A DNA stretch of 64,000 nucleotides from Tardiphaga sp. (lineage in GTDB: Bacteria > Pseudomonadota > Alphaproteobacteria > Rhizobiales > Xanthobacteraceae), in assembly GCA_030147505.1 (NCBI GenBank), contig JASBVG010000123.1, forward strand, positions 1 through 64,000. The letters are read 5' to 3'. A program made the position numbers and the translations under genes. Below the pieces are notes generated by a model, which was not told the DNA's origin, ran no database searches, and saw only the letters and a list, made by a program, of their open reading frames with translations. Below are positions 1 to 64,000 of the stretch, piece by piece; the first letter of the stretch is position 1; every line of letters starts with the position of its first letter.

Positions 1-77
1 GCGGCCTGCTGCTTCGCGCTCAGCTTGTTCGGCTTGATACGGATGCTGTCGAAAAATTTGGATGAGTCGATGGGCAT
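1..77 (-). CDS. J-domain-containing protein, N-terminal fragment (cut by window edge)
   Basis: On the minus strand an ATG at 77 opens a frame that runs off the left edge; it begins MPIDSSKFFDSIRIKP. From memory, alphaproteobacterial DnaJ-like proteins encoded next to bolA and cobS begin in this way, and the divergent bolA-family gene supports that. Only about 25 residues are visible and the J domain itself lies outside the window, so the call rests on the N-terminus and on context. Confidence 0.5.
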   Translation of the reverse strand, partial: MPIDSSKFFDSIRIKPNKLSAKQQA

Positions 78-225
78 GGCTGACTTTGACTACGCAACGC
101 ACAAAGCTTCAAGTCTTGACATTCGGATTACCCTCACAGGCTTGCCCGCGTGGGCGATACCGCCCTCGCCGACCGTCGTGACATCACGATGGACGCCCGC
201 CGCCTGAGCGGCTAAGCCGGTCATC

Positions 226-495
226 ATGACCATGAAAGATAACATCACAAAGAAGCTGACAGAGGCTTTTGCGCCCCGCAGCCTGACCGTGACCGATGAA
301 TCGCATCTGCATGCCGGTCACATGGGCCACCGCCCGGAGGGTGAAACCCATTTCAGGGTCAATATTGTGTCGGAGGCCTTCGAAGGGAAGAGCCGGATCG
401 ACCGCCACCGGATGGTCAATACGCTGCTGGCCGCGGAACTCGCAGGAACGGTACATGCGCTGGCGGTGAAGGCGCAGACGCCCGGAGAAGCCTGA
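226..495 (+). CDS. bolA: BolA family protein
   Basis: An 89-residue protein of the BolA/IbaG family. These are small stress-morphology proteins that partner monothiol glutaredoxins in iron-sulfur handling. The sequence shows the family pattern: an N-terminal helix with KLTEAF, a central HMGHRPEGETHFRV segment in which BolA proteins carry the conserved His, and the C-terminal RIDRHRMVN helix followed by HALAV. ATGs at 226 and 232 are both possible starts. It is divergent from the J-domain gene and convergent with fdsD. Function is from the family; the glutaredoxin partner is not in the window. Confidence 0.9.
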   Translation: MTMKDNITKKLTEAFAPRSLTVTDESHLHAGHMGHRPEGETHFRVNIVSEAFEGKSRIDRHRMVNTLLAAELAGTVHALAVKAQTPGEA

Positions 496-497
496 GG

Positions 498-540
498 GTC
501 GTTATTCCAGGTTCGCGCCTTTGGCGCGCCCCGGAACGAC
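498..540. repeat. Imperfect palindrome between bolA and fdsD (REP-like / bidirectional terminator)
   Basis: A roughly 43-bp inverted repeat starts GTCGTT and ends AACGAC; its core is CGCGCC-TTT-GGCGCG. It begins 2 bp after the bolA stop and lies between convergent genes. It resembles the dispersed 'CCGGGGCGCGC' palindromes common in Bradyrhizobiaceae. There is no U-tract, so terminator activity is inferred. Confidence 0.55.
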
Positions 541-549
541 GCAAAAGAG

Positions 550-780
550 TCACTTCTTCAGCGACGCGATCGCTTCCAGCACGTTGGGCTTCAACCCTGC
601 CCCCCCATTGTCGATGTGCTCGAAAATCTTCTTCCGCATGCGCGGGTCCCAGAATTTCTTGATGTGCTCGGCGATCCCCGCCACGGCCTTGTCGTGGCCC
701 TGGCTGTTGAAGAAGTCGCCAATCTGATTGGCCATATAGATCAGCCGGTCAGGCGACGACGTGTGCGCGTGGGTGTCCAT
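550..780 (-). CDS. fdsD: Formate dehydrogenase delta subunit FdsD
   Basis: A 76-residue small subunit of the cytoplasmic NAD-dependent molybdenum formate dehydrogenase. It has the family core RLIYMANQIGDFF near residues 12-24 and a helical second half with HIKKFWDPRMRKK. FdsD is thought to help assemble or stabilise the FdsABG complex. The start was set at the ATG at 780, giving the usual length; the open frame extends further upstream, inside fdhD. The gene begins 32 bp before the fdhD stop, so the two are probably translationally coupled. It is the last gene of the fds operon. Confidence 0.9.
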   Translation of the reverse strand: MDTHAHTSSPDRLIYMANQIGDFFNSQGHDKAVAGIAEHIKKFWDPRMRKKIFEHIDNGGAGLKPNVLEAIASLKK

Positions 781-1594
781 TGTCCAGTCCTGATGCAGCC
801 GCGACCACGCGGTGCGGATGTGTGAAAACTTCAAAACCGTCCGAGCGCGCGATGGCGGCGAGCGTGATGCCCGCGGCTTCGGCCATACGGATGGCGAGCG
901 CGGTGGGAGCCGAGACCGAAACCATGACAGGCGCGCCAATGGCGGCGGTCTTCTGTACCATTTCGACGGAGACGCGGCTGGTGAGCAGCACCATTCCCCG
1001 CTGCGTATCGCCCCGGGCCTGCGCCAGAGCGCCGGCGAGCTTGTCGAGTGCATTGTGGCGCCCGACATCCTCGCGCAGCGCGACGATACCCTTGTCCGAC
1101 GTCCAGAACGCCGCGGCATGCACCGCGCGGGTTTCCACATTGATCTTCTGCAACGGCGCCAGCGCGTCCATCGCCGCCATGATCTGATCGAAAGTGAAAG
1201 AGCTGCCTGCCCCGACCACCGCAGCCGGCTTTACCGCTTCGGTGATCGAGTCGATGCCGCAAAGACCGCAGCCCGTGGGACCTGCGATCTGTCGGCGCCG
1301 TGCGCTGATGCTCTCGGCCTTATCGGAGGCCAGCCACATACGCAGCTCGACACCATCATCGAATTCGACGGCCTCGAAACTCTCGATCTCGTCGACGGAA
1401 GCGACCACGCCCTCGCTCAGGCTGAAGCCATAGGCGAAATCCTTGTAGTCCTGCGGCGTCCCCATCATGACGGCATAGGTGCCGCCATTATAGGTGATCG
1501 CCAGCGCCGTCTCTTCCGGTACGGCGCGTAGGCCCTCGCTGACGCCGTTACGGCGCCAGACCTTGCGGGCAGCTTTGCGAACCGGATCGTGCAT
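749..1594 (-). CDS. fdhD: Formate dehydrogenase accessory sulfurtransferase FdhD
   Basis: A 281-residue FdhD/FdsC-type chaperone. It carries sulfur from a cysteine desulfurase to the molybdenum cofactor and is needed for FDH activity. The loop cysteines appear as TGCGLCGID near residue 132, matching the CxxC motif required in the family. A second conserved block, REDVGRHNALDKLAGA, is present. The gene lies between fdsA (3-bp gap) and fdsD (32-bp overlap), the standard position in fdsGBACD operons. The protein is of usual length and intact. Confidence 0.96.
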   Translation of the reverse strand: MHDPVRKAARKVWRRNGVSEGLRAVPEETALAITYNGGTYAVMMGTPQDYKDFAYGFSLSEGVVASVDEIESFEAVEFDDGVELRMWLASDKAESISARRRQIAGPTGCGLCGIDSITEAVKPAAVVGAGSSFTFDQIMAAMDALAPLQKINVETRAVHAAAFWTSDKGIVALREDVGRHNALDKLAGALAQARGDTQRGMVLLTSRVSVEMVQKTAAIGAPVMVSVSAPTALAIRMAEAAGITLAAIARSDGFEVFTHPHRVVAAASGLDNGHPRAHVVA

Positions 1595-1597
1595 GGA

Positions 1598-4501
1598 CTA
1601 CTCGGCAGCCTCCAGCGCCGCAATGCGGCGCGACTGACGGGCCTGCTCGTCATATTCCTTCTGCCATTCCGACGGGCCGTTGGACGGCGAGATCTGCACC
1701 GCCGTCACCTTGTATTCCGGACAATTGGTCGCCCAGTCCGAGAAGTCCGTCGTGATGACATTGGCCTGCGTGGTCGGGTGGTGGAAGGTCGTATAAACCA
1801 CGCCCGGCGCCACGCGTTCGGTGATGAGCGCGCGCAATGTCGTCTCGCCGGCGCGGCTCTGCAACCGCACCCAGTCGCCATCGCGAATGCCGCGCTGCTC
1901 GGCATCGTGCGGATGCAGCTCGAGCCGGTCTTCCTCATGCCAGACGACGTTGTCGGTGCGGCGGGTCTGCGCGCCGACATTGTACTGGCTGAGGATGCGG
2001 CCGGTGGTGAGCAAGAGCGGGAAACGCGGCCCGGTACGCTCATCGGTGGCGACATATTCGGTACGCATGAACTTGCCCTTGCCGCGCACGAAGCCGTCCA
2101 TATGCATGATCGGCGTGCCATGCGGCGCCTTATCGTTGCATGGCCACTGCACGGACCCGTCCTTCTCCAGCTTCTCGTAGGAGACGCCCGCGAATGTCGG
2201 TGTCAGCGCCGCGATCTCGTCCATGATCTCCGAGGGATGGTTGTACTTCATCTCGAAGCCGAGGGCCTTGGCGAATCCCAAGGTGACCTCCCAGTCCTCG
2301 AGCCCGTTCTTCGGCGACATCACCTTGCGGACACGCTGGATGCGGCGTTCGGCATTGGTGAAGGTGCCGTTCTTCTCCAGGAAGGTGGAACCCGGGAAGA
2401 ACACGTGAGCGTAGTTTGCGGTCTCGTTCAGGAACAGGTCGTGGACGATGACACATTCCATCGAGGACAGCGCGGCGACCACATGCGAGGTGTTCGGGTC
2501 GGACTGCAGGATGTCCTCGCCCTGCACATAGAGGCCCATGAAGGTGCCGTCGGTGGCGGCATCAAACATGTTGGGGATGCGAAGGCCCGGCTCGGGATTG
2601 AGCTTCACGTTCCACATCGCCTCGAACTGCTCGCGCACGGCATCCCCGGAGAGGTGGCGATAGCCCGGCAGCTCATGTGGGAACGAGCCCATGTCGCAGG
2701 AGCCCTGCACATTGTTCTGGCCGCGCAGCGGATTCACGCCGACGCCGGGACGCCCGATATTGCCGGTCGCCATGGCGAGATTGGCAATGGCGATAACCGT
2801 GGTCGAACCCTGGCTGTGTTCGGTGACACCCAGGCCATAATAAATCGCGCCATTGCCACCGGTGGCGTAGAGACGCGCGGCTGCACGGAGCTCCTTCGGA
2901 TCCACACCCGTCATGATGGCGGTGGCTTCCGGGCTGCGCGAGGGGTCGGCGACGAACGACGCCCAGTCCTCGAACTCGCTCCAGTCGCAGCGCTCACGGA
3001 TGAAGGCTTCGTTGGCAAGGCCTTCGGTGACGATGACATGGGCGATGGCGGTGAGCACGGCGACATTGGTGCCGGGCAGCAACGGCAGATGATGCTGCGC
3101 CTCGACATGGGCCGAACGCACGATATCGGTACGGCGCGGATCGACGACGATCAGCTTGGCCCCTTGGCGCAGACGCTTCTTCAGGCGCGAACCGAACACC
3201 GGATGGCCATCGGTCGGGTTGGCGCCGATGATCATCACGACATCGGTGTCTTCCACCGAATCGAAATCCTGCGTGCCGGCCGAGGTGCCGAAGGTCGAGG
3301 ACAGGCCGTAGCCGGTCGGCGAATGGCAGACGCGGGCGCAGGTATCGACATTGTTGTTGCCGAAGCCGGCGCGGATCAGCTTCTGCACCACATAGACTTC
3401 TTCATTGGTGCAGCGTGACGAGGTGATGCCGCCCACGGCATCCTTGCCATACTTCGCCTGGATGCCCTTGAATTTCCCGGCAGCAAAGTTGAACGCCTCG
3501 TCCCACGATACTTCGCGCCAGGGCTCGGTGATCTTGTCGCGAATCATCGGATTGAGGATGCGTTCCTTGTGGTTCGCGTAGCCCCAGGCGAAACGGCCCT
3601 TGACGCAGGAATGGCCGCGATTGGCCTTGCCGTCCTTGTACGGGACCATACGCACCAGTTCCTCGCCGCGCATTTCGGCCTTGAAGGTGCAGCCGACACC
3701 GCAATAAGCGCAGGTGGTGACGAGCGAATGTTCGGGCTGGCCGATCTCGATCACGGCTTTCTCTGTCAGCGTCGCCGTCGGGCAGGCCTGCACACAGGCG
3801 CCGCATGAGACGCACTCGGAACCGAGGAACGACTCGCTCATTCCGGGCGAGACACGGCTGTCGAAGCCGCGGCCGGAGATCGTCAGTGCAAACGTGCCCT
3901 GCACTTCCTCGCAGGCGCGGACGCAGCGCGAGCAGACGATGCACTTGGAGGGGTCATAGGTGAAGTACGGATTGGACTCGTCCTTCGCCATCCAGCGATC
4001 GTTCTCGCAGGCTTCCGGCGAATGATGGGTGTGCTTCGGACCGGACTTAGCGAAGACATGGTTCTCGCCGTCATAGCCATAACGCACGTCGCGCAGGCCG
4101 ACCTGGCCGGCGACATCCTGCAGTTCGCAGTCGCCATTGGCAGCGCAGGTGAGACAGTCGAGCGGATGGTCGGAGATATAGAGCTCCATCACGCCCTTGC
4201 GGAGTGCTGCGAGGCGCGGGTTCTGGGTGTGAACCACGAGGCCTTCCATCGCGGGCGTGGTGCAGGAGGCCGGCGTGCCCGCGCGGCCTTCGATCTCCAC
4301 CAGACACATGCGGCAGGAGCCGAACGCATCCACCATGTCGGTGGCGCAGAGTTTCGGGATCTGCGTGCCCATCTCCATGGCAGCGCGCATGATCGAGGTG
4401 CCCTCGGGCACGGTGACGCTCTGACCATCGATGGTCAGCGTCACCATCTTCTCGGATTTGGACTTTGGGGTGCCGTAATCGGTTTCGTGAACGAGCGACA
4501 T
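1598..4501 (-). CDS. fdsA: NAD-dependent formate dehydrogenase alpha (catalytic) subunit FdsA
   Basis: A 967-residue molybdopterin catalytic subunit oxidising formate to CO2. The N-terminus is NuoG-like, with 2Fe-2S cysteines at about C52, C63, C66 and C80. A His-ligated cluster follows (H112, C116, C119, C125), then two 4Fe-4S sets (C187-C197 and C230-C240) and the cluster of the Mo domain (C264, C267, C271, C299). The molybdenum ligand is Cys392 followed by His393 (ARVCHS), so this is a Cys enzyme, not a selenoprotein. The C-terminal dinucleotide-binding domain is complete. It sits 11 bp after fdsB. Confidence 0.98.
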   Translation of the reverse strand: MSLVHETDYGTPKSKSEKMVTLTIDGQSVTVPEGTSIMRAAMEMGTQIPKLCATDMVDAFGSCRMCLVEIEGRAGTPASCTTPAMEGLVVHTQNPRLAALRKGVMELYISDHPLDCLTCAANGDCELQDVAGQVGLRDVRYGYDGENHVFAKSGPKHTHHSPEACENDRWMAKDESNPYFTYDPSKCIVCSRCVRACEEVQGTFALTISGRGFDSRVSPGMSESFLGSECVSCGACVQACPTATLTEKAVIEIGQPEHSLVTTCAYCGVGCTFKAEMRGEELVRMVPYKDGKANRGHSCVKGRFAWGYANHKERILNPMIRDKITEPWREVSWDEAFNFAAGKFKGIQAKYGKDAVGGITSSRCTNEEVYVVQKLIRAGFGNNNVDTCARVCHSPTGYGLSSTFGTSAGTQDFDSVEDTDVVMIIGANPTDGHPVFGSRLKKRLRQGAKLIVVDPRRTDIVRSAHVEAQHHLPLLPGTNVAVLTAIAHVIVTEGLANEAFIRERCDWSEFEDWASFVADPSRSPEATAIMTGVDPKELRAAARLYATGGNGAIYYGLGVTEHSQGSTTVIAIANLAMATGNIGRPGVGVNPLRGQNNVQGSCDMGSFPHELPGYRHLSGDAVREQFEAMWNVKLNPEPGLRIPNMFDAATDGTFMGLYVQGEDILQSDPNTSHVVAALSSMECVIVHDLFLNETANYAHVFFPGSTFLEKNGTFTNAERRIQRVRKVMSPKNGLEDWEVTLGFAKALGFEMKYNHPSEIMDEIAALTPTFAGVSYEKLEKDGSVQWPCNDKAPHGTPIMHMDGFVRGKGKFMRTEYVATDERTGPRFPLLLTTGRILSQYNVGAQTRRTDNVVWHEEDRLELHPHDAEQRGIRDGDWVRLQSRAGETTLRALITERVAPGVVYTTFHHPTTQANVITTDFSDWATNCPEYKVTAVQISPSNGPSEWQKEYDEQARQSRRIAALEAAE

Positions 4502-4512
4502 GATGTGCTCCT

Positions 4513-6066
4513 TTACTCAGCGGCCTGGATGCTCGGCGTCGGGCCGAAATCATCGGGGAAATGTTTCAATGCGCTCATCACTGGATATGGCGTGAAGCCG
4601 CCCAGCGCGCAGAGCGAGCCGAACTTCATGGTGTTGGAGAGATCCTGCAGTACCGCGATGTTCTCGGCGACGCGTTCGCCACGGCGGATCTTGTCGATCG
4701 TCTCGACGCCGCGGGTGGAGCCGATGCGGCATGGCGTGCACTTGCCGCAGGATTCGATGGCGCAGAATTCCATGGCAAAGCGCGCCTGCTTCGACATGTC
4801 GACGCTGTCGTCGAAGATCACGATGCCGCCATGGCCGATCAGGCCATCGCGCTTCGCAAAGGCCTCATAGTCGAACGGCGTGTCGAACAATTCGCGCGGG
4901 AAATAGGCGCCGAGCGGACCGCCGACCTGCACGGCGCGCACGGGCTTGCCGGTGAAGGTGCCGCCGCCGATGTCATCGACGAGTTCGCCGAGGGTGATGC
5001 CGAAGGCAACTTCGAACAACCCGCCGAACTTCACATTGCCGGCGAGCTGGATCGGCATGGTGCCACGCGACCGGCCCATGCCGTAATCCGCATAGGCCTT
5101 GGCGCCATTATCGAGGATGAACGGGATGGCTGCAAAGGACAGCACGTTGTTGATGACCGTCGGTTTGCCGAACAGGCCCTTATGCGCTGGCAGCGGCGGC
5201 TTGGCGCGGACGAGGCCGCGGCGGCCTTCAAGCGATTCCAGCAGCGACGTTTCCTCGCCGCAGACATAGGCGCCGGCGCCGACGCGAACCTCAAGATCGA
5301 AGCTATGCGCCGAGCCCTTGATCTTCTCGCCCAGCCAGCCGGCACGCTTCGCCGCCGTGATGCCCGCATTCATCGCCTCGACGGCGTGCGGATACTCGGA
5401 GCGGATATAGATGTAGCCCTTGGTGGCGCCCACAGCGATGCCCGCAATGGTCATGCCCTCGATCACCACGAAGGGATCGCCTTCCATGATCATGCGGTCG
5501 GCAAAGGTGCCGCTGTCGCCCTCGTCCGCATTGCAGACGATGAATTTGCGATCGGCCTTGGTGTCGGCGACGGTCTTCCACTTGATGCCGGTGGGGAAAC
5601 CCGCACCGCCGCGACCGCGCAGGCCGGAGGTGGTGACATCGGCGATGATGCCGGCGCCATCCATCGTCAGCGCGCGGGTGAGGCCCTTATAGCCACCATG
5701 GGCCTCATAATCCGCGACCGAGCGCGGATCGACCACACCACAACGGACGAAAGTGAGACGGGTCTGCTTCTTCAGCCACGAAATCTCGTCAGCGATGCCG
5801 AGGCGCAAGTCGTGGGGGCCATCGGCAATCATCGCATCGAGAACCGAAGCGACGTCCTTCTCCTCGACCGGGCCGAAGGCGACGCGGCCCTTCGGCGTGA
5901 CGACTTCGACCATCGGCTCGAGCCAGAGCAGCCCGCGCGAACCGTTGCGAATGATCTCGATATCGAGCTTGCGCTGCGCGGCCTGCGTTTCGAACGCAGT
6001 GACCAGTTCATCGGCGCCGACACAGACGGCTGCGGCATCGCGGGGGATGTAGATCTTGAGGGTCAT
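4513..6066 (-). CDS. fdsB: NAD-dependent formate dehydrogenase beta subunit FdsB (NuoF-like)
   Basis: A 517-residue diaphorase subunit that passes electrons from FdsA to NAD+. An N-terminal thioredoxin-fold region of about 100 residues is followed by a NuoF module. The glycine-rich NADH/FMN motifs GRGGAGFPTG and NADEGDSGTFADR are present, as is GAGAYVCGEET. The 4Fe-4S cluster is formed by ESCGKCTPCRIGS and a distal Cys (GSLCALGG). Its ATG overlaps the fdsG stop by 4 bp, a sign of translational coupling. It forms FdsGBA with its neighbours, homologous to the NADH-input module of complex I. Confidence 0.97.
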   Translation of the reverse strand: MTLKIYIPRDAAAVCVGADELVTAFETQAAQRKLDIEIIRNGSRGLLWLEPMVEVVTPKGRVAFGPVEEKDVASVLDAMIADGPHDLRLGIADEISWLKKQTRLTFVRCGVVDPRSVADYEAHGGYKGLTRALTMDGAGIIADVTTSGLRGRGGAGFPTGIKWKTVADTKADRKFIVCNADEGDSGTFADRMIMEGDPFVVIEGMTIAGIAVGATKGYIYIRSEYPHAVEAMNAGITAAKRAGWLGEKIKGSAHSFDLEVRVGAGAYVCGEETSLLESLEGRRGLVRAKPPLPAHKGLFGKPTVINNVLSFAAIPFILDNGAKAYADYGMGRSRGTMPIQLAGNVKFGGLFEVAFGITLGELVDDIGGGTFTGKPVRAVQVGGPLGAYFPRELFDTPFDYEAFAKRDGLIGHGGIVIFDDSVDMSKQARFAMEFCAIESCGKCTPCRIGSTRGVETIDKIRRGERVAENIAVLQDLSNTMKFGSLCALGGFTPYPVMSALKHFPDDFGPTPSIQAAE

Positions 6067-6539
6067 CGCTGTGCCTCCGCAACCAGCGCATCCATGCGCT
6101 TCTCATCGAGGCGACCAACCAGCTTGCCATCGAGCATGGCCGATGGCGCAGTGGCGCAGAGGCCGAGGCAATAGATCGGTTCCAGCGTCACCCGATCATC
6201 GGCGGTGGTATTACCGAGCTTCACACCTAGCTTCTGCTCGGCGCGCGCGGCCAATGCATCGCCGCCGGCGGCCTGGCAGGCCTCGGCGCGGCAGATCTTC
6301 AATACACGCTTGCCGGCGGGTTCATGGCGGAAGTCGTGATAGAAAGTGAACACGCCATGGACCTCGGCGCGCGAGAGATTCCGCACCTGGGCAATCATCG
6401 GGATGGCAGGTTCCGGGACATAGCCGAAGGCGTCCTGAATCGCGTGCAGGATTACGATCACCCCGCCTTCCACGTGGGAATGGCTATCGATGATCTCGGT
6501 ACAGCGCGCGGCGCTCCATGGTTCGTAGACAGCGTTCAT
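6063..6539 (-). CDS. fdsG: NAD-dependent formate dehydrogenase gamma subunit FdsG (NuoE-like)
   Basis: A 158-residue NuoE-family subunit with a thioredoxin-like fold carrying one 2Fe-2S cluster. The four ligands appear as CRAEAC (C-x4-C) and CLGLC (C-x3-C). I chose the ATG at 6539 (MNAVYEPW), which has AAAGAG upstream. The open frame begins at a TTG at 6569, but that would place the start directly against a palindrome likely to be a regulator site. It is the first gene of the fds operon and ends in a 4-bp overlap with fdsB. Confidence 0.94.
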   Translation of the reverse strand: MNAVYEPWSAARCTEIIDSHSHVEGGVIVILHAIQDAFGYVPEPAIPMIAQVRNLSRAEVHGVFTFYHDFRHEPAGKRVLKICRAEACQAAGGDALAARAEQKLGVKLGNTTADDRVTLEPIYCLGLCATAPSAMLDGKLVGRLDEKRMDALVAEAQR

Positions 6540-6569
6540 CCCGGGTACTCTTTGGATAATCTTAGACAA

Positions 6570-6583
6570 CCAATCAGAATTGG
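6570..6583. promoter_or_regulatory. Dyad CCAAT-N4-ATTGG upstream of fdsG, candidate LysR operator
   Basis: A perfect 5-bp inverted repeat with a 4-bp spacer lies about 30 bp upstream of the chosen fdsG ATG, between fdsG and the LysR gene. Position and symmetry suit a LysR-type operator, but no binding motif of an FDH regulator is known to me for comparison, so this is inference. Confidence 0.35.
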
Positions 6584-6805
6584 AATCGGTCCAAAGATCA
6601 ATAAAGCTGTCTCATGCTGCGATACGGAAAAGGCATCAAGCAATTGGCGGGATTGCCGTTTTGTCACAGGGGCATCGCCCACCCCAAACTTCACCCTCAT
6701 CCTGATAAGCCGCGCAGCGACGTCTCGAAAGATGGTTGCAGACGCCGAAACCTGCCAGCTCTCGGTTCGAGACGGTGCTGTGCGCCTCCTCATGAGGGAC
6801 AGAGA

Positions 6806-7705
6806 TCAGCTTTGCAGTGACGGCGCCACTTCGCGGGCAACCTGCACGAGGGCGGCCACCAGCGGGGTCATCGGGTCGCGCTGCGGGACCACAAGGCCGA
6901 CGCCGTAGTTTACGATGGGATCGACAATGGGGATCATGCGGACGGAACCGCTGGAGGTCAGCCCCAGCGTCTCGGCCAGCTTGGCCGGCATGACGCTCGC
7001 CCACCGGCCCGTCTTCACATGGGTGTAAAGCACGATGATCGAGTTCGAGGTCAGCGTCGGGCGCGCCTCGGCCCCGACAGACTTCAGCGCGCGGTCGATG
7101 ATGCGGCGATTCTGCATGTCAGGCGTCAGCAAGCAGAGCGGGACCTGGCCGACCTCGGCCCAGGTGACCTGCTTGCGGTCGCCGAACATGCCGTCGGGAG
7201 AGGTCAGGAGGCGGTAGCTCTCCTTGTAGAGCGGGATCGAACGCACCTTCCCGAGCGGCTCGTTTTCAATATAGGTCAAGCCGGCATCGACCTCGAGATT
7301 TTCGAGCAAACCCAGCACAGCCGCCGAGGTGCAGGACACGATGCGGAACTGAACGTCCGGATGCTTGGCGCGAAAGGGGGTCGTCAGCGAGGCGACCATA
7401 CCGAGCACGGTCGGGATCGCGGCAATGCGGATCTCGCCGGACAGGCTGTCCTTGAGCCCGTTGATCTCCTGTTTCATGGCACGGGCATCGCCGACGATTC
7501 GGCGCGCCCAGTCGAGCGCACGCTCGCCTTCCGGCGTAAAGCCTTGAAAACGCGAGCCCCGCTGCACCAGCATGACGCCCAGCATGTCCTCGAGCTGCTT
7601 CAGGCTGGTGGACATCGTGGGCTGCGTCACGCCGCACGCCTCCGCCGCGCGGCCAAAATGGCGCTCCTTGGCGAGAGACAGCAATAATTCGAGCTTATCA
7701 ATCAA
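6806..7705 (-). CDS. fdsR: LysR-family regulator of the formate dehydrogenase operon
   Basis: A 299-residue LysR-type regulator. The N-terminal winged helix-turn-helix covers about residues 1-60 (RHFGRAAEACGVTQPTMSTS), followed by a periplasmic-binding-like effector domain from about residue 90. It lies directly upstream of fdsG in the same direction, with 236 bp between them, the position of FdsR in other fds loci; control by formate is inferred from that. The start is a TTG at 7705 with GGAG upstream; it gives the usual MIDKLELL beginning. Confidence 0.85.
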   Translation of the reverse strand: MIDKLELLLSLAKERHFGRAAEACGVTQPTMSTSLKQLEDMLGVMLVQRGSRFQGFTPEGERALDWARRIVGDARAMKQEINGLKDSLSGEIRIAAIPTVLGMVASLTTPFRAKHPDVQFRIVSCTSAAVLGLLENLEVDAGLTYIENEPLGKVRSIPLYKESYRLLTSPDGMFGDRKQVTWAEVGQVPLCLLTPDMQNRRIIDRALKSVGAEARPTLTSNSIIVLYTHVKTGRWASVMPAKLAETLGLTSSGSVRMIPIVDPIVNYGVGLVVPQRDPMTPLVAALVQVAREVAPSLQS

Positions 7706-7969
7706 GCGTCACGCTCCGGCCGCCACCTTGACTGCGAGGTCCGGCACGCAATGGCGTGTGTGGCTTGGATGAGTCCGTCCCCGTCCATCAACATAAGGCG
7801 CAGCTCACACTTGCTGCAACCCGCAGCACACGGCGCAATGACGCAGGAGACTTGCAGCAACGACTGCCTCTGCCCAACCTCACGGTTGAGCTTGCAACGG
7901 ATATCGGTATGAAAGGGGATAGTCGGCCGGCCGCGCCATCGGAACCGCCGATGGCGGGTGGCGGGAGGA

Positions 7970-8176
7970 TCAACCGAGGCGGCTGATCTGCTCTTCGGTC
8001 ACAACGCGCTCGACATTGTCGGCCTTGCTGCGAATGCGGTAACGGGCGCGGCCATCGGCTTCGATCGGCAGGCGACCGGTGATGGTGTAGATCGCGCGCT
8101 CCCTGGCACCGGTGCGGCCCTGCGGCCCCTGCAGCTGGTGGTGGACGTCCTCATTGATTGCGTAGTTATGCGCCAT
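7970..8176 (-). CDS. Small conserved hypothetical protein, 68 aa
   Basis: A 68-residue soluble protein starting MAHNYAINEDVHHQLQ with a charged second half ending EEQISRLG. It resembles small proteins of unknown function found in Bradyrhizobiaceae, but I cannot name a family with certainty. It has no signal peptide, membrane segment or cysteines. It stands alone: about 260 bp separate it from fdsR downstream and more than 500 bp of non-coding DNA lie upstream. No function is proposed. Confidence 0.6.
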   Translation of the reverse strand: MAHNYAINEDVHHQLQGPQGRTGARERAIYTITGRLPIEADGRARYRIRSKADNVERVVTEEQISRLG

Positions 8177-8693
8177 AATTCATACTCTCCACGATGTGCG
8201 CTTTTTAGCCACAACAATTCCAAAAATCAAGAATTCATGAGCAATTTCTGCCAGATAGCCGGCAGGACTGCTATGCGCGCTTGGTCAAACCACCATGATC
8301 GGAAGCCGCTGCGGCAGAATCGAGCTTGCGTTGCCGCCGACGCTGGCAGCGATTCCATTGCGATTTGAGGGAGTTGCTGCGAATCGCAAGCGCCGCAACG
8401 CGGCACGAATAAGGCGTTAAAAGGTCGTTAAGGCCAACCTCGGGAGAGATTACTATATTACCGCGAAATGGAAGTTCAACTAGTTTTGGACAGGCACTCT
8501 CCGACGGACTGCATAAACCAAAAAGCCATCGGCGGGGCATCGCCGATGGCTTCGGAGGTCTACATAAAGTTCGCGAGCCTTCGAAAAGGCAGGGCCGTGA
8601 AAGAAATCGCGGCTGCGCAAAAAAAGATTACATGAGCCAGATCGTTGAGCGCAATACCTGATCTACTCAATTAATAATTTTTTATGTTGCGGG
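8177..8693. other. 517-bp intergenic region with no protein gene
   Basis: No convincing coding frame on either strand. It is less GC-rich than its surroundings, especially at 8400-8480 and 8600-8690. It contains a strong minus-strand hairpin terminator near 8516-8553. The 140 bp between that hairpin and the glycosyltransferase stop could be its 3' untranslated region or an independent small RNA. Confidence 0.6.
8516..8553 (-). terminator. Rho-independent terminator
   Basis: On the minus strand a 10-bp perfect stem (GCCATCGGCG / CGCCGATGGC) with a 6-base loop is followed by TTTTTGG. It is 140 bp beyond the end of the glycosyltransferase gene, an unusually long distance. Confidence 0.8.
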
Positions 8694-10676
8694 TTACGTT
8701 GTTACTGCAAAATGCTGCGGTGCCAGCCCTGCCAATCGCCGCTCCTGCATGATCCGAAACGCCGCTTCAATATCGCGGGTCGAACGGCGCGTATTGAACA
8801 GTGGCGCAGTCGAACGACAGTGGGCCAGTTTTCCGCGAAGCGCAGCCAGTTGCTCCAAGTCCCTGGCTAGTTCAACGGCACGACACTCAAAATCTTTCCC
8901 GTCACGCGCGATCAATTCCGGCAGATCGAGAGCGCGAAGCAAACTCGCCGCGACGCGGCCCGCAAATGTAGTTCCTTCGCAGGTGAGCAGCGGCAGCCCC
9001 GCCCATAGCGCATCGCTTGCTGTTGTATGGGCATTGTAAGGCAACGTATCCAGAAACAGATCGGCACAGCGATGCCGAGCCAGGTGTTCGGCGGGAGGCA
9101 ACCGCCTTGCGAAGACGAGCCGGACGGGATGGACACCCCGCGTCTCGGCCTCGCGGCGGAGATTGGCAACCGCGGCCTCGCTGTCATCGAGGAGCCAGAG
9201 AACGCTTCCATCGACGGCAGCGAGGATCCGCATCCAGACGTCGAAGACAGCGGGCGTGATCTTGTAGGCATTGTTGAAGCAGCAGAACACGAAGCCGTCC
9301 GGGGGCAGATTACAGTCGTCCCGCGTCGGGCCTTGCGCGGCAATCTCGCGACGATCGTCATTGGCCTGATAGCAATGCGGCAGCCAGGCGACCTTTTCGT
9401 TATAGAAGCGACGATGTTCAGCCGGCAGCACATGCCGATCGGCGATGATGTAATCCATGAAGCCAGCGCCGATGGTTCCGGGAAAACCGAGATAATTGAC
9501 CTGGAGCGGCGCCGCGCGGCGCGCGAACACGCCATTGCGCTGGGCGCCGAAATAGCCGTTCAGATTGACGAGGATATCGATGTTCTGCGCGCGAATGGCG
9601 GCGGTCGCCTCGACATCGCTCATCGCGGAGATATCGACGATGCGATCCACTGCGCGGGCGATGCGCTGCCGCGTCGGACCTCCATCGTCAAAACCGTTGT
9701 CAAAGGCCACGATCTCGAAGTCGTTTTTGTCGTACTGTTCGAGAACACCCACCAGTAACAGAGATGTCGCCTGCTCGCGGAATTCGCCGGAGATATAACC
9801 GACACGAATCTTGTCGTTCGGAGCGACTTGCCGGGAGCTTCTCGGCATCGGTGCTTTGCCGAATTGCGCAGCATTGGTGAGTTCTGCGCAGCGCTGCAGA
9901 CTGGCCTCGGAGTTTGCGATCCCTTGCCAGCCGAACGGCTCGGCCGCGATCTTTCCGGCAGCGAGATCGGCTTCGATTTCGGCAGCGAGATCGCCAATGC
10001 CATCCCAATCGCAGATCAGCATTTTTTGATGCAGAAGATTGCCTTTGAGGAGAGGCAGTTCGGGATTCAGTGTGTGCGCGCGTCGATACGCGACAACGGC
10101 CTCTGCAGGCCGCCGCAGCTTCGCGAAGACGAAGCCGCGGCCGAACCAGGCCTCGGCCATATCGGGCTGCATGGCGAGGGCGGCAGCGCAGGCGGCGAGC
10201 GCCTCGTCATATCGCTTCAGTTCGGCAAGCGACTTGCTCCGGTTGAAATGAGCGGCGGCGTAGCGCGGGTTGAGGGCCAGGGCGCGGTCGAAATCTGCGA
10301 GGGCTGAGGTGTAGTCGCTGATATCGTTGAGGACCGTGCCGCGATTGTTGAAGGTCTCGGCATTGTTCGGGTTGAGCGCCAGCGCCTCGGTGAAACGCTG
10401 CACTGCCTCATCGGACCGGTTCAAAGCCTTCAGCACCAGACCGTAATTGTAGAGCGTCACATCCGACCGCGGCTGCAGCCGAAGCGCGGCCTTCAGATGT
10501 GGCTCGGCCTCCGCGTGCCGCTTGAGTGTCACGAGGACGATCGCCAGCACGTTCAAGGCGCCGACATGGTCGGGCGCCCTGCGCAGGATACGACGGAGGT
10601 CGCGTTCAGCATCGCCGAGCCGTCCCTGCTGAAACGCGGCGAAAGCGCTTTGGAAAAGATCGGTCGGCGGCGCCAT
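8694..10676 (-). CDS. TPR-repeat / O-GlcNAc transferase-like (GT41, SPINDLY-type) glycosyltransferase
   Basis: A 660-residue protein. About seven TPR repeats (residues about 5-230, with the pattern ALALNP..A...NRG) precede a GT41 catalytic region homologous to eukaryotic OGT and SPINDLY. Visible catalytic-domain landmarks are VGYISGEF, NLNGYFGAQR, YLGFPGT, FNNAYKI (its Lys matches the UDP-sugar-binding lysine of OGT) and AHTTASDALWAGLPLLT. In place of the usual SxDFxxH the motif is SGEFREQ, with Gln where OGT has His. The donor sugar and acceptor cannot be told. Start set at the ATG at 10676. It is monocistronic. Confidence 0.88.
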   Translation of the reverse strand: MAPPTDLFQSAFAAFQQGRLGDAERDLRRILRRAPDHVGALNVLAIVLVTLKRHAEAEPHLKAALRLQPRSDVTLYNYGLVLKALNRSDEAVQRFTEALALNPNNAETFNNRGTVLNDISDYTSALADFDRALALNPRYAAAHFNRSKSLAELKRYDEALAACAAALAMQPDMAEAWFGRGFVFAKLRRPAEAVVAYRRAHTLNPELPLLKGNLLHQKMLICDWDGIGDLAAEIEADLAAGKIAAEPFGWQGIANSEASLQRCAELTNAAQFGKAPMPRSSRQVAPNDKIRVGYISGEFREQATSLLLVGVLEQYDKNDFEIVAFDNGFDDGGPTRQRIARAVDRIVDISAMSDVEATAAIRAQNIDILVNLNGYFGAQRNGVFARRAAPLQVNYLGFPGTIGAGFMDYIIADRHVLPAEHRRFYNEKVAWLPHCYQANDDRREIAAQGPTRDDCNLPPDGFVFCCFNNAYKITPAVFDVWMRILAAVDGSVLWLLDDSEAAVANLRREAETRGVHPVRLVFARRLPPAEHLARHRCADLFLDTLPYNAHTTASDALWAGLPLLTCEGTTFAGRVAASLLRALDLPELIARDGKDFECRAVELARDLEQLAALRGKLAHCRSTAPLFNTRRSTRDIEAAFRIMQERRLAGLAPQHFAVTT

Positions 10677-10809
10677 GCGGTACTCGGATCGAACCAACGG
10701 AAACGGGGCCGGGTATAGCTTTTGGTCGGATGAACGTCGAGGATCGCAGTGACGTCAACCACCGCGCGGCGTTCCGGAGCCGCCCCATGAGTCGCAGCAT
10801 CACCAACAA

Positions 10810-10839
10810 AAATCCCCGGCGGTTTCCCGCCGGGGATTT
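10810..10839 (-). terminator. Rho-independent terminator of the porin gene
   Basis: A 13-bp perfect stem (AATCCCCGGCGG paired with CCGCCGGGGATT plus one outer pair) with a 4-base loop. It is followed on the minus strand by TTTTTG and lies 37 bp after the porin stop. Confidence 0.95.
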
Positions 10840-10875
10840 CTGCTTCAGATATCGATCGCCGTTAGGCGGTCGGCA

Positions 10876-12414
10876 TTAGAACGAGCGCAGGATCTGCACC
10901 GAACCGTTGTAGAGGTTCTGGTCGGTGATCGCGTAAGAACCCGGCACCTTGCCACCCAGACCAGCAGCCGGAGTGACGTTGTAGAAGCCGCCCAGGTTCT
11001 GCTCGAGGCGGGTATAGGTGAACTGAGCCGACAGGGTCAGGTTACGAACCGGCGTCCAGGCGGTACGGGTACCGATCTGAGCGATGCCGAAGTCGAAGTT
11101 ACCCGAAGTGCCGGTCAGGTTGGCGACGTTGGTGCCGGCCGCGGCAGCTGCGCTGCCCGAACCGAGGCGGCCACCAGCTGGCGAGAAGGCAGCTGCAAGC
11201 AGCGCATTGCCATCGTCGCCATACGAGATGTGGCTGTAGTTACCGAAGATCGAGGTACGCCAGGCCGGGTTCCAGTAGTGCTCGTAGAAGGCGCTGACCG
11301 ACCAGGCATCGGACTGGACGATCTGACCGCCCGGGGCGAACACGCCGTCGAGAACGTAGCCGAAGCCGACGCTGCCGTCGCCGAACTTGGCAAAGCGACC
11401 GCCGCCCTGGGTATCGAGCGTACCACCGGTGAACACGTAACGAGCTGCACCCTTCGCGTAACCAGCTTCCAGCTTCAAGCTGTCGCCAGCGCCGGTGGGC
11501 AGGTTCTTGAACTCGACCGCGCCGCTGACAGCGAAGCCGTACTTGTCATCCGCATGACCAGTACCTTCGTTCGCACCGTAGAAGCCCGGGGTCGAAGCAT
11601 GCATCGCGGCTGCGAAGTGCAGGGTACCCCAAGCCTGGTCGAGTCGGATGTTGCCGACGACGTCAGGAATGTGGTTGCCGCCCGTCGAGTTGCCGAGGAA
11701 GGTGGCCGACGACACGCCGTAAACATAGTTCAGGAAGCTTGCGCCACCCGGAGCAACGATGAAGTTCGCCGTGTTGTAGAGGCCGGCGTTGCGGTAGGGC
11801 GAGGCGTTTTCGAGCGAGATGGTAGCCGACACGCCGTTACCGAACGAAGCGGTATAGGCGATCTGCGGCAGACCGGTCGCGTTGTTCGAACCAGCGAGCT
11901 GACCCGACGAGATGTAGGGCTTCGAGAGCGCCCACTGCGGATCGAACTGCGAGACGGCCTTACCGAAGGTGAAGCCGGCGAACTGGATGAAGGCGTAGTC
12001 GACTTCGGTGAAGCCGCCAGCGATCGTTTCACGGTTCTGCGCGAAGTCGAACTGAATGTTCGCGTAGGTACGAACCACGCCGTATTCGGTCGCGGTGCGG
12101 GTGTCCGTGGTCAGGTTGATACGCTCGCGCGTATTGATGTAGTCCTTGGTCCACAGGTTGTTACCACCTGCGCCACCCTGCCAGTACGGCACGTCATAGG
12201 TGCTGCCGTTGAACGCGGTGTCCAAACGGATCGCGCCGCCGATCTTGATGCAGGTATCGGTGCCCGGGATGTAATAGAAGCCTGCGCCATAGAGCGAGCA
12301 GACCTTCACATATTCAACGGCCTTGGCCTTGACCGGAAGGTCAGCTGCCTGGGCGCCGCCGATGGCGATCAGACCCGCCGCAGAGCCAAGAATCAGGCTC
12401 TTAAGATTCGTCAT
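10876..12414 (-). CDS. Outer-membrane porin (Porin_2 family)
   Basis: A 512-residue major porin of the rhizobial Porin_2 family: a trimeric beta-barrel for diffusion of small solutes. A signal peptide (MTNLKSLILG...GGAQA, cut near residue 23) leads to ADLPVKAKAVEYVKVCSLYG, the standard mature start, with two early Cys (CSLYG and DTCIKIGG). The barrel follows and ends in ...QILRSF, a terminal Phe as expected for BAM recognition. The start at 12414 gives the complete signal peptide; the longer open frame upstream has no such support. It is monocistronic with its own strong terminator, as for a highly expressed gene. Confidence 0.95.
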   Translation of the reverse strand: MTNLKSLILGSAAGLIAIGGAQAADLPVKAKAVEYVKVCSLYGAGFYYIPGTDTCIKIGGAIRLDTAFNGSTYDVPYWQGGAGGNNLWTKDYINTRERINLTTDTRTATEYGVVRTYANIQFDFAQNRETIAGGFTEVDYAFIQFAGFTFGKAVSQFDPQWALSKPYISSGQLAGSNNATGLPQIAYTASFGNGVSATISLENASPYRNAGLYNTANFIVAPGGASFLNYVYGVSSATFLGNSTGGNHIPDVVGNIRLDQAWGTLHFAAAMHASTPGFYGANEGTGHADDKYGFAVSGAVEFKNLPTGAGDSLKLEAGYAKGAARYVFTGGTLDTQGGGRFAKFGDGSVGFGYVLDGVFAPGGQIVQSDAWSVSAFYEHYWNPAWRTSIFGNYSHISYGDDGNALLAAAFSPAGGRLGSGSAAAAAGTNVANLTGTSGNFDFGIAQIGTRTAWTPVRNLTLSAQFTYTRLEQNLGGFYNVTPAAGLGGKVPGSYAITDQNLYNGSVQILRSF

Positions 12415-12812
12415 GTTAAACCTCCAAGTTGCTAATCGGGAAGGTTCCGGATCCGCCAGGTTCAAACCCGAAGGTTAAGCCCGAAGGGTTGGTTCCCCCA
12501 CTCCCCAAACCAACCGCCGGAGTGCTTCGCGCTTTCGGAAACCCGCATCACGCGAGGCACTCAAGCGAACCACTTCAACGGGACGATCACGGGTTTGCCC
12601 CATCGCCGCCACAGAGAATGCCTGCGCAATTCTTAGAAGCAAAATACTTTATGTACTCAGGTAACTTTATCGCGATGCAGTGTGGTTTCCGAGCCACATG
12701 CCGTAACCCGCAATTGCGCCGCACAAATATTTGATCAAGTTATGCATTCTACAAAATTCCCCGCTATGGGAATGCTGGCACGACCAAGAACACACAGACC
12801 TATGGCCTCCCC
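12415..12812. other. Divergent promoter region between porin and MarR gene
   Basis: 398 bp without a protein gene. The porin-proximal part is GC-rich and holds a repeat of CCCGAAGG and the hairpin below. The stretch 12640-12790 is AT-rich and probably contains promoters for both genes. I could not assign -35/-10 boxes with confidence. Confidence 0.5.
12487..12515 (-). promoter_or_regulatory. Hairpin in the presumed porin leader RNA
   Basis: GGTTGGTT and AACCAACC form an 8-bp stem around a 13-base loop rich in G (minus strand), 73 bp upstream of the porin ATG. It could affect mRNA stability or be a target of small-RNA control; this is inference. Confidence 0.35.
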
Positions 12813-13316
12813 TTGAATAAGAGCAAGCCCGCAGACAACGACGAAAACGGCAGGAATCAGGAGGTTGTTCGGCAATTTCTCTGGGACATTGCCTCAATCA
12901 ACGTCCATCTGGAGGAGATTCGGCATTTCTGGGCCAAGGAACTCGGCATCAGCGGCCCGCAATGGATGATCCTGATGGCGGTGGGCGACCTCGATTCCGG
13001 CAATGGCGTGCCGGTGAAGGATGTCTCAGCCATGCTGCATGTGGATCCGTCCTTCGTAACCACCCAGTCCAAGATGCTCGAGAAGAACGGCTTCATGCGC
13101 CGGGTTCCTTCGCGCCAAGACGCCCGCGTGGTGCTGATGTCGTTGTCAGACAAGGCCAGCAAGAAGATCGCCATGCTGGCGTCGCGGCGCGATTCGCTCA
13201 GCGATTTCGTGCTGGCGGATTTCGACCACGAGGCTTTGCTAGACATCACATCCCAGCTGGGAAAGCTGAAGACCCGCCTGCAAAAAGCGGCCGTGATGCT
13301 GGCGGTGGAAAGCTAG
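12813..13316 (+). CDS. MarR-family transcriptional regulator
   Basis: A 167-residue winged-helix regulator. The N-terminal dimer helix is followed by a MarR core: GISGPQWMILMAV, recognition helix region VPVKDVSAMLHVDPSFVTTQSK, and wing FMRRVPSRQDARVVLMSLSD, where the DxR motif typical of MarR wings is kept. The start is a TTG at 12813; an ATG at 12802 is out of frame. It is divergent from the porin, and its stop overlaps by 4 bp the end of the convergent hydrolase gene. Its target and ligand are unknown. Confidence 0.88.
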   Translation: MNKSKPADNDENGRNQEVVRQFLWDIASINVHLEEIRHFWAKELGISGPQWMILMAVGDLDSGNGVPVKDVSAMLHVDPSFVTTQSKMLEKNGFMRRVPSRQDARVVLMSLSDKASKKIAMLASRRDSLSDFVLADFDHEALLDITSQLGKLKTRLQKAAVMLAVES

Positions 13317-14491
13317 CGCGCGCGGGCCAGACGGTCGGCAATCCAGTCGAAGATGAATTCGTTGGCGATGGTCGGATTGTCACGCTGGGCATGCGATGCA
13401 GCTGTTTCGGCAGCGGAAAACACCTTGAGCTCGACGTCGTATCCACCCGCTGCAAGGGCTTCGCAGCACTTCCTGACATGGCCGGCATCGAGCCAGTCGC
13501 GCTCGCCGAGCGGGACAAGTATCGGGCATGCGATCCGGGTGGCGATACTGCTGTTGCAAAGCCGAAGAACCTCATCACCGAATTCGTCCGAGATGGGTTC
13601 CGCACCATAGATGCGCGAGGCGAGAAACGCCCGCTCATGCAGGTCCCAGATTCCCGCATCGCAGACGGCTGCAGCGAAGCGCGGATCGAAGCTGGCGCCA
13701 CGGGTGGCGAGCGGAGCCCCGAGGCCATCGCCGAGAATCACGATCTTGCGCGTGTTGACCTCGCGCCGCGCCTGCAGGAAGTCGATCCAGCGACTGATCG
13801 CCGTCTCGACGTCGTAACGTCCAAAACCCTCGTCGAGGCTGCGCCGGTGGCCCTGACCTGGGAGGTCGATCAGCAGCAGCGCCATGCCGCGCTCATGGGC
13901 ATAGCGAGGCATCCGGCACAGATGCTCTTCCTTATACTGATCCGGGCCGCCAACGCAGACCACCACCGGCACCTTGCGGCCAGCCCGCCCGGCCGGCGGC
14001 AGAAAATAGCCCTGCAGGGTCCCGCCGTTACCCCAGGCGATTTCGACGACCTCACCTGCCGGCGTTGAGTTCTGCAGATAGAGCTGGGAGCAAACCATCA
14101 TCTGAGCGATCGCCGTGCCCTGGCGGGGATCGTCGATGCCCATGAAGGCCTGCGCCGTCCGATAATAGTTCGCCGCGCGCAGCCAATTACTCAGCGCAGT
14201 GGGAACATGGCCGCGCGCCAAAGCGATATCACCACGCGACTTGTTGAGATCCGCGGCCTTCTTCCACTGCGCGTGCCAGCTCTCCTCGCAAGCGGGATTG
14301 ATGCCGCTCGCAGCAAGCATGCATTCTGATACCGTACTTCCACCGTCCTGCGCAGCTCCGAGCAGGCGCAGGAACTGGAGCGAATAGTCCTCGTTCGCGG
14401 GCCATTGCATCCAACCGCGCGAATCGAAGGACGGGAGCAACTCCTCAGATGCAATATGCGTCATTTCCCCGGTATCGTTATTTATAGACAT
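13313..14491 (-). CDS. Alpha/beta-hydrolase fold protein lacking the nucleophile Ser
   Basis: A 392-residue protein with an N-terminal helical region (about 1-140) and a C-terminal alpha/beta-hydrolase fold. This layout matches the FrsA / 2,6-dihydroxypseudooxynicotine hydrolase group. The oxyanion strand is VVVCVGGPDQY and the nucleophile elbow reads ILGDGLGAP: position 256, normally Ser of GxSxG, is Gly (codon GGC, one base from AGC). The candidate His367 (ASHAQRDNP) lies at the expected spacing, and acidic residues at 332 and 335 remain. It may be a pseudo-enzyme or use other chemistry. ATGs at 14491 and 14464 are both possible starts. Confidence 0.8.
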   Translation of the reverse strand: MSINNDTGEMTHIASEELLPSFDSRGWMQWPANEDYSLQFLRLLGAAQDGGSTVSECMLAASGINPACEESWHAQWKKAADLNKSRGDIALARGHVPTALSNWLRAANYYRTAQAFMGIDDPRQGTAIAQMMVCSQLYLQNSTPAGEVVEIAWGNGGTLQGYFLPPAGRAGRKVPVVVCVGGPDQYKEEHLCRMPRYAHERGMALLLIDLPGQGHRRSLDEGFGRYDVETAISRWIDFLQARREVNTRKIVILGDGLGAPLATRGASFDPRFAAAVCDAGIWDLHERAFLASRIYGAEPISDEFGDEVLRLCNSSIATRIACPILVPLGERDWLDAGHVRKCCEALAAGGYDVELKVFSAAETAASHAQRDNPTIANEFIFDWIADRLARAR

Positions 14492-14708
14492 TGGCTCGGT
14501 GCCAATGTCTGGCGGCGCTCTGGCCGGTGTGGAAGGAGTGCGTGTTGCTTCTGCGGCAACTGCGCGGCGAGGACGCTAGCCTAGTTCTGGCATAGCGCAA
14601 AGCTTGTGTGACACTTTTTTGACGATGCCTCGCGGCTTAGCGACGCCAATGATGGTTGATTTAACGGAATAAGCAACTCCTGAGCGAGACGTCAACACGA
14701 CAACTGCC

Positions 14709-15872
14709 CTAGAGCCGTGATCGCAGGATCGCTCGCGCCAGCGTCTGCGCGCGCGGAACGATGCTGTCGATGTCGAGCCATTCGAGATCCGTATGCACAT
14801 TGCCCCCAACCGGACCCAGGCCGCACAGGGTCGGCGTACCGACGCTGGCGGTGAACCCGGAATCGGCACAGCCGCCGGCGAACTCGCCGTCCAGCGTCTT
14901 AAGTCCGGAATCGACAGCGGCAGCCTGATAGGTCTGGAACATGGCCTTCGCTGCAATGTCCTGGACGAGCGGCAGGAACTCTCCACCGACATGCAGTTTC
15001 GAGGTCGTGCCGGGAACGGTCGATGTGTCGATGATGGCCTCGATCGCCGTCATGACGACGGCGCGGTCGGCAGGCTCGACGTAGCGGAAATCGATCTCGC
15101 CAGACGCGTATGGCGCAGTGGTATTCACCGACTGGCCGCCGGAAATCAGGCCGACATTCAGCGTGATGCCCTTGTCGATGTCGGTGAGCGCGTGGATTTG
15201 CACGACCTTGTGCGCGAGTTCGCCGATGGCGCTGACGCCGAGGGCGAAGTTATTGCCGGAATGCGCGGCCTTGCCGAACACCTCGAAGCGCATGAACACG
15301 CCGCCCTTTCGGCCGGTAACGATATTGCCGGATGGACGACCCGGCTCGGAATTATAAACCGCACGGGCAGCACGACCTTCACGCTCGATGATCGGGCGTG
15401 AACCACGCGAGGCGATTTCCTCGTCTCCGGTGATCAGCACCTTGATGGGGTGCGGGGCAGCATCGAATTTCTTTAGCGCAGCCGCGACGAAGACATTGAT
15501 GACGACGCCGGCTTTCATATCGGCAACGCCAGGACCGTAAGCCTTGTTGTCCTTGATGGTGAACGGGCGCTTGGCGACCTCGCCCTTCGGGAAAACGGTA
15601 TCGCGATGGCCGAGAAGCAGGATCGGCTTCTCGTTGCTGCCGGGCTTGGTCACGACAGCATGAACGGCATCGCCATAAATGTCGTTTGGCTCGCGCCAGG
15701 TTTCGATGTCGTGCTCGGCAAAATGCTGCTGGAATCGCTCGCCCACCGCATCGACGCCAGGTTTGTCGTAGGAGCCGGAATCGATGTTCACGACGTCGCG
15801 GAGCAGATCGATCATCGCTTGCCGCTGTGACGCCAGCCACTCAACGATCAACGCTTCGGAATTGGTGGGCAT
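14709..15872 (-). CDS. M20-family metallopeptidase (glutamate carboxypeptidase type)
   Basis: A 387-residue zinc peptidase close to carboxypeptidase G2. Metal-site motifs are in order: GHRDTVFP, GPGVADMKAG (bridging Asp), GDEEIASRGS (catalytic Glu and metal Glu), YNSEPGRPSG and the C-terminal GGNVHTDLEW His. A dimerisation domain lies between about residues 185 and 295 (VFGKAAHSGN). No signal peptide is visible, so it is likely cytoplasmic, cleaving C-terminal Glu or Asp or related amides. The neighbouring GMC oxidoreductase starts upstream in the same direction, 38 bp away, so the two may be one operon. Confidence 0.92.
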   Translation of the reverse strand: MPTNSEALIVEWLASQRQAMIDLLRDVVNIDSGSYDKPGVDAVGERFQQHFAEHDIETWREPNDIYGDAVHAVVTKPGSNEKPILLLGHRDTVFPKGEVAKRPFTIKDNKAYGPGVADMKAGVVINVFVAAALKKFDAAPHPIKVLITGDEEIASRGSRPIIEREGRAARAVYNSEPGRPSGNIVTGRKGGVFMRFEVFGKAAHSGNNFALGVSAIGELAHKVVQIHALTDIDKGITLNVGLISGGQSVNTTAPYASGEIDFRYVEPADRAVVMTAIEAIIDTSTVPGTTSKLHVGGEFLPLVQDIAAKAMFQTYQAAAVDSGLKTLDGEFAGGCADSGFTASVGTPTLCGLGPVGGNVHTDLEWLDIDSIVPRAQTLARAILRSRL

Positions 15873-15910
15873 GGATAGTCCTTCTCAAGGGGCGCTTGCA
15901 TTGCGCGTGT

Positions 15911-17491
15911 TTATTTTGCTCCAGCCATGGCCGGCACGGCAAGGTTTCGCTCCCGCATCATGATGCGTGCAATCGCCTCACCGATTACAACTGTCGTGAA
16001 ATGCGTGTTGGCGCGGCAGTCCGCCGGCATGATGGAGGCATCGGCCACGCGGAGGCCGGCAACACCCTTCACCGTGCCGTCGGGATTGACGACGCCGTCA
16101 TCCCCGTCGAAGCCGGTCATGCGGCAGGTGCCGGCGGCATGCTGGATATCGCCGGTCTCGCGGCGAAGTACAGACTCGATCTCGGCAGTAGGCAGCGCGG
16201 CCAGCTGCACCAAGGTCAGCCCGCCCTCGGCGAGGCCAACCCATTCGGAAATGCCTGTGATGGCTGGCTGCGCGGTGATGACCGCGAGCCGCTTCACCGC
16301 ATCAACCATGCGCGCCATATCGCGGGGATCCGCCAGCATGTTCTCTTCGACGACGGGATCGACGCTTGCATCGCGCGAGGTCAGTTTCAACGTCCCGCGC
16401 GAATAAGCGCGGTAGAGGCCGGCACCGATCGCGCCGGGATTACCGATGCCGCGATGGTTGAAGGCGATGAAGATCATATCGCGGCGGCCATCATCGAGGC
16501 CGGAGGAATAGGTGACGCAGCAATTGGTATGGCGGGTGTCACGATCCTTCGGTGCGATCTCGTCGCGTATCTTGATCAACGGACGAAACAGTGGGTGATC
16601 GAAGAAGTGCTGACCCACGGGAAGATCGCGCTCGACGGCGATGCCCATGGCCTGCAGATCCGCCGCGGGGCCGATGCCCGAGCGCAGCAGGATCGCGGGG
16701 CTATGGACTGCACCGCCGCACAGCACGATCTCCCGGGCCGGGATCTCCTGCGTGCCCAGCCCTTCGATATGCACGACGACGCCGGTCGCGCGGCCGTCGG
16801 TGACAACAACGCGATCGACCAGCGCATGGCCACGGACGTCGAGATTGGCACGGCCGCGCGCCGGCTCAAGATAGGCTTCATTGGTCGAAATGCGGCGCAG
16901 GTTGCGGCTGTTGATGGGATAGCAGGCAACGCCCTCGCCATCCGGCCCGTTGACGTCATCGCACCATTTGTAGCCCGTGGCCAGCGCGGCATCGCGCAGG
17001 CCCTTGTCGATCGGGCCCCATGTCTCCGGCGGGGCACGATAGACCGGCAGCGGGCCACCGCGGCCGTGGCCGGGCGCATCGCCGAAATCGAGGTCGTCTT
17101 CAATCACCGAGAAAAGCGGCATGATCTCCTTCGCCGACCAGCCGGTACAGCCGAGATCAGCCCATTCGTCGAACGCGTCGGCGACGCCGCGAATGGCGAT
17201 CTGGCCGTTCATCATCGAGGAGCCACCGAGGCCCTTGCCGCGCCAGTAGAAGCGTTGGTCCTGCCCGGCCACACGGCGCGAGTGCAGATCGGGCCATTGC
17301 CACTTCTCCTGAAATTCACGCTGGTGAATGATTGGGATGGGGTTGGCAGTGGTGACTTCCCATGGCGCGTCGTCTGCGCGCCAGTCGCGACCGGCTTCGA
17401 GCAACAGCACTCTCGTTGAGGAATTTTCGGTGAGGCGGGCGGCAATGGCGGCGCCGGCCGAGCCGCCGCCAACAACGATCACATCATACAT
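15911..17491 (-). CDS. GMC-family FAD oxidoreductase (choline/alcohol dehydrogenase type)
   Basis: A 526-residue glucose-methanol-choline oxidoreductase. The Rossmann motif VIVVGGGSAGAAIAARL starts at residue 4. GMC signature 1 is GKGLGGSSMMNGQIAIRG and signature 2 is the GGAVHSPAILLRSGIGP block. The C-terminal active site has GTCRM and VADASIMPADCRANTHFTTVVIGE. In this family a His, and often Asn or His, act as bases. The substrate is an alcohol of unknown identity. The ATG at 17491 was preferred to the TTG one codon earlier. It is probably co-transcribed with the M20 peptidase. Confidence 0.93.
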   Translation of the reverse strand: MYDVIVVGGGSAGAAIAARLTENSSTRVLLLEAGRDWRADDAPWEVTTANPIPIIHQREFQEKWQWPDLHSRRVAGQDQRFYWRGKGLGGSSMMNGQIAIRGVADAFDEWADLGCTGWSAKEIMPLFSVIEDDLDFGDAPGHGRGGPLPVYRAPPETWGPIDKGLRDAALATGYKWCDDVNGPDGEGVACYPINSRNLRRISTNEAYLEPARGRANLDVRGHALVDRVVVTDGRATGVVVHIEGLGTQEIPAREIVLCGGAVHSPAILLRSGIGPAADLQAMGIAVERDLPVGQHFFDHPLFRPLIKIRDEIAPKDRDTRHTNCCVTYSSGLDDGRRDMIFIAFNHRGIGNPGAIGAGLYRAYSRGTLKLTSRDASVDPVVEENMLADPRDMARMVDAVKRLAVITAQPAITGISEWVGLAEGGLTLVQLAALPTAEIESVLRRETGDIQHAAGTCRMTGFDGDDGVVNPDGTVKGVAGLRVADASIMPADCRANTHFTTVVIGEAIARIMMRERNLAVPAMAGAK

Positions 17492-17669
17492 CAAGGTCGC
17501 TTCTTTCCGGGCGAGTCACGCAGCATGACGGAGCGTCATGCGACGCCATATCGTTTGCAAGAACTATTCCCGAAAACCTACACCAACTGCCGAGCTGTTG
17601 CAGCGCACACGCAGCACAGCACAACTCGACCACGCATGCTCAATGTCTTTCTAGCCGACTTAACCCACC

Positions 17670-17840
17670 TCAACGGGAATCGCTCGAAGGTTTCCCGGGC
17701 TGATCGTCATCGAGAATGGCGCGCCAGCCGGCACCTTCGAGATCGTCATACTGACCGGACCTGAGCGACCACAGAAAGCCCCACAGGCCGAGGCCTCCGA
17801 GCGCGAGCGCCAGCGGGATGAGGAAAATGAGGGACTGCAT
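17670..17840 (-). CDS. fixS: cbb3 oxidase assembly protein FixS/CcoS
   Basis: A 56-residue single-pass membrane protein needed for cofactor insertion in cbb3 oxidases. Residues 1-25 form a membrane helix (MQSLIFLIPLALALGG...), followed by the family SLRSGQYDDLEGAGWRAILDD. The ATG at 17840 fits; the open frame upstream overlaps fixH. It begins 8 bp after the fixH stop. In standard fixGHIS operons the copper ATPase gene fixI lies at exactly this junction; here it is missing. Confidence 0.95.
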   Translation of the reverse strand: MQSLIFLIPLALALGGLGLWGFLWSLRSGQYDDLEGAGWRAILDDDQPGKPSSDSR

Positions 17841-17848
17841 GACGCTGC

Positions 17849-18358
17849 CTACTTCAGAACGACACGATTGCGCGACAGGAAGACGCGATCGCCATCGCGA
17901 TCGCCTTCCAGAACCAGATCCCATTGTCCGGCTGCCAGCCGCGCGACCCGCCCGCGATAGATGGCTCCACCGATTGCAGCCAGTTCGATTGTCTGATCGA
18001 GACGACGGTCGGCCGGACGTTCCAGCCGGCCGATGAACACGACGCCTGTCAGCGCCTTGCCATCGTGGTCTTTGGCCTCGATGCGCACCGAAGCGCCACC
18101 ATCGCTGTCACGTGCAACATGAGCAATCACCGCCCACCTCCGCGTCGCCTGTACACGTGCGGCCTCGATCTCGTTGCCATAAGCGAGGCTGGCCGTATAG
18201 GGACTGTCCACCTCGGTGCCGGGCAAGGTCTCGATGGCCAGTTTCATCATCACGGCATTGATGCCGATGATCAGGCCGAAAAAGACAAGCAGGCAGATCA
18301 GGACAAAACGGCCGGTGATCGGACGTCCGGGCCCAGTCGTGGTGGCAACGTCGCTCAT
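17849..18358 (-). CDS. fixH: FixH family protein (cbb3 oxidase assembly)
   Basis: A 169-residue protein with one membrane helix (about residues 17-37, FVLICLLVFFGLIIGINAV) and a periplasmic domain rich in beta strands, as in FixH/CcoH. FixH helps assemble or stabilise the cbb3 oxidase. The family pattern SPYTASLAYGNEIEAARVQ just after the membrane segment is present. It lies 13 bp after fixG and 8 bp before fixS. The C-terminus is intact (RNRVVLK), so loss of fixI has not damaged this gene. Confidence 0.94.
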   Translation of the reverse strand: MSDVATTTGPGRPITGRFVLICLLVFFGLIIGINAVMMKLAIETLPGTEVDSPYTASLAYGNEIEAARVQATRRWAVIAHVARDSDGGASVRIEAKDHDGKALTGVVFIGRLERPADRRLDQTIELAAIGGAIYRGRVARLAAGQWDLVLEGDRDGDRVFLSRNRVVLK

Positions 18359-18371
18359 GACGGTTTCCTCT

Positions 18372-19814
18372 TTAAGGCATGACGAAATTGTCGGCGGCGG
18401 CTGCAGTTTCGCCGCTCGCGATATCGGTCACGCGCATGGTCAGCGGCGTCGATCCGGCAGCAGCAGCCGGCGCGGTCACCAACACGCGCAGTTCGGCGGT
18501 ACGGTCGCGGCCGACGACGATCTGCGGCCGGCCGGAGGCGACGCTATCGTGACCGACCACATGCACCACTGCCTGCGCAAGACCTTCGACATCAAGCGTT
18601 ACCGTGCGATCATCGCGCTTGTTCAGCAGTCGCACCGTATAGGCATTACGGATCGATCCATCGGCGAGACGCACGGCGATCGGATTGCGATCATGCAGGA
18701 CGTTGATATCGAGCATCGAGCGTGTCGCAAGCGCGTAGAGCATGATGCTGCCGACAAGGGCGATGATTCCGACATAGACGATCGTACGGGGGCGGGCGAT
18801 TCGATAAATCTCCTTCTTGCCTGCCTGACGGCGCGCAATATTGATGTCCGTGTCGTAAGCGATCAGGTGCGTCGGCCGTCCGATCTTCTCCATCACATTG
18901 TCGCAAGCATCGATGCAGAGACCGCATTGGATGCAATCCATCTGCAGCCCGTTGCGGATATCTATGCCGACCGGACAGACGTTCACGCATTGATAACAGT
19001 CGACGCAGTCGCCGGCCGGCTTGCCTGCCGCTCGTGCTTCTGCCGACTTCTTCAGCGACATGCGCTGCTCGCCGCGATCGTGGCGATAGGTAACGTTGAG
19101 CGCCCATTCGTCGGTCAGTGCCGCCTGAATACGCGGCCACGGGCACATATAGAGGCAGACCTGCTCGCGCATCCAGCCGGCCAGGACATAGGTTGTCGCC
19201 GTGAGGATCGCGATCCAGATATAGGCCAGCATGGGCGCCTGGAAGGTGACGAGCTCCTTCACCAGCGTGGGCGCGTCGTTGAAATAGAGGACCCATGCGC
19301 CGCCGGTCCACCATGCGATCAGCAGCCAGATCGAATGCTTCAGCGTCAGCTCGACGATGCGCTCGAACGTGACACCCTTGGCGGCATGCTTCTTGATGCG
19401 CTCACGGCGATCACCTTCGATCAGGCGTTCGACAGCGAAGAAAAGATCGGTCCACACCGTCTGCGGGCAGAGATAGCCGCACCACATGCGGCCGCCCACG
19501 GCATTCATCAGGAACAGAGTGAGAGCGGCAAGGATCAACAGGCCGGTGAAGATATAGACTTCCTGCGGCCACAGCTCGATGAAGAAGAAATAGAAGCGGC
19601 CATTGACGAGATCGACCAGCACTGCCTGATCCGGCGCGCCGGGCCCGCGATTCCAGCGGACGAATGGCAGGATGTAATAGATGCCGAGGCAGAGCGCCAT
19701 CAACGCCCATTTGATGTTCCGGAACGTGCCGGACACCTTCTGCGGATAGACTTTCTTCTGCGGCGCGTAGAGCGGGCCGTAGTCGAATTCCGAGGGGGGA
19801 ACGGACTTGTTCAT
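18372..19814 (-). CDS. fixG: Cytochrome c oxidase accessory protein FixG/CcoG (polyferredoxin)
   Basis: A 480-residue membrane iron-sulfur protein of cbb3 oxidase assembly; CcoG has been described as a cupric reductase. Several membrane helices occupy residues 30-220, with YLCPQTVW. Two adjacent 4Fe-4S motifs follow (DCVDCYQCVNVCPVG and DCIQCGLCIDACD), then a periplasmic Ig-like C-terminal domain. A GTG at 19823 and the ATG at 19814 both fit; I chose ATG. An FNR/FixK box 52 bp upstream of the ATG suggests its own oxygen-controlled promoter within the 91-bp or longer gap after fixP. Confidence 0.96.
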   Translation of the reverse strand: MNKSVPPSEFDYGPLYAPQKKVYPQKVSGTFRNIKWALMALCLGIYYILPFVRWNRGPGAPDQAVLVDLVNGRFYFFFIELWPQEVYIFTGLLILAALTLFLMNAVGGRMWCGYLCPQTVWTDLFFAVERLIEGDRRERIKKHAAKGVTFERIVELTLKHSIWLLIAWWTGGAWVLYFNDAPTLVKELVTFQAPMLAYIWIAILTATTYVLAGWMREQVCLYMCPWPRIQAALTDEWALNVTYRHDRGEQRMSLKKSAEARAAGKPAGDCVDCYQCVNVCPVGIDIRNGLQMDCIQCGLCIDACDNVMEKIGRPTHLIAYDTDINIARRQAGKKEIYRIARPRTIVYVGIIALVGSIMLYALATRSMLDINVLHDRNPIAVRLADGSIRNAYTVRLLNKRDDRTVTLDVEGLAQAVVHVVGHDSVASGRPQIVVGRDRTAELRVLVTAPAAAAGSTPLTMRVTDIASGETAAAADNFVMP

Positions 19815-19866
19815 GATGGTCACTCGCTTCTTTGGAATGACCCTAGACGTCGGCGGTCCGTTTCAA

Positions 19867-19880
19867 TTGATGTAGGTCAA
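19867..19880. promoter_or_regulatory. FNR/FixK box upstream of fixG
   Basis: TTGATGTAGGTCAA matches the consensus TTGAT-N4-ATCAA at 9 of 10 conserved positions. It lies in the gap between fixP and fixG, the right place for an internal promoter of fixGHS. Confidence 0.8.
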
Positions 19881-19914
19881 AGGGCGCCCGAAACCCGCTC
19901 GGCGCCCCTATGAC

Positions 19915-20790
19915 TTATTGTCCACCCCCCAAGGTGTGCACATAGACGGTGAGCGCCTTGATCGTCGTCGGATCGAGGCGACCGATCCAGGCCGGCATCA
20001 CGCCATTGCGGCCATTGGTGATGGTCTGAACGATGCTCGCCTCGTCGGAGCCATACAGCCAAATGCCATCGGTGAGATTTGGCGCGCCCATGTCCTGATT
20101 GCCCTTACCGGCATCGCCGTGACAGGAGGCACAGTTGTCGGCGAACAGCTTCTTTCCTGCTTCAGCTTCATAGCCCTTCGCCGTCGATAGCCCTGCAAGC
20201 GCGCGGACATAGTTCGCTACCGTCGCGATCTCATCCTTCTTCAGGATGCCGTCGCGACCGAAGGCCAGCATGGCGCCTTCATGTGCCTCGCCATGACCCG
20301 AGCGCGCGCCGAACTTGATCGTCTTCTCGATCTGCTCGAGCGAGCCTCCCCACAGCCAGTCGTCGTCATTGAGGTTCGGGAAGCCCTTGGAGCCGGCTGC
20401 ACCCGTACCGTGACACGGCGCGCAATTGTCGCCGAACACCGTCTTACCCTTGGCAAGAGCCAGCGCGAGCAAGGCCGGATCCTTTTCGATCTGCTGCAGC
20501 GACGCATTGCTGAGCGCAGCCATCCTGTCGCCGCGGATCTTGTCGAGACTGGTGAGCTCGACGCTGATATCCGCACGTGATGAGTAACCGATGACACCCT
20601 TTGCATAGCTCGAGACCAGCGGCCAGGAGGGATAGACGACCCAGTATCCGATGGACCAGAGGATGGTGAGATAGAAGGTCCACACCCACCAGCGCGGCAG
20701 CGGCGTGTTGAGCTCCTTGATGCCATCCCAGGAATGACCTGTCGTGGTCTTGCCGGTGGCGTGGTCGAGTTCTTCGTGATGATGGCTCAT
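19915..20790 (-). CDS. fixP: cbb3-type cytochrome c oxidase subunit III FixP/CcoP
   Basis: A 291-residue membrane-anchored dihaem cytochrome c. One membrane helix (about residues 35-58, WWVWTFYLTILWSIGYW) precedes two haem c sites: C123-A-P-C126-H127 and C220-A-S-C223-H224. Methionine axial ligands probably come from AMLAFG and VMPAWIG. It passes electrons from cytochrome bc1 through FixO to FixN. The ATG at 20790 gives the typical MSHHHEELDHATG start; the longer frame overlaps fixQ. It starts 7 bp after fixQ. Confidence 0.97.
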   Translation of the reverse strand: MSHHHEELDHATGKTTTGHSWDGIKELNTPLPRWWVWTFYLTILWSIGYWVVYPSWPLVSSYAKGVIGYSSRADISVELTSLDKIRGDRMAALSNASLQQIEKDPALLALALAKGKTVFGDNCAPCHGTGAAGSKGFPNLNDDDWLWGGSLEQIEKTIKFGARSGHGEAHEGAMLAFGRDGILKKDEIATVANYVRALAGLSTAKGYEAEAGKKLFADNCASCHGDAGKGNQDMGAPNLTDGIWLYGSDEASIVQTITNGRNGVMPAWIGRLDPTTIKALTVYVHTLGGGQ

Positions 20791-20797
20791 GATGGCA

Positions 20798-20962
20798 TCA
20801 ATCCTCTCGCAGCGGCATCTGCGCCGCCGCGTCGAACGTGGCCTTGTTGCGCGGCCACAGCGCGTAGATGACGATGGCCAAGAAGATTCCGACGAACAGC
20901 GGTGTCCAGACGGTGAGGACAAAGTTCGAGGCAAAATTCTGGGTGGTCAGAATGGCACGCAT
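20798..20962 (-). CDS. fixQ: cbb3-type cytochrome c oxidase subunit FixQ/CcoQ
   Basis: A 54-residue single-pass membrane subunit, read directly from the sequence. It begins MRAILTTQNFASNF, has a membrane helix VLTVWTPLFVGIFLAIVIYA and ends in a charged tail (WPRNKATFDAAAQMPLRED). FixQ/CcoQ stabilises the interaction of CcoP with the core complex. It has 9 bp to fixO upstream and 7 bp to fixP downstream, the usual position, so identification is secure despite its size. Confidence 0.95.
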   Translation of the reverse strand: MRAILTTQNFASNFVLTVWTPLFVGIFLAIVIYALWPRNKATFDAAAQMPLRED

Positions 20963-20971
20963 GATCTGTCC

Positions 20972-21706
20972 TCAGCGCAAGTTGGCCTTGTCGTTGTAGA
21001 GTTTGAAATCGACCAGCGTGCCGAGCATCTGCAGGTAAGCGACAAGCGCATCCATCTCGGTCGGCAAGCCTGGCTTGCCGTCGAAATTGCGCGCCGTGGC
21101 CTTCGGATAGCGCTTGGTCAACGCGTCAACATCGCCATTGTCGGGATCGGCCTGCGCCTTGAGATCGGCGACGGCATTGGCGATCTGATCGTCCGTATAG
21201 GGCACCCCCACTGCACGATTGGTGCGCAGATGGCCAACGACGCTTTGCGGATCGACGGGCGTGTCTGCCAGGAACCTGTAGCCCGGCATCACCGACTGCG
21301 GCACCACATTCTGCGGCTTGATCAGATGAGCGACATGCCATTCGTCCGAATACTTGCCCCCGACGCGGGCGAGATCCGGCCCGGTGCGCTTCGACCCCCA
21401 CTGGAACGGATGGTCATACATGCTCTCCGCCGCGAGCGAGTAGTGGCCGTAGCGCTCCACTTCGTCGCGCAGCGGACGCACCATCTGCGAATGGCAGAGA
21501 TAGCAGCCTTCGCGCACATAGACATTGCGACCCGCGAGTTCGAGCGGAGTGTAGGGACGAACGCCCTCCACCGCCTCGATGGTGCTCTTGAGATAGAACA
21601 GCGGCGCGATCTCGACGATGCCGCCGATCGCGATGACGAGAATGATGCCCACGATCAGGATGATCGAGTTCTTCTCGAGGATTTGGTGCCTGCCCCAGAA
21701 CGACAT
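20972..21706 (-). CDS. fixO: cbb3-type cytochrome c oxidase subunit II FixO/CcoO
   Basis: A 244-residue membrane-anchored monohaem cytochrome c. It starts [14 protein letters not shown], has a membrane helix at about residues 14-34 and a haem c site C68-Y-L-C71-H72. The probable Met ligand is in SVMPGYRFL. It carries electrons from FixP to the FixN active site. The ATG at 21706 follows the fixN stop by 10 bp. Length and motifs are normal. Confidence 0.97.
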
Positions 21707-21716
21707 GGTGTGATCC

Positions 21717-23375
21717 TCACTCCGCCGGCTGCAGCACGGAACTGCCGAGCGTGGCGCCGGATTCTTCCTCGCCGACACGCACGGTCATCCACAGATTCCA
21801 GGCCATGATCAGCGCGCCGATCAGGAACAGGCCGCCGCCTGCTGCACGAATGATGTAGAAGGGGTGCATCGCCTCGACGCTTTCGATGAACGAATATTCG
21901 AGGAAGCCGAGCGAGGTGTAGGCACGCCACATCAAGCCCTGCAGGATGCCGGAGACCCACATCGCCGAGATGTAGAGAACGATGCCGAGCGTCGCGACCC
22001 AAAAGTGCCATTCCACCAATTTCAGGCTGTAGAGGCCCTTGCGATTCCACAGCCACGGCACCAGGCAATACAGCGCGCCGAAGGAGACGAAGCCGACCCA
22101 TCCGAGCGCGCCGGAATGCACGTGGCCGATGGTCCAGTCGGTGTAATGGCTGAGGGAATTGACGACCTTGATAGACATCAGCGGGCCTTCGAAGGTCGCC
22201 ATGCCGTAGAACGCCACCGACACCACCAGCATGCGCAGCACCGGATCCGTGCGCAGCTTGTCCCACGCACCCGAAAGGGTCATCAGGCCGTTGATCATGC
22301 CGCCCCAGGAGGGCATCCACAGCATGATCGAGAAGGTCATGCCCAGTGTCTGCGTCCAGTCAGGGAGCGCCGTGTAGTGCAGGTGATGCGGGCCGGCCCA
22401 GATATAGAGGAAGATGATCGCCCAGAAGTGCACGATGGAGAGGCGATAGGAATAGACCGGCCGCTCGGCACGCTTCGGGATGAAGTAATACATGATGGCG
22501 AGGAAGCCGGCGGTGAGGAAGAAGCCCACCGCATTGTGGCCGTACCACCACTGGAACATGGCATCCTGCACGCCGGCCCAGGCGACATAGGACTTGGAGC
22601 CGAAGATCGAGACGGGGAGCGCCGGGTTGTTGCCGAGATGCAGCACTGCGATGGTGATGATGAAGGCGAGATAGAACCAGTTGGCGACGAAGATATGCGG
22701 TTCCTTTCGCTTCATCAGCGTCGCCAGGAACACCAGCAGATACGTCACCCAGACGATGGTGAGCCACAGGTCGGCATACCATTCCGGCTCGGCATATTCC
22801 TTCGACTGCGTGACGCCGAGCAGATAGCCGGTACCCGCGATGACGATGAAGAGATTGTAGCCAAGCACGACGAACCAGGGCGCGAGATCGCCAGCGAGAC
22901 GAACGCGGCAGGTCTTCTGCACCACATAGAACGAAGTCGCGATCAGCACATTGCCGCCAAAAGCGAAGATTACTGCCGACGTGTGCAGGGGCCGCAGGCG
23001 GCCAAAGCTGGTCCAGGGTAGATCGAAGTTCAGTGCCGGCCAGGCGAGCTGCATGGCAATCAGGAGACCGACAAGGAAGCCTGCAATGCCCCAGAACACC
23101 GAAGCCGTCGCGGCGAACTTGATCGGGCCGAGATTGTAGTTCGGCCGGCCGTCAATTTCCTGCGGCGGCAGCTCGCCACGCTCGAAATAACGATTGAGTA
23201 TCAGAAACAGGGATACCAGGGCGGCAGCGCCGAATACGGCAGCATGAAACGCATAGGCCGCGTCTTCAGCCTTCGCCGAAGCGATGATGGAGAGGAATAT
23301 GGTAGCAAAGCAGAGGATCGAGAGTCCGGACTCTCCGATCGTCATCCACCTTACGCCGTCAGCTGGTCTCGTCAT
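21717..23375 (-). CDS. fixN: cbb3-type cytochrome c oxidase catalytic subunit I FixN/CcoN
   Basis: A 552-residue haem-copper oxidase subunit with about 12-14 membrane helices. It reduces O2 with high affinity, which supports microaerobic or symbiotic respiration. Key histidines are visible: [10 protein letters not shown] (low-spin haem b), [10 protein letters not shown] (CuB region), AGPHHLHY (two further CuB ligands) and [11 protein letters not shown] (haem ligands). It is the first gene of the fixNOQP operon, with a perfect FNR/FixK box 53 bp upstream. A second ATG at 23345 is possible. Confidence 0.98.
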
Positions 23376-23428
23376 GATGAGTCTTTCCCAAGAACAGTTC
23401 CAACAACCACATCGCCGTCGTCGGCGGC

Positions 23429-23442
23429 TTGATCGAAATCAA
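23429..23442. promoter_or_regulatory. FNR/FixK box upstream of fixN
   Basis: TTGATCGAAATCAA matches TTGAT-N4-ATCAA at all ten conserved positions. It lies 53 bp upstream of the fixN ATG; if centred at -41.5 it would put the transcript start about 19 bp before the ATG, an activating arrangement. Confidence 0.92.
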
Positions 23443-23453
23443 AGACGGCGCCC

Positions 23454-24161
23454 TCATCCGCCAGCTCTCAGTAGTTCGTCCGGCGCGGCGATCAGCCGTA
23501 CCCTCCCTGGCAGGATCTCGATGGCACCGCGGCGCTCCAGCTTGGCAAGGGTGCGACAGACCGTTTCCACGGTGAGGCCCAGATAGTCGGCGATGTCCCT
23601 GCGGCTCATTGGCATCGGCAGCGGCTCGACATCCTTGCCGATACGCCGCAGGCGCTCCCGCCACTCGGCAAGGAAGCTCGCGAGCTTCTCTTCTGCCGGA
23701 CGGCGGCCGAGCGAGAACATCTGCTCATGGGCATCGGTAAGATCGGTGGCGACCGAGGCGATTACCGCATGCAGCACATAGGGCCGATGACTGACAAACT
23801 GCGCAAAGCTCTCGCGCGCGACTTCCCAGACCAGTGCCGGGCCGATGGCGGTGGCCGAGACTTCGTGGCGCTGCTGCGCGGCGATCTCGAGCGCATCGCC
23901 CGGCAGCCCGAAGCCGACGATCTGCCGCCGATTGTCGCCAATGCCGCGCGACAGACAGACAACACCCTCGATCACACTGAAACAGCGTGCGGCAGGGGCA
24001 CCTTGCGCGAACAGGACCTCATTGGCGCTGCGCGGCAAGCGTTCGCCCAGCGCCATCAACTGCCGGCGGTCGTTGAAATTGAGCCGGGACAGGAACCCGC
24101 CCGAAGGACTGGATGCGGTCGTGCAAGGCACGAAGGACGAAGCGGCCATCTGCTGTGTCAT
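23454..24161 (-). CDS. fixK: Crp/Fnr-family regulator, FixK type
   Basis: A 235-residue Crp/Fnr regulator with a cyclic-nucleotide-binding-like beta-roll (about 30-140), dimer helix and C-terminal helix-turn-helix SRRDIADYLGLTVETVCRTLAKL. It lacks the N-terminal cysteine cluster of oxygen-sensing FNR, as FixK proteins do. The recognition helix reads E199-T-V-C202-R203; a Cys at this place matches the oxidation-sensitive Cys183 reported for Bradyrhizobium FixK2 (from memory). It is encoded just upstream of fixN, with an FNR box in its own promoter. The exact paralogue (FixK1 or FixK2) is not resolved. Confidence 0.88.
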   Translation of the reverse strand: MTQQMAASSFVPCTTASSPSGGFLSRLNFNDRRQLMALGERLPRSANEVLFAQGAPAARCFSVIEGVVCLSRGIGDNRRQIVGFGLPGDALEIAAQQRHEVSATAIGPALVWEVARESFAQFVSHRPYVLHAVIASVATDLTDAHEQMFSLGRRPAEEKLASFLAEWRERLRRIGKDVEPLPMPMSRRDIADYLGLTVETVCRTLAKLERRGAIEILPGRVRLIAAPDELLRAGG

Positions 24162-24235
24162 GTCTCCCCCGGGCTTGACTGCACCGCGCGACTTTGCGCG
24201 GCATCACCGGGATAGACGGTCGGCAGAAGCCAACA

Positions 24236-24249
24236 TTGACCTGCATCAA
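24236..24249. promoter_or_regulatory. FNR/FixK box between the fixK-like gene and the MFS gene
   Basis: TTGACCTGCATCAA matches the FNR/FixK consensus at 9 of 10 positions. It is 74 bp upstream of the fixK-like ATG and 182 bp upstream of the divergent MFS gene. Autoregulation of the regulator is the simplest reading. Confidence 0.78.
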
Positions 24250-24431
24250 CCGGGGTAACCTCCCCCCGCACCTTGATCTTGCGCGGAGGGAGGAAGCGAC
24301 AGCGTCCGCCCTCCCCTGCGCTGCCTGCAATGGCAGCATGTTGCCCTGTTCATGGACAAGCACCCGTCCGCCCTCTACGGATAGCAGGAAATTCTCGACC
24401 TTGAACAACACGTTAGAGGGTGGAAACCAGA

Positions 24432-25643
24432 ATGGTCGATATTCCGGCCACGACAGCGCACGCACCGGAGGCTTCGGCCAACCGGACTCTGACCGCGATC
24501 TCGATCGCGCATTGGGTCAGCCATTTCCATATCTTCGTGCTGCCGATGCTGTTTCCCTTCCTTAAGGACTGGCTCGGCGTCAGCTATATCGATCTCGGCT
24601 TCGCCCTCACCACCTTCGCCGTCGTTTCCGGGCTGACCCAGGCGCCGATCGGCTTTCTGGTCGATCGCGTCGGCGCGCGCATCATCCTGATCCTCGGCGT
24701 CATGCTCGGCGGATGCGCTTTGGTCGCACTGGGCCTGTTCCTCAGCTACCCCGCGCTGATCGTCTGCGCCGGCCTGCTCGGCCTCGCCAACAGCGTCTAC
24801 CATCCCGCCGACTACGCCATACTCGCGGCCCATATGGACGAGTCGAAAATGGGCCGTGCTTTCTCGATTCACACCTTTGCCGGCTTTGTCGGCGGCGCGG
24901 TGGCGCCCCCGATGATGGTTGCGCTGCTGGCCCTGGTCGGCGGTCAGGGTGCACTGGTCGTCGCCGGCGGCATCGGCGTCGCTATTGCGCTGATGCTGAT
25001 CGTGGTCGGAATCCCCGACGCGGGCGCGATGCAGAGCGGGGGCACCGAGGGTAATGCCCCGAAGGTCAGCGTGATGACCCCCGCGATCATGATGCTGACG
25101 CTGTTCTTCACGCTGCTGGCACTGTCGCAGAGCGGCATCAACAGTTTCGGTATCGTCGCGCTGATGAATGGCTATGGCATTACGTTGTCCTCGGCCAATA
25201 TCGCGCTGACCTCGTTCCTCGCCGCCAGCGCCATCGGCGTGCTGGCCGGCGGCTGGCTGGCGGATCGCACCGTGCATCACAGCCGCGTCGCAGCGGTGTG
25301 CTTCACTGTCAATGCTGCCATCATCGGCGCCATCGCCGCGTTCTCGCTGCCGGCACCAGCCATCGTCGTCGCCATGACGGTTGCAGGCTTCCTCGGCGGC
25401 GTGATCACGCCGTCGCGCGACATGCTGGTCCGGCAGGCAGCTCCGCCCGGCGCCGCGGGACGCGCCTTCGGCATCGTCTCCACTGGCTTCAATTTCAGCG
25501 GCATTGTCTCGCCGATCATGTTCGGCTGGTTCATGGACCAGGCCATGCCGCAATGGGTGTTCGGCGCATCAGCCTGTTTCATGGCGGCGACGGTGTTGCT
25601 CGCTATGGTGTCAGAACGGAAACCGAAGGCTGCAATCGCATAA
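24432..25643 (+). CDS. MFS transporter (fosmidomycin-resistance-like)
   Basis: A 403-residue major facilitator protein with 12 predicted membrane helices. The first segment carries SIAHWVSHFHIFVLPMLFPF, and GFLVDRVGARIILILGV contains the conserved loop 2-3 DxxGxR-type motif. The general shape resembles the fosmidomycin-resistance and sugar-efflux group; the substrate is unknown. I chose the ATG at 24432 over the GTG at 24420 because AGAGGG sits upstream of it. It is divergent from the FixK-like gene, so oxygen control is possible but unproven. Confidence 0.85.
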   Translation: MVDIPATTAHAPEASANRTLTAISIAHWVSHFHIFVLPMLFPFLKDWLGVSYIDLGFALTTFAVVSGLTQAPIGFLVDRVGARIILILGVMLGGCALVALGLFLSYPALIVCAGLLGLANSVYHPADYAILAAHMDESKMGRAFSIHTFAGFVGGAVAPPMMVALLALVGGQGALVVAGGIGVAIALMLIVVGIPDAGAMQSGGTEGNAPKVSVMTPAIMMLTLFFTLLALSQSGINSFGIVALMNGYGITLSSANIALTSFLAASAIGVLAGGWLADRTVHHSRVAAVCFTVNAAIIGAIAAFSLPAPAIVVAMTVAGFLGGVITPSRDMLVRQAAPPGAAGRAFGIVSTGFNFSGIVSPIMFGWFMDQAMPQWVFGASACFMAATVLLAMVSERKPKAAIA

Positions 25644-25696
25644 GCGATGCATTCAAACCGTGATCTGATACGCCATTCTTGCTAGGATGGCCGCGT

Positions 25697-26350
25697 ATGC
25701 TCACGGTCCGTCATCTCACCAAATCCTATCGCTCCGCGCAGGAAAGCGTCGCTGTTCTCCGCGGCGTCGACCTGACTGTTGCCGCCGGTGAAAGCGTTGC
25801 ACTGACCGGCGAAAGCGGCAGCGGCAAAAGCACACTGCTGCATCTGATCGCCGGCCTCGATGAAGCGGATGGCGGCGACATCGTGCTCGGCGAGATCTCG
25901 ATCACCGGATTGAAGGACAGCGCCCGCGCCGCACTTCGCCGACATCGGCTCGGTCTCGTCTTCCAGCAGTTCAATCTGATCTCGTCGCTGTCCGTTGCCG
26001 ACAATCTCGCATTCCAATCGCGCATTGCCGGCCAGCATGATGCCATCTGGCAAAGCGAGCTGATCGAACGGCTCGGCCTTGGCGCGCTGCTGAAGCGCTA
26101 TCCGGAACAGCTCTCGGGCGGCCAGCAGCAGCGCGTTGCCATTGGCCGCGCACTGGCGTCGAAGCCAGCACTGCTGCTCGCCGACGAACCCACCGGCAAT
26201 CTCGACGAGGACACCGCCAATGAGGTGATGCATCTCGTGCGCGATCTCGTCGCCCGCAGCGGTTGCGGCTTCCTGATGGTGACCCACAGCGAGCGCCTCG
26301 CCGCGATGCTGGATCGCCATGTGCATCTCCATGCGGGATTGATCGCGTGA
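25697..26350 (+). CDS. ABC transporter ATP-binding protein (LolD/MacB/AttE type)
   Basis: A 217-residue ATPase. Walker A is GESGSGKST, the Q-loop is VFQQFNL, the signature is LSGGQQQR, Walker B is LLLADEPT, and the switch His lies in MVTHSE. This is the type that pairs with FtsX-like permeases. The ATG at 25697 fits the LTVRHLTKSY start better than the TTG at 25679. The stop overlaps the permease GTG by 4 bp. With the next two genes it forms an AttEFGH-like unit: ATPase, fused permease and exported lipocalin. Confidence 0.94.
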   Translation: MLTVRHLTKSYRSAQESVAVLRGVDLTVAAGESVALTGESGSGKSTLLHLIAGLDEADGGDIVLGEISITGLKDSARAALRRHRLGLVFQQFNLISSLSVADNLAFQSRIAGQHDAIWQSELIERLGLGALLKRYPEQLSGGQQQRVAIGRALASKPALLLADEPTGNLDEDTANEVMHLVRDLVARSGCGFLMVTHSERLAAMLDRHVHLHAGLIA

Positions 26351-28809
26351 GACGCGCGCTGTGGATCCTCGCCGTGCTGCTCAGCCACTGGCGCCGGCAT
26401 CCGCTGCAATTCGCCACGCTGATGATCGGCCTGATCGCCGCCACCGCGCTGTGGAGCGGCGTGCAGGCGCTGAACCAGCAGGCCCGCACCAGCTATGACC
26501 GCGCCGCAGCCGCGTTTGGCGGAACGCGCACGCCGATGCTGGTATCTCCGAGTGGGGGCGCGTTCCCGCAGCAATTGTTCGTCGACCTCCGCCGCGCAGG
26601 TTGGCCGGTGTCCCCGGTACTCGAAGCACGCGTGCCGATCGAAGGACGCTCGGTGCGCCTGCTCGGCATCGAGCCGGTAACCATGCCGCCGGAAGCCAGC
26701 GCCGCCGCCGAGATCGGCACATCCGGTGCGCAGGCCTTCATCGCACCGCCCGGCCAGACCTTGATTTCGCGCGAGACGTTGACCGAACTCGGTTTGCGCG
26801 AAGGTGCAACGCCGACGCTCGGCAATGGCCGCAGGCTGCCACCGCTGAAACTGCAGCCCGCTTTGGCACCGGGCGTCGTCGTGGTCGACATCGGTATCGC
26901 GCAAACGCTACTGGCAATGCCGGATCAGGTCACACGTCTCCTAATCGGTAAGGCTAAAGGCCCGCGCGCCGAGCTGGAGAGCGTCACAGGCCAACAGCTT
27001 CGCCTCGTCCAGCCCGAAAGCGAGACCGACCTCGAGCGTCTCACCGACAGTTTCCATCTCAACCTCACGGCCTTCGGCCTGCTGTCCTTCTTCGTCGGCC
27101 TGTTCATCGTCAATTCCGCCATCGGCCTCGGCTTCGAACAGCGCCTGCCGATGCTGCGCACGTTGCGCGCCTGTGGCGTCTCGGCGCGGCAGCTCAATGG
27201 CGTACTCATCCTCGAACTCGTCAGCATCGCGCTGGTCGCCGGCATCATCGGCCTCGTCTGCGGCTACGTCATCGCCGCGTCACTGTTGCCCGATGTCGCC
27301 GCCAGCCTGCGTGGACTCTATGGCGCGCAGATCCCCGGCCAGCTCACGCTGAAACCGGAATGGTGGCTGGCCGGCCTCGCCATCTCGGTGATCGGCGCGT
27401 TGCTGGCAGCGACGTCGAGCCTGCTCAAGGCGGTGCGCCTGCCATTGCTCGCCACCGCGCAGCCTTATGCCTGGCAGCAGGCCCAGCACCGCTGGCTGCG
27501 ATTGCAGGGCATCGGCGCGGCGCTCGTCTTCGCCGCGGCGGCGCTGGTGCTCTGGTTCGGCGATTCCCTGATCGCTGGTTTCACAGTTCTCGCTGCATTG
27601 CTACTCGGGGCAGCACTGGCCCTCCCCGTCCTGCTCGGCCTTATGCTGGCAGCCGGCGAACGCAGCACACGGCGACCGATCCTGACCTGGTTCTGGGCCG
27701 ACAGCCGGCTGCAGCTCTCCGGCCTGTCGCTGGGGCTGATGGCCTTGCTGCTCGCGCTGGCGGTGAATGTCGGCGTCGGCACCATGGTCGGGAGTTTCAG
27801 CCGCACCTTCACCGGCTGGCTCGACGGACGATTATCGTCCGAAATCTATCTCAATGCCGCCAGCGATACGCAGGCACGCGAAATCAAAGCATGGCTCGCG
27901 CAGCGGTCCGAGGTCCAAGCCGTGTTGCCCGGCAGCCGTGCCGAAGTTCAGCTCGATCATGCGCCGGTCGAGATCAACGGTCTTCCCGACCATTCGACGT
28001 TCAGGGACCACTGGCCATTACTTGAAGCGACCCGCGATGCATGGGATCGCCTCCGCGCCGGTGATGGCGCATTGATCAGCGAACAACTGTCACGACGAAT
28101 GAAGCTTGCCACGGGCCAGAGCATCGCCGTGCCAACGCCGAGCGGACCCTGGACCATGCAGGTCGTCGCCGTCTATGCCGATTACGGCAATCCGAAAGGA
28201 CAGCTTGCCGTCAATGTCGATGCGCTGCTTAAACATTTTCCCGGCAGTTCGCAGACCCGCATGGGCCTGCGCGTCGCCCCCGAGAGTGTATCAGCCTTGA
28301 TCGGCACCATCCGCGCACGCTTCGGCCTCGACGGCCGCAATCTCGCCGATCAGGCGAGCGTGAAGAAGGAATCGCTCGGCATTTTCAACCGCACCTTCGC
28401 CGTCACATCGGCGCTCAACGCTTTCACGCTCGGCGTTGCCGGCGTGGCGTTGCTCACCAGCCTGCTGACGCTGAGCAATGCGCGATTGCCGCAACTGGCA
28501 CCGCTCTGGGCCATCGGCCTGACGCGGCGGCAGCTCGCAGGGATCGAGCTGCTCAAGACCATGTGCATGGCATTGATCACTTCGCTGCTGGCGCTGCCAT
28601 TGGGATTGCTGGTCGCCTGGTGCCTGATCGCCATCGTCAATGTGAAGGCGTTTGGCTGGCGCCTGCCGTTCTACGTGTTCCCGCTGCAACTGGCCGAACT
28701 GCTCGGCGTCGCCATGCTGGCGGCGCTGCTGGCATCGCTGCTGCCGATCCTGCGGCTGCTGCGTATGCAGCCTGTCGAACTGGTGCAGGTGTTCGCCAAT
28801 GAGCGCTAG
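26347..28809 (+). CDS. FtsX-like ABC transporter permease
   Basis: An 820-residue double-FtsX permease. An N-terminal membrane helix (about 8-36) is followed by a large periplasmic domain (about 40-240). Then come a first FtsX membrane unit (about 245-400), a middle membrane block, a second periplasmic domain (about 500-690) and a final FtsX unit ending MQPVELVQVF. This resembles the fused AttF/AttG type of permease. The GTG at 26347 overlaps the ATPase stop (GTGA). Such proteins move lipids or lipoproteins, or act mechanically, rather than importing solutes; the substrate here is unknown. Confidence 0.92.
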   Translation: MRRALWILAVLLSHWRRHPLQFATLMIGLIAATALWSGVQALNQQARTSYDRAAAAFGGTRTPMLVSPSGGAFPQQLFVDLRRAGWPVSPVLEARVPIEGRSVRLLGIEPVTMPPEASAAAEIGTSGAQAFIAPPGQTLISRETLTELGLREGATPTLGNGRRLPPLKLQPALAPGVVVVDIGIAQTLLAMPDQVTRLLIGKAKGPRAELESVTGQQLRLVQPESETDLERLTDSFHLNLTAFGLLSFFVGLFIVNSAIGLGFEQRLPMLRTLRACGVSARQLNGVLILELVSIALVAGIIGLVCGYVIAASLLPDVAASLRGLYGAQIPGQLTLKPEWWLAGLAISVIGALLAATSSLLKAVRLPLLATAQPYAWQQAQHRWLRLQGIGAALVFAAAALVLWFGDSLIAGFTVLAALLLGAALALPVLLGLMLAAGERSTRRPILTWFWADSRLQLSGLSLGLMALLLALAVNVGVGTMVGSFSRTFTGWLDGRLSSEIYLNAASDTQAREIKAWLAQRSEVQAVLPGSRAEVQLDHAPVEINGLPDHSTFRDHWPLLEATRDAWDRLRAGDGALISEQLSRRMKLATGQSIAVPTPSGPWTMQVVAVYADYGNPKGQLAVNVDALLKHFPGSSQTRMGLRVAPESVSALIGTIRARFGLDGRNLADQASVKKESLGIFNRTFAVTSALNAFTLGVAGVALLTSLLTLSNARLPQLAPLWAIGLTRRQLAGIELLKTMCMALITSLLALPLGLLVAWCLIAIVNVKAFGWRLPFYVFPLQLAELLGVAMLAALLASLLPILRLLRMQPVELVQVFANER

Positions 28810-29881
28810 GCTGACACGACGGAGTTTTGCGGGTGGCCTCGCGCTGATGAGCCTCACGGCTCCGCGCGCCATGGCACAGGGCTTTGCCGGCCTTGGCCGC
28901 GATTCCGGGGATTTTGCGCCCGTAGTACCCGGTCGCACGCTGACCTTCCCGGCCGATCACGGCCCGCATCCCGGCTTCCGCATCGAATGGTGGTATCTCA
29001 CCGCCAATCTCGCCGATGCCTCGGGCAATGCCTATGGCGTACAATGGACGCTGTTCCGGCAAGCGATGGCGCCGGGCGCACAGGACAGCGGCTGGGCCAC
29101 GCCGCAGATCTGGATGGGCCATGCCGCAGTGACATCGGCGACGACGCATCATTCGGCGGAAACTTTCGCTCGTGGCGGTATAGGGCAGGCTGGCGTAACC
29201 GCCACGCCGTTCCGTGCATGGATCGATGCATGGGAAATGCGCGGGCTCGACGGCTTTTCGGACATGAACGTGGCGCCGCTTGATGTCGCGGCATCCGCGA
29301 AGAACTTCAGCTACCGGTTTCGCCTCGATGCCCCGCGGCCGCTCGTGCTGCAAGGCGATGCCGGTTACAGCCGCAAGTCCGAACGCGGCCAGGCGTCCTA
29401 CTACTACAGCCAGCCCTACTTCACGGCGTCAGGCGAACTGACCGTCGATGGCAAGGACATCCCCGTCACCGGTCGTGCCTGGATGGACCGCGAATTTTCG
29501 AGCCAGCCGCTGGCCTCGGACCAAACCGGCTGGGACTGGTTCTCGCTACACTTGCCGGGGGACGAGAAGCTGATGCTGTTCCGGCTTCGGCAGAAGGACG
29601 GCAGCCACTATTTTGCGGGCAACTGGATCTCGGCGGATGGCAAGTCGGAACAGTTGACGCCCGACGCAATCGCAATGACGCCGACGGCCGTAACGGATGT
29701 CGCAAGCCGCAAGATTCCGACGGCATGGCGCATCTCCATCGCGTCACGCGGGTTGCGGATCGAAACGACGCCGCTCAATGCGCAGAGCTGGATGGCGACG
29801 AGCTTTGCCTATTGGGAAGGGCCGGTGCTTTTCAGCGGCACCCATGGCGGCGCCGGCTATCTGGAAATGACAGGGTATTAG
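28799..29881 (+). CDS. Tat-exported lipocalin-like (AttH/CrtC-domain) protein
   Basis: A 360-residue protein with a twin-arginine signal (RLTRRSFAGGLAL...AMAQ) and two lipocalin-like halves of the AttH/CrtC family. Family motifs are HPGFRIEWWYLTANL, YGVQWTLFRQA, WMGHAAVT, GRAWMDREFSSQPL and GWDWFSLHL. The start codon lies inside the end of the permease gene (11-bp overlap), so it is tightly coupled to the ABC genes. A periplasmic lipid- or hydrophobe-binding partner of the transporter is the likely role; a hydrolase or hydratase activity has been proposed for relatives but no catalytic site is obvious. Confidence 0.9.
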   Translation: MSARLTRRSFAGGLALMSLTAPRAMAQGFAGLGRDSGDFAPVVPGRTLTFPADHGPHPGFRIEWWYLTANLADASGNAYGVQWTLFRQAMAPGAQDSGWATPQIWMGHAAVTSATTHHSAETFARGGIGQAGVTATPFRAWIDAWEMRGLDGFSDMNVAPLDVAASAKNFSYRFRLDAPRPLVLQGDAGYSRKSERGQASYYYSQPYFTASGELTVDGKDIPVTGRAWMDREFSSQPLASDQTGWDWFSLHLPGDEKLMLFRLRQKDGSHYFAGNWISADGKSEQLTPDAIAMTPTAVTDVASRKIPTAWRISIASRGLRIETTPLNAQSWMATSFAYWEGPVLFSGTHGGAGYLEMTGY

Positions 29882-29907
29882 CTCCGTCACTGTGAGAGCA
29901 CGCTTAA

Positions 29908-29936
29908 CCTCTCCCCGCGTCTCGTGCGGAGAGAGG
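29908..29936. repeat. CCTCTCCCCGC palindrome (dispersed rhizobial repeat)
   Basis: An 11-bp inverted repeat with one mismatch (CCTCTCCCCGC / GCGGAGAGAGG) around a 7-base loop, between convergent genes. The motif is a familiar dispersed palindrome in Bradyrhizobium-related genomes. It may also end transcription from both sides. Confidence 0.65.
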
Positions 29937-29954
29937 TACGGAGCAGAGCCCTCT

Positions 29955-31160
29955 TTACTTCGTCAGCGGGCAGCCGCTGTCCTTGGCTGTCGGATAGGCC
30001 TTGTCGCCAGGCACCACGGCGAGCTGCTTGTAGTAGTCCCACGGCTTCTTCGATTCCGAAGGCTTCTTCACCTCGAACAAATAAAGGTCCTTCACCATGC
30101 GGCCATTGGCCTGCACCTTGCCGCCCTGGGCAAAGGCGTCGTCCACCGGAAGCTCCTTTAACTTCTTGGCGACCGCTTCGGAATCCTTGGTGCCTGCAGC
30201 TTTTACCGCCTTCAGATAAGAGAGGGTCGACGAATAGGTACCGGCCTGGATCATGCTGGGCATGCGCTGGGTGCGTTTGAAATAGCGCTCGGCGAATGCG
30301 CGCGATTTGTCGTCGCGATCCCAGTAGAAGCTTTCAGTCAGCACCAGGCCCTGCGCCGCCTGCAGGCCGAGGCCGTGCACTTCCGCCAGCGTCATCAGCA
30401 GGCCAGCCAATTTCTGACCGCCGGAGACGATACCGAATTCAGCCGCCTGCTTCACGGCATTGGTGGTGTCGAGGCCGGCATTGGCAAGGCCGATGACCTT
30501 GGCCTTCGATGCCTGCGCCTGCAGCAGGAACGACGAGAAGTCCGACGAATTCAGCGGATGGCGGACAGCACCAAGCACCTTGCCACCCTTCGACTTCACG
30601 ATATCGCCGGTGTCCTTCTCCAGCGAATAGCCGAAGGCGTAGTCGGCGGTGAGGAAGAACCAGGTATCGCCGCCATTTTCGGTCAGCGCGCCGCCGGTGC
30701 CGACGCCGAGCGCGCGGGTGTCGAACGACCAGTGGAAACCATAGGCCACACAAGCATCGCCGGTGATGCGCGAGGTCGCGGCACCGACCACGATATCGAT
30801 CTTCTTGGCCTGCGCCGACAGCTCCTGCACCGCCAGTGCCACCGAGGAAGTGGTGAGTTCGGTGATCATGTCGACGTTTTCGACGTCATACCAGCGGCGG
30901 GCGATGGTGACTGCGAGATCGGGCTTGTTCTGGTGGTCGGCGGTGACCATCTCGATCTTGTGGCCAAGGACTTCGCCGCCAAAATCCTCGATCGCCATCC
31001 TGGCGGCTTCAATCGAGCCCTTGCCACCGTAGTCGGCATAAACGCCGGACTGATCGTTGAGGATGCCGATCTTGACGCCTTGCGCGGCGGCGGGCGTCAG
31101 CGTCGATGTGGCGAGGAAAAGACCGCAAAGTGCGGCAGCGGACGTCAGTCCAAGTTTCAT
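29955..31160 (-). CDS. ABC transporter substrate-binding protein (branched-chain amino acid / LivJ type)
   Basis: A 401-residue periplasmic binding protein with a cleavable signal (MKLGLTSAAALCGLFLATSTLTPAAAQ). The Peripla_BP_6 fold is seen in VKIGILNDQSGVYADYGGKG, DHQNKPDLA and the two-lobed pattern through SFYWDRDDKSRAFAERYFKR. Relatives bind branched-chain amino acids, amides or aromatic acids. No permease or ATPase genes are nearby, so it is an orphan and its ligand cannot be inferred from context. It is convergent with the AttH-like gene. Confidence 0.93.
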   Translation of the reverse strand: MKLGLTSAAALCGLFLATSTLTPAAAQGVKIGILNDQSGVYADYGGKGSIEAARMAIEDFGGEVLGHKIEMVTADHQNKPDLAVTIARRWYDVENVDMITELTTSSVALAVQELSAQAKKIDIVVGAATSRITGDACVAYGFHWSFDTRALGVGTGGALTENGGDTWFFLTADYAFGYSLEKDTGDIVKSKGGKVLGAVRHPLNSSDFSSFLLQAQASKAKVIGLANAGLDTTNAVKQAAEFGIVSGGQKLAGLLMTLAEVHGLGLQAAQGLVLTESFYWDRDDKSRAFAERYFKRTQRMPSMIQAGTYSSTLSYLKAVKAAGTKDSEAVAKKLKELPVDDAFAQGGKVQANGRMVKDLYLFEVKKPSESKKPWDYYKQLAVVPGDKAYPTAKDSGCPLTK

Positions 31161-31257
31161 AAGTGCCTCCCAGGATTTTTATGGGCGGCACAGTATGGGA
31201 GATGATTGCAACTGGCGAGTGTGACTTTCGGATGATGCGGTATGCATCACCAAAGTG

Positions 31258-32943
31258 TCATCGGGCGCTGTCGAACGTATAGGATGCCTGCAAGAACCCG
31301 CCGAAACGTTCGTTACGCACCGGCACCGACTTATAAGAGCCGGAGCCGGAGAAATTGGTATAGGCATCGGTGCCCGTAGCCCACATGGCCCAATAGCGGC
31401 CGCCGGCGCCGACGCTGAAAGACGGCGTGATCGTGTAAGACAAAATGGCTTCGAGCTGAGCACCTTGCCCCGTGCCGAATTCGGGCGACAGCAACGGCGT
31501 CACCCGCTGCATGTGATTGTCTACCCCGTAGAACCGCACGTAAGGCAGGTAGGCAGCATCCGCAGTGAGCTGCAATCGTTCGGTCAGCGCCATCACGCCA
31601 TTGATGCCGATGCGCAGCGAATGCCAGTCATTCTTCTCGCTAATCCCTGCCGTCGTGCTCGGAATAGGCGTCAGGCACGTGCTGAAAGGATTGCCGCCGG
31701 CAAGCTGTACACAGCCCATCGCGGTCTTGTCATCACGCAGATAATTGTAGCCGATGAACGCGCTGAACTTGGCGGCGCCATCGCGGACGATGTCATAACC
31801 GAGATCACCGGTGACATAGGTGATGCTGCCATGAACCGGATCTGACAGCGTGTTGGAATAGGGCACCCAGCCGTCATTGATCAGCCAGTCCTCGTCACGC
31901 ATCTTGCCGCGGGAGAGCGCACCGCCGCCGACGATACCCTTGATCACGACATTCGACGCGGTATCGATACGGCCGAAGACTTCGCCCGATGCCGTCTCGC
32001 TCGTATAGGTCAGACGCGACGATAACGGGTCCTGGATGAGCGGCGACCACATGGCGCCGAGATCTTTCTGGAAGCGGCCGAAAGAATACCAGATCCGTCC
32101 GCCAATCTCGATCTCGGTACCGGCGGGCAGTTGCGCCGCCATCGCCTTCACCGGCACGCCAAGCGGACTCGCCGGCACGGCATCCCAACGCGCGCCGGCA
32201 TCGGCGCCCAGTTTCAGATTGAGACCGAGCTTGATGCTCTGCATGGTCTGGCTGACCTGTGCGGGGCCTCCCAAGAGCGGGACGTAGTTGGGCAGCACCA
32301 ACTCGCGAGTGGCCGGCGCTGCGACGGCCATCTTGCCGAAATCCGCATAGTCGTAGTCGAGTTTGAACGACCAGGCCGGCGTGATTGCCTGCTCGAGACC
32401 GGCACCGACGATCCAGCCAAACCGATCATGACGCGTCGACAGGATTTGGTCATGCGTGCTGAAGCTGATGTGCTCCCGCAACCATGCACCGCCGCCTTTG
32501 ACATAGACGAGCGTGCGACCGCTCGGACCCACGGCATAGCCGATGCGACCGGTGACAATCGCCATCGCCTCCTGCCGCACGCGGCAATTGGCGGAGACAA
32601 TGAAACTCGAGGTCGCAAAACAAGTGCCGCTACCATCGGCGCCGAGCGCACTGAACTCGGCTTCCGCACCGACCACCCATGAACTGGCGGGCATCTGCCA
32701 GTTGTAGCCGAACTGCCCGCCGCCGCGGATCGCTGGCGTGCGCACGTCACTGCCATAGAGCACCGGCCCCTCGCCATCGTCGAAGTTCGACTGCCCCCAG
32801 CCGGCACCGATATGGGCACCGAGATAGAGGCCGGTCCAGTTCCAGACTTGTTGCGGAACCGGACGGCGCGGCAGGTCTGCGGCATGTGCTGCACCAACGG
32901 CAGCCAGCAGCGACACAACAGCGACGACCAGCAACTTCTTCAT
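31258..32943 (-). CDS. Outer-membrane double-barrel protein: Omp25-type N-terminus and omptin-like protease C-terminus
   Basis: A 561-residue protein with signal peptide (cleavage near AHAADLP, residue 22). Residues about 25-245 match the rhizobial Omp25/Omp31-type eight-strand barrel (WTGLYLGAHIGAGWG ... SIKLGLNLKLG). Residues about 268-561 look like a complete omptin. D350-E-D352-W matches the Asp83/Asp85 pair of OmpT, and D475-N-H477 matches the Asp210/His212 pair. The spacing is 125 residues against 127 in OmpT, and the domain of about 294 residues is near omptin length. The end (SYTFDSAR) lacks a terminal Phe. The omptin call is from motif and spacing, not a search. Confidence 0.78.
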   Translation of the reverse strand: MKKLLVVAVVSLLAAVGAAHAADLPRRPVPQQVWNWTGLYLGAHIGAGWGQSNFDDGEGPVLYGSDVRTPAIRGGGQFGYNWQMPASSWVVGAEAEFSALGADGSGTCFATSSFIVSANCRVRQEAMAIVTGRIGYAVGPSGRTLVYVKGGGAWLREHISFSTHDQILSTRHDRFGWIVGAGLEQAITPAWSFKLDYDYADFGKMAVAAPATRELVLPNYVPLLGGPAQVSQTMQSIKLGLNLKLGADAGARWDAVPASPLGVPVKAMAAQLPAGTEIEIGGRIWYSFGRFQKDLGAMWSPLIQDPLSSRLTYTSETASGEVFGRIDTASNVVIKGIVGGGALSRGKMRDEDWLINDGWVPYSNTLSDPVHGSITYVTGDLGYDIVRDGAAKFSAFIGYNYLRDDKTAMGCVQLAGGNPFSTCLTPIPSTTAGISEKNDWHSLRIGINGVMALTERLQLTADAAYLPYVRFYGVDNHMQRVTPLLSPEFGTGQGAQLEAILSYTITPSFSVGAGGRYWAMWATGTDAYTNFSGSGSYKSVPVRNERFGGFLQASYTFDSAR

Positions 32944-33072
32944 GACAATATATGACCCAGCCCGGTGATTCCCGACTGGACAATCGCGTACAACGATTAA
33001 AGGAGTCTGAGGATTTTACCGCTCGCTAACCATGATTGTCAGCGTTCGTTTCACCATGCCGCGGCGCGTCGC

Positions 33073-33294
33073 TCAGTTCTGCTTCTTCAGCGCCGCCTCG
33101 ATACAAGCGAGTTCGCGCTCGATCTCGGCGATCAGCGGCACCGGATCGTTATCTTCGACCAGATGCATCTTCTCATAGGTACCGTTGCGGATGCTCTCGA
33201 TCCAGGCGAGGCGGTCGGCTTGATATTGCTTCAGCCGCTCGAACTCCCCACGCTCGGCATATTTGCCGATCAGCTTTTCGAACACTGCGCTCAT
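33073..33294 (-). CDS. Small conserved hypothetical protein, 73 aa
   Basis: A 73-residue, highly charged, probably all-helical protein (MSAVFEKLIGKYAERGEFERL ... IERELACIEAALKKQN). No signal, membrane segment or known motif. GGAGGA lies just upstream of the ATG at 33294. Downstream is the end of the omptin-like gene, 129 bp away. No function is proposed. Confidence 0.65.
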   Translation of the reverse strand: MSAVFEKLIGKYAERGEFERLKQYQADRLAWIESIRNGTYEKMHLVEDNDPVPLIAEIERELACIEAALKKQN

Positions 33295-33307
33295 GGGAAA
33301 TCCTCCT

Positions 33308-33396
33308 GTAGCTCGGATAGAGCGCAGCGTAATCCGGGGATGTCGAAAAAACTGAGACGCCGGTTCCCGGGTGACGCTGCGCTCCGCCCGGGCTAC
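33308..33396. repeat. 89-bp palindromic repeat (GTAGC...GCTAC ends)
   Basis: The two ends are long imperfect inverted copies: each arm contains GAGCGCAGCGT and CCGGG, and the ends are GTAGC and GCTAC. This is a dispersed 'GCGCAGCG-CCGGG' type of intergenic repeat. It lies between htpG and the 73-aa gene. Confidence 0.75.
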
Positions 33397-33406
33397 GACA
33401 TCGCGA

Positions 33407-35278
33407 TTACAGCCCGCGCAACACCAGTCGGTTCAGCCGCGCGGCGAAAGCCGCCGGATCTTCCGGCAATTCGCCATCGAGGATCTGCGCCTGCTCCAGC
33501 AGCAGGAAGGCGATATCCGACGCCTCGCCGCCCGCTGCCTTGTCGGCGCCTGCGATCTTCGTCACCAAGGGGTGGCGCAGATTGATTTCGAGGATCGGCT
33601 TGGTGACACTACCGCGGTTCTGCATCGCCAGCATGCGTTCAAGCTCGCGGTCGGGGCCGCGGCCACCGGCGACGAGACACGAGGCCGAGGTCGTGAGGCG
33701 CGTCGACGCCTTCACATCGGAGACGCGCTCTCCCAGCGCCTCCTTGATCACGGCGATGGTCGAGGCCTCGTCGGCCGCGGCCGCCCTCGCTTCGTCCTTG
33801 GCGTCTTCGTCCACTCGCGGGATCAGGTCGAGATTGACCTCACCTTGACTGAGCGACTTCAGTGGCTTGCTTTCATACTCGAGCGGCGCTGAGGTCCAGA
33901 ACGCATCCACAGCATCAGACAGCAGCAGCACTTCGATGCCGCGCGACTTGGCGGCTTCGAGCTTCGGATTCGATTTGAGGCGCTCCAGGCTGTCGCCGGC
34001 GAGATAATAGATCTCGGTCTGGTTCTCCTTCAGATCGGCGACATACTGTTTCAGCGTCCGCTTCTCGCCAGCCGTGGTGGTGAAGCGCGACAGCGCCAGC
34101 AGCTTTTCGCGACGCTCGAAGTCCTCATAGATGCCCTCTTTCAGCACCGGACCGAACGCGTCCCAGATCTTGGTGAAGGTCTCGTTGTCCTTCTCGGCAA
34201 GGGTTTCGAATTCGCCGATCACGCGCGTCGCCACCGCCTTCTTGATCTGGGCAAGCTGCGGATTGTTCTGCAGCATCTCGCGCGACAGGTTCAGCGGCAG
34301 ATCCTCGGCATCGATGACGCCGCGGATGAAGCGCAGATAGGACGGGAGCATATCGGCATCGTCGGTGATGAAGACGCGGCGGACATAGAGTTTGACGCGG
34401 CCCTTGCGCTCGGGCTCGAACAGGTCGAACGGCTTGCTGGACGGCGCGAACAACAGCACGGCATAGGAGTAACGGCCTTCGGCGCGATAATGCAGCGTCA
34501 TCGCCGGCTCGTCATAGGCGTGGGCGATGGACTGGTACGCCTTGCTGTAGTCTTCCGGCGTCAGCTCCGACTTGGAGCGCTGCCACAGCGCGCTCGCCGA
34601 GTTGATCTGCTTCGGCTCGGCATCACCGTCCTTGAGCATGATCGGAAACTGGATGTTGTCCGAATAGGCGGTGACGATCCGCTCGATCTCCCAGCTTTCA
34701 AGGTATTTCTTAGCATCGTCCTTGAGTTGCAATTCGATCGAGGTGCCGGCGGGCACACTCATTCCGTCATTGAGCTGCGCGATCTCGAAGCCGGCGCCGC
34801 CGGTGGACGTCCAAGTGAAGGCATCATGCGTGCCGGCGCGACGGCTGGTCACAACAATCTTCTCCGCCACCATGAAAGCGGCATAGAAGCCGACACCGAA
34901 CTGACCGATCAGGCCGATACCGTCCTTGGCCTCGGTGAGGCGTGACAGGAACGACTTGGTACCGGACTTGGCGATGGTGCCGAGATTGTCGATCAGTTCC
35001 TGGCGATCCATGCCGATACCGGTATCGACGATGGTCAGCGTGTTCGCTGCTTTATCCGGAACGATGGTGATGCTCTGCGACTGACCTTCAGGGACCAGTT
35101 GCGGATTGGCGATCGCCTCATAGCGCAGCTTGTCGCAGGCATCGGATGCATTGGAGATCAGTTCGCGCAGAAAGATGTCGGTCTCGGAATAGACCGAGTG
35201 AACCATCAGATTCAGCAATTCGGCGACTTCGGCCTGAAACGGCTGGGAAACGGGTGCAGCGGTGTCGGTGGTCGTCAT
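33407..35278 (-). CDS. htpG: Chaperone HtpG (Hsp90)
   Basis: A 623-residue Hsp90. The N-terminal GHKL ATPase domain shows [19 protein letters not shown] (catalytic Glu and Asn), [28 protein letters not shown] and the SIELQLK lid region. The middle domain carries the conserved [11 protein letters not shown] Arg, and the C-terminal dimerisation domain is complete. The ATG at 35278 starts [10 protein letters not shown]; the longer frame has no support. It is monocistronic. No CIRCE or sigma-32-like element was evident upstream. Confidence 0.98.
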
Positions 35279-35389
35279 GAATGAACCTGATATACAAATA
35301 AGGGGAAGACGCCGCATATAACGGCGCGATCTTGCGGAGTCCATGGCAGTCGCCGCAACTCCGCTTCCCCCTAGTTAGTGATGTCAGGC

Positions 35390-35635
35390 TCAGGCTTCCA
35401 GAGCCGTCGCATAGGCGTTTTCCAGCATCGCCAGGCATTCGCGCGCACGGGCGCGGCCGACTTCATTGGCGATTTCGGAAATTTCGCGGAGATCGCGGAT
35501 CGCCAAATCGACGGCACTGAAAATATCGATCTCACACTCATCGGCCACATCGTTCACAGGGGCCGTACACTTCGGAAAAGGAATGACTACGCTCACTGGA
35601 CAACCGCTCTGCACAAAGGGACACGCACGAATCAC
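35390..35635 (-). CDS. Small hypothetical protein, up to 81 aa
   Basis: The C-terminal part (ECEIDIFSAVDLAIRDLREI ... ECLAMLENAYATALEA) looks like a real helical protein. The N-terminal part is less convincing. A GTG at 35557 would give a 55-residue protein and may be the true start. No known domain is seen. It lies upstream of htpG in the same direction, 111 bp away. Confidence 0.5.
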   Translation of the reverse strand: MIRACPFVQSGCPVSVVIPFPKCTAPVNDVADECEIDIFSAVDLAIRDLREISEIANEVGRARARECLAMLENAYATALEA

Positions 35636-35703
35636 AGACGTACATTTGGCCAGCGAATGGTTAAGCTAATGGATAACGACCATGCGCTCGTCGTTTCTCC
35701 GCT

Positions 35704-36030
35704 TCAACGCAACCAGCGTACCTGCGGAATCAAACAACTTTGCGCTTCGTCGGAGGCTTGCTCGGTCGGCTGAATTGCGGGCGCTTCGAGCGCAAGCGGC
35801 GGCGGCGCCGGCAGCGACAATTGACGCGGCGCGACGCTCTCTCGCCCGCGCCGATAGGCTTCTTCCTCCAGCTGGCGGCTGAAGTAACGAAACAGTTCGG
35901 TGGCGCGCTTGCGCTGGTCGTCCGTCGTCGCCGAGGCGATCAGAAAGATCAGCTCTTCGGACAGTTCGGATGTAGTGGCGCCCAAGGGATCGCTGGTAAG
36001 ATTGTCGAGATGGTCGTCGAGCACGGGCAT
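35704..36030 (-). CDS. Conserved hypothetical protein, 108 aa
   Basis: A 108-residue soluble protein with a helical N-terminal two thirds (SELSEELIFLIASATTDDQRKRATELFRYF) and a Pro/Ala-rich tail ending PQVRWLR. No signal peptide or catalytic motif. It ends 68 bp before the next small gene downstream on the same strand. Function unknown. Confidence 0.55.
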   Translation of the reverse strand: MPVLDDHLDNLTSDPLGATTSELSEELIFLIASATTDDQRKRATELFRYFSRQLEEEAYRRGRESVAPRQLSLPAPPPLALEAPAIQPTEQASDEAQSCLIPQVRWLR

Positions 36031-36039
36031 GGCGAGCCG

Positions 36040-36204
36040 TCATTCCGTCACGGTAGTGATACGATGGTCGTGCCTGCATGTAGTTGATATCTCGTTGTTC
36101 CGGCGCAGCCACTCGCAGATCGTGAACAAGATGGTTAATACAGTCGCAACGCTTCCCATCACGACCGCGGCGCGAAGCAGCCCGGAGCACCGCCGATTGT
36201 GCAT
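36040..36204 (-). CDS. Candidate small membrane protein, 54 aa
   Basis: An ATG at 36204 opens a 54-codon frame with one strong membrane helix (LLRAAVVMGSVATVLTILF) and a charged tail. It ends 9 bp before the 108-aa gene on the same strand. Codon usage is not strongly typical and no homologue is known to me, so it is a candidate only. The rest of the interval 36205-36324 shows nothing else. Confidence 0.3.
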   Translation of the reverse strand: MHNRRCSGLLRAAVVMGSVATVLTILFTICEWLRRNNEISTTCRHDHRITTVTE

Positions 36205-36324
36205 TATCCCGTAATTTCGGTGCAGCGCAGATCGCAATATTGGCAAGGACCGCCGGTAACCTAGTCGCCTTCCATGCCACGCCCGGTTACGAGACCTATA
36301 AGGGCCTCGGCGGGTGTGTCGTGA

Positions 36325-36897
36325 TCATTCGCGGAAACTGACGGGGCCCCCGCCGCCATTCAGCCAGTGACGAAGTTTGGCGAACCAACCCTCGGGCGAA
36401 GGTGCGACGGGGATCGGTGGCACTCCAGGCACCGGCGCCGGTTCGACGATCTGCGGCGATGTTTCGGTAAAGGCCGCAGCCTCATGCGTCGCTGCCAGCG
36501 CCATCGGGCCGACATGCGCGAGGAACGCATGTTCGTGATGCCGGGTCAGCCGTTTCAGCGCCTGATCGAGCGGCAGCCAGGCGACCTCGGCGATATCCTT
36601 CATCAATTTGCGCGGCGGCCTTCCGTCGGCTTCCATATGCCAGAAATGCACGACCTTGGTGCGTTCTTCGCCCAGCGGGTAGGCCAGCGTGCCCAGATAT
36701 TGCTGCACTGACGCAGCGTGCCCGGTCTCTTCCAGCACCTCGCGCTGGGCAGCATCGAGCGGGGTTTCGCCGTCGTCGAGCTTGCCCTTCGGCAGCACCC
36801 AATCACCACGCTTGCGCATGCACACAACCGCAAAAAGCGGCGTGGCTTCACGCCGTATGACGATGCCTCCCGCAGCCAATATGATTTCGCGCGCCAT
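36325..36897 (-). CDS. NUDIX hydrolase
   Basis: A 190-residue NUDIX protein. The box is complete: G38-x5-E44-x7-R52-E53-V-x-E56-E57-x-G59, within GKLDDGETPLDAAQREVLEE. The DIPP/MutT-like core occupies residues 3-140, then a Pro-rich linker (EPAPVPGVPPIPVAP) and a short tail (WFAKLRHWLNGGG). Relatives cleave diphosphoinositol polyphosphates or dinucleotide polyphosphates; the substrate is not determined. The ATG at 36897 is chosen because the core begins directly after it. Confidence 0.9.
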   Translation of the reverse strand: MAREIILAAGGIVIRREATPLFAVVCMRKRGDWVLPKGKLDDGETPLDAAQREVLEETGHAASVQQYLGTLAYPLGEERTKVVHFWHMEADGRPPRKLMKDIAEVAWLPLDQALKRLTRHHEHAFLAHVGPMALAATHEAAAFTETSPQIVEPAPVPGVPPIPVAPSPEGWFAKLRHWLNGGGGPVSFRE

Positions 36898-37020
36898 GTT
36901 GCTCACATAACCGGATTGCTGACGAATACAACCAATCTGTGACGCGCGGTGAGCGCAGACCGGGGCCGCAACCGACCTGCGCGCAGCCGTCACACGACCG
37001 TCACGAAGCCGCTCCGCAGC

Positions 37021-37836
37021 TCAATCCGCGGTGGCGGCGCGTAGTTGGTCGGCAGTTGCGACCTTCAGTCCTACCGTCGCGATGGCGCTGCGCGCGGCGG
37101 CGACCAGATCCTGATTGCCTTTGGCGCGCGCGCCATCCGGCAGCAGCTCATTGTTCTCAAAGCCGACGCGTATATGGCCGCCGAGCAAGGCACCGGCGGT
37201 CACGCATGCGATCTCCTGCGCGCCGAAGGCGCAGACGCTCCATTGGGCGAATTTGGGCGCGTCCGGTGCGACAAAAGGCAACAGATCCGCCGGGCTCGAC
37301 GTCTGTCCTGCCGTATAGCGCCCGAGCACATACAGCACCGGCAGCCGCGCGAAAGGGATCAATCCACGCTTCTGTAATTCCGCGAGCCGGACAGCGTCAT
37401 CTGCGTCATAGAGAATGATCTGCGGCGTCACGCCTTCGCGTTTCATCCAGCCGAGCAAATCGAAAAATGCCGTTTCCTCGCTCGCATCCGGCACCAGTTC
37501 ACGCAGCGCCAGCGACACCGCTTCCGGCTTCACCGCCTGCACGACCGCGCGTTGCTGCGCAGGTGTGTATCTGCCGAGTGCTTCCGAGGTGATCTGAATG
37601 ACGAGTCTGTCGCCAACCGCCCTGCGGATCGCAGCGATGGCATCGCGATAGGCATCGGCATCGAGCAGATGGCTGCCATCGGTATTGCGGACATGGGCGT
37701 GGATCATCGCCGCGCCGGCATCCAGGCAGTGCGCAGCAGTCGCCGCCAGTTCCGCTGCGGTCAGCGGAACGGCGGGATGATCGGCCTTGACCTTGCGGCC
37801 GCCGTTGGGGGCGACCGCAATGGCAACAGGCAGCAT
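37021..37836 (-). CDS. BKACE-family protein (beta-keto acid cleavage enzyme, DUF849)
   Basis: A 271-residue TIM-barrel protein of the family that cleaves beta-keto acids with acetyl-CoA, such as 3-keto-5-aminohexanoate cleavage enzyme. The Zn-binding HAHVRN motif (H46, H48) follows the characteristic LTAAELAATAAHCLDAGAAMI. The C-terminal GGHIRVGFENN block is also typical. Its substrate is not known. It lies 3 bp upstream... in reverse order, the RidA gene ends 3 bp before its ATG, so RidA and BKACE form an operon, perhaps handling imine or enamine intermediates. Confidence 0.9.
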   Translation of the reverse strand: MLPVAIAVAPNGGRKVKADHPAVPLTAAELAATAAHCLDAGAAMIHAHVRNTDGSHLLDADAYRDAIAAIRRAVGDRLVIQITSEALGRYTPAQQRAVVQAVKPEAVSLALRELVPDASEETAFFDLLGWMKREGVTPQIILYDADDAVRLAELQKRGLIPFARLPVLYVLGRYTAGQTSSPADLLPFVAPDAPKFAQWSVCAFGAQEIACVTAGALLGGHIRVGFENNELLPDGARAKGNQDLVAAARSAIATVGLKVATADQLRAATAD

Positions 37837-37839
37837 GAT

Positions 37840-38199
37840 TTACGGGATCGCTGCGATGCAGGCGATCTCGACCAGGATGGCCGGATCGGCGAGCTTCGAC
37901 TCGACGCAGGCGCGCGCCGGGCCGACTTCCGGCACCCAGGCGTCCCAGACCGTGTTCATGGCATCGCGATCGCCGATGTTCGGCAGCCAGACGGTGGCGC
38001 TGAGAATGTTGTTCTTGTCGGTGCCGGCTTCCTTGAGCAGCGCATCGATCTTGTCGAGCACCTGCCTGGTCTGCGCCTTGACGTCGCCGCTGTAATCATC
38101 GGGCACCTGGCCGGCGAGATAGACAGTGTTGCCGTGGATGGAAGCCTGGCTGAGACGCTTGCCGGGGCCGAGACGCTTGATCATGCGGAGCTCTTTCAT
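37840..38199 (-). CDS. RidA/YjgF/YER057c/UK114 family protein
   Basis: A 119-residue protein of the Rid family, which hydrolyses reactive enamines and imines. The pattern GNTVYLAGQVPDD, QTRQVLDKIDALLKEAG and GPARACVESKLADPAILVEI keeps the Arg (in PARACVE) and the terminal Glu associated with deaminase activity. It is the first gene of a two-gene unit with BKACE (3-bp gap). The start was set at the ATG at 38199. Confidence 0.92.
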   Translation of the reverse strand: MKELRMIKRLGPGKRLSQASIHGNTVYLAGQVPDDYSGDVKAQTRQVLDKIDALLKEAGTDKNNILSATVWLPNIGDRDAMNTVWDAWVPEVGPARACVESKLADPAILVEIACIAAIP

Positions 38200-38272
38200 T
38201 GCTGGAGCAGAAAAACGCCGCGACCATTCCCGGTCAGGCATCCGGCGTCAAGAGCAGCGATCGAGAGCGGCT

Positions 38273-38596
38273 CTATTCAGCTGCACGCGCGCGCTTCACG
38301 GCATCGTCCATCAGCGCCTTCGGTGCCGGCAGGCGCAGCCTGCGGCCATGCTGCAGATACAGCAGCGCCACGCGCTTCGGATCGGACAGATTCCAGAATT
38401 CCACCGCAGGCAATCGGCCCAGCAACTCAACCGGCGGCTTGTGCGCGATCACATGCGCCAGCACCGCCGTCTTCGGCCCCTTCCCGAAACGGCGGCGATT
38501 TTTCCGCGCAGCATTCTCGTTCGCCGCCTGCCAGCGGATGCGAGGCCGCGGCTTGCGGTTCAGAAGCCAGGAAAACAGGCGCAAAATGAATGGCAT
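38273..38596 (-). CDS. Conserved hypothetical protein, 107 aa
   Basis: A basic 107-residue protein beginning MPFILRLFSWLLNRKPRPR, with KGPKTAVLAHVIAHKPP in the middle. The first 12 residues are hydrophobic but too short for a secure membrane anchor. No known motif. It lies 73 bp before the RidA gene on the same strand. Function unknown. Confidence 0.55.
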   Translation of the reverse strand: MPFILRLFSWLLNRKPRPRIRWQAANENAARKNRRRFGKGPKTAVLAHVIAHKPPVELLGRLPAVEFWNLSDPKRVALLYLQHGRRLRLPAPKALMDDAVKRARAAE

Positions 38597-38774
38597 ACGG
38601 CTTTTCTTTTTGCCCGGTTGCAGCGCGGCCGGCGTGCTCGCGCGTCTCCCATGTCATAGAACTTGCATTCACAGGGGTAAAGCGGCGTGATCAAGGCGAA
38701 GTGCCGCGTTCCCAAGGGAATGAAACCATTCCCCAGGATATACCCTGCCACCGAATCAGGAATAGACCACCGCC

Positions 38775-40631
38775 ATGTCCGTTCCCGGTATTGCGCGCCA
38801 GTCCGCCGCCTCGCCCGACGCACTCGGCGCCGATGCGCTGGCGCGGCTGCATGCGGTGTTCGGCCTGCCCGGTTTCCGCGGCGAGCAGGAGAAGATCGTC
38901 CGCCATGTCACCGATGGCGGTAATTGTCTCGTGCTGATGCCCACCGGCGGCGGCAAATCCCTATGTTACCAGCTCCCTTCCCTGCTGCGCGAAGGCTGCG
39001 GCATTGTGGTGTCGCCGCTGATCGCCCTGATGCGTGATCAGGTCGCAGGCCTGCTCGAACTCGGCGTCAATGCGGCGGTGCTCAATTCCACGCTGTCGTG
39101 GGACGAAGCCAACGAAGTGGAGCGGCGGCTGCGTGCCGGCGATCTCGATCTGCTTTATGTGGCCCCCGAACGCCTCGTGACGCCGCGCTGCCTTGCGATG
39201 CTGGAACAGGCCGACATCGCTCTGTTCGCCATCGACGAGGCGCATTGCGTGTCGCAATGGGGGCATGACTTCCGCCCGGAATATATCGGCCTATCCGTTA
39301 TCGCCGAGCGCTTCCCGCAGATTCCGCGGATCGCGCTGACCGCGACCGCCGACGATCTCACCCGCGAGGAGATCGCTCAGCGCCTCGGCCTCACCGACGC
39401 ACCGCGCTTCGTCTCCTCGTTCGACCGGCCCAACATCAAATACGAGATTGTCGACAAGACGAATTCGCAGAAGCAATTGCAGGCCTTCATCAACGAGCGG
39501 CATCCGAACGATGCCGGCGTCGTCTATTGCCTGTCGCGCGCGAAGGTCGAGGACACGGCGGAAGCGCTGAACAAAGCTGGCATCCGCGCGCTGCCCTATC
39601 ATGCCGGGCTGGATGCGCGCACCCGCGAGACCAATCAGGACCGCTTCATCAACGAGGACGGCGTGGTCATCGTCGCCACCGTCGCCTTCGGCATGGGCAT
39701 CGACAAGCCGGACGTGCGCTTCGTCTGCCATCTCGATCTGCCGAAAAGCGTCGAGGCCTATTATCAGGAGACCGGCCGCGCCGGGCGCGACGGCAAGCCG
39801 TCGACGGCGTGGATGGCTTATGGCTTGCAGGACATCGTGCAGCAACGCCGTATGATCGACGAGTCCAGCGGTTCGGACACCTTCAAGCGTGTCTCCATCG
39901 GCAAACTGGATGCGCTGGTCGGCCTCGCCGAGACCATCGATTGCCGGCGCGGCCGGCTGCTGCGCTATTTTGGAGAAGAAACTGCCGGCACCAGTTGCGG
40001 CAATTGCGACAACTGCGTCTCGCCGCCGAAAGTCTGGAACGGCTCGGTCGCTGCGCAGAAACTGTTGTCCTGCGCCTATCGCACCGGCCAGCGTTTTGGC
40101 GCGATGCATCTCATCGATGTGCTCATCGGACGGTTGACCGACAAGGTGAAGCAATTCGGCCATGACAAGCTATCGGTCTTCGCCATCGGCCCGGAGCTCA
40201 ATGAGAAGCAATGGCGCGCCGTGATGCGGCAATTGGTGGCGCGCGGTTTTCTCTATGCCGATGCAGAGAATTTCAACGCGCTGAAGCTGACCGAAGACGC
40301 GCGCGGTGTTTTGCGCGGCGAGGTCGAGTTGATGTTCCGCGAGGAGACCGGCCGTGTCCGGACGCCGCGTAAGAACTCGCGCCGCGGCGAACTGGCGGCG
40401 CCGCGAGGGGACAACGCCAATGCCGATCTCGTGTCACGCCTGCGTAGCTGGCGCGCCGGTGTCGCGCGCGAACGCAATGTGCCCGCTTATGTCGTGTTGC
40501 ATGATGCGACCATCGACGGGATCGCGAGCGAACATCCGACCACGCTGAGCCAACTCCGCGAGATCGCCGGCATCGGCGACAAGAAGCTGGAGCACTATGG
40601 CGCGGACATTCTGGCGATCGTGAACGGATAG
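38775..40631 (+). CDS. recQ: ATP-dependent DNA helicase RecQ
   Basis: A 618-residue RecQ. Walker A is [11 protein letters not shown], the DEAH box is [18 protein letters not shown], motif IV region is [14 protein letters not shown], and motif VI is [10 protein letters not shown]. The Zn-binding subdomain has Cys residues in CRRGRLL and CGNCDNC. A winged helix is followed by a C-terminal HRDC domain ([13 protein letters not shown] ... [16 protein letters not shown]). It unwinds DNA 3'-5' in recombination repair. The ATG at 38775 lies about 50 bp into an otherwise gene-free gap of 178 bp. It is convergent with the TIGR02302-like gene. Confidence 0.98.
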
Positions 40632-40655
40632 ACTTCCGCTCCAAAGCCGCTGCCC

Positions 40656-43223
40656 TCAATAATCCTTCAACAGACGCTCGATGTAATCGAGTTCGAGCTG
40701 CGGGCGTGTGGTGTCGCCTAACCGTCGGCGCAGTTCTTCCAGAATGCGGCGCACGCGCTGCACGTCGATTTCACCGGGGATTTTCACCGAGAGGTCGTCG
40801 CCGAGATCGCGGCCACGCAGCGGGCGGCCGAGCGGATCGCTGTTGCGCGCCGCGCCCTGCTGGCGGCCGGGATTGTTGCCGGGACCATCCTGCCCGCCTT
40901 CGCCCTCACCCGGCTGCATCTGCTGGGCGAGACTTTGCGCGCCTTTGCGAAGCGCTTCGAGCGCGCGGCCCTGTGAGCCCACGGCGCCGTCGGCATCGCC
41001 CTCTCCGAGCTGGCCGCCGGCATCGCCCATCGCGCCATCGGCATCGCCAAGTCCGTCGCCGTCATCGCCATCCTGATCGCCAGACTGGCCCTGCTGTCCC
41101 TGACCTTGTTGTCCCTGTTGCCCCTGCTGGCCTTTCTGTCCCTTCTGCCCCTGGCCCATGCCTTGGCGTGCGAGCTGCTCCTGCAGCTTCTTGAGGCGAT
41201 CGCGCAGGCTCTGCTGATCCTGCTGCAGATCGCCCATGCTCTTGTCGCCGCGCTGCCCGCGGCGGCGTTCGCCGCGCTGGTCCTGGCCTTCCTTGAAGGT
41301 CTTGTCGCGAAGCTGCTGCTGCTTGCGGATCATGTCGTTGAGTTCGTTCATCGACTGCTGCATCTCGTCGTCGCCGCCCTGGCCGGGCTGCGCCATCTGC
41401 AGGTTTTCCAGCATCTGCTGCATCTGTTCGAGCAATTGCCGTGCAGCATCCTTGTCGCCGGAGCGCGACAGACGCTCCATGCGCTCGATCATGTTGTTGA
41501 GATCCTGCTGCCGCATCACTTTGGTGTTCTTGTCGAGCGGGCGTGCGAGCTGCTGCGGATTCTGCCGCATCTGCTCGGCAAGCTGCTTGAGGAACTTGTC
41601 CAGCGCCGCGCGCAGATTCTCGGTGAGCTTCTTGATCTCCTCGTCGCTGGCGCCGCGCTCCAGCGCCTGCTTGAGGGCGTCCTGCGCAGCGCGCAGCGCC
41701 TTGTCGACATCAGTGATGTCGCCGTCTTCAATGGTGACAGCGAGCGACCACAGGCTGGCGACGAGCTCCTTCAGCGCGGCATCGGTACGGGCGCGCTGTG
41801 CCTGGACCAGAACGCTGCGCAAGCCGAGATAGTGCCCGGCCTCCGGAGTAAAAGCCTCCGGCGCGATCAGCAGAGCTTCCAGCGCGAAGACAACCTGATC
41901 TTTGTAATTTGCATCGAGCGCGAGATTGCGCCGCTGCTCGATCAGTGCGCGCGGCAGCGGCTTGGTGAACAGGCGCTCCGGCAGACGCGTCGCGACAGCC
42001 TCGCTCCGGCCCTCATTGCCGGACTCGTCCTTGGCGGTGAGCGTCAGCATCATCTCGGCACCGGCATAGGGGTCTTCGGACAGATCCTTCACCGTCTGGC
42101 CGATGCCGTTGCGGGTGCGCGCATTGGGCAGCACCAGCGAGAACGACGGCGGATCGAACAACGGACGCGGCTTTGCGCCCTTGCCGTCGCCCGGCTTTGG
42201 GGCGAATTGCGCATGGGCTTCGGTGACGCCGTAATCGTCCTCGAGCTTGTAGGCGAGCAGCAGCGAGCCGCGCGCCTGACGTTCCGGGTCCTTGGCGAGG
42301 GCGATGGTCGGCGCACGATCGCCGGTGGCCGTGAATTTCCACACCGGCTGGCCCGTAGGCACGCGCACCTGTGCGGTGCCGTCGCCGGTGATCGTGTAGT
42401 GCTTCTCGTAGGTGCCGGCCGGCGCATCCCCCGCGGGTGCGACTTCCGCAACGCCGCCGCTGAGCACGACATCGAGCGCGCCTCCGCTGGAGCGCACGAT
42501 CAGCGTGGAGCCCGACGGCACCGCCATCGCGGCCTCGCTGGTCGCATCCTTGTTGGCGGCCGAAAGGATGATCGGCGGTTTCGCTGTGTAAGGCGGTGGA
42601 TTGACCCAGGCATCGACGCGGACATTGGACGGCGCGATGATACCGTTCCAGTCGAATGCCGCCATGATGCGCGCGCCGCGCTCGCCCGACGCGGCGAACC
42701 AGGTGGCGACCAGCAGCACGAGCACCAGCGCCCGCAGCGCCCATGGATCGTGCAGCGGCAGCCGCGGCGACGGCAGGCCGGCGCGAATGCGTTTCAGCGA
42801 GGCCAGCGTGCGCTCGCGCTGCGCCTGCCAGAGCGCGCGGGCGAGCGGATCCTGCGAAGCCAGAGTGTCGGTGAGCGCGGTGGCCGGGCGGTGACGGATG
42901 CCGGAGCCGCGATCAAGCCGGGCAAGGCCTTCCTCACGGCTCGGCCAGCGGAAACGAAGCAGTGGATACGATGTTGCGATCAGCGCGACGACGAACAATA
43001 CAAGCGCGACAGTGCGCGAAATCGGCGACAGGACCAGCCAGAGGCCCGCCCAGGAGGCTATGAGAAACAGGCCGACAATGCACAGCATGCGTGCCAGCGA
43101 CGGCCATGCCCGTTCCCAGCCGATCGACCACCGGGCACGCTGCAGCGCCTGCGCGAGCTGAAGCTGCGCAGTGGGCGTTGCGTCAGGTGGGATCTCTGGG
43201 CGGACGGGTGGCGTGGCGCTCAA
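40656..43223 (-). CDS. TIGR02302/DUF4175-family membrane protein with low-complexity tract
   Basis: An 855-residue protein conserved in alphaproteobacteria, function unknown. Two or three membrane helices lie in the first 110 residues plus one near 155-175. A large presumably periplasmic domain follows, then a coiled-coil region (about 470-640) and a Gln/Gly-rich tract (repeats of GQQGQ with GDQDGDDGDG, about 680-745). The C-terminus IDVQRVRRILEELRRRLGD is well conserved. The start is a TTG at 43223, with no nearby ATG. The tract is made of in-frame repeats of short codon patterns, which may vary in length between strains. Confidence 0.88.
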   Translation of the reverse strand: MSATPPVRPEIPPDATPTAQLQLAQALQRARWSIGWERAWPSLARMLCIVGLFLIASWAGLWLVLSPISRTVALVLFVVALIATSYPLLRFRWPSREEGLARLDRGSGIRHRPATALTDTLASQDPLARALWQAQRERTLASLKRIRAGLPSPRLPLHDPWALRALVLVLLVATWFAASGERGARIMAAFDWNGIIAPSNVRVDAWVNPPPYTAKPPIILSAANKDATSEAAMAVPSGSTLIVRSSGGALDVVLSGGVAEVAPAGDAPAGTYEKHYTITGDGTAQVRVPTGQPVWKFTATGDRAPTIALAKDPERQARGSLLLAYKLEDDYGVTEAHAQFAPKPGDGKGAKPRPLFDPPSFSLVLPNARTRNGIGQTVKDLSEDPYAGAEMMLTLTAKDESGNEGRSEAVATRLPERLFTKPLPRALIEQRRNLALDANYKDQVVFALEALLIAPEAFTPEAGHYLGLRSVLVQAQRARTDAALKELVASLWSLAVTIEDGDITDVDKALRAAQDALKQALERGASDEEIKKLTENLRAALDKFLKQLAEQMRQNPQQLARPLDKNTKVMRQQDLNNMIERMERLSRSGDKDAARQLLEQMQQMLENLQMAQPGQGGDDEMQQSMNELNDMIRKQQQLRDKTFKEGQDQRGERRRGQRGDKSMGDLQQDQQSLRDRLKKLQEQLARQGMGQGQKGQKGQQGQQGQQGQGQQGQSGDQDGDDGDGLGDADGAMGDAGGQLGEGDADGAVGSQGRALEALRKGAQSLAQQMQPGEGEGGQDGPGNNPGRQQGAARNSDPLGRPLRGRDLGDDLSVKIPGEIDVQRVRRILEELRRRLGDTTRPQLELDYIERLLKDY

Positions 43224-43427
43224 CGACGATCTCCGCGGTTACCAGGAACACAGACTAGCACGGCGGCGGCAATGAGGCATCGGGCTTGGGGCGGGCATGC
43301 ACATGCAGAGAGAGGCCATGCCGGGGCAGCAGGGAACCGGCGGGAGGTCACGATGCCGTTACCGCCTGTCACGACTTGTCGTAACCCGGCCTGATCGGGT
43401 GACCGAATAGACACTGGCATCCGAGTT

Positions 43428-43460
43428 TAATGGATCGCCCGGTCAAGCCGGGAGACGACA
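43428..43460. repeat. Partial copy of the CCCGGTCAAGCCGGG repeat
   Basis: TGGATCGCCCGGTCAAGCCGGG followed by AGACGACA closely resembles the right end of the larger element at 55541-55646. It is between lysA and the TIGR02302 gene, beside a 258-bp gene-free stretch in which I see nothing else. Confidence 0.7.
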
Positions 43461-43481
43461 TTCAGGGGCTAACGAGACAGA

Positions 43482-44747
43482 TCACAGCCAGGGCGCGGCC
43501 TTATCCATCGCGATCAGGTCCTCGACCTCGATCCGCGGCCGTACCACCGCATACTGATCATCCTTCACCAACACTTCCGGCACCAATGCGCGGGTGTTGT
43601 AGGTGCAGGCCTGTACCGCGCCATAGGCACCTGCGGTCATGATGGCCACGAGATCGCCAGCCTTCAGCTCTGGCAGCTTGCGATCAAGCGCGAGATAGTC
43701 GCCGGTCTCGCAGACCGGGCCGACTACATCGACGGCCGCAAGCTTCGCGCCGGGCGCAGCTTCCGCCACCGGCAGTATCTCGTGATAGGCCTCGTACAAG
43801 GTCGGCCTGATCAGGTCGTTCATCGCCGCATCGATGATCACAAACGTCTTGCCGTCGCCGTGCTTCACATGGATGACGCGCGCGACCAAGATGCCGGCAT
43901 TGCCGACGATCATGCGGCCCGGCTCGAACATCAGCGTGCAGCCGAGATTGTGCGTGACGCGCTTGACCATCGCCGCATAGGCCAACGGCTCCGGCGGCGC
44001 GGCGCGGTCCTCGTAATAGGGAATGCCGAGACCGCCGCCGAAATCGACATGGTCGATCGTGTGGCCATCGCTGCGCAACACGGTGACGAAATCGGCGAGA
44101 ATCCGGAAGGCCTGCTCCATCGGCGCGAGATCGATGATCTGGCTGCCGATATGCATGTCGACGCCGGTGACCTTGATGCCCGGCAGTTTGGCAGCACGGG
44201 CATAGACCTCGCGGGCCTTGCTGATGGGAATCCCAAACTTGTTTTCGGATTTGCCGGTCGAAATCTTGGCATGCGTACCGGAATCGACGTCCGGGTTCAC
44301 ACGGATCGAGATGCGCGCGATGCGGCCCATCTCCGTGGCCAGCTTCGACAGCAGGTCGAGCTCGGGCTCGGATTCGATGTTGAGGCAAAGAATGTCTTCG
44401 CCGAGCGCGAGGCGTAGCTCGGCCTCGGTCTTGCCGACGCCGGAAAACACGATCTTGCTGGCAGGAATGCCGGCCGCGCGTGCGCGCTTCAATTCGCCGC
44501 CAGAGACGACATCGGCACCGGCACCGAGCTTCGCCAGCGTCTTCAGCACCGACTGGTTGGAATTCGCCTTCATGGCGTAGCAGACCAGCGCCTTGGTATC
44601 GGCGAAGGCATCCGCGAACACCTTGTAGTGCCGCTCCAGCGTTGCGGTGGAATAGCAATAGAACGGGGTGCCGACGGCCTCGGCCATTTCGGCAATATCG
44701 ACGCCTTCGGCGTGCAGCACGCCGTTCTGATAGTCAAAATGGCGCAT
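43482..44747 (-). CDS. lysA: Diaminopimelate decarboxylase
   Basis: A 421-residue PLP enzyme of fold type III, making lysine from meso-diaminopimelate. The PLP lysine lies in VCYAMKANSNQSVL (K59 region). The glycine loop appears as VDFGGGLGIPY, and the C-terminal substrate block as GPVCETGDYLALDR. Length is normal for LysA. The gene is directly downstream of lptM (6-bp gap), in the order argH-lptM-lysA seen in many alpha- and gammaproteobacteria. Confidence 0.98.
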   Translation of the reverse strand: MRHFDYQNGVLHAEGVDIAEMAEAVGTPFYCYSTATLERHYKVFADAFADTKALVCYAMKANSNQSVLKTLAKLGAGADVVSGGELKRARAAGIPASKIVFSGVGKTEAELRLALGEDILCLNIESEPELDLLSKLATEMGRIARISIRVNPDVDSGTHAKISTGKSENKFGIPISKAREVYARAAKLPGIKVTGVDMHIGSQIIDLAPMEQAFRILADFVTVLRSDGHTIDHVDFGGGLGIPYYEDRAAPPEPLAYAAMVKRVTHNLGCTLMFEPGRMIVGNAGILVARVIHVKHGDGKTFVIIDAAMNDLIRPTLYEAYHEILPVAEAAPGAKLAAVDVVGPVCETGDYLALDRKLPELKAGDLVAIMTAGAYGAVQACTYNTRALVPEVLVKDDQYAVVRPRIEVEDLIAMDKAAPWL

Positions 44748-44753
44748 ATCGGT

Positions 44754-45044
44754 TTAGTCCAGCAGCGGATCGAGGAAGAACGACCGTTTGCGACCACGCT
44801 CGGCCTGCACCTCGTCCGGCTGGTTCGGCGACATCAGCGCACTGCCCTTGCCGGCGGCTGAATTGTCGGCGCTGCTCGCCGCTGTGCCCATCGGCGTCGC
44901 TGCAGCCTGCGGCGGCAGGTCGAGACCTCCCTTGCGGCCACAGGCACCGAGCGCCAGCGCGGAAGCGGTCAGAACGATAAGGGCCCAAGAATTATTAGCC
45001 CTTGGCGCGCGAGGCGCGAATGCCGGGCGGATCGAACGTGTCAC
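44754..45044 (-). CDS. lptM: LptM-like lipoprotein
   Basis: A 96-residue small lipoprotein. A membrane-like signal (WALIVLTASALALGAC) ends in a lipobox with Cys followed by GRKGGLDLPP, the hallmark of LptM (YifL), which helps LptD maturation at the outer membrane. The tail ends RSFFLDPLLD. The GTG at 45044 is chosen, as the upstream frame shows no other good start. It lies between argH and lysA in the standard order, which supports the call in spite of the weak family conservation. Confidence 0.85.
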   Translation of the reverse strand: MTRSIRPAFAPRAPRANNSWALIVLTASALALGACGRKGGLDLPPQAAATPMGTAASSADNSAAGKGSALMSPNQPDEVQAERGRKRSFFLDPLLD

Positions 45045-45136
45045 AGCGGAATCCCCAAATACGCGGGCACCATACAAACAATGCCGGGCCGTGGCGAGAC
45101 CCCACAGCCCTTCGAAGTGTGGCCATCGGGCCACGT

Positions 45137-46576
45137 TCAGCGCGATTTCTTGTCTTTTTCCAGACGCTTGAGCCAGGCCTTGGCCTGCGCGGTCACATTC
45201 TTCGGCGCGGTGCCGCCATAGCTGACCCGGCTCTTCACCGAGGACTCCACCGACAGCACCTTCATGACCTCCGCGGTAATCCTCGCTTCCACCGCCTGCA
45301 TCTCGGTCAGATCGAGTTCATGCAGCGCCACGCCCTTCTTGGTGGCGATGCCCACGATACGGCCAGTGACGTGATGTGCGTCGCGAAACGGCATTTTCAG
45401 CGTGCGGACCAGCCAGTCGGCGAGATCGGTGGCGGTGGCATAGCCTTCGCCGGCCGCCGCCTTCATGGCCGCCTCGTTCGGCACGAGATCGCGGACCATG
45501 CCGGCAATGGCGCGGATCGACAGCGACAGCGCCGTATAAGCTTCCATGGCGCCGGCTTTGTCCTCCTGCATATCCTTCTGATAGGCCAGTGGCAGACCCT
45601 TCATGACGATCAGCAGGCCATTGAGCGAGCCGATGACGCGGCCGGTCTTGGCGCGCACCAGCTCGGCGGCATCCGGATTGCGCTTCTGCGGCATGATCGA
45701 GGAGCCGGTGGTGAACTTGTCCGACAGACGGACGAGCCCGACCAGCGGCGAGGTCCAGATCACGATCTCCTCAGCGAAGCGTGACAGATGCACGGCGGCG
45801 ATCGAGGCCGCCGACAGCGTTTCCAGCACGAAGTCGCGATCCGAAACGGCATCGAGCGAATTGTTCATCGGCCGGTCGAAGCCGAGCGCCTTGGCGGTGG
45901 CGTGGCGGTCGATCGGGAACGAGGTGCCGGCCAGCGCGGCGGCGCCGAGCGGGCTTTCATTGAGGCGCTTGCGCGCATCGGCGAAGCGGCTGCGATCGCG
46001 CGCCACCATTTCCACATAGGCCATCAGGTGATGGCCGAAGGTCACCGGCTGCGCGGTCTGCAGATGGGTGAAGCCGGGCATCACCGTATCCGCATGCTCC
46101 AGCGCACGATCGACCAGCGCCCGCTGCAGGGCGGCGAAGGCGGCATCCAGCTCGTCGATGGTATCGCGCACGAACAGTCGGAAATCCGTCGCCACCTGGT
46201 CGTTACGCGAACGCGCCGTGTGAAGGCGGCCGGAGGCCGGGCCGATCAGCTCGCCCAAACGGCTCTCGACGTTCATATGGATGTCTTCGAGCGCGCGCTT
46301 GAACGTGAACTTGCCGCTCTCGATCTCTGACAGGATCGTGTCTAGACCCGCGGCGATATCTTTCGCATCCTTGGCGGTGATGATGCCCTGCTTTGCGAGC
46401 ATCGCCGCATGGGCCTTGGAGGCGGTAATATCCTGGGCATAGAGAGCGCGATCGACGTCGATGGAGACGTTGATCTCCTCCATGATCGCGTCGGGGCTGT
46501 CGGAGAACAATCCACCCCACATCTTGTTGCTGTTGGACGTCTTACCGCCGGACTTGCCGCCCTTGCCTGAAGCCAT
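45137..46576 (-). CDS. argH: Argininosuccinate lyase
   Basis: A 479-residue fumarase/aspartase-superfamily enzyme, splitting argininosuccinate into arginine and fumarate. The signature [12 protein letters not shown] is present, as is [27 protein letters not shown] and HTARSRNDQ supply active-site residues. The N-terminal [18 protein letters not shown] is an extra basic tail before the conserved [11 protein letters not shown]. It is divergent from tlpA; lptM and lysA follow on the same strand. Confidence 0.98.
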
Positions 46577-46680
46577 GAATTATTACTCATCCTGTTGCGG
46601 GCCGGCCCATTCGGACCGAATGATCGCGCGCGATCTGCCGCATGTCATTTGCGCCCCTGCATAGCCATAACCGAGACCGA

Positions 46681-47376
46681 ATGACAGACCCCACTCCCGA
46701 TCCGAAGCCAGTCTCCTCTGCCCCACGCCCCAGCAAACGCCGCGTCATCGTGCTCGGCTCGGTGCTGGTCGGCGTGCTGATCGGCTATGCCGTGGTGGCG
46801 CGGATCGACGACCTCTGGCGTAGCAAGCCGGGCGACCCGACCTGCTTTCCGGCAGTGGAGACCGCCAAGCGGCTGGAGCCGCTTGTGCGCGGCGAAGTCG
46901 CCGCCCTGTCTTTGGCCAAGACGCCGCTGAAGCTGCCCGACCTCGAATTCAAGGACGCCGAAGGCCAGCCGACCAAGCTCTCGAACTGGCGCGGCCGCAC
47001 GGTGTTGCTAAACCTGTGTGCCACCTGGTGCGTGCCCTGCCGCAAGGAGATGCCGGCACTGAACGAGCTCGAGCAGAAGCTCGGCGGCTCCGACTTCCAG
47101 GTGGTGGCGATCAATATCGACACCCGCGATGCCGAGAAGCCGAAGGCGTTCCTCAAGGACGGCAACCTGACCCGGCTCGATTACTTCACCGACGCATCGG
47201 CCAAGGTGTTCCAGGAGCTGAAAGGCATCGGCCGAGCACTGGGCATGCCGACTTCGGTGCTGATCGATGCCAAGGGCTGCGAGATCGCCACCATCAACGG
47301 TCCCGCGGAGTGGGCCAGCGAGGACGCGGTAAAGCTGATCAAGGCTGCGGTGACGCCGAAGGCGGCGGGATACTAA
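46681..47376 (+). CDS. tlpA: Membrane-anchored thioredoxin-like protein TlpA
   Basis: A 231-residue protein with an N-terminal membrane anchor (about residues 21-40) and a periplasmic thioredoxin domain. The active site is W116-C117-V-P-C120, and an extra Cys113 and Cys55 are present. In Bradyrhizobium japonicum TlpA reduces the Cu-A site proteins during cytochrome aa3 assembly. The gene is divergent from argH, the same arrangement as I recall from B. japonicum. The ATG at 46681 was chosen; the frame also opens at 46642 without a good start. Confidence 0.92.
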   Translation: MTDPTPDPKPVSSAPRPSKRRVIVLGSVLVGVLIGYAVVARIDDLWRSKPGDPTCFPAVETAKRLEPLVRGEVAALSLAKTPLKLPDLEFKDAEGQPTKLSNWRGRTVLLNLCATWCVPCRKEMPALNELEQKLGGSDFQVVAINIDTRDAEKPKAFLKDGNLTRLDYFTDASAKVFQELKGIGRALGMPTSVLIDAKGCEIATINGPAEWASEDAVKLIKAAVTPKAAGY

Positions 47377-47512
47377 GCGCCCCTGCGACACACCGCCGCC
47401 ATTCCTCGCCGCGAAATCTCCCTGCATCTTGTCGGACCAATGCCGATGCATTCGTCTTGCAAGAGCCGGCGCGTCCAGCCGGCCGACAATGCTTGTCAGG
47501 AGAGGAAAGCCG

Positions 47513-47872
47513 ATGCCCTATATCGACGGATTTATCATCGCGGTGCCGAAGAAAAAGATCGACGCCTATCGTAAGATTTCGCGCAAGGCCGGCAAGATCT
47601 GGCGCGAATTCGGCGCGCTCGATTATCGCGAGGCGGTCGCCGACGATGTACAGGTCGGCAAGGTGACGTCGTTTCCGCGCGCGGTGAAGCAGAAGCCCGA
47701 CGAGACCGTGGTCTTTGCCTATATCCTCTACAAGTCGCGCAAGGACCGCGACCGCATCAACAAGAAGGTGATGGCCGACCCGCGTCTGGCCAAAATGATG
47801 GATCCGAAAGCGATGCCGTTCGACGGCAAGCGCATGATCTTCGGCGGCTTCAAGACGATCGTGGATCTGTGA
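47513..47872 (+). CDS. DUF1428 family protein
   Basis: A 119-residue dimeric alpha-beta barrel protein of the DUF1428/YbaA type (MPYIDGFIIAVPKKKIDAYRK ... MPFDGKRMIFGGFKTIVDL). Its biochemical role is unknown. AGGAGAGG lies about 8 bp upstream of the ATG. It is 137 bp downstream of tlpA and convergent with an MFS gene; a CCGATCCGG hairpin lies just beyond its stop. Confidence 0.9.
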   Translation: MPYIDGFIIAVPKKKIDAYRKISRKAGKIWREFGALDYREAVADDVQVGKVTSFPRAVKQKPDETVVFAYILYKSRKDRDRINKKVMADPRLAKMMDPKAMPFDGKRMIFGGFKTIVDL

Positions 47873-47877
47873 TCGCA

Positions 47878-47901
47878 CCGATCCGGCGTCACCCGGATCG
47901 G
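47878..47901. terminator. Bidirectional hairpin between DUF1428 and MFS genes
   Basis: A perfect 9-bp stem CCGATCCGG / CCGGATCGG with a 6-base loop lies between two convergent genes. There is no U-tract on either side, so it may be a structure that blocks exonucleases rather than a classical terminator. Confidence 0.5.
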
Positions 47902-47928
47902 CAGGGAAGCATCACAGATGGAAGGCCA

Positions 47929-49140
47929 TCACGCCTTTACCGCACCATCGCGCGACAGCGACACCAGCAAAGCACCCGCCAGTGTCGCTGCGGCGAGATA
48001 ACCGACGGCACCGAACGGGCCAAAACCGTCCACCAGAATGCCACCGATCACCGCGCCAAGCGTGATCGCGATCTGGAATGCCGAGACCAGCAGGCCACCT
48101 GCAGATTCGGCTTCGTCCGATGCGACCCGCACCATCCACGTCTGGAAGCCCACGGGCAGTGCACCAAAGGCAAAGCCCCAGAGGCCAACTGCGATACCCG
48201 CGACAACACCCGAACTGCCTCCGACGAACAGCACCAGTGCCAGCACGGCAATGGCGGCGGAGCCTGCGATGATGGCACCCTTCACACTGCGAGCGACCAG
48301 TGCGCCGCCTACGAAATTGCCGATGAAGCCGCCAACGCCATAAGCGAGCAAGATCAGCGAGATCGCAGTCACGGGCAGATGCGGCACCTGTTCGAGAAAA
48401 TGCCGGACATAAGTGAAGCCCGCAAAATGTCCGGAGATGCTGAGCCCAATGGCGATCATTACCAGCCGCACGCCCGGCCGGCGCAGCAGCACGAACAAGG
48501 TGCTTACATCCGGCGATGTGAGCGGTGGCAGGCGCGGCAATGTCAGCATCTGAAACGCGAGCACGACGACACTGACCACGGCCGCCAGCAGGAACACGTT
48601 ACGCCAGCCCCAGAGATCACCGAGATAGGCGCCGATCGGCGCGGCGCTGACCGTGGCAATCGATACGCCGCTGAAGATCAACGAGATCGCACGCGGCAGC
48701 GCTTCCGCAGGCACCAGCCGCATGGCGGTTGCGGTGGCCATCGCCCAGAAACCACTGAGGCTGATGCCGAGCAACACGCGGGCAAACAGCAGGAGCGTGA
48801 GGCTGCTCGCAGTCGCCGACAATAGGTTGGATAGGAGCAGGAGCGCCGTCAGCATCCACAGTACGAGGCGGCGATCCATCGCACGGGTCACGATGGTCAT
48901 GGCCACCCCGGCAACGATCCCCACCAGCGAGGTCGCCGTGACCACCTGTCCGGCGGCGCCGACAGACACGCCGAGATCGGTCGCGATGGGCGTGAGCAGG
49001 CTAGCCGGCAGGAATTCCGCGGTGACCTGGCTAAAGGCGCCGAGCATAAGGGAAAAGACGGCTGCCCAGGCCGGAGTCGCCCGCTCGATCTTGACGGGGG
49101 CAATATCGGCATCGAGTACGGCAGTTGCGGAATCGGTCAT
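47929..49140 (-). CDS. MFS efflux transporter (arabinose-efflux/chloramphenicol-type)
   Basis: A 403-residue 12-helix major facilitator of the DHA1 type. ATDLGVSVGAAGQVVTATSLVG and TRAMDRRLVLW are typical of its first half. Substrate is unknown. The ATG at 49140 is preferred to the longer frame. It is divergent from an AraC-type regulator with 67 bp between starts, an arrangement in which the regulator usually controls the exporter in response to its substrate. Confidence 0.9.
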   Translation of the reverse strand: MTDSATAVLDADIAPVKIERATPAWAAVFSLMLGAFSQVTAEFLPASLLTPIATDLGVSVGAAGQVVTATSLVGIVAGVAMTIVTRAMDRRLVLWMLTALLLLSNLLSATASSLTLLLFARVLLGISLSGFWAMATATAMRLVPAEALPRAISLIFSGVSIATVSAAPIGAYLGDLWGWRNVFLLAAVVSVVVLAFQMLTLPRLPPLTSPDVSTLFVLLRRPGVRLVMIAIGLSISGHFAGFTYVRHFLEQVPHLPVTAISLILLAYGVGGFIGNFVGGALVARSVKGAIIAGSAAIAVLALVLFVGGSSGVVAGIAVGLWGFAFGALPVGFQTWMVRVASDEAESAGGLLVSAFQIAITLGAVIGGILVDGFGPFGAVGYLAAATLAGALLVSLSRDGAVKA

Positions 49141-49207
49141 GGCAGTCTCCGGAGTGGAACCCGGAGATGGGGTGACCTCTTGGAGTTTCCATGTTAGAAA
49201 CACCGCA

Positions 49208-50194
49208 ATGCTTGATCATTCGTCCAGAGATGCCGCAACGCACCCGCTGACAGAAATGCTGCGAGGGCTGAAACTTGAAGGCGTCGATTACAAGCGCTGC
49301 CGGATGACGGCTCCGTGGGGCCTATCATTCCCCGCACGGCCAAAGGCGCAATTCCACTTCATTGCAGGGCGCGGCTGCTGGCTTCGGACGGCGAATAACC
49401 CCTGGATCCGCCTTGAGGAAGGCGATGCGGTGCTGCTGCCGCGCGGTGCCGAACACGCGCTGGCGAGTTCGCCCGATGCCTTTCCCGCTCCGGTCGGACA
49501 TTGCCAGTTCGAGCCGGTCTGCTCCGACATTCTCGATACCTGCATCGGCGGCAACCGCAAGGGCGAAGAGACTGTGCTGTTCGGTGCCGGCATGAGCTTC
49601 AATCTCGACAGCCAGCATCCGCTGCTTCTGATGATGCCCGAGCTGATGCAGATGCACGAACTCGCCACCGACGAGCCCGCTATCCCGCATTTGCTCGAAG
49701 CCATGACGGCCGAGCTCGCACTGGATCGCGTCGGTGCCGGCGGCATGCTGACCCGGCTCGCCGATGTGATCGCCGCGGCGCTGATCCGCAACTGGGTGGA
49801 GAAAGGCTGCGGCTCTGCGGGCTGGGTCGCAGCAGCCCGCGATCCCGGCATCGGACGCGTTCTCGCGGCGATCCATCGCGAGCCCACCAGAGACTGGACC
49901 GTCGAGGCGCTGGCGGCGGTCATGCACGCATCACGCTCGGCCTTCGCGCTACGCTTCGCCAATGTCGTAGGCCAGACGCCGGCACGCTATGTCGCGCAAT
50001 TGCGGATGCAGGAAGCCAAGCAATGGCTGGTCCGCGACCGTCTCAAAATAGCGATCGTGGCACGGCGGCTGGGTTATGAATCAGAAGCAGCGTTCAGCCG
50101 CGCCTTCAAGCGCATCATTGGTGAACCGCCGAGCCATTATCGCACGACAGGGGCTTCCGCTGGCCACCAAGGGCCGGATGCAACCACGCCTTAG
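49208..50194 (+). CDS. AraC-family regulator with N-terminal cupin
   Basis: A 328-residue regulator. The N-terminal cupin (about 10-190) shows FHFIAGRGCWL and LEEGDAVLLPRGAEHAL. The C-terminal double helix-turn-helix is seen in WTVEALAAVMHASRSAFALRF and IAIVARRLGYESEAAFSRAFKR. It resembles the Cupin_6 AraC group, which often controls a divergent MFS gene as here. The stop codon overlaps that of the convergent YjfB-family gene by 4 bp. Confidence 0.92.
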   Translation: MLDHSSRDAATHPLTEMLRGLKLEGVDYKRCRMTAPWGLSFPARPKAQFHFIAGRGCWLRTANNPWIRLEEGDAVLLPRGAEHALASSPDAFPAPVGHCQFEPVCSDILDTCIGGNRKGEETVLFGAGMSFNLDSQHPLLLMMPELMQMHELATDEPAIPHLLEAMTAELALDRVGAGGMLTRLADVIAAALIRNWVEKGCGSAGWVAAARDPGIGRVLAAIHREPTRDWTVEALAAVMHASRSAFALRFANVVGQTPARYVAQLRMQEAKQWLVRDRLKIAIVARRLGYESEAAFSRAFKRIIGEPPSHYRTTGASAGHQGPDATTP

Positions 50195-50382
50195 GCGGCG
50201 ATATCGACCTTGCCGCCGATGCCAGCACCGAGATTGGCCTGCGACGGCTGCGCGCCTTCGAGCAGCGTCATCACGGTCGAGCGCTCCATATCGGCATTCT
50301 GCTTGATCAGCGAGGTTGCGATCTGCTGCTGCGTTCCCGCCTGCTTCATCGCCATCGCGCTGGCGACCAGGGCCATGTCCAT
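50191..50382 (-). CDS. YjfB-family putative motility protein
   Basis: A 63-residue protein (MDMALVASAMAMKQAGTQQQIATSL ... GGKVDIAA) resembling the YjfB family of small proteins associated with motility genes. Its actual role is unknown. No flagellar genes are in the window, but a chemotaxis receptor fragment is at the right edge. It overlaps the AraC gene by 4 bp at the 3' ends. Confidence 0.75.
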   Translation of the reverse strand: MDMALVASAMAMKQAGTQQQIATSLIKQNADMERSTVMTLLEGAQPSQANLGAGIGGKVDIAA

Positions 50383-50443
50383 CCGAAATACTCCGACACG
50401 TGATACGCGCGGTATAGCGGTGCGGGGTTAACGAAAACTGACT

Positions 50444-51295
50444 CTAGACAGCCCCGGCCCGGAACGCGGCGCCCAGCGTCCGCAACGCGCTGCGGGCACG
50501 GGTGTCCGTGAGCTGCGAATGCAGCATGGTTTCGGCATCCTGCAATTTCGGCAGGCCGAGACGCGGGCCGAGATCGATGCTGCCGGCGGGCGCGACGCGG
50601 CGGACCAGCGCTCCGACAGCGAGGCCGGCGGAGATTGCTGCGCCGATGGTCGCAACGCCGCCGCCGACAAAGGCTTCGGTCCACGGAATGCCAGCCCCAT
50701 CCAGCGCCGCAATCGCCGCCGAACGCACCGAACATGGCGCCGATTGCGCCGCCAGCCGCAACGGCTCCCCGGGCGTGTGGCGAAAATCCGGCGCGCCCAT
50801 CCAGCCGAATGGCTCCTCCATCAGGACTTCGCCATCGCCACGCCGTTTGTCGATCCGCAGCACGATGGCCGCATCGAGATCGCCGGCATCATAGGCCGAC
50901 AGCAGGAGGCGCGACGTCTCGATCCGCAATTCGATCACCAGCGCCGGATCGGTGTCATTCATGCGTTTCAGGACATCTGGGAGATCGGGGCCGACCAGAT
51001 GGTGGCTGATACCGACCACCAGCCGACGCCGCTCTGCCGCGAATGCGCCCATGGCCGACTGATGCGCGGCCACGAGATTCCGCGCCGAGCCGAGAAACGC
51101 GGCGCCCTCCGCCGATAGCCGCACCAGCCGCGGTGTGCGCTCCAGCAGGCGCTTGCCGAGGCCGCTTTCCAGCCGCTTGATCTTCAGGCTGATGGCCGAC
51201 TGGGTGCTCCCCATCGCCTCGGCGGCCCGCGTGAAACTGGCGAGGTCTGCCACCAGAACAAAGGCCTGCACGGCCTCGATATCGAGCGCTTTCAT
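50444..51295 (-). CDS. LysR-family transcriptional regulator
   Basis: A 283-residue LysR protein. The winged HTH is at about residues 3-62 (SFTRAAEAMGSTQSAISLKIKRLE), and the effector domain from about 90 to 270 is shorter than usual. It is divergent from the tautomerase gene with a 109-bp AT-rich gap, so control of that gene is likely. The effector is unknown. Confidence 0.92.
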   Translation of the reverse strand: MKALDIEAVQAFVLVADLASFTRAAEAMGSTQSAISLKIKRLESGLGKRLLERTPRLVRLSAEGAAFLGSARNLVAAHQSAMGAFAAERRRLVVGISHHLVGPDLPDVLKRMNDTDPALVIELRIETSRLLLSAYDAGDLDAAIVLRIDKRRGDGEVLMEEPFGWMGAPDFRHTPGEPLRLAAQSAPCSVRSAAIAALDGAGIPWTEAFVGGGVATIGAAISAGLAVGALVRRVAPAGSIDLGPRLGLPKLQDAETMLHSQLTDTRARSALRTLGAAFRAGAV

Positions 51296-51404
51296 GGGCC
51301 ATCTATTTCAAATCCTCATCATTGAAATATTATTCCATATCGTTTTCCAATGATCAATGTGGCGCTACATCTCCTGCATCGGAATTGATCGACAGGAGAC
51401 CACC

Positions 51405-51788
51405 ATGCCGCTGATCCGCATTTCATTGAAAAAGGGCACTTCACAGGCCCATCGCGCAGCCATCGCCGATGGCGTCTATGAGGCGTTGCGCGAGACCTTC
51501 AACGTTCCGGAAAACGACCGCTTCGTCACCATCCACGAACATGGCGACGGCGACTTCATCTACGACCCCACCTATATGGGCATCCAGCGCAGCGACGATC
51601 TGGTCATCATCCAGGCCACCGTCAGCAACACCCGCTCGCGCGAACAGAAGCAGGCGCTCTACAAGCGGATCGTCGAGAAGCTGACTGACAGACCCGGCCT
51701 GCGGCCGGAGGACGTGTTCATCAATCTCGTCGAGGTGCTGCCGGAGAACTGGTCGTTCGGCCACGGCGTCGCGCAGTATGTGACATGA
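51405..51788 (+). CDS. Tautomerase family protein
   Basis: A 127-residue tautomerase-superfamily protein. The catalytic Pro follows the initiating Met (MPLIRISLKKGTS). The length and the FVTIHEHGDGDFIYDPTYMGIQRS block suggest the Tautomerase_2 (malonate-semialdehyde-decarboxylase-like) group, not the 60-residue 4-OT. GACAGGAG precedes the ATG at 51405. It is divergent from the LysR gene. Its stop overlaps the ATG of a 38-codon frame. Confidence 0.9.
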   Translation: MPLIRISLKKGTSQAHRAAIADGVYEALRETFNVPENDRFVTIHEHGDGDFIYDPTYMGIQRSDDLVIIQATVSNTRSREQKQALYKRIVEKLTDRPGLRPEDVFINLVEVLPENWSFGHGVAQYVT

Positions 51789-51901
51789 TCACGTTGCGCG
51801 AGATGGTGATGGCACAGCTCTGCGGGATCGCCATGGGCATGGCGACGATCGTGGCGATGGTGCCGGGCGTGGTGCAGGTAATACGGGCGTTCAACCCGTA
51901 G
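51785..51901 (+). CDS. Candidate 38-aa hydrophobic micropeptide
   Basis: A 38-codon frame begins in an ATGA overlap with the tautomerase stop and is dominated by a hydrophobic stretch (QLCGIAMGMATIVAMVPGVV). This start arrangement is typical of translational coupling. It overlaps the end of the convergent regulator gene by 11 bp. No homologue is known to me and chance is possible, given the size. Confidence 0.35.
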   Translation: MITLREMVMAQLCGIAMGMATIVAMVPGVVQVIRAFNP

Positions 51902-52868
51902 CGCCGGACTCGCTCATGAAGCGCGCACGGTAATCACCGGGGCTGAGGCCCACCTTGCTGCGGAAATGATGGCGCAGTGTATGCGCGCTGCCGAAGCCCA
52001 CCGCCATCGCGATCGTTTCCATGCTTGCCTGCCCTTGGCATAGCAGACGCTTCGCTTCGTTGACGCGCTCGGCGGCGATCCAGTCGCCCGGCGTTTGTCC
52101 AGTGGCTTCGGAGAACCGGCGCAGGAACGTTCGCGTGCTCATACCGGAATCGCGGGCCATGCGCGCCACGCTCCAGTTGATCGTGAGATCGGCGCGCATG
52201 CGATCCAGCAGCGGCGCGATCTCCAGTCCCTCGCGGATTGCAACGGGGCGCTCTAGAAATTGCGCCTGCCCGCCGGTGCGATGCGCCGGCATGACGAGAC
52301 GACGCGCGACGGAGTTCGCGGCCGCAGGCCCAAAATCCTGACGCACGATCTCGATCAGGAGATCGATCCCGGCTGCGCTGCCCGCTGCCGTGTAGACACG
52401 GTCATGCACGCGATAGAGTGAGGCATCATCGACGGCGATATCGGGATGACGCTGGCGGAGTGTGTCGGCGTAGCGCCAATGCGTCGTCGCCGTACCGCCC
52501 GACAGAAGGCCCGTTGCCGCCAGAACGAAAGCGCCGGAACAGAGCGAGGCGAGCCGCGCTCCGCGGGCATGCGCCGCACGAAGACGTTCGCAGAGATCTT
52601 CGGGGACGGGTTTATCGACACCGCGCCAGCCCGGCACCACGATGATATCCGCCTGCTCGATCATCTCCGGCCCGCAATCCGGGGTAATGGAGAAGCCGCC
52701 ATGAGCGCGCAGCGGCCCATCCTCGATGGCGCAACTGGCGAACCGGTACCAGCCATCGCCCATTTCCGGCCGGGACAGACCGAAGATTTCGGCGACGACG
52801 CCGAATTCGAAGGTGCAGAGGCCGTCATAAAGCAGCGCGGCCACCAGAGGTCCGGTGCGGTTTGGCAT
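51891..52868 (-). CDS. ftrA: GlxA/FtrA-type AraC-family regulator with DJ-1/PfpI domain
   Basis: A 325-residue regulator with an N-terminal class-I glutamine-amidotransferase-like (DJ-1/PfpI) domain (about 8-190, with ASLCSGAFVLAATGLL) and a C-terminal AraC helix-turn-helix (MSTRTFLRRFSEATGQTP, GFGSAHTLRHHF). The DJ-1 nucleophile-elbow Cys is present in SLCSGAF. FtrA proteins are commonly divergent from a rhodanese gene, as here. The ATG at 52868 is chosen; an ATG at 52883 is an alternative. The effector is unknown. Confidence 0.87.
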   Translation of the reverse strand: MPNRTGPLVAALLYDGLCTFEFGVVAEIFGLSRPEMGDGWYRFASCAIEDGPLRAHGGFSITPDCGPEMIEQADIIVVPGWRGVDKPVPEDLCERLRAAHARGARLASLCSGAFVLAATGLLSGGTATTHWRYADTLRQRHPDIAVDDASLYRVHDRVYTAAGSAAGIDLLIEIVRQDFGPAAANSVARRLVMPAHRTGGQAQFLERPVAIREGLEIAPLLDRMRADLTINWSVARMARDSGMSTRTFLRRFSEATGQTPGDWIAAERVNEAKRLLCQGQASMETIAMAVGFGSAHTLRHHFRSKVGLSPGDYRARFMSESGATG

Positions 52869-52948
52869 GATCTTTACGTACATTGTCATTCGCGCCAATT
52901 GCAAGACGGACGCGGAATGGCCGACGCTCAGGTCGAAGGAGACCTGCC

Positions 52949-53350
52949 ATGACCACTGCCGTGACTGCCGTCCCGCCTGCCCCGAGCGCCCTCGCCCGCG
53001 AGCATTTCGCGGCCGAACTCGCCTTCGAGACCGATTGCTGGGATGTCCACGACGCCCTGGAGAAGGGTGCCGATTTCGTCCTGCTCGACGTACGGAGCCC
53101 CGCGCTGTTCGCCCGTGGTCATGTGCCAGGGGCGATCAATCTTCCTCACGGCAAGATCGTGCATTCGAAGATGAGCGAATGGCCCGAAGGGACGGTCTTC
53201 GTGACCTATTGTGCCGGCCCGCATTGCAATGGCGCCGCTCGCGGCGCGCTGCGACTCGCGGAGCTCGGCCTGCCGGTGAAGATCATGGCCGGCGGGATCA
53301 CGGGATGGAAGGATGAAGGGTTTCAACTGACGACGAACGAGATCGACTGA
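52949..53350 (+). CDS. Rhodanese-like sulfurtransferase
   Basis: A 133-residue single-domain rhodanese. VLLDVRSPALFARGHVPGAINLP and the catalytic loop C88-A-G-P-H-C-N-G-A, which contains the active-site Cys, are present. GAAGGAGA precedes the ATG at 52949. It is divergent from the FtrA-type regulator, with 80 bp between them. The likely role is sulfur transfer or thiol redox defence; the target is unknown. Confidence 0.93.
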   Translation: MTTAVTAVPPAPSALAREHFAAELAFETDCWDVHDALEKGADFVLLDVRSPALFARGHVPGAINLPHGKIVHSKMSEWPEGTVFVTYCAGPHCNGAARGALRLAELGLPVKIMAGGITGWKDEGFQLTTNEID

Positions 53351-53446
53351 CGCCGTCCGTGGAGCGCATGACCGAAGACGTGGTCCGCCGGCTGATTTTA
53401 TGGCTGAGACTCTGCAGCGGACCGTGCTTATTCGTCAGGCCGGCGT

Positions 53447-54433
53447 CTACGCTGTTGACGACGATGCCCTCACAATATCCATCAACCGCCTGAACTCGGC
53501 ATCTTCATCGGCCGATTTCCACTTGTTCACGAAGCGGCACAGAAGCTGGAGATTGTCTTTCTCGTAGTGCTTCGAGCTATCGATCCGATCGAGCGAACAC
53601 AGCATCTGCTTGTCCGTCTCCTCTCCATCCAATTGGAGAGGGAGTTCCGAGATGTTGCACAGCCCGTCCTGGTCATCGAGGAGATCACCGATCAGCTTTT
53701 CCAACTCACTTTCCGACATGGTCAGTTCTTTGTTCTTGAGAGTTCGCTCCACGATCTGGCCATTTGCGGCGGAGACAGTCCCCTTCACCGTCGCAACAAT
53801 TCTCCAAATAGTCCGCTCACGCGCGTCCAAGAATCTGCCGAGACCCGCTCCCTTCAAGTCCCTTTTAAGCACATCTTGCCACAGTTGCATCGCATGCCAT
53901 GACTCCAGGCTCTGTCCGTTCAGTAGCGCCAACACATAGTCGCGGTTCTCTTTGGAAATCGAGATTTGAGTACTTTGAGTACTCAGAAGGTTTCTCGCCC
54001 TCGGATGAAGCCCCGACCAACGGAGAGCCTTCCCCTGTCCATCTTTGTTGCTCCACGGAGCGACTGGCTTCTTGACGGTAAACACCGTGTTAGCGGCACT
54101 GTTCTTCGGTTGTTCGCCCTCGACGATGCTGACTTCCCCTGCCAAGGATGTCGTCCACCAAAGGTTGTCGCCCTGACGGTGTATCCAGTAATCATTGACG
54201 GTATTTGCGATATTTTGGACGAGTCCATACCACCGTGATGCTGTTTGCTTGTTAGGCACATTCCCGCGTTCGGTCTTCTTGTTCCCCATCGCGTATTGGA
54301 TAAAACCGTAGCGATCCCGTCTCTGCCAGAACGGGAGCAAGTCGGAATCAAGAATGGTGAGGACAACGTTCTCTTTCAGGCAAACCGGCCAAGCGTAATT
54401 ATCGCGCCCAAATAGAGAGACGTAGATTTTCAC
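53447..54433 (-). CDS. HNH-like nuclease-motif protein of unknown function (lower-GC singleton)
   Basis: A 328-residue protein. The last 75 residues resemble HNH-type finger nucleases: C259-N-I-S262, SLDRIDSSKHY (280-290), N294, C299, N303 and K306. The order C..S....LDRID..Y...N....C..N..K fits a known HNH variant in which Asp stands for the first His. The first 190 residues are not recognised. GC is visibly lower (about 50%) than in neighbours, as for transferred DNA. The GTG at 54433 has GGGGGAG upstream. It lies just behind the terminator of the next gene, with no room for an ordinary promoter. Confidence 0.7.
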   Translation of the reverse strand: MKIYVSLFGRDNYAWPVCLKENVVLTILDSDLLPFWQRRDRYGFIQYAMGNKKTERGNVPNKQTASRWYGLVQNIANTVNDYWIHRQGDNLWWTTSLAGEVSIVEGEQPKNSAANTVFTVKKPVAPWSNKDGQGKALRWSGLHPRARNLLSTQSTQISISKENRDYVLALLNGQSLESWHAMQLWQDVLKRDLKGAGLGRFLDARERTIWRIVATVKGTVSAANGQIVERTLKNKELTMSESELEKLIGDLLDDQDGLCNISELPLQLDGEETDKQMLCSLDRIDSSKHYEKDNLQLLCRFVNKWKSADEDAEFRRLMDIVRASSSTA

Positions 54434-54446
54434 AAGCTCCCCCTGA

Positions 54447-54485
54447 TTAAAAACAGGGGCCGCTCTTGTAGGAGCAGCCCCTGTT
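54447..54485 (-). terminator. Rho-independent terminator of the 3-hydroxybutyryl-CoA dehydrogenase gene
   Basis: On the minus strand AACAGGGGC/GCCCCTGTT (9 bp), one mismatch, GCTC/GAGC (4 bp) and a 6-base loop are followed by TTTTTAATC. It lies 40 bp after the dehydrogenase stop and 14 bp before the start region of the HNH-like gene. Confidence 0.9.
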
Positions 54486-54524
54486 GAAAATTGATGGCTA
54501 GACCGGCAGCGCGCCGCTGCAGGA

Positions 54525-55406
54525 TTACCGTGTCGGCACCGGCTTCTCGCCGCGGTAGTCGTAGAAGCCGCGCTGGGTCTTGCGGCCGAGCCACCCGGCT
54601 TCGACATATTTCACCAGCAGCGGGCACGGACGATACTTCGAGTCCGCAAGGCCTTCATGCAACACCTGCATGATCGACAGACACGTATCGAGGCCGATGA
54701 AATCCGCGAGTTCGAGAGGACCCATCGGATGATGCGCACCGAGTTTCATCGCCATGTCGATGGCTTCGACATTTCCCACGCCTTCATACAGCGTGTAGAT
54801 CGCTTCGTTGATCATCGGCAAAAGAATGCGATTGACGATGAAGGCCGGGAAATCTTCCGAGACGGCGATCTGTTTACCGAGCTTGGTGACGAACTCCTTC
54901 GAGGCGTCGAAGGTCGCATCGTCGGTGGCGATGCCGCGGATCAGCTCGACCAGCTCCATGACAGGCACCGGATTCATGAAGTGAATGCCGATGAATTTTT
55001 CCGGGCGGTCGGTCGAGGCGGCGAGGCGCGTGATCGAGATCGACGAAGTGTTGGAGGCGACGATGGTCTCAGGCTTCAGCACCGCGCAGAGGTCCTGGAA
55101 GATCTTGCGTTTGGTCTCTTCCTTCTCCACCGCGGATTCGATCACGAGGTCGCAGTTCGCGAGCTCGTCCAGAGTGTCGACCAGCGAGATGCGCTCCAGC
55201 GCGCTCTTCTTCGCGTCTTCGGTGATGATCTTCTTGGAGACCTGACGGGTCAGGTTGCCGGTGATGGTGGCCATCGCGGACTTCAGGCGGTCGGCGGAGA
55301 CGTCGTTCAGCACCACATCGAAACCGCCCAGCGCCGCCACATGCGCAATACCGTTGCCCATCTGGCCCGAGCCGATCACGCCGACTTTCTTGATCATAAC
55401 CGCCAT
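54525..55406 (-). CDS. hbdA: 3-hydroxybutyryl-CoA dehydrogenase
   Basis: A 293-residue NAD-dependent 3-hydroxyacyl-CoA dehydrogenase. The dinucleotide-binding motif is GVIGSGQMGNGIAHVA, the catalytic His is in IGIHFMNPVPVMELVE, and the C-terminal dimer domain has GPLELADFIGLDTCLSIMQ. It oxidises 3-hydroxybutyryl-CoA in butanoate or polyhydroxyalkanoate metabolism, or in beta-oxidation of short chains. ATGs at 55406 and 55397 fit. It lies downstream of etfA, separated by a repeat-containing gap of 257 bp, so it may have its own promoter. Confidence 0.96.
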   Translation of the reverse strand: MAVMIKKVGVIGSGQMGNGIAHVAALGGFDVVLNDVSADRLKSAMATITGNLTRQVSKKIITEDAKKSALERISLVDTLDELANCDLVIESAVEKEETKRKIFQDLCAVLKPETIVASNTSSISITRLAASTDRPEKFIGIHFMNPVPVMELVELIRGIATDDATFDASKEFVTKLGKQIAVSEDFPAFIVNRILLPMINEAIYTLYEGVGNVEAIDMAMKLGAHHPMGPLELADFIGLDTCLSIMQVLHEGLADSKYRPCPLLVKYVEAGWLGRKTQRGFYDYRGEKPVPTR

Positions 55407-55540
55407 CTTGTCTGTGTCTGTGGAACCGACCCGCCGCACCGTTCGCGGCGGGAAGCGCGCATCATGCCATAAAAAACCGGCCGGAGTCAGGTACCCCGGC
55501 CGATGTCGTTAATTTGTGTCGCGCGGCACTGAACTCAGCC

Positions 55541-55646
55541 TGTCGTCGCCCGGCCGTGCGCGCAATTGCGCGCTAGGACCGGGCGATCCAGTAAACACCG
55601 AAGCTTCGCAGGTTACTGGGTCACCCGGTCAAGCCGGGTGACGACA
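55541..55646. repeat. 106-bp palindromic element with TGTCGTC / GACGACA ends
   Basis: The ends TGTCGTC and GACGACA are inverted copies, and inside them CCGGGCGATCCAGTAA and TTACTGGGTCACCCGG are mirror-related. It holds CGCGCAATTGCGCG, a self-complementary core. This matches a dispersed repeat common in Bradyrhizobiaceae genomes. A partial copy is at 43428-43460. Confidence 0.85.
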
Positions 55647-55663
55647 GTTTAGGCTTGCGCGCC

Positions 55664-56599
55664 TTACTTGCCGATCGCGTCGGTCAGTTCCGGCACCGCC
55701 TGGTAGAGGTCGGCGACCAGGCCGTAATCGGCGACCTGGAAGATCGGCGCGTCCTCGTCTTTGTTGATCGCGACGATGACCTTGGAGTCCTTCATGCCGG
55801 CGAGATGCTGGATGGCGCCGGAAATGCCGATGGCGACATAAAGTTCCGGAGCAACCACCTTGCCGGTCTGGCCGACCTGCCAGTCGTTCGGCGCATAGCC
55901 GGCATCCACCGCGGCACGCGAGGCGCCGACGCCGGCGCCGAGCTTGTCGGCGAGCGGCTCGATATACTTGGTGAAGTTTTCACGGCTCTGCATGGCGCGG
56001 CCACCGGAGACGATGATCTTCGCGGAGGTCAGTTCCGGACGATCGCTCTTCGCCATGTCCTCGCTGACGAAGGTCGAAAGGCCGGGATTCTCCGCTGCAG
56101 CGGTGTCCTCGACCGATGCGCTGCCGCCGTCGCCGGCTGCGGCAAAGGTGGAGGTGCGGACGGTGATGACCTTCTTGGCGTCCTTCGACTTCACGGTCTG
56201 GATCGCATTGCCGGCATAGATCGGGCGCTCGAACGTGTCGGGCGCGACCACCTTGGTGATCTCCGACACCTGCATCACGTCGAGCAGAGCGGCGACGCGC
56301 GGCATGGTGTTCTTCGACCGCGTGGTGGCGGCGGCGATGATCACATCATAGGCCGGGGCCAGCTTGACGATCAGCGCAGCCAGCGGCTCGGCGAGATCGT
56401 GGGCATAGGCTTCGTTGTCGGCCAGCAGCACCTTGGCCACGCCGTTCAGCTTGGCGGCGGCTTCGGCAGCAGGCTTGGCGTTCTGGCCGGCGACCAGCAC
56501 GTGCACGTCGCCGCCGATCTGCGTGGCGGCGGTGAGCACCTTGTTGGTCGAGTCCTTCAGCGAGGCGTTGTCGTGGTCTGCGAGAAGAAGAATAGCCAT
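55664..56599 (-). CDS. etfA: Electron transfer flavoprotein alpha subunit
   Basis: A 311-residue EtfA carrying FAD. The C-terminal FAD-binding domain shows [36 protein letters not shown] and [23 protein letters not shown]. It shuttles electrons from acyl-CoA dehydrogenases to ETF-ubiquinone oxidoreductase. Its ATG shares one base with the etfB stop (TAATG), so the pair is co-translated. Confidence 0.97.
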
Positions 56600-57348
56600 T
56601 AGAGCACCCCGGCTTCGGTCTTGAGCTTCGACACCAGTTCGGCGACGTCCTTGACTTTGACGCCGGCCTTGCGGCCTGCCGGTTCGGAGGTCTTGATGAC
56701 TTCAAGGCGCGGCGCGACGTCGACGCCGAGGGCATCGGCGGTCTTCTCGTCGATCGGCTTCTTCTTCGCCTTCATGATGTTCGGCAGCGACGCATAGCGC
56801 GGCTCGTTGAGACGAAGATCGGTGGTGACGATCGCCGGCGCCTTGACCTTCACGGTCTGCAGGCCGCCGTCGACTTCACGGGTCACCGTGATGTCGTCGC
56901 CTTCGACCACGAGCTTGTTGGCGAAGGTCGCCTGCGCCCAGCCGAGCAGCGCGGCCAGCATCTGGCCGGTCTGGTTCGAGTCGTCGTCGATGGCCTGCTT
57001 GCCGAGAATGACGAGGCCCGGCTTCTCTTCGTCGGCAACCTTCTTGAGGATCTTGGCGACGGCGAGCGGCTCTACGGTGCCGTCGACTTTCACCAGGATG
57101 CCGCGATCGGCGCCCATGGCGAGGCCGGTGCGCAGCGTCTCGGTGGCCTGTTGCGGCCCGATGGAAACGACGACGACTTCGGTGGCCTTGCCGGCTTCCT
57201 TGAGACGGAGGGCTTCCTCGACGGCGATTTCGTCGAACGGATTCATCGACATCTTGACGTTGGCGAGTTCGACGCCCGATCCGTCGCCCTTGACGCGAAC
57301 CTTGACGTTGTAATCGACCACCCGCTTGACCGGTACCAGAACCTTCAT
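56599..57348 (-). CDS. etfB: Electron transfer flavoprotein beta subunit
   Basis: A 249-residue EtfB with an AMP-binding site. It begins [20 protein letters not shown], and contains [38 protein letters not shown] and the ETF beta signature region [27 protein letters not shown]. Near the end, [14 protein letters not shown] is typical. The ATG at 57348 is chosen because it gives the exact family start; the upstream frame has no support. Confidence 0.97.
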
Positions 57349-57476
57349 CGATCCTCTTTCGGTTGAATTTTGAATAAGTGCAGCTTTTAAAGCTGGCTTG
57401 GCGCGGAACCTAGAGCGCCCGCCAACCGGGGTCAACGCGCCAGACCTGAAAATCGAACGGCTCTAGGGGCGGTATT

Positions 57477-58046
57477 TTACCGGTTTGCTCCGGGCACCCA
57501 CAGCACGTCGCGGGCGCCATTATTGTTCTGCGCACGGCTTGCCACGAAGAGAAAATCCGACAGCCGGTTCATATACTGGATGCCAGCGTCCGAGACGGGC
57601 TCGGGCCGGGCAGCCAGTTCCACCATGATCCGTTCCGCGCGGCGGCAGATCGTGCGCGCCACATGCAGATGCGCCGCTGCCGGGGTTCCGCCAGGCAAAA
57701 TAAACGAGGTCAATTCGGCCAGCGGCGCGTTCAGCGTATCGATGTCGCTCTCCAACCGCTCGACCTGGCTCGCCAGCACCCGCAACCGCTCGGCCTTGCC
57801 CTCTCGCTGGGGAACCGCGAGATCGGCACCGAGATCAAACAGATCATTCTGAATCAGGCCAAGCATCCGATCGAGCTCCGGCGCATGGGCGAGATGCAGG
57901 CGGACGACCCCGATAGCGGCATTGGTTTCGTCCACCGTGCCGTAAGCACTGACGCGAAGATCGTATTTCGGGCGTCGCTCGCCAGTGCCGAGCGCCGTGG
58001 TGCCGTCATCGCCGGTGCGGGTGTAGATCTTGTTGAGGACGACCAT
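57477..58046 (-). CDS. Cob(I)alamin adenosyltransferase, PduO type
   Basis: A 189-residue ATP:cob(I)alamin adenosyltransferase making adenosylcobalamin. The ATP-binding N-terminus TRTGDDGTTALGTGERRPK and YGTVDETNAAIGVVRL are conserved, and so is the later RRAERIMVELA block. It is upstream of etfB on the same strand. The product could serve methylmalonyl-CoA mutase, which fits the neighbouring acyl-CoA genes, though the mutase gene is not here. Confidence 0.95.
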   Translation of the reverse strand: MVVLNKIYTRTGDDGTTALGTGERRPKYDLRVSAYGTVDETNAAIGVVRLHLAHAPELDRMLGLIQNDLFDLGADLAVPQREGKAERLRVLASQVERLESDIDTLNAPLAELTSFILPGGTPAAAHLHVARTICRRAERIMVELAARPEPVSDAGIQYMNRLSDFLFVASRAQNNNGARDVLWVPGANR

Positions 58047-58058
58047 TGCAACTTTCCT

Positions 58059-58141
58059 GTAGGACGAGTTGGGCCCAACGAACCCTCAATCCCGTGCTCG
58101 GAGCTTGATGGGTTTTCGCGAAGACGCTCAACCCATCCTAC
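58059..58141. repeat. 83-bp palindromic repeat (GTAGGA...TCCTAC)
   Basis: Ends GTAGGA and TCCTAC, with GATGGGTT / AACCCATC nested inside and a GTTGGGCCCAAC palindrome near the left end. It lies between the adenosyltransferase and HIG1-like genes. It resembles a dispersed 'GTAGGATGGGTTGAGCG' repeat. Confidence 0.75.
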
Positions 58142-58143
58142 GC

Positions 58144-58338
58144 TCAGCGCCCTAAAACGAACAGCGTCGCCATCGTCAGCACGATCGCGACGAACTGCAA
58201 GATCACCCGCCACCGCATCAATTGCTGCGAGCGGTTCGGCGAACCGCCGCGCATCATGTTTGCGAGGCCAAGAAGCAGCACCAGCGCGACAGCGCCAAGT
58301 GCGATCGGCAGAATGAAAGTCTGAAGGAACGATCCCAT
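58144..58338 (-). CDS. HIG1-like twin-transmembrane protein
   Basis: A 64-residue membrane protein with two hydrophobic helices (about 6-26 and 44-62) joined by the basic loop MMRGGSPNRSQQLMRWRV, the pattern of HIG_1_N proteins. In mitochondria relatives associate with respiratory supercomplexes; the bacterial role is unknown. It is upstream of the adenosyltransferase gene on the same strand, a linkage I recall from other Rhizobiales. Confidence 0.85.
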   Translation of the reverse strand: MGSFLQTFILPIALGAVALVLLLGLANMMRGGSPNRSQQLMRWRVILQFVAIVLTMATLFVLGR

Positions 58339-58410
58339 GGGCTGCTAGATAGCATCGAGACCACGGGGGCGCTATCCCCGTAACCCGTTGACTCCATGCG
58401 GACTACGACA

Positions 58411-59316
58411 TCAGGCCTCTTTCCTGTAGCGCTCGAGATTGCTCTGCAGCATTTCCAGCACCGCATCGCGCATCGGGTCGCGCGTGCCGCGAATCCATGC
58501 AGCCGCCAGCGGCAGACGGTTCATCCCGGACACTTTCAGCGGCACATAGCAGACACCCCGCGCCGCCATTCTCTGCGTCCAGCGCGGCACGATGGCGACT
58601 CCGATCTCTGCCGCAACAAGATTGACAATGGTCTGCTTCTCGTCAGCGATCTGCACGACATTCGCAACCAGTCCGGCCTCGGCGAACAACTTCATCGTGA
58701 GATCATGGCTATGCGGCCGCGAGCGGCGCTCCGGCACGATCAACGGTTCATCCGCGATATCGGCAATGGTGAGCCGCTTGCGGTGACCGAGCGGATGCAG
58801 CTCTGACATCGCCACCACGGCGGTTTCGTGAAACAGGGGCATGAAATCGATCCGCTTGTCTGCGCTGGCAGGCGGCCGCACCAAAGCGAGATCGAGCCGG
58901 CCGGACAACAGCCGCGGCAACAGGCGGATGGTCTTGTCCTCCACCAGCTTCACCGAAACGTCGGGATGATTCTCCCGCAAGTCCTGCAAGAGAGCCGGCA
59001 ACAATCCGGCAGCGGCGCTGTCAATCGCACCGACACGAATCGTTGCCGCGCGGGCACGCACCCGTTCGCGGAACGACGTCGCGAGCTGATCGGCACGGCC
59101 GAGCAGATCCCGCGCCTCCTTCAGAAAGGCAGAGCCATCCTCGGTCAGTGCAACGCTGCGCGTGGTCCGTGTCAGTAGCCGCGTGCCGAGATCATCCTCG
59201 AGCAGACGGATATGCCGCCCGAGCGCCGACGGCATCATCTCCAGCCGCTGCGCCGCACGGCCGAAATGCAGCTCGTCGGCGGCCGTCACGAAGCAGCGTA
59301 GCTGGTGCAGATCCAT
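58411..59316 (-). CDS. LysR-family regulator divergent from tartrate/malate dehydrogenase gene
   Basis: A 301-residue LysR protein. The HTH spans about 1-60 ([25 protein letters not shown]) and the effector domain runs from about 90 to 295. It is divergent from the TtuC-type dehydrogenase, with an AT-rich dyad in the shared promoter, as in DmlR/TtdR-type systems for tartrate or D-malate. Effector identity is inferred from this context only. Confidence 0.9.
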
Positions 59317-59381
59317 CGGGCTCCTCGACGTGGCGGGCGGTAAACGCGCAGCGTGCCCCGCCCCCCACGAGTACGACGCCT

Positions 59382-59404
59382 ATTATATCATATATTTATA
59401 TAAT
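59382..59404. promoter_or_regulatory. AT-rich dyad ATTATAT-N9-ATATAAT, candidate LysR site
   Basis: A perfect 7-bp inverted repeat with a 9-bp spacer stands in the 159-bp divergent promoter region. It is AT-only in a GC-rich genome, so it may also contain the -10 box of one gene. It lies 65 bp upstream of the LysR ATG and 71 bp upstream of the dehydrogenase ATG. Confidence 0.6.
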
Positions 59405-59475
59405 CTAGTGCGATTGAGCCACGTCCAGACCGGCTGCAGGGTGGCGCACCTTTTTTCACCAGCAGAGACCCGACC

Positions 59476-60549
59476 ATGCGCGAATATTCCATCGCGGCCA
59501 TTCCGGCCGACGGGATCGGCCCCGAAGTCATCGCCTCCGGCATCCGTGTGCTGAAAGCGCTACAGAAGCGCGTCGGCGACGTCGCCTTCAACGTCACCAC
59601 CTTCGACTGGGGCTCGGACTATTACCGTAAGCATGGCGTGATGATGCCGGCCGACGGCCCGGCGCAGCTCAAGAAGTTCGACGCCATCTATTTCGGCGCG
59701 GTCGGAGCGCCCGACGTGCCCGATCACATCACGCTGTGGGGCCTGCGCCTGCCGATCTGCCAAGGCTTTGACCAATACGCCAATGTGCGCCCGACCAAGA
59801 TTTTGCCCGGCATCACCTCGCCGCTGCGCAATGTGAATGCGGGCGATCTCGACTGGGTGATCGTCCGCGAAAACTCCGAAGGCGAATATGCCGGTTGCGG
59901 CGGCCGCGTGCATCGCGGCCTGCCCGAGGAAGTTGGCACCGAAGTCTCGGTGTTCACCCGCACCGGCGTCCAGCGCATCATGCGCTACGCATTCAAGCTC
60001 GCGCAGTCGCGCCCGCGCAAGCTGCTCACGGTGGTCACCAAATCCAACGCCCAGCGCCACGGCATGGTGATGTGGGACGAGATCGCCGATGAGATCTCGA
60101 AGGACTTCCCGGACGTCACCTGGGACAAGATGCTGGTCGATGCGATGACCGTGCGCATGACGCTGAAGCCGCAGAGCCTCGACACCATCGTCGCCACCAA
60201 TCTTCACGCGGACATTCTCTCCGATCTCGCCGGCGCACTCGCCGGAAGCCTTGGCGTGGCCCCCACCGCCAATATCGATCCGGAGCGCCGCTTCCCGTCG
60301 ATGTTCGAGCCGATCCATGGCTCGGCCTTCGACATCACCGGCAAGGGCATCGCCAATCCCGTCGCCAGTTTCTGGACGGCTGCGCAGATGCTCGATCATC
60401 TCGGTGAGCCCGATGCAGCGGTGCGGCTCATGCGCGCAGTCGAGCAGGTCTGCGAAGCCGGCATCATCACGCCCGATGTCGGCGGCAAGGCTACGACGAA
60501 AGAAGTGACAGACGCTGTGATCGACGCCATCTACAGTTCGAACATCTGA
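59476..60549 (+). CDS. ttuC: Tartrate / D-malate dehydrogenase (TtuC/DmlA type)
   Basis: A 357-residue beta-decarboxylating dehydrogenase of the isopropylmalate/isocitrate family. GDLDWVIVRENSEGEYAG, the catalytic Lys in VVTKSNAQRHGMVMWDE, and the metal-site ATNLHADILSDLAGAL are present. MFEPIHGSAFDITGKGIANP and ITPDVGGKATTKEVTDAV complete the family signatures. Relatives oxidise tartrate, or D-malate to pyruvate and CO2, with NAD+ and Mn2+. It is divergent from a LysR gene; the next gene encodes a Bug-type binding protein. Confidence 0.94.
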   Translation: MREYSIAAIPADGIGPEVIASGIRVLKALQKRVGDVAFNVTTFDWGSDYYRKHGVMMPADGPAQLKKFDAIYFGAVGAPDVPDHITLWGLRLPICQGFDQYANVRPTKILPGITSPLRNVNAGDLDWVIVRENSEGEYAGCGGRVHRGLPEEVGTEVSVFTRTGVQRIMRYAFKLAQSRPRKLLTVVTKSNAQRHGMVMWDEIADEISKDFPDVTWDKMLVDAMTVRMTLKPQSLDTIVATNLHADILSDLAGALAGSLGVAPTANIDPERRFPSMFEPIHGSAFDITGKGIANPVASFWTAAQMLDHLGEPDAAVRLMRAVEQVCEAGIITPDVGGKATTKEVTDAVIDAIYSSNI

Positions 60550-60557
60550 ATTCAATC

Positions 60558-60584
60558 GATCGCCCCAGCCGCACCGGGGCGATC
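60558..60584 (+). terminator. Hairpin between ttuC and the binding-protein gene
   Basis: A perfect 9-bp stem GATCGCCCC / GGGGCGATC with a 9-base loop follows the ttuC stop by 8 bp; the downstream GTCTTCC is a poor U-tract. It may be a partial terminator that lowers expression of, or separates, the next gene. Confidence 0.5.
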
Positions 60585-60623
60585 GTCTTCCATCAAACAA
60601 AACCAATAGTCCGGGAGGATACG

Positions 60624-61592
60624 ATGAAAGCCACCGCCACATTTGCATTCGCGCTCACGCTTGCGAGCACCGCCGCCTTCGCGCAGGGCTATCCCAACAA
60701 GCCCATCACCATGCTGGTGCCATTCGCGGCCGGCGGCCCCACCGACACCGTGGCGCGCGTCACCGCGCAAAGCATGGGCAAGGCGCTCGGCCAGACCATC
60801 ATCGTGGAAAACGCCACCGGCGCCGGCGGCACCATCGCCACCGCCCGCGCAGCCCGCGCCGAGCCCGACGGCTACACGATCCTGATCCATCACATCGGCA
60901 TTTCCACCGCGGCAACGCTGTATCGCAAGCTGCCTTACGACACCAAGACCGCCTTCGCGCCCATTGGCCTGATCACCAATGCGCCGATGACGATCATCTC
61001 GCGAAAAGACCTGCCGCCGAACACGCTGGCCGAGCTGGTCACCTATATCAAGGCCAACGGCGACAAGATGACGTTCGGCAATGCCGGCCTCGGCGCCGCC
61101 TCGCATCTCTGCGGCATGCTGTTCATGACCGCGATGGACAAGCAGGTCCAGACCATCCCCTACAAGGGCAACGGCCCGGTCATGAACGATCTGATGTCCG
61201 GCCAGATCGACCTCACCTGCGACCAGACCACAAACACCACCGGACCGATCGGCAACAAGCTGGTGAAGGGTTACGCGGTGACCACCAAGGCGCGGCTGTC
61301 GTCGATGCCCGACCTGCCCACCGCGGATGAAGCCGGGCTCAAAGGCTTCGAGGTCGGCGCATGGCACGGCATCTATGCGCCGAAGGGCACGCCCGACGAG
61401 ATCGTGCAGAAACTCGCCAAGGCTCTGCAGGACGCGCTGCGCGATCCCGATCTCGTCAAGCGCTTCACCGACATCAACACCGATGTCGTCCCGCAGGACC
61501 AGGCGACCCCCGCCGCACTGAAGGCCAAACTCGACAGCGAGATCGACCGCTGGGCTCCGATCATCAAGGCGGCCGGGCAGTTCGCGGATTGA
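60624..61592 (+). CDS. Tripartite tricarboxylate transporter substrate-binding protein (Bug family)
   Basis: A 322-residue periplasmic binding protein with signal peptide (MKATATFAFALTLASTAAFA). The Bug-family start YPNKPITMLVPFAAGGPTDTVAR and the block GGTIATARAARAEPDGYTIL are clear. Such proteins bind carboxylates and deliver them to TctAB-type permeases. No TctA/TctB genes are in the window, so it is an orphan. The neighbouring ttuC and LysR genes suggest tartrate, malate or a related acid as ligand. GGGAGGA precedes the ATG. Confidence 0.93.
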   Translation: MKATATFAFALTLASTAAFAQGYPNKPITMLVPFAAGGPTDTVARVTAQSMGKALGQTIIVENATGAGGTIATARAARAEPDGYTILIHHIGISTAATLYRKLPYDTKTAFAPIGLITNAPMTIISRKDLPPNTLAELVTYIKANGDKMTFGNAGLGAASHLCGMLFMTAMDKQVQTIPYKGNGPVMNDLMSGQIDLTCDQTTNTTGPIGNKLVKGYAVTTKARLSSMPDLPTADEAGLKGFEVGAWHGIYAPKGTPDEIVQKLAKALQDALRDPDLVKRFTDINTDVVPQDQATPAALKAKLDSEIDRWAPIIKAAGQFAD

Positions 61593-61602
61593 TCTCTCAT
61601 AT

Positions 61603-61643
61603 CCCGGACGCGGCAGCGCGATGTGCTGCATCGCGTCCGGGAC
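61603..61643. repeat. Palindrome TCCCGGACGCG / CGCGTCCGGGA
   Basis: An 11-bp perfect stem with an inner 5-bp stem (GCAGC / GCTGC) gives a long hairpin just 10 bp after the binding-protein stop. It is a dispersed palindrome type in this family of genomes and may also serve as a terminator-like structure. Confidence 0.7.
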
Positions 61644-61760
61644 ATTTCGAGTTCAGGCATCCGAGCCGCGCACAGGTGCCATCGCGTACTTGCATCGGGA
61701 AACTGCTCTATAACCTCCCTCATCATCGGCCGTCTCGGCCAAATCCTCCGGGGGACTTCC

Positions 61761-63062
61761 ATGTCGATAACGAGCACTTTCGCGCGCGTGGTGGCGCTGA
61801 TCGGTGCGGGCGCCGTGTTGTGGCGCCGTGCCCAGGGCGAGACTCCGACCCCGGCCTGGGGCAATGCCCCCGTCGTCCCCGAGGCCAAGCCGCAAGGCGC
61901 CATCCCCACACTCAAGATGCCCACGGCGCGCGGCTGGGATCCCGGCCAGAAGCCGACTGCTGCTCCCGGCCTCAAGGTCAATGCCTTCGCCACCGGCCTC
62001 GAACATCCGCGCTGGATCAATGTGCTGCCTAATGGCGATGTGCTGATCGCGGAATCCTCGCAGGTCGCGAGCCGCATCGGCAGCCTGTTCAGCTATGCCA
62101 TGCAGGCCACCATGCGCCGCGCCAAGGCGCTGGGGACCAGTGCCAACCGCATCACGCTGCTGCGCGACAGGAACGGCGACGGCGTCGCCGAAGTGCAGCA
62201 GGTGTTCATGGAGAATCTCAACCAGCCCTTCGGCATGGCGCTGGTGGGCGAGACTTTCTATGTCGGTAATGTCGATGGCGTCGTCGCATTTCCCTATCAG
62301 CAGGGCGCCGACAAGATCACCGCGCCGGGCAAGAAGCTCACGACTTTCGGCACCGGCGGCCACTGGACACGCAGCATCCTGCCGAGCCCCAATGGCACCA
62401 GGCTCTATATCGGTGTCGGCTCGCTCAGCAACATCGCGGAGAGCGGCATGGAGGTCGAACAAGGTCGCGCCGCGGTCTATGAGCTCGATACCGCCACCGG
62501 CGACTATCGCATCTTCGGCGCCGGCCTGCGTAATCCCGTCGGCCTCGCATGGGAGCCGAACACCAAGGCGCTCTGGACCGTGGTGAACGAGCGCGACGGC
62601 ATCGGCGACGAAACGCCGCCGGACTATCTCACCTCGGTGAAGGACGGCGGCTTCTATGGCTGGCCCTATTGCTACTGGGGCCAGATCGTGGACGACCGTG
62701 TGCCGCAGGACCCGGCGATCGTCGCCACCGCGATCAAGCCTGACTACGCACTCGGCGGCCATACTGCCTCGCTGGGCCTCTGCTGGCTGCCGGCCGGCAC
62801 ACTGCCCGGCTTCGGCGACGGCATGGTGATCGGCCAGCACGGCTCGTGGAATCGCAGCAAGCTGAGCGGCTACAAGGTTGTGTTCATCCCATTCGAGAAC
62901 GGCCTGCCCTCAGGCCCGCCGCGCGATATCCTCTCGGGCTTCCTCGCGCCGGACGAGAAGGTCTCATACGGGCGGCCGGTGGGTGTGACACTCGGCCCGG
63001 ATGGCTCGCTGCTGGTCGCCGACGATGTGGGCGATGTGATCTGGCGCGTGACGGGGGCGTAA
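61761..63062 (+). CDS. Sorbosone dehydrogenase / PQQ-type sugar dehydrogenase-like protein
   Basis: A 433-residue six-bladed beta-propeller of the GSDH/sorbosone dehydrogenase family. Propeller motifs are NAFATGLEHPRWINVLPNGDVLIAESS, GVGSLSNIAESGM, GAGLRNPVGLAWEP, NERDGIGDETPPDYL and VIGQHGSWNRSKLSGYKVVF. The N-terminus (MSITSTFARVVALIGAGAVLW) is a signal or anchor, so it acts in the periplasm. The electron acceptor and sugar are unknown; the PQQ dependence is a family property and not certain. The ATG at 61761 has CGGGGGAC upstream. Confidence 0.9.
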   Translation: MSITSTFARVVALIGAGAVLWRRAQGETPTPAWGNAPVVPEAKPQGAIPTLKMPTARGWDPGQKPTAAPGLKVNAFATGLEHPRWINVLPNGDVLIAESSQVASRIGSLFSYAMQATMRRAKALGTSANRITLLRDRNGDGVAEVQQVFMENLNQPFGMALVGETFYVGNVDGVVAFPYQQGADKITAPGKKLTTFGTGGHWTRSILPSPNGTRLYIGVGSLSNIAESGMEVEQGRAAVYELDTATGDYRIFGAGLRNPVGLAWEPNTKALWTVVNERDGIGDETPPDYLTSVKDGGFYGWPYCYWGQIVDDRVPQDPAIVATAIKPDYALGGHTASLGLCWLPAGTLPGFGDGMVIGQHGSWNRSKLSGYKVVFIPFENGLPSGPPRDILSGFLAPDEKVSYGRPVGVTLGPDGSLLVADDVGDVIWRVTGA

Positions 63063-63087
63063 GATCACCTTGCTGCTGGCGACCTGA

Positions 63088-63579
63088 CTATTGCGTGTAA
63101 ACCGACGCTGAAAAACTCCAGACCCAGCGCTTGGCCGGCACCTTGCAATCGACGATCGGACGGTCGTCGGGGCATCCGCCCTTCGGCACCTCTTTAGCGA
63201 AAGTATAGACGAGACGCTTGTTGCCGTTCACGAAGACTTTGGTCGTGGCGAACGGCGCATCGGCGTCAAGCGCGCCGTCGTGCACCCAATCCTTCAGCCC
63301 TTTCACCGCGGCATTGATCTTGTCCTCGGCCTTGTCGAACTTGACTGTCAGACCGGTCGCGCCGCCAGCCATCCAGCACGCTTTGCCGCGCAGACCTTCG
63401 GGATAGGGAGGCGCATCCTGTTCGCTGCCATCGAGCGGAAACCCACTGGCCTTGCTCAGCACCGCGGCGATCGCCTTGCACTCGTCCACCGGCACAGGCC
63501 GGATCGCCGTCTCGGCCGATGCGGGTGCAACGAATGCTCCCAGCGTGAATACGACGGAAAGAATGCGTGACTTCCACAT
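63088..63579 (-). CDS. Secreted conserved hypothetical protein, 163 aa
   Basis: A 163-residue protein with a clear signal peptide (MWKSRILSVVFTLGAFVAPASA). It has four cysteines (CKAIAA, ACWMAGG, GGCPDDR, VDCKVPAK), which could form two disulfides in the periplasm. No known domain was recognised. The ATG at 63579 was chosen because the signal peptide begins there. It ends 26 bp after the convergent sorbosone-dehydrogenase-like gene. Confidence 0.75.
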   Translation of the reverse strand: MWKSRILSVVFTLGAFVAPASAETAIRPVPVDECKAIAAVLSKASGFPLDGSEQDAPPYPEGLRGKACWMAGGATGLTVKFDKAEDKINAAVKGLKDWVHDGALDADAPFATTKVFVNGNKRLVYTFAKEVPKGGCPDDRPIVDCKVPAKRWVWSFSASVYTQ

Positions 63580-63638
63580 GGCGACTGCCCTCGAATTGAA
63601 TCTCGGGGCAGGTTTAGTCACGCCGCGTAAAGATAGAA

Positions 63639-64000
63639 TTATGCCGCACGCACCCGCTGCAGGAATTCGCCTACCTCGCTCTTCAACCGCGTGCTGTCGC
63701 CCGACAGCGACTGCGCCGCCGACAGCACATGGCCCGACGCAGCACCGGTCTCGCTGGCGCTGCGCTCGACCTGCGCGATATTGGCACTCACCTCGATCAC
63801 GGCCTGCGCCGCGTGCTGCACATTGCGCGAGATTTCCTGCGTCGATGCGCTCTGCTCCTCCACCGCGGACGCGATGGACGATGCAATCTCCGACATCCGG
63901 TTGATGGTGCCGCCGATCGCCGCGATGGCGCCCACCGAATCCTGCGTCGCCGATTGGATGTCGAATATCTGCCTGGAAATCTCGTCGGTGGCTTTCGAGG
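63639..64000 (-). CDS. Methyl-accepting chemotaxis protein, C-terminal fragment (cut by window edge)
   Basis: The C-terminal 120 residues of a chemotaxis receptor; the gene runs off the right edge. The signalling coiled coil shows IGGTINRMSEIASSIASAVEEQ and STQEISRNVQHAA, typical of MCP methylation helices, and the end is SEVGEFLQRVRAA. The ligand-binding part is not visible. Other chemotaxis genes are not in the window. Confidence 0.93.
   Translation of the reverse strand, partial: SKATDEISRQIFDIQSATQDSVGAIAAIGGTINRMSEIASSIASAVEEQSASTQEISRNVQHAAQAVIEVSANIAQVERSASETGAASGHVLSAAQSLSGDSTRLKSEVGEFLQRVRAA

Follow-up and report, generated by a model that had tools for sequence, protein, structure and literature searches.

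Can a single polypeptide carry two outer-membrane barrels, one of them a protease? The question is raised by one open reading frame in a 64,000-nucleotide stretch of Tardiphaga sp. DNA, referred to here as the window. The frame, at 31258-32943, lies on the minus strand (a preliminary description gave no strand), is open, begins with ATG and encodes 561 amino acids. It had been described as a signal peptide followed by an Omp25/Omp31-type barrel and an omptin-like protease barrel. A signal-like start is indeed present, and residues 2-19 form a helix, of low confidence, in the predicted structure. The features of the gene are as follows.

31258-32943, minus strand: whole gene, 561 amino acids, an OMP25-type barrel followed by one of omptin type; sister genomes L133 and L131 have orthologues at this site
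32881-32943, minus strand: signal peptide-like N-terminus, residues 1-21, seen in the sequence; putative cleavage site
32209-32832, minus strand: first barrel, residues 38-245, eight long strands, Omp25/OmpA type, from Pfam and the model
32584-32622, minus strand: cysteine pair C108/C120 in the first barrel, on an outer loop; of 28 aligned double barrels, 20 and 21 have Cys at these positions
32116-32208, minus strand: linker, residues 246-276, predicted disordered (pLDDT < 50 at 251-271)
31270-32115, minus strand: second barrel, residues 277-558, ten long strands, omptin type, from the model, Foldseek, profile and hhalign
32062-32067, minus strand: K293-D294, in the place of pocket acid E27 of classical omptins (joint alignment)
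31888-31896, minus strand: D350-E351-D352, counterpart of OmpT D83/D85, from alignments and quartet conservation
31675-31713, minus strand: cysteine pair C411/C423 in the protease barrel, at an outer loop; 101 and 105 of the 108 domains have Cys at these positions
31525-31527, minus strand: G473, in the place of pocket acid D208 of classical omptins (joint alignment)
31513-31521, minus strand: D475-N476-H477, counterpart of OmpT D210/H212, from alignments and quartet conservation

The neighbours of the gene share its strand: htpG, the Hsp90 gene, at 33407-35344, and a periplasmic binding-protein gene at 29955-31160. Between the same two genes L133 carries an orthologue with 69% identity over its full length, and a second same-site orthologue, 51% identical, is found in L131; the presence of both argues that the fused reading frame is not an assembly artefact (the listed completeness of the window assembly is 94.9% and its contamination 7.6%). 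In L133 the first barrel is 65% and the second 74% identical, while the two genes adjoining the orthologue are 94% and 96% identical and the next two out 81% and 91%. The htpG site was inspected in 14 of the 18 genomes of the genus and holds the gene in the window genome, L131 and L133; in the other 11 no match lies between htpG and the binding-protein gene (tblastn, E <= 1e-6), and three of these 11 carry a copy elsewhere. Its patchiness at this site, together with an identity well below that of the adjoining genes, marks it, on these comparisons, as an accessory gene for a surface protein, evolving faster than the genes around it.

A search of 28000-37000 against Rfam gave no matches at gathering thresholds. 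A promoter-like match at 33013-33042 on the minus strand was given no weight, two matches having been found where 0.9 were expected. Each of the 18 genus genomes has between 17 and 49 matches to the family of the neighbouring gene at 29955-31160.

For the first barrel, a Pfam search with the full protein matched OMP_b-brl (PF13505) to residues 12-204 (E 6.7e-17; 62.6 bits against a cut-off of 28.7) and OmpA_membrane (PF01389) to residues 46-200 (E 1.3e-6, over cut-off), which bears out the earlier reading of an Omp25/Omp31-type barrel. On its gathering score and eight long predicted strands (38-55, 66-83, 89-108, 118-138, 144-162, 167-186, 191-208 and 227-245) it classes as an OMP_b-brl or Omp25-type barrel. 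These two properties it shares with barrels of the Omp25/Omp31 and OmpA types; unlike them it is internal to a longer chain, and its last strand does not stand at the protein end. Cysteines C108 and C120 may form a disulfide. The outer loops carry a net charge of -4 in the window protein; the charge is negative in 20 of the 28 aligned proteins and runs from -10 to +2 across them, a range that stands without a control set. The outer loops of the second barrel have a net charge of -8.

The structure of the whole chain was predicted with AlphaFold2 from an alignment of 28 double-barrel proteins (A3), giving a model of 561 residues with pLDDT 84.3 and pTM 0.81. Beyond the first eight strands the model has a second set of ten long strands spanning 277 to 558, with four short strand pieces also present in loops; D350/D352 stand at the end of long strand 3 of this second barrel and D475/H477 at the end of its strand 7. 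A disordered linker separates the two sets and would lie on the periplasmic side, because the strand numbers of both barrels are even. The claim of two barrels in one polypeptide thus agrees with the model, which holds no merged barrel, and we consider it highly probable that the chain forms two closed barrels. By prediction, the window protein is a multi-barrel outer-membrane protein of 8 + 10 long strands, and its second barrel has the ten-stranded OmpT fold. In a Foldseek comparison with the PDB, ranks 1-11 are all omptins (OmpT, Pla or pOmpT entries; E 2.7e-13 to 9.7e-9) with TM scores by target length of 0.77-0.85, one entry, 9a34, being itself a computed model. The best non-omptin match has an E-value of 2.1e-6. 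The highest-ranked OmpA entry is at 23, followed by two more at 39 and 43 (TM by target 0.41-0.67).

Omptins (OmpT, Pla, PgtE) make up PF01278, the MEROPS family A26. The expectation that an omptin HMM would recognise the second barrel held in part. When the full window protein was searched against Pfam, the PF01278 match was absent; the C-terminal half alone scored 18.8 bits, under the gathering cut-off of 22.6. Nor did NCBIfam or a phmmer search of the PDB with the window protein, or a PF01278 search of its own genome, give any match to that half. A named-genome scan with the window protein returned one locus, which matched residues 16-264 (the first barrel) at 30%. Searches beyond the window gave matches to the C-terminal half in 44 of 297 genomes of the order, and matches to PF01278 in 21 of 296 genomes of the family; the latter comprise classical omptins, whose complete frames have 328-355 residues, and weak matches, mostly in longer frames.

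Two alignments were drawn from these loci: A1, with 42 of 45 C-domains (L006, L022 and L029 left out), and A2, with six classical omptin loci (L035, L039 and L053 left out). At E <= 1 the A1 profile has three matches among PDB sequences, namely OmpT (1i78, 9.1e-8), another OmpT entry (5.1e-7) and a SIR2-family protein (0.55). Alignment of A1 with the six classical omptins by hhalign gave a probability of 96 and an E-value of 3.1e-9, and PF01278 matches 30 of the 42 A1 members at E <= 0.01 (best 4.6e-10). Ten relatives were also scanned whole. Five pass the omptin cut-off, including a double barrel, L044 (29.4 bits), that is 54% identical to the window protein; in the other five, including the four-barrel L108 and L110, there is no omptin match at E <= 0.001, so that their link to omptins rests on the family profile and the fold. 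Since fold, profile and near relatives that pass the cut-off agree, they overrule the sub-threshold score of the window protein, and we regard it as close to certain that the second barrel is related to omptins by descent.

Descent alone does not make a protease, and the catalytic residues are more telling. Omptins hydrolyse peptide bonds at the outer mouth of their barrel with a water molecule positioned between two residue pairs, Asp/Asp and Asp/His, which in OmpT are D83/D85 and D210/H212, spaced 127 apart. The motifs D350-E351-D352-W353 and D475-N476-H477, 125 apart, are present as the preliminary description had them, and in the alignment of the A1 profile with OmpT the DxD and DxH motifs lie opposite those of OmpT; in a joint alignment the catalytic columns coincide with those of all six classical omptins. 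On these alignments the second barrel carries Asp/Asp and Asp/His at the omptin positions. Conservation was assessed in 108 distinct domains, each longer than 200 residues; they come from the fetched loci and include that of the window. The quartet DDDH is kept in 105, the exceptions being L027 (NDDH), L029 (ETDH) and L097 (DDAW). Smaller sets give 85 of 88 domains and, column by column, 43, 44, 45 and 45 of 45; L029 is absent from A1 and is thus unseen in quartet counts based on that alignment. Mean column identity in the 42 homologous C-halves is 38%, and it is because all four residues are retained at this level of divergence that retention of the quartet is, on these alignments, beyond chance. 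The altered quartets of L027, L029 and L097 mean that some members of the family may be inactive.

The pocket for substrate tells a different story from the quartet. In omptins, E27 and D208 form an acidic S1 pocket that binds basic residues. A joint alignment of 42 new and six classical rows has E in the E27 column of all five classical rows with a letter there, and K in 27 of the 42 new rows, with an adjacent D in 33; the D208 column has D in 6/6 classical rows and, among the new rows, G in 32/42 and D in 1/42. In the window protein the direct alignment places K293 and G473 at these positions, so that the acidic pocket of classical omptins is not found there, although a shift of one residue would put D294 at E27, which makes D208 the only firm loss on this alignment. 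The catalytic part appears conserved and the specificity part altered, and the substrate range probably differs from that of OmpT. With these acidic residues of the pocket exchanged for others, it is doubtful that the second barrel cleaves basic peptides, and an assay with basic peptides alone could miss activity. The protease barrel therefore resembles omptins in its predicted ten strands, its best fold matches and its Asp/Asp and Asp/His columns; unlike them it sits behind another barrel and has both pocket acids replaced. It differs further from the six classical omptins (one a fragment), which have no Cys beyond residue 35, in its near-invariant cysteine pair and, in the window sequence, in its score under the Pfam cut-off.

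Barrels are joined in several ways among the relatives. Architectures were called with one profile per barrel type, built from A3, and only these two barrel types were recognised. The 108 domains comprise 53 OMP25-protease, 29 protease alone, 20 OMP25-OMP25-protease-OMP25, three OMP25-protease-OMP25-OMP25, two OMP25-protease-OMP25 and one protease-OMP25; these counts are not frequencies, as long frames were chosen for fetching, and some of the domains counted as protease alone are in frames cut short at a contig end or carry an N-terminal part that was not assigned. A quick tree of 107 domains, with several long branches and 26 open forks, groups the 23 four-barrel proteins together (support 95). 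Architectures change 11 times on this tree against 47.8 in shuffles, and the OMP25-protease order (52 rows) 8 times against 36.

Relatives of about 1000 residues (L108 at 1779-4769 on the plus strand, L109, L126 and others) have three OMP25 barrels and one protease barrel. A model of L108 (997 residues, from 20 sequences; pLDDT 74.3, pTM 0.68) has 8, 8, 10 and 8 strands. Ten of its 50 best Foldseek rows are omptins, at ranks 1-3, 5, 6, 8, 9, 12, 15 and 50, with TM by target of 0.72-0.82; large transporters, with TM by target <= 0.23, are interleaved with them. As modelled, some relatives appear to join four barrels in one chain.

Several loci have further arrangements. Paired genes lie near one another as two OMP25-protease genes (L013; L125/L085) or two protease-only genes (L009), and in L126 some 2 kb separates two four-barrel genes. 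An OMP25-type barrel is encoded by its own frame just downstream of the OMP25-protease gene, on the same strand, in L048 (2331-3107), L049 (2375-3079) and L078 (568-1272). The frame in L118 (155-3553, minus strand) runs to 1133 residues and ends in the protease barrel; an earlier part of it matches TPR weakly (E 1e-5, below the Pfam cut-off), and the profile found no OMP25 barrel in this frame. Long N-terminal parts that match neither barrel profile precede the recognised barrels in L112 (1112-4228), L122, L127 and L148-L150; these being stop-to-stop frames, some of the parts may be non-coding.

Proteins with more than one barrel per chain are reportedly the subject of a survey by Solan et al. 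(2021, PNAS). The tandem arrangement had been called unusual in the preliminary description; two barrels stand in the model, but the adjective does not, since multi-barrel outer-membrane proteins are an already described class that includes GfcD, predicted with 12 + 13 strands (PMC11494523). The window protein resembles this class in having more than one barrel domain per chain and differs from it, as the class is described there, in having one barrel of enzyme type. It also resembles the OmpA-OmpT pair of E. coli, in which an OmpA-type barrel is reported to act beside an omptin barrel at about 1:1 (PMC7617971); those are two separate proteins, whereas here there is one chain. Omptin-annotated genes of rhizobia feature in two reports, bll1872 of Bradyrhizobium (PMC6515984) and ompT1 of Mesorhizobium (PMC7643969); these soil bacteria probably belong to the same wider group as those studied here. 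For a fused omptin barrel no paper was found by title or abstract start in the open-access literature, most subscription papers lying outside that scope, and this absence is weak evidence for the novelty of an omptin-OMP25 fusion.

Taken together, the best explanation of the gene, and one we think likely, is a two-barrel chain with an omptin-type surface protease. The product would be secreted, BAM would insert both barrels into the outer membrane, and the linker would be left on the periplasmic side. Because strands 3 and 7 of the second barrel end in the same residues, this barrel would be expected to act at the surface as in omptins, activating water between its Asp/Asp and Asp/His pairs; from the alignments we judge that it is probably an active protease. 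Its changed pocket residues would give it a range of substrates other than that of OmpT. With less assurance, the first barrel may act as a cis partner of the protease, either improving its capture of substrate or helping it to stay active.

The notion of a partner draws on the report cited above, in which, in liposomes, OmpA raises OmpT activity, with saturation near 1:1 and a lowered KM; the effect depends on the outer loops of OmpA and on the negative charge that they carry. Of the other barrels tested there, most do little or nothing, and OmpX lowers activity by about 30% (PMC7617971). If contact between OmpA and OmpT is useful, fusion of an OmpA-fold and an omptin-type barrel is to be expected, and it is on this parallel that we tentatively suggest the first barrel as a built-in activator of the protease barrel; its match to OmpA_membrane and the net -4 of its outer loops are in keeping with this. 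A partner would not always be needed, as 29 of 108 domains have no recognised one. A broader proposal, a shade more speculative, is that of a covalent multi-barrel protease family in which one to three OmpA-fold barrels activate the one omptin-type barrel or guide substrates to it, with up to four barrels and 34 strands: a natural fusion of the E. coli OmpA-OmpT partnership, with a new substrate preference.

Other readings bear on different parts of this account. The two barrels might both work and yet have no functional link, the Omp25-type barrel being a plain anchor or hitch-hiker; this touches the activator role only, is compatible with the rest, and has in our estimate nearly an even chance. 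Domains without a recognised partner (29/108) are what it would predict, as are OMP25 barrels on either or both sides of the protease barrel; the clustering of the OMP25-protease order on the tree over large sequence distances (8 changes against 36 shuffled) speaks against it, and so does the reported activation of OmpT by free OmpA (PMC7617971). A reading that would reach further is that the second barrel descends from omptins and retains their residues while serving as a surface adhesin or receptor. The changed pocket acids, the partial loss of the quartet in 3/108 domains, the score of the window copy under the Pfam omptin cut-off and the fast change of the gene (69% identity in L133 against 94% and 96% for adjoining genes, and 81% and 91% for the next two) would all fit. 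A surface protease is also expected to change fast, however, and a quartet kept in 105/108 domains, at 38% mean column identity in the set of 42, is hard to explain without catalysis; we hold this reading to be unlikely.

Two further readings would remove the second barrel or its ancestry. That the chain forms one large barrel of about 18 strands, or that the frame is fused or misread, we find very improbable: the structure here is known from prediction alone, but the model separates eight and ten long strands by a disordered linker, the protease barrel is also found alone and in other orders, and same-site orthologues exist in two sister genomes. Slighter still is the chance that the likeness to omptins is merely that of outer-membrane barrels at large, with a coincidental motif. 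Weak matches of the 42 members to Pom (7), OMP_b-brl (7) and Autotransporter (4) hint at such a general likeness, yet at E <= 1 the profile picks out no outer-membrane proteins in the PDB other than OmpT entries, omptins fill Foldseek ranks 1-11, and the catalytic columns coincide with those of 6/6 classical omptins. On the model, the profile and fold matches, and the orthologues, we set aside the merged barrel, the chance resemblance and the fused or misread frame.

The two-barrel protease reading gives the locus a wider interest. The purpose of a second barrel in multi-barrel proteins is not obvious; here one barrel resembles an enzyme with an easily measured activity, and its partner resembles OmpA, the reported activator of the E. 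coli relative, which makes the role of the second barrel directly testable. The four-barrel relatives would be demanding test cases for the insertion of several barrels from one chain by BAM.

Copies found with the C-terminal half in genomes G035, G171, G209 and G041 have internal stop codons within the matched stretch, which suggests gene decay, though single stops may be the gene end. The A1 profile matches in at least 81 of 292 genomes of the family (at most eight candidates scored per genome), in at least 16 of 398 genomes across the phylum (at most five scored per genome) and, at genus level, in seven of 18 genomes.
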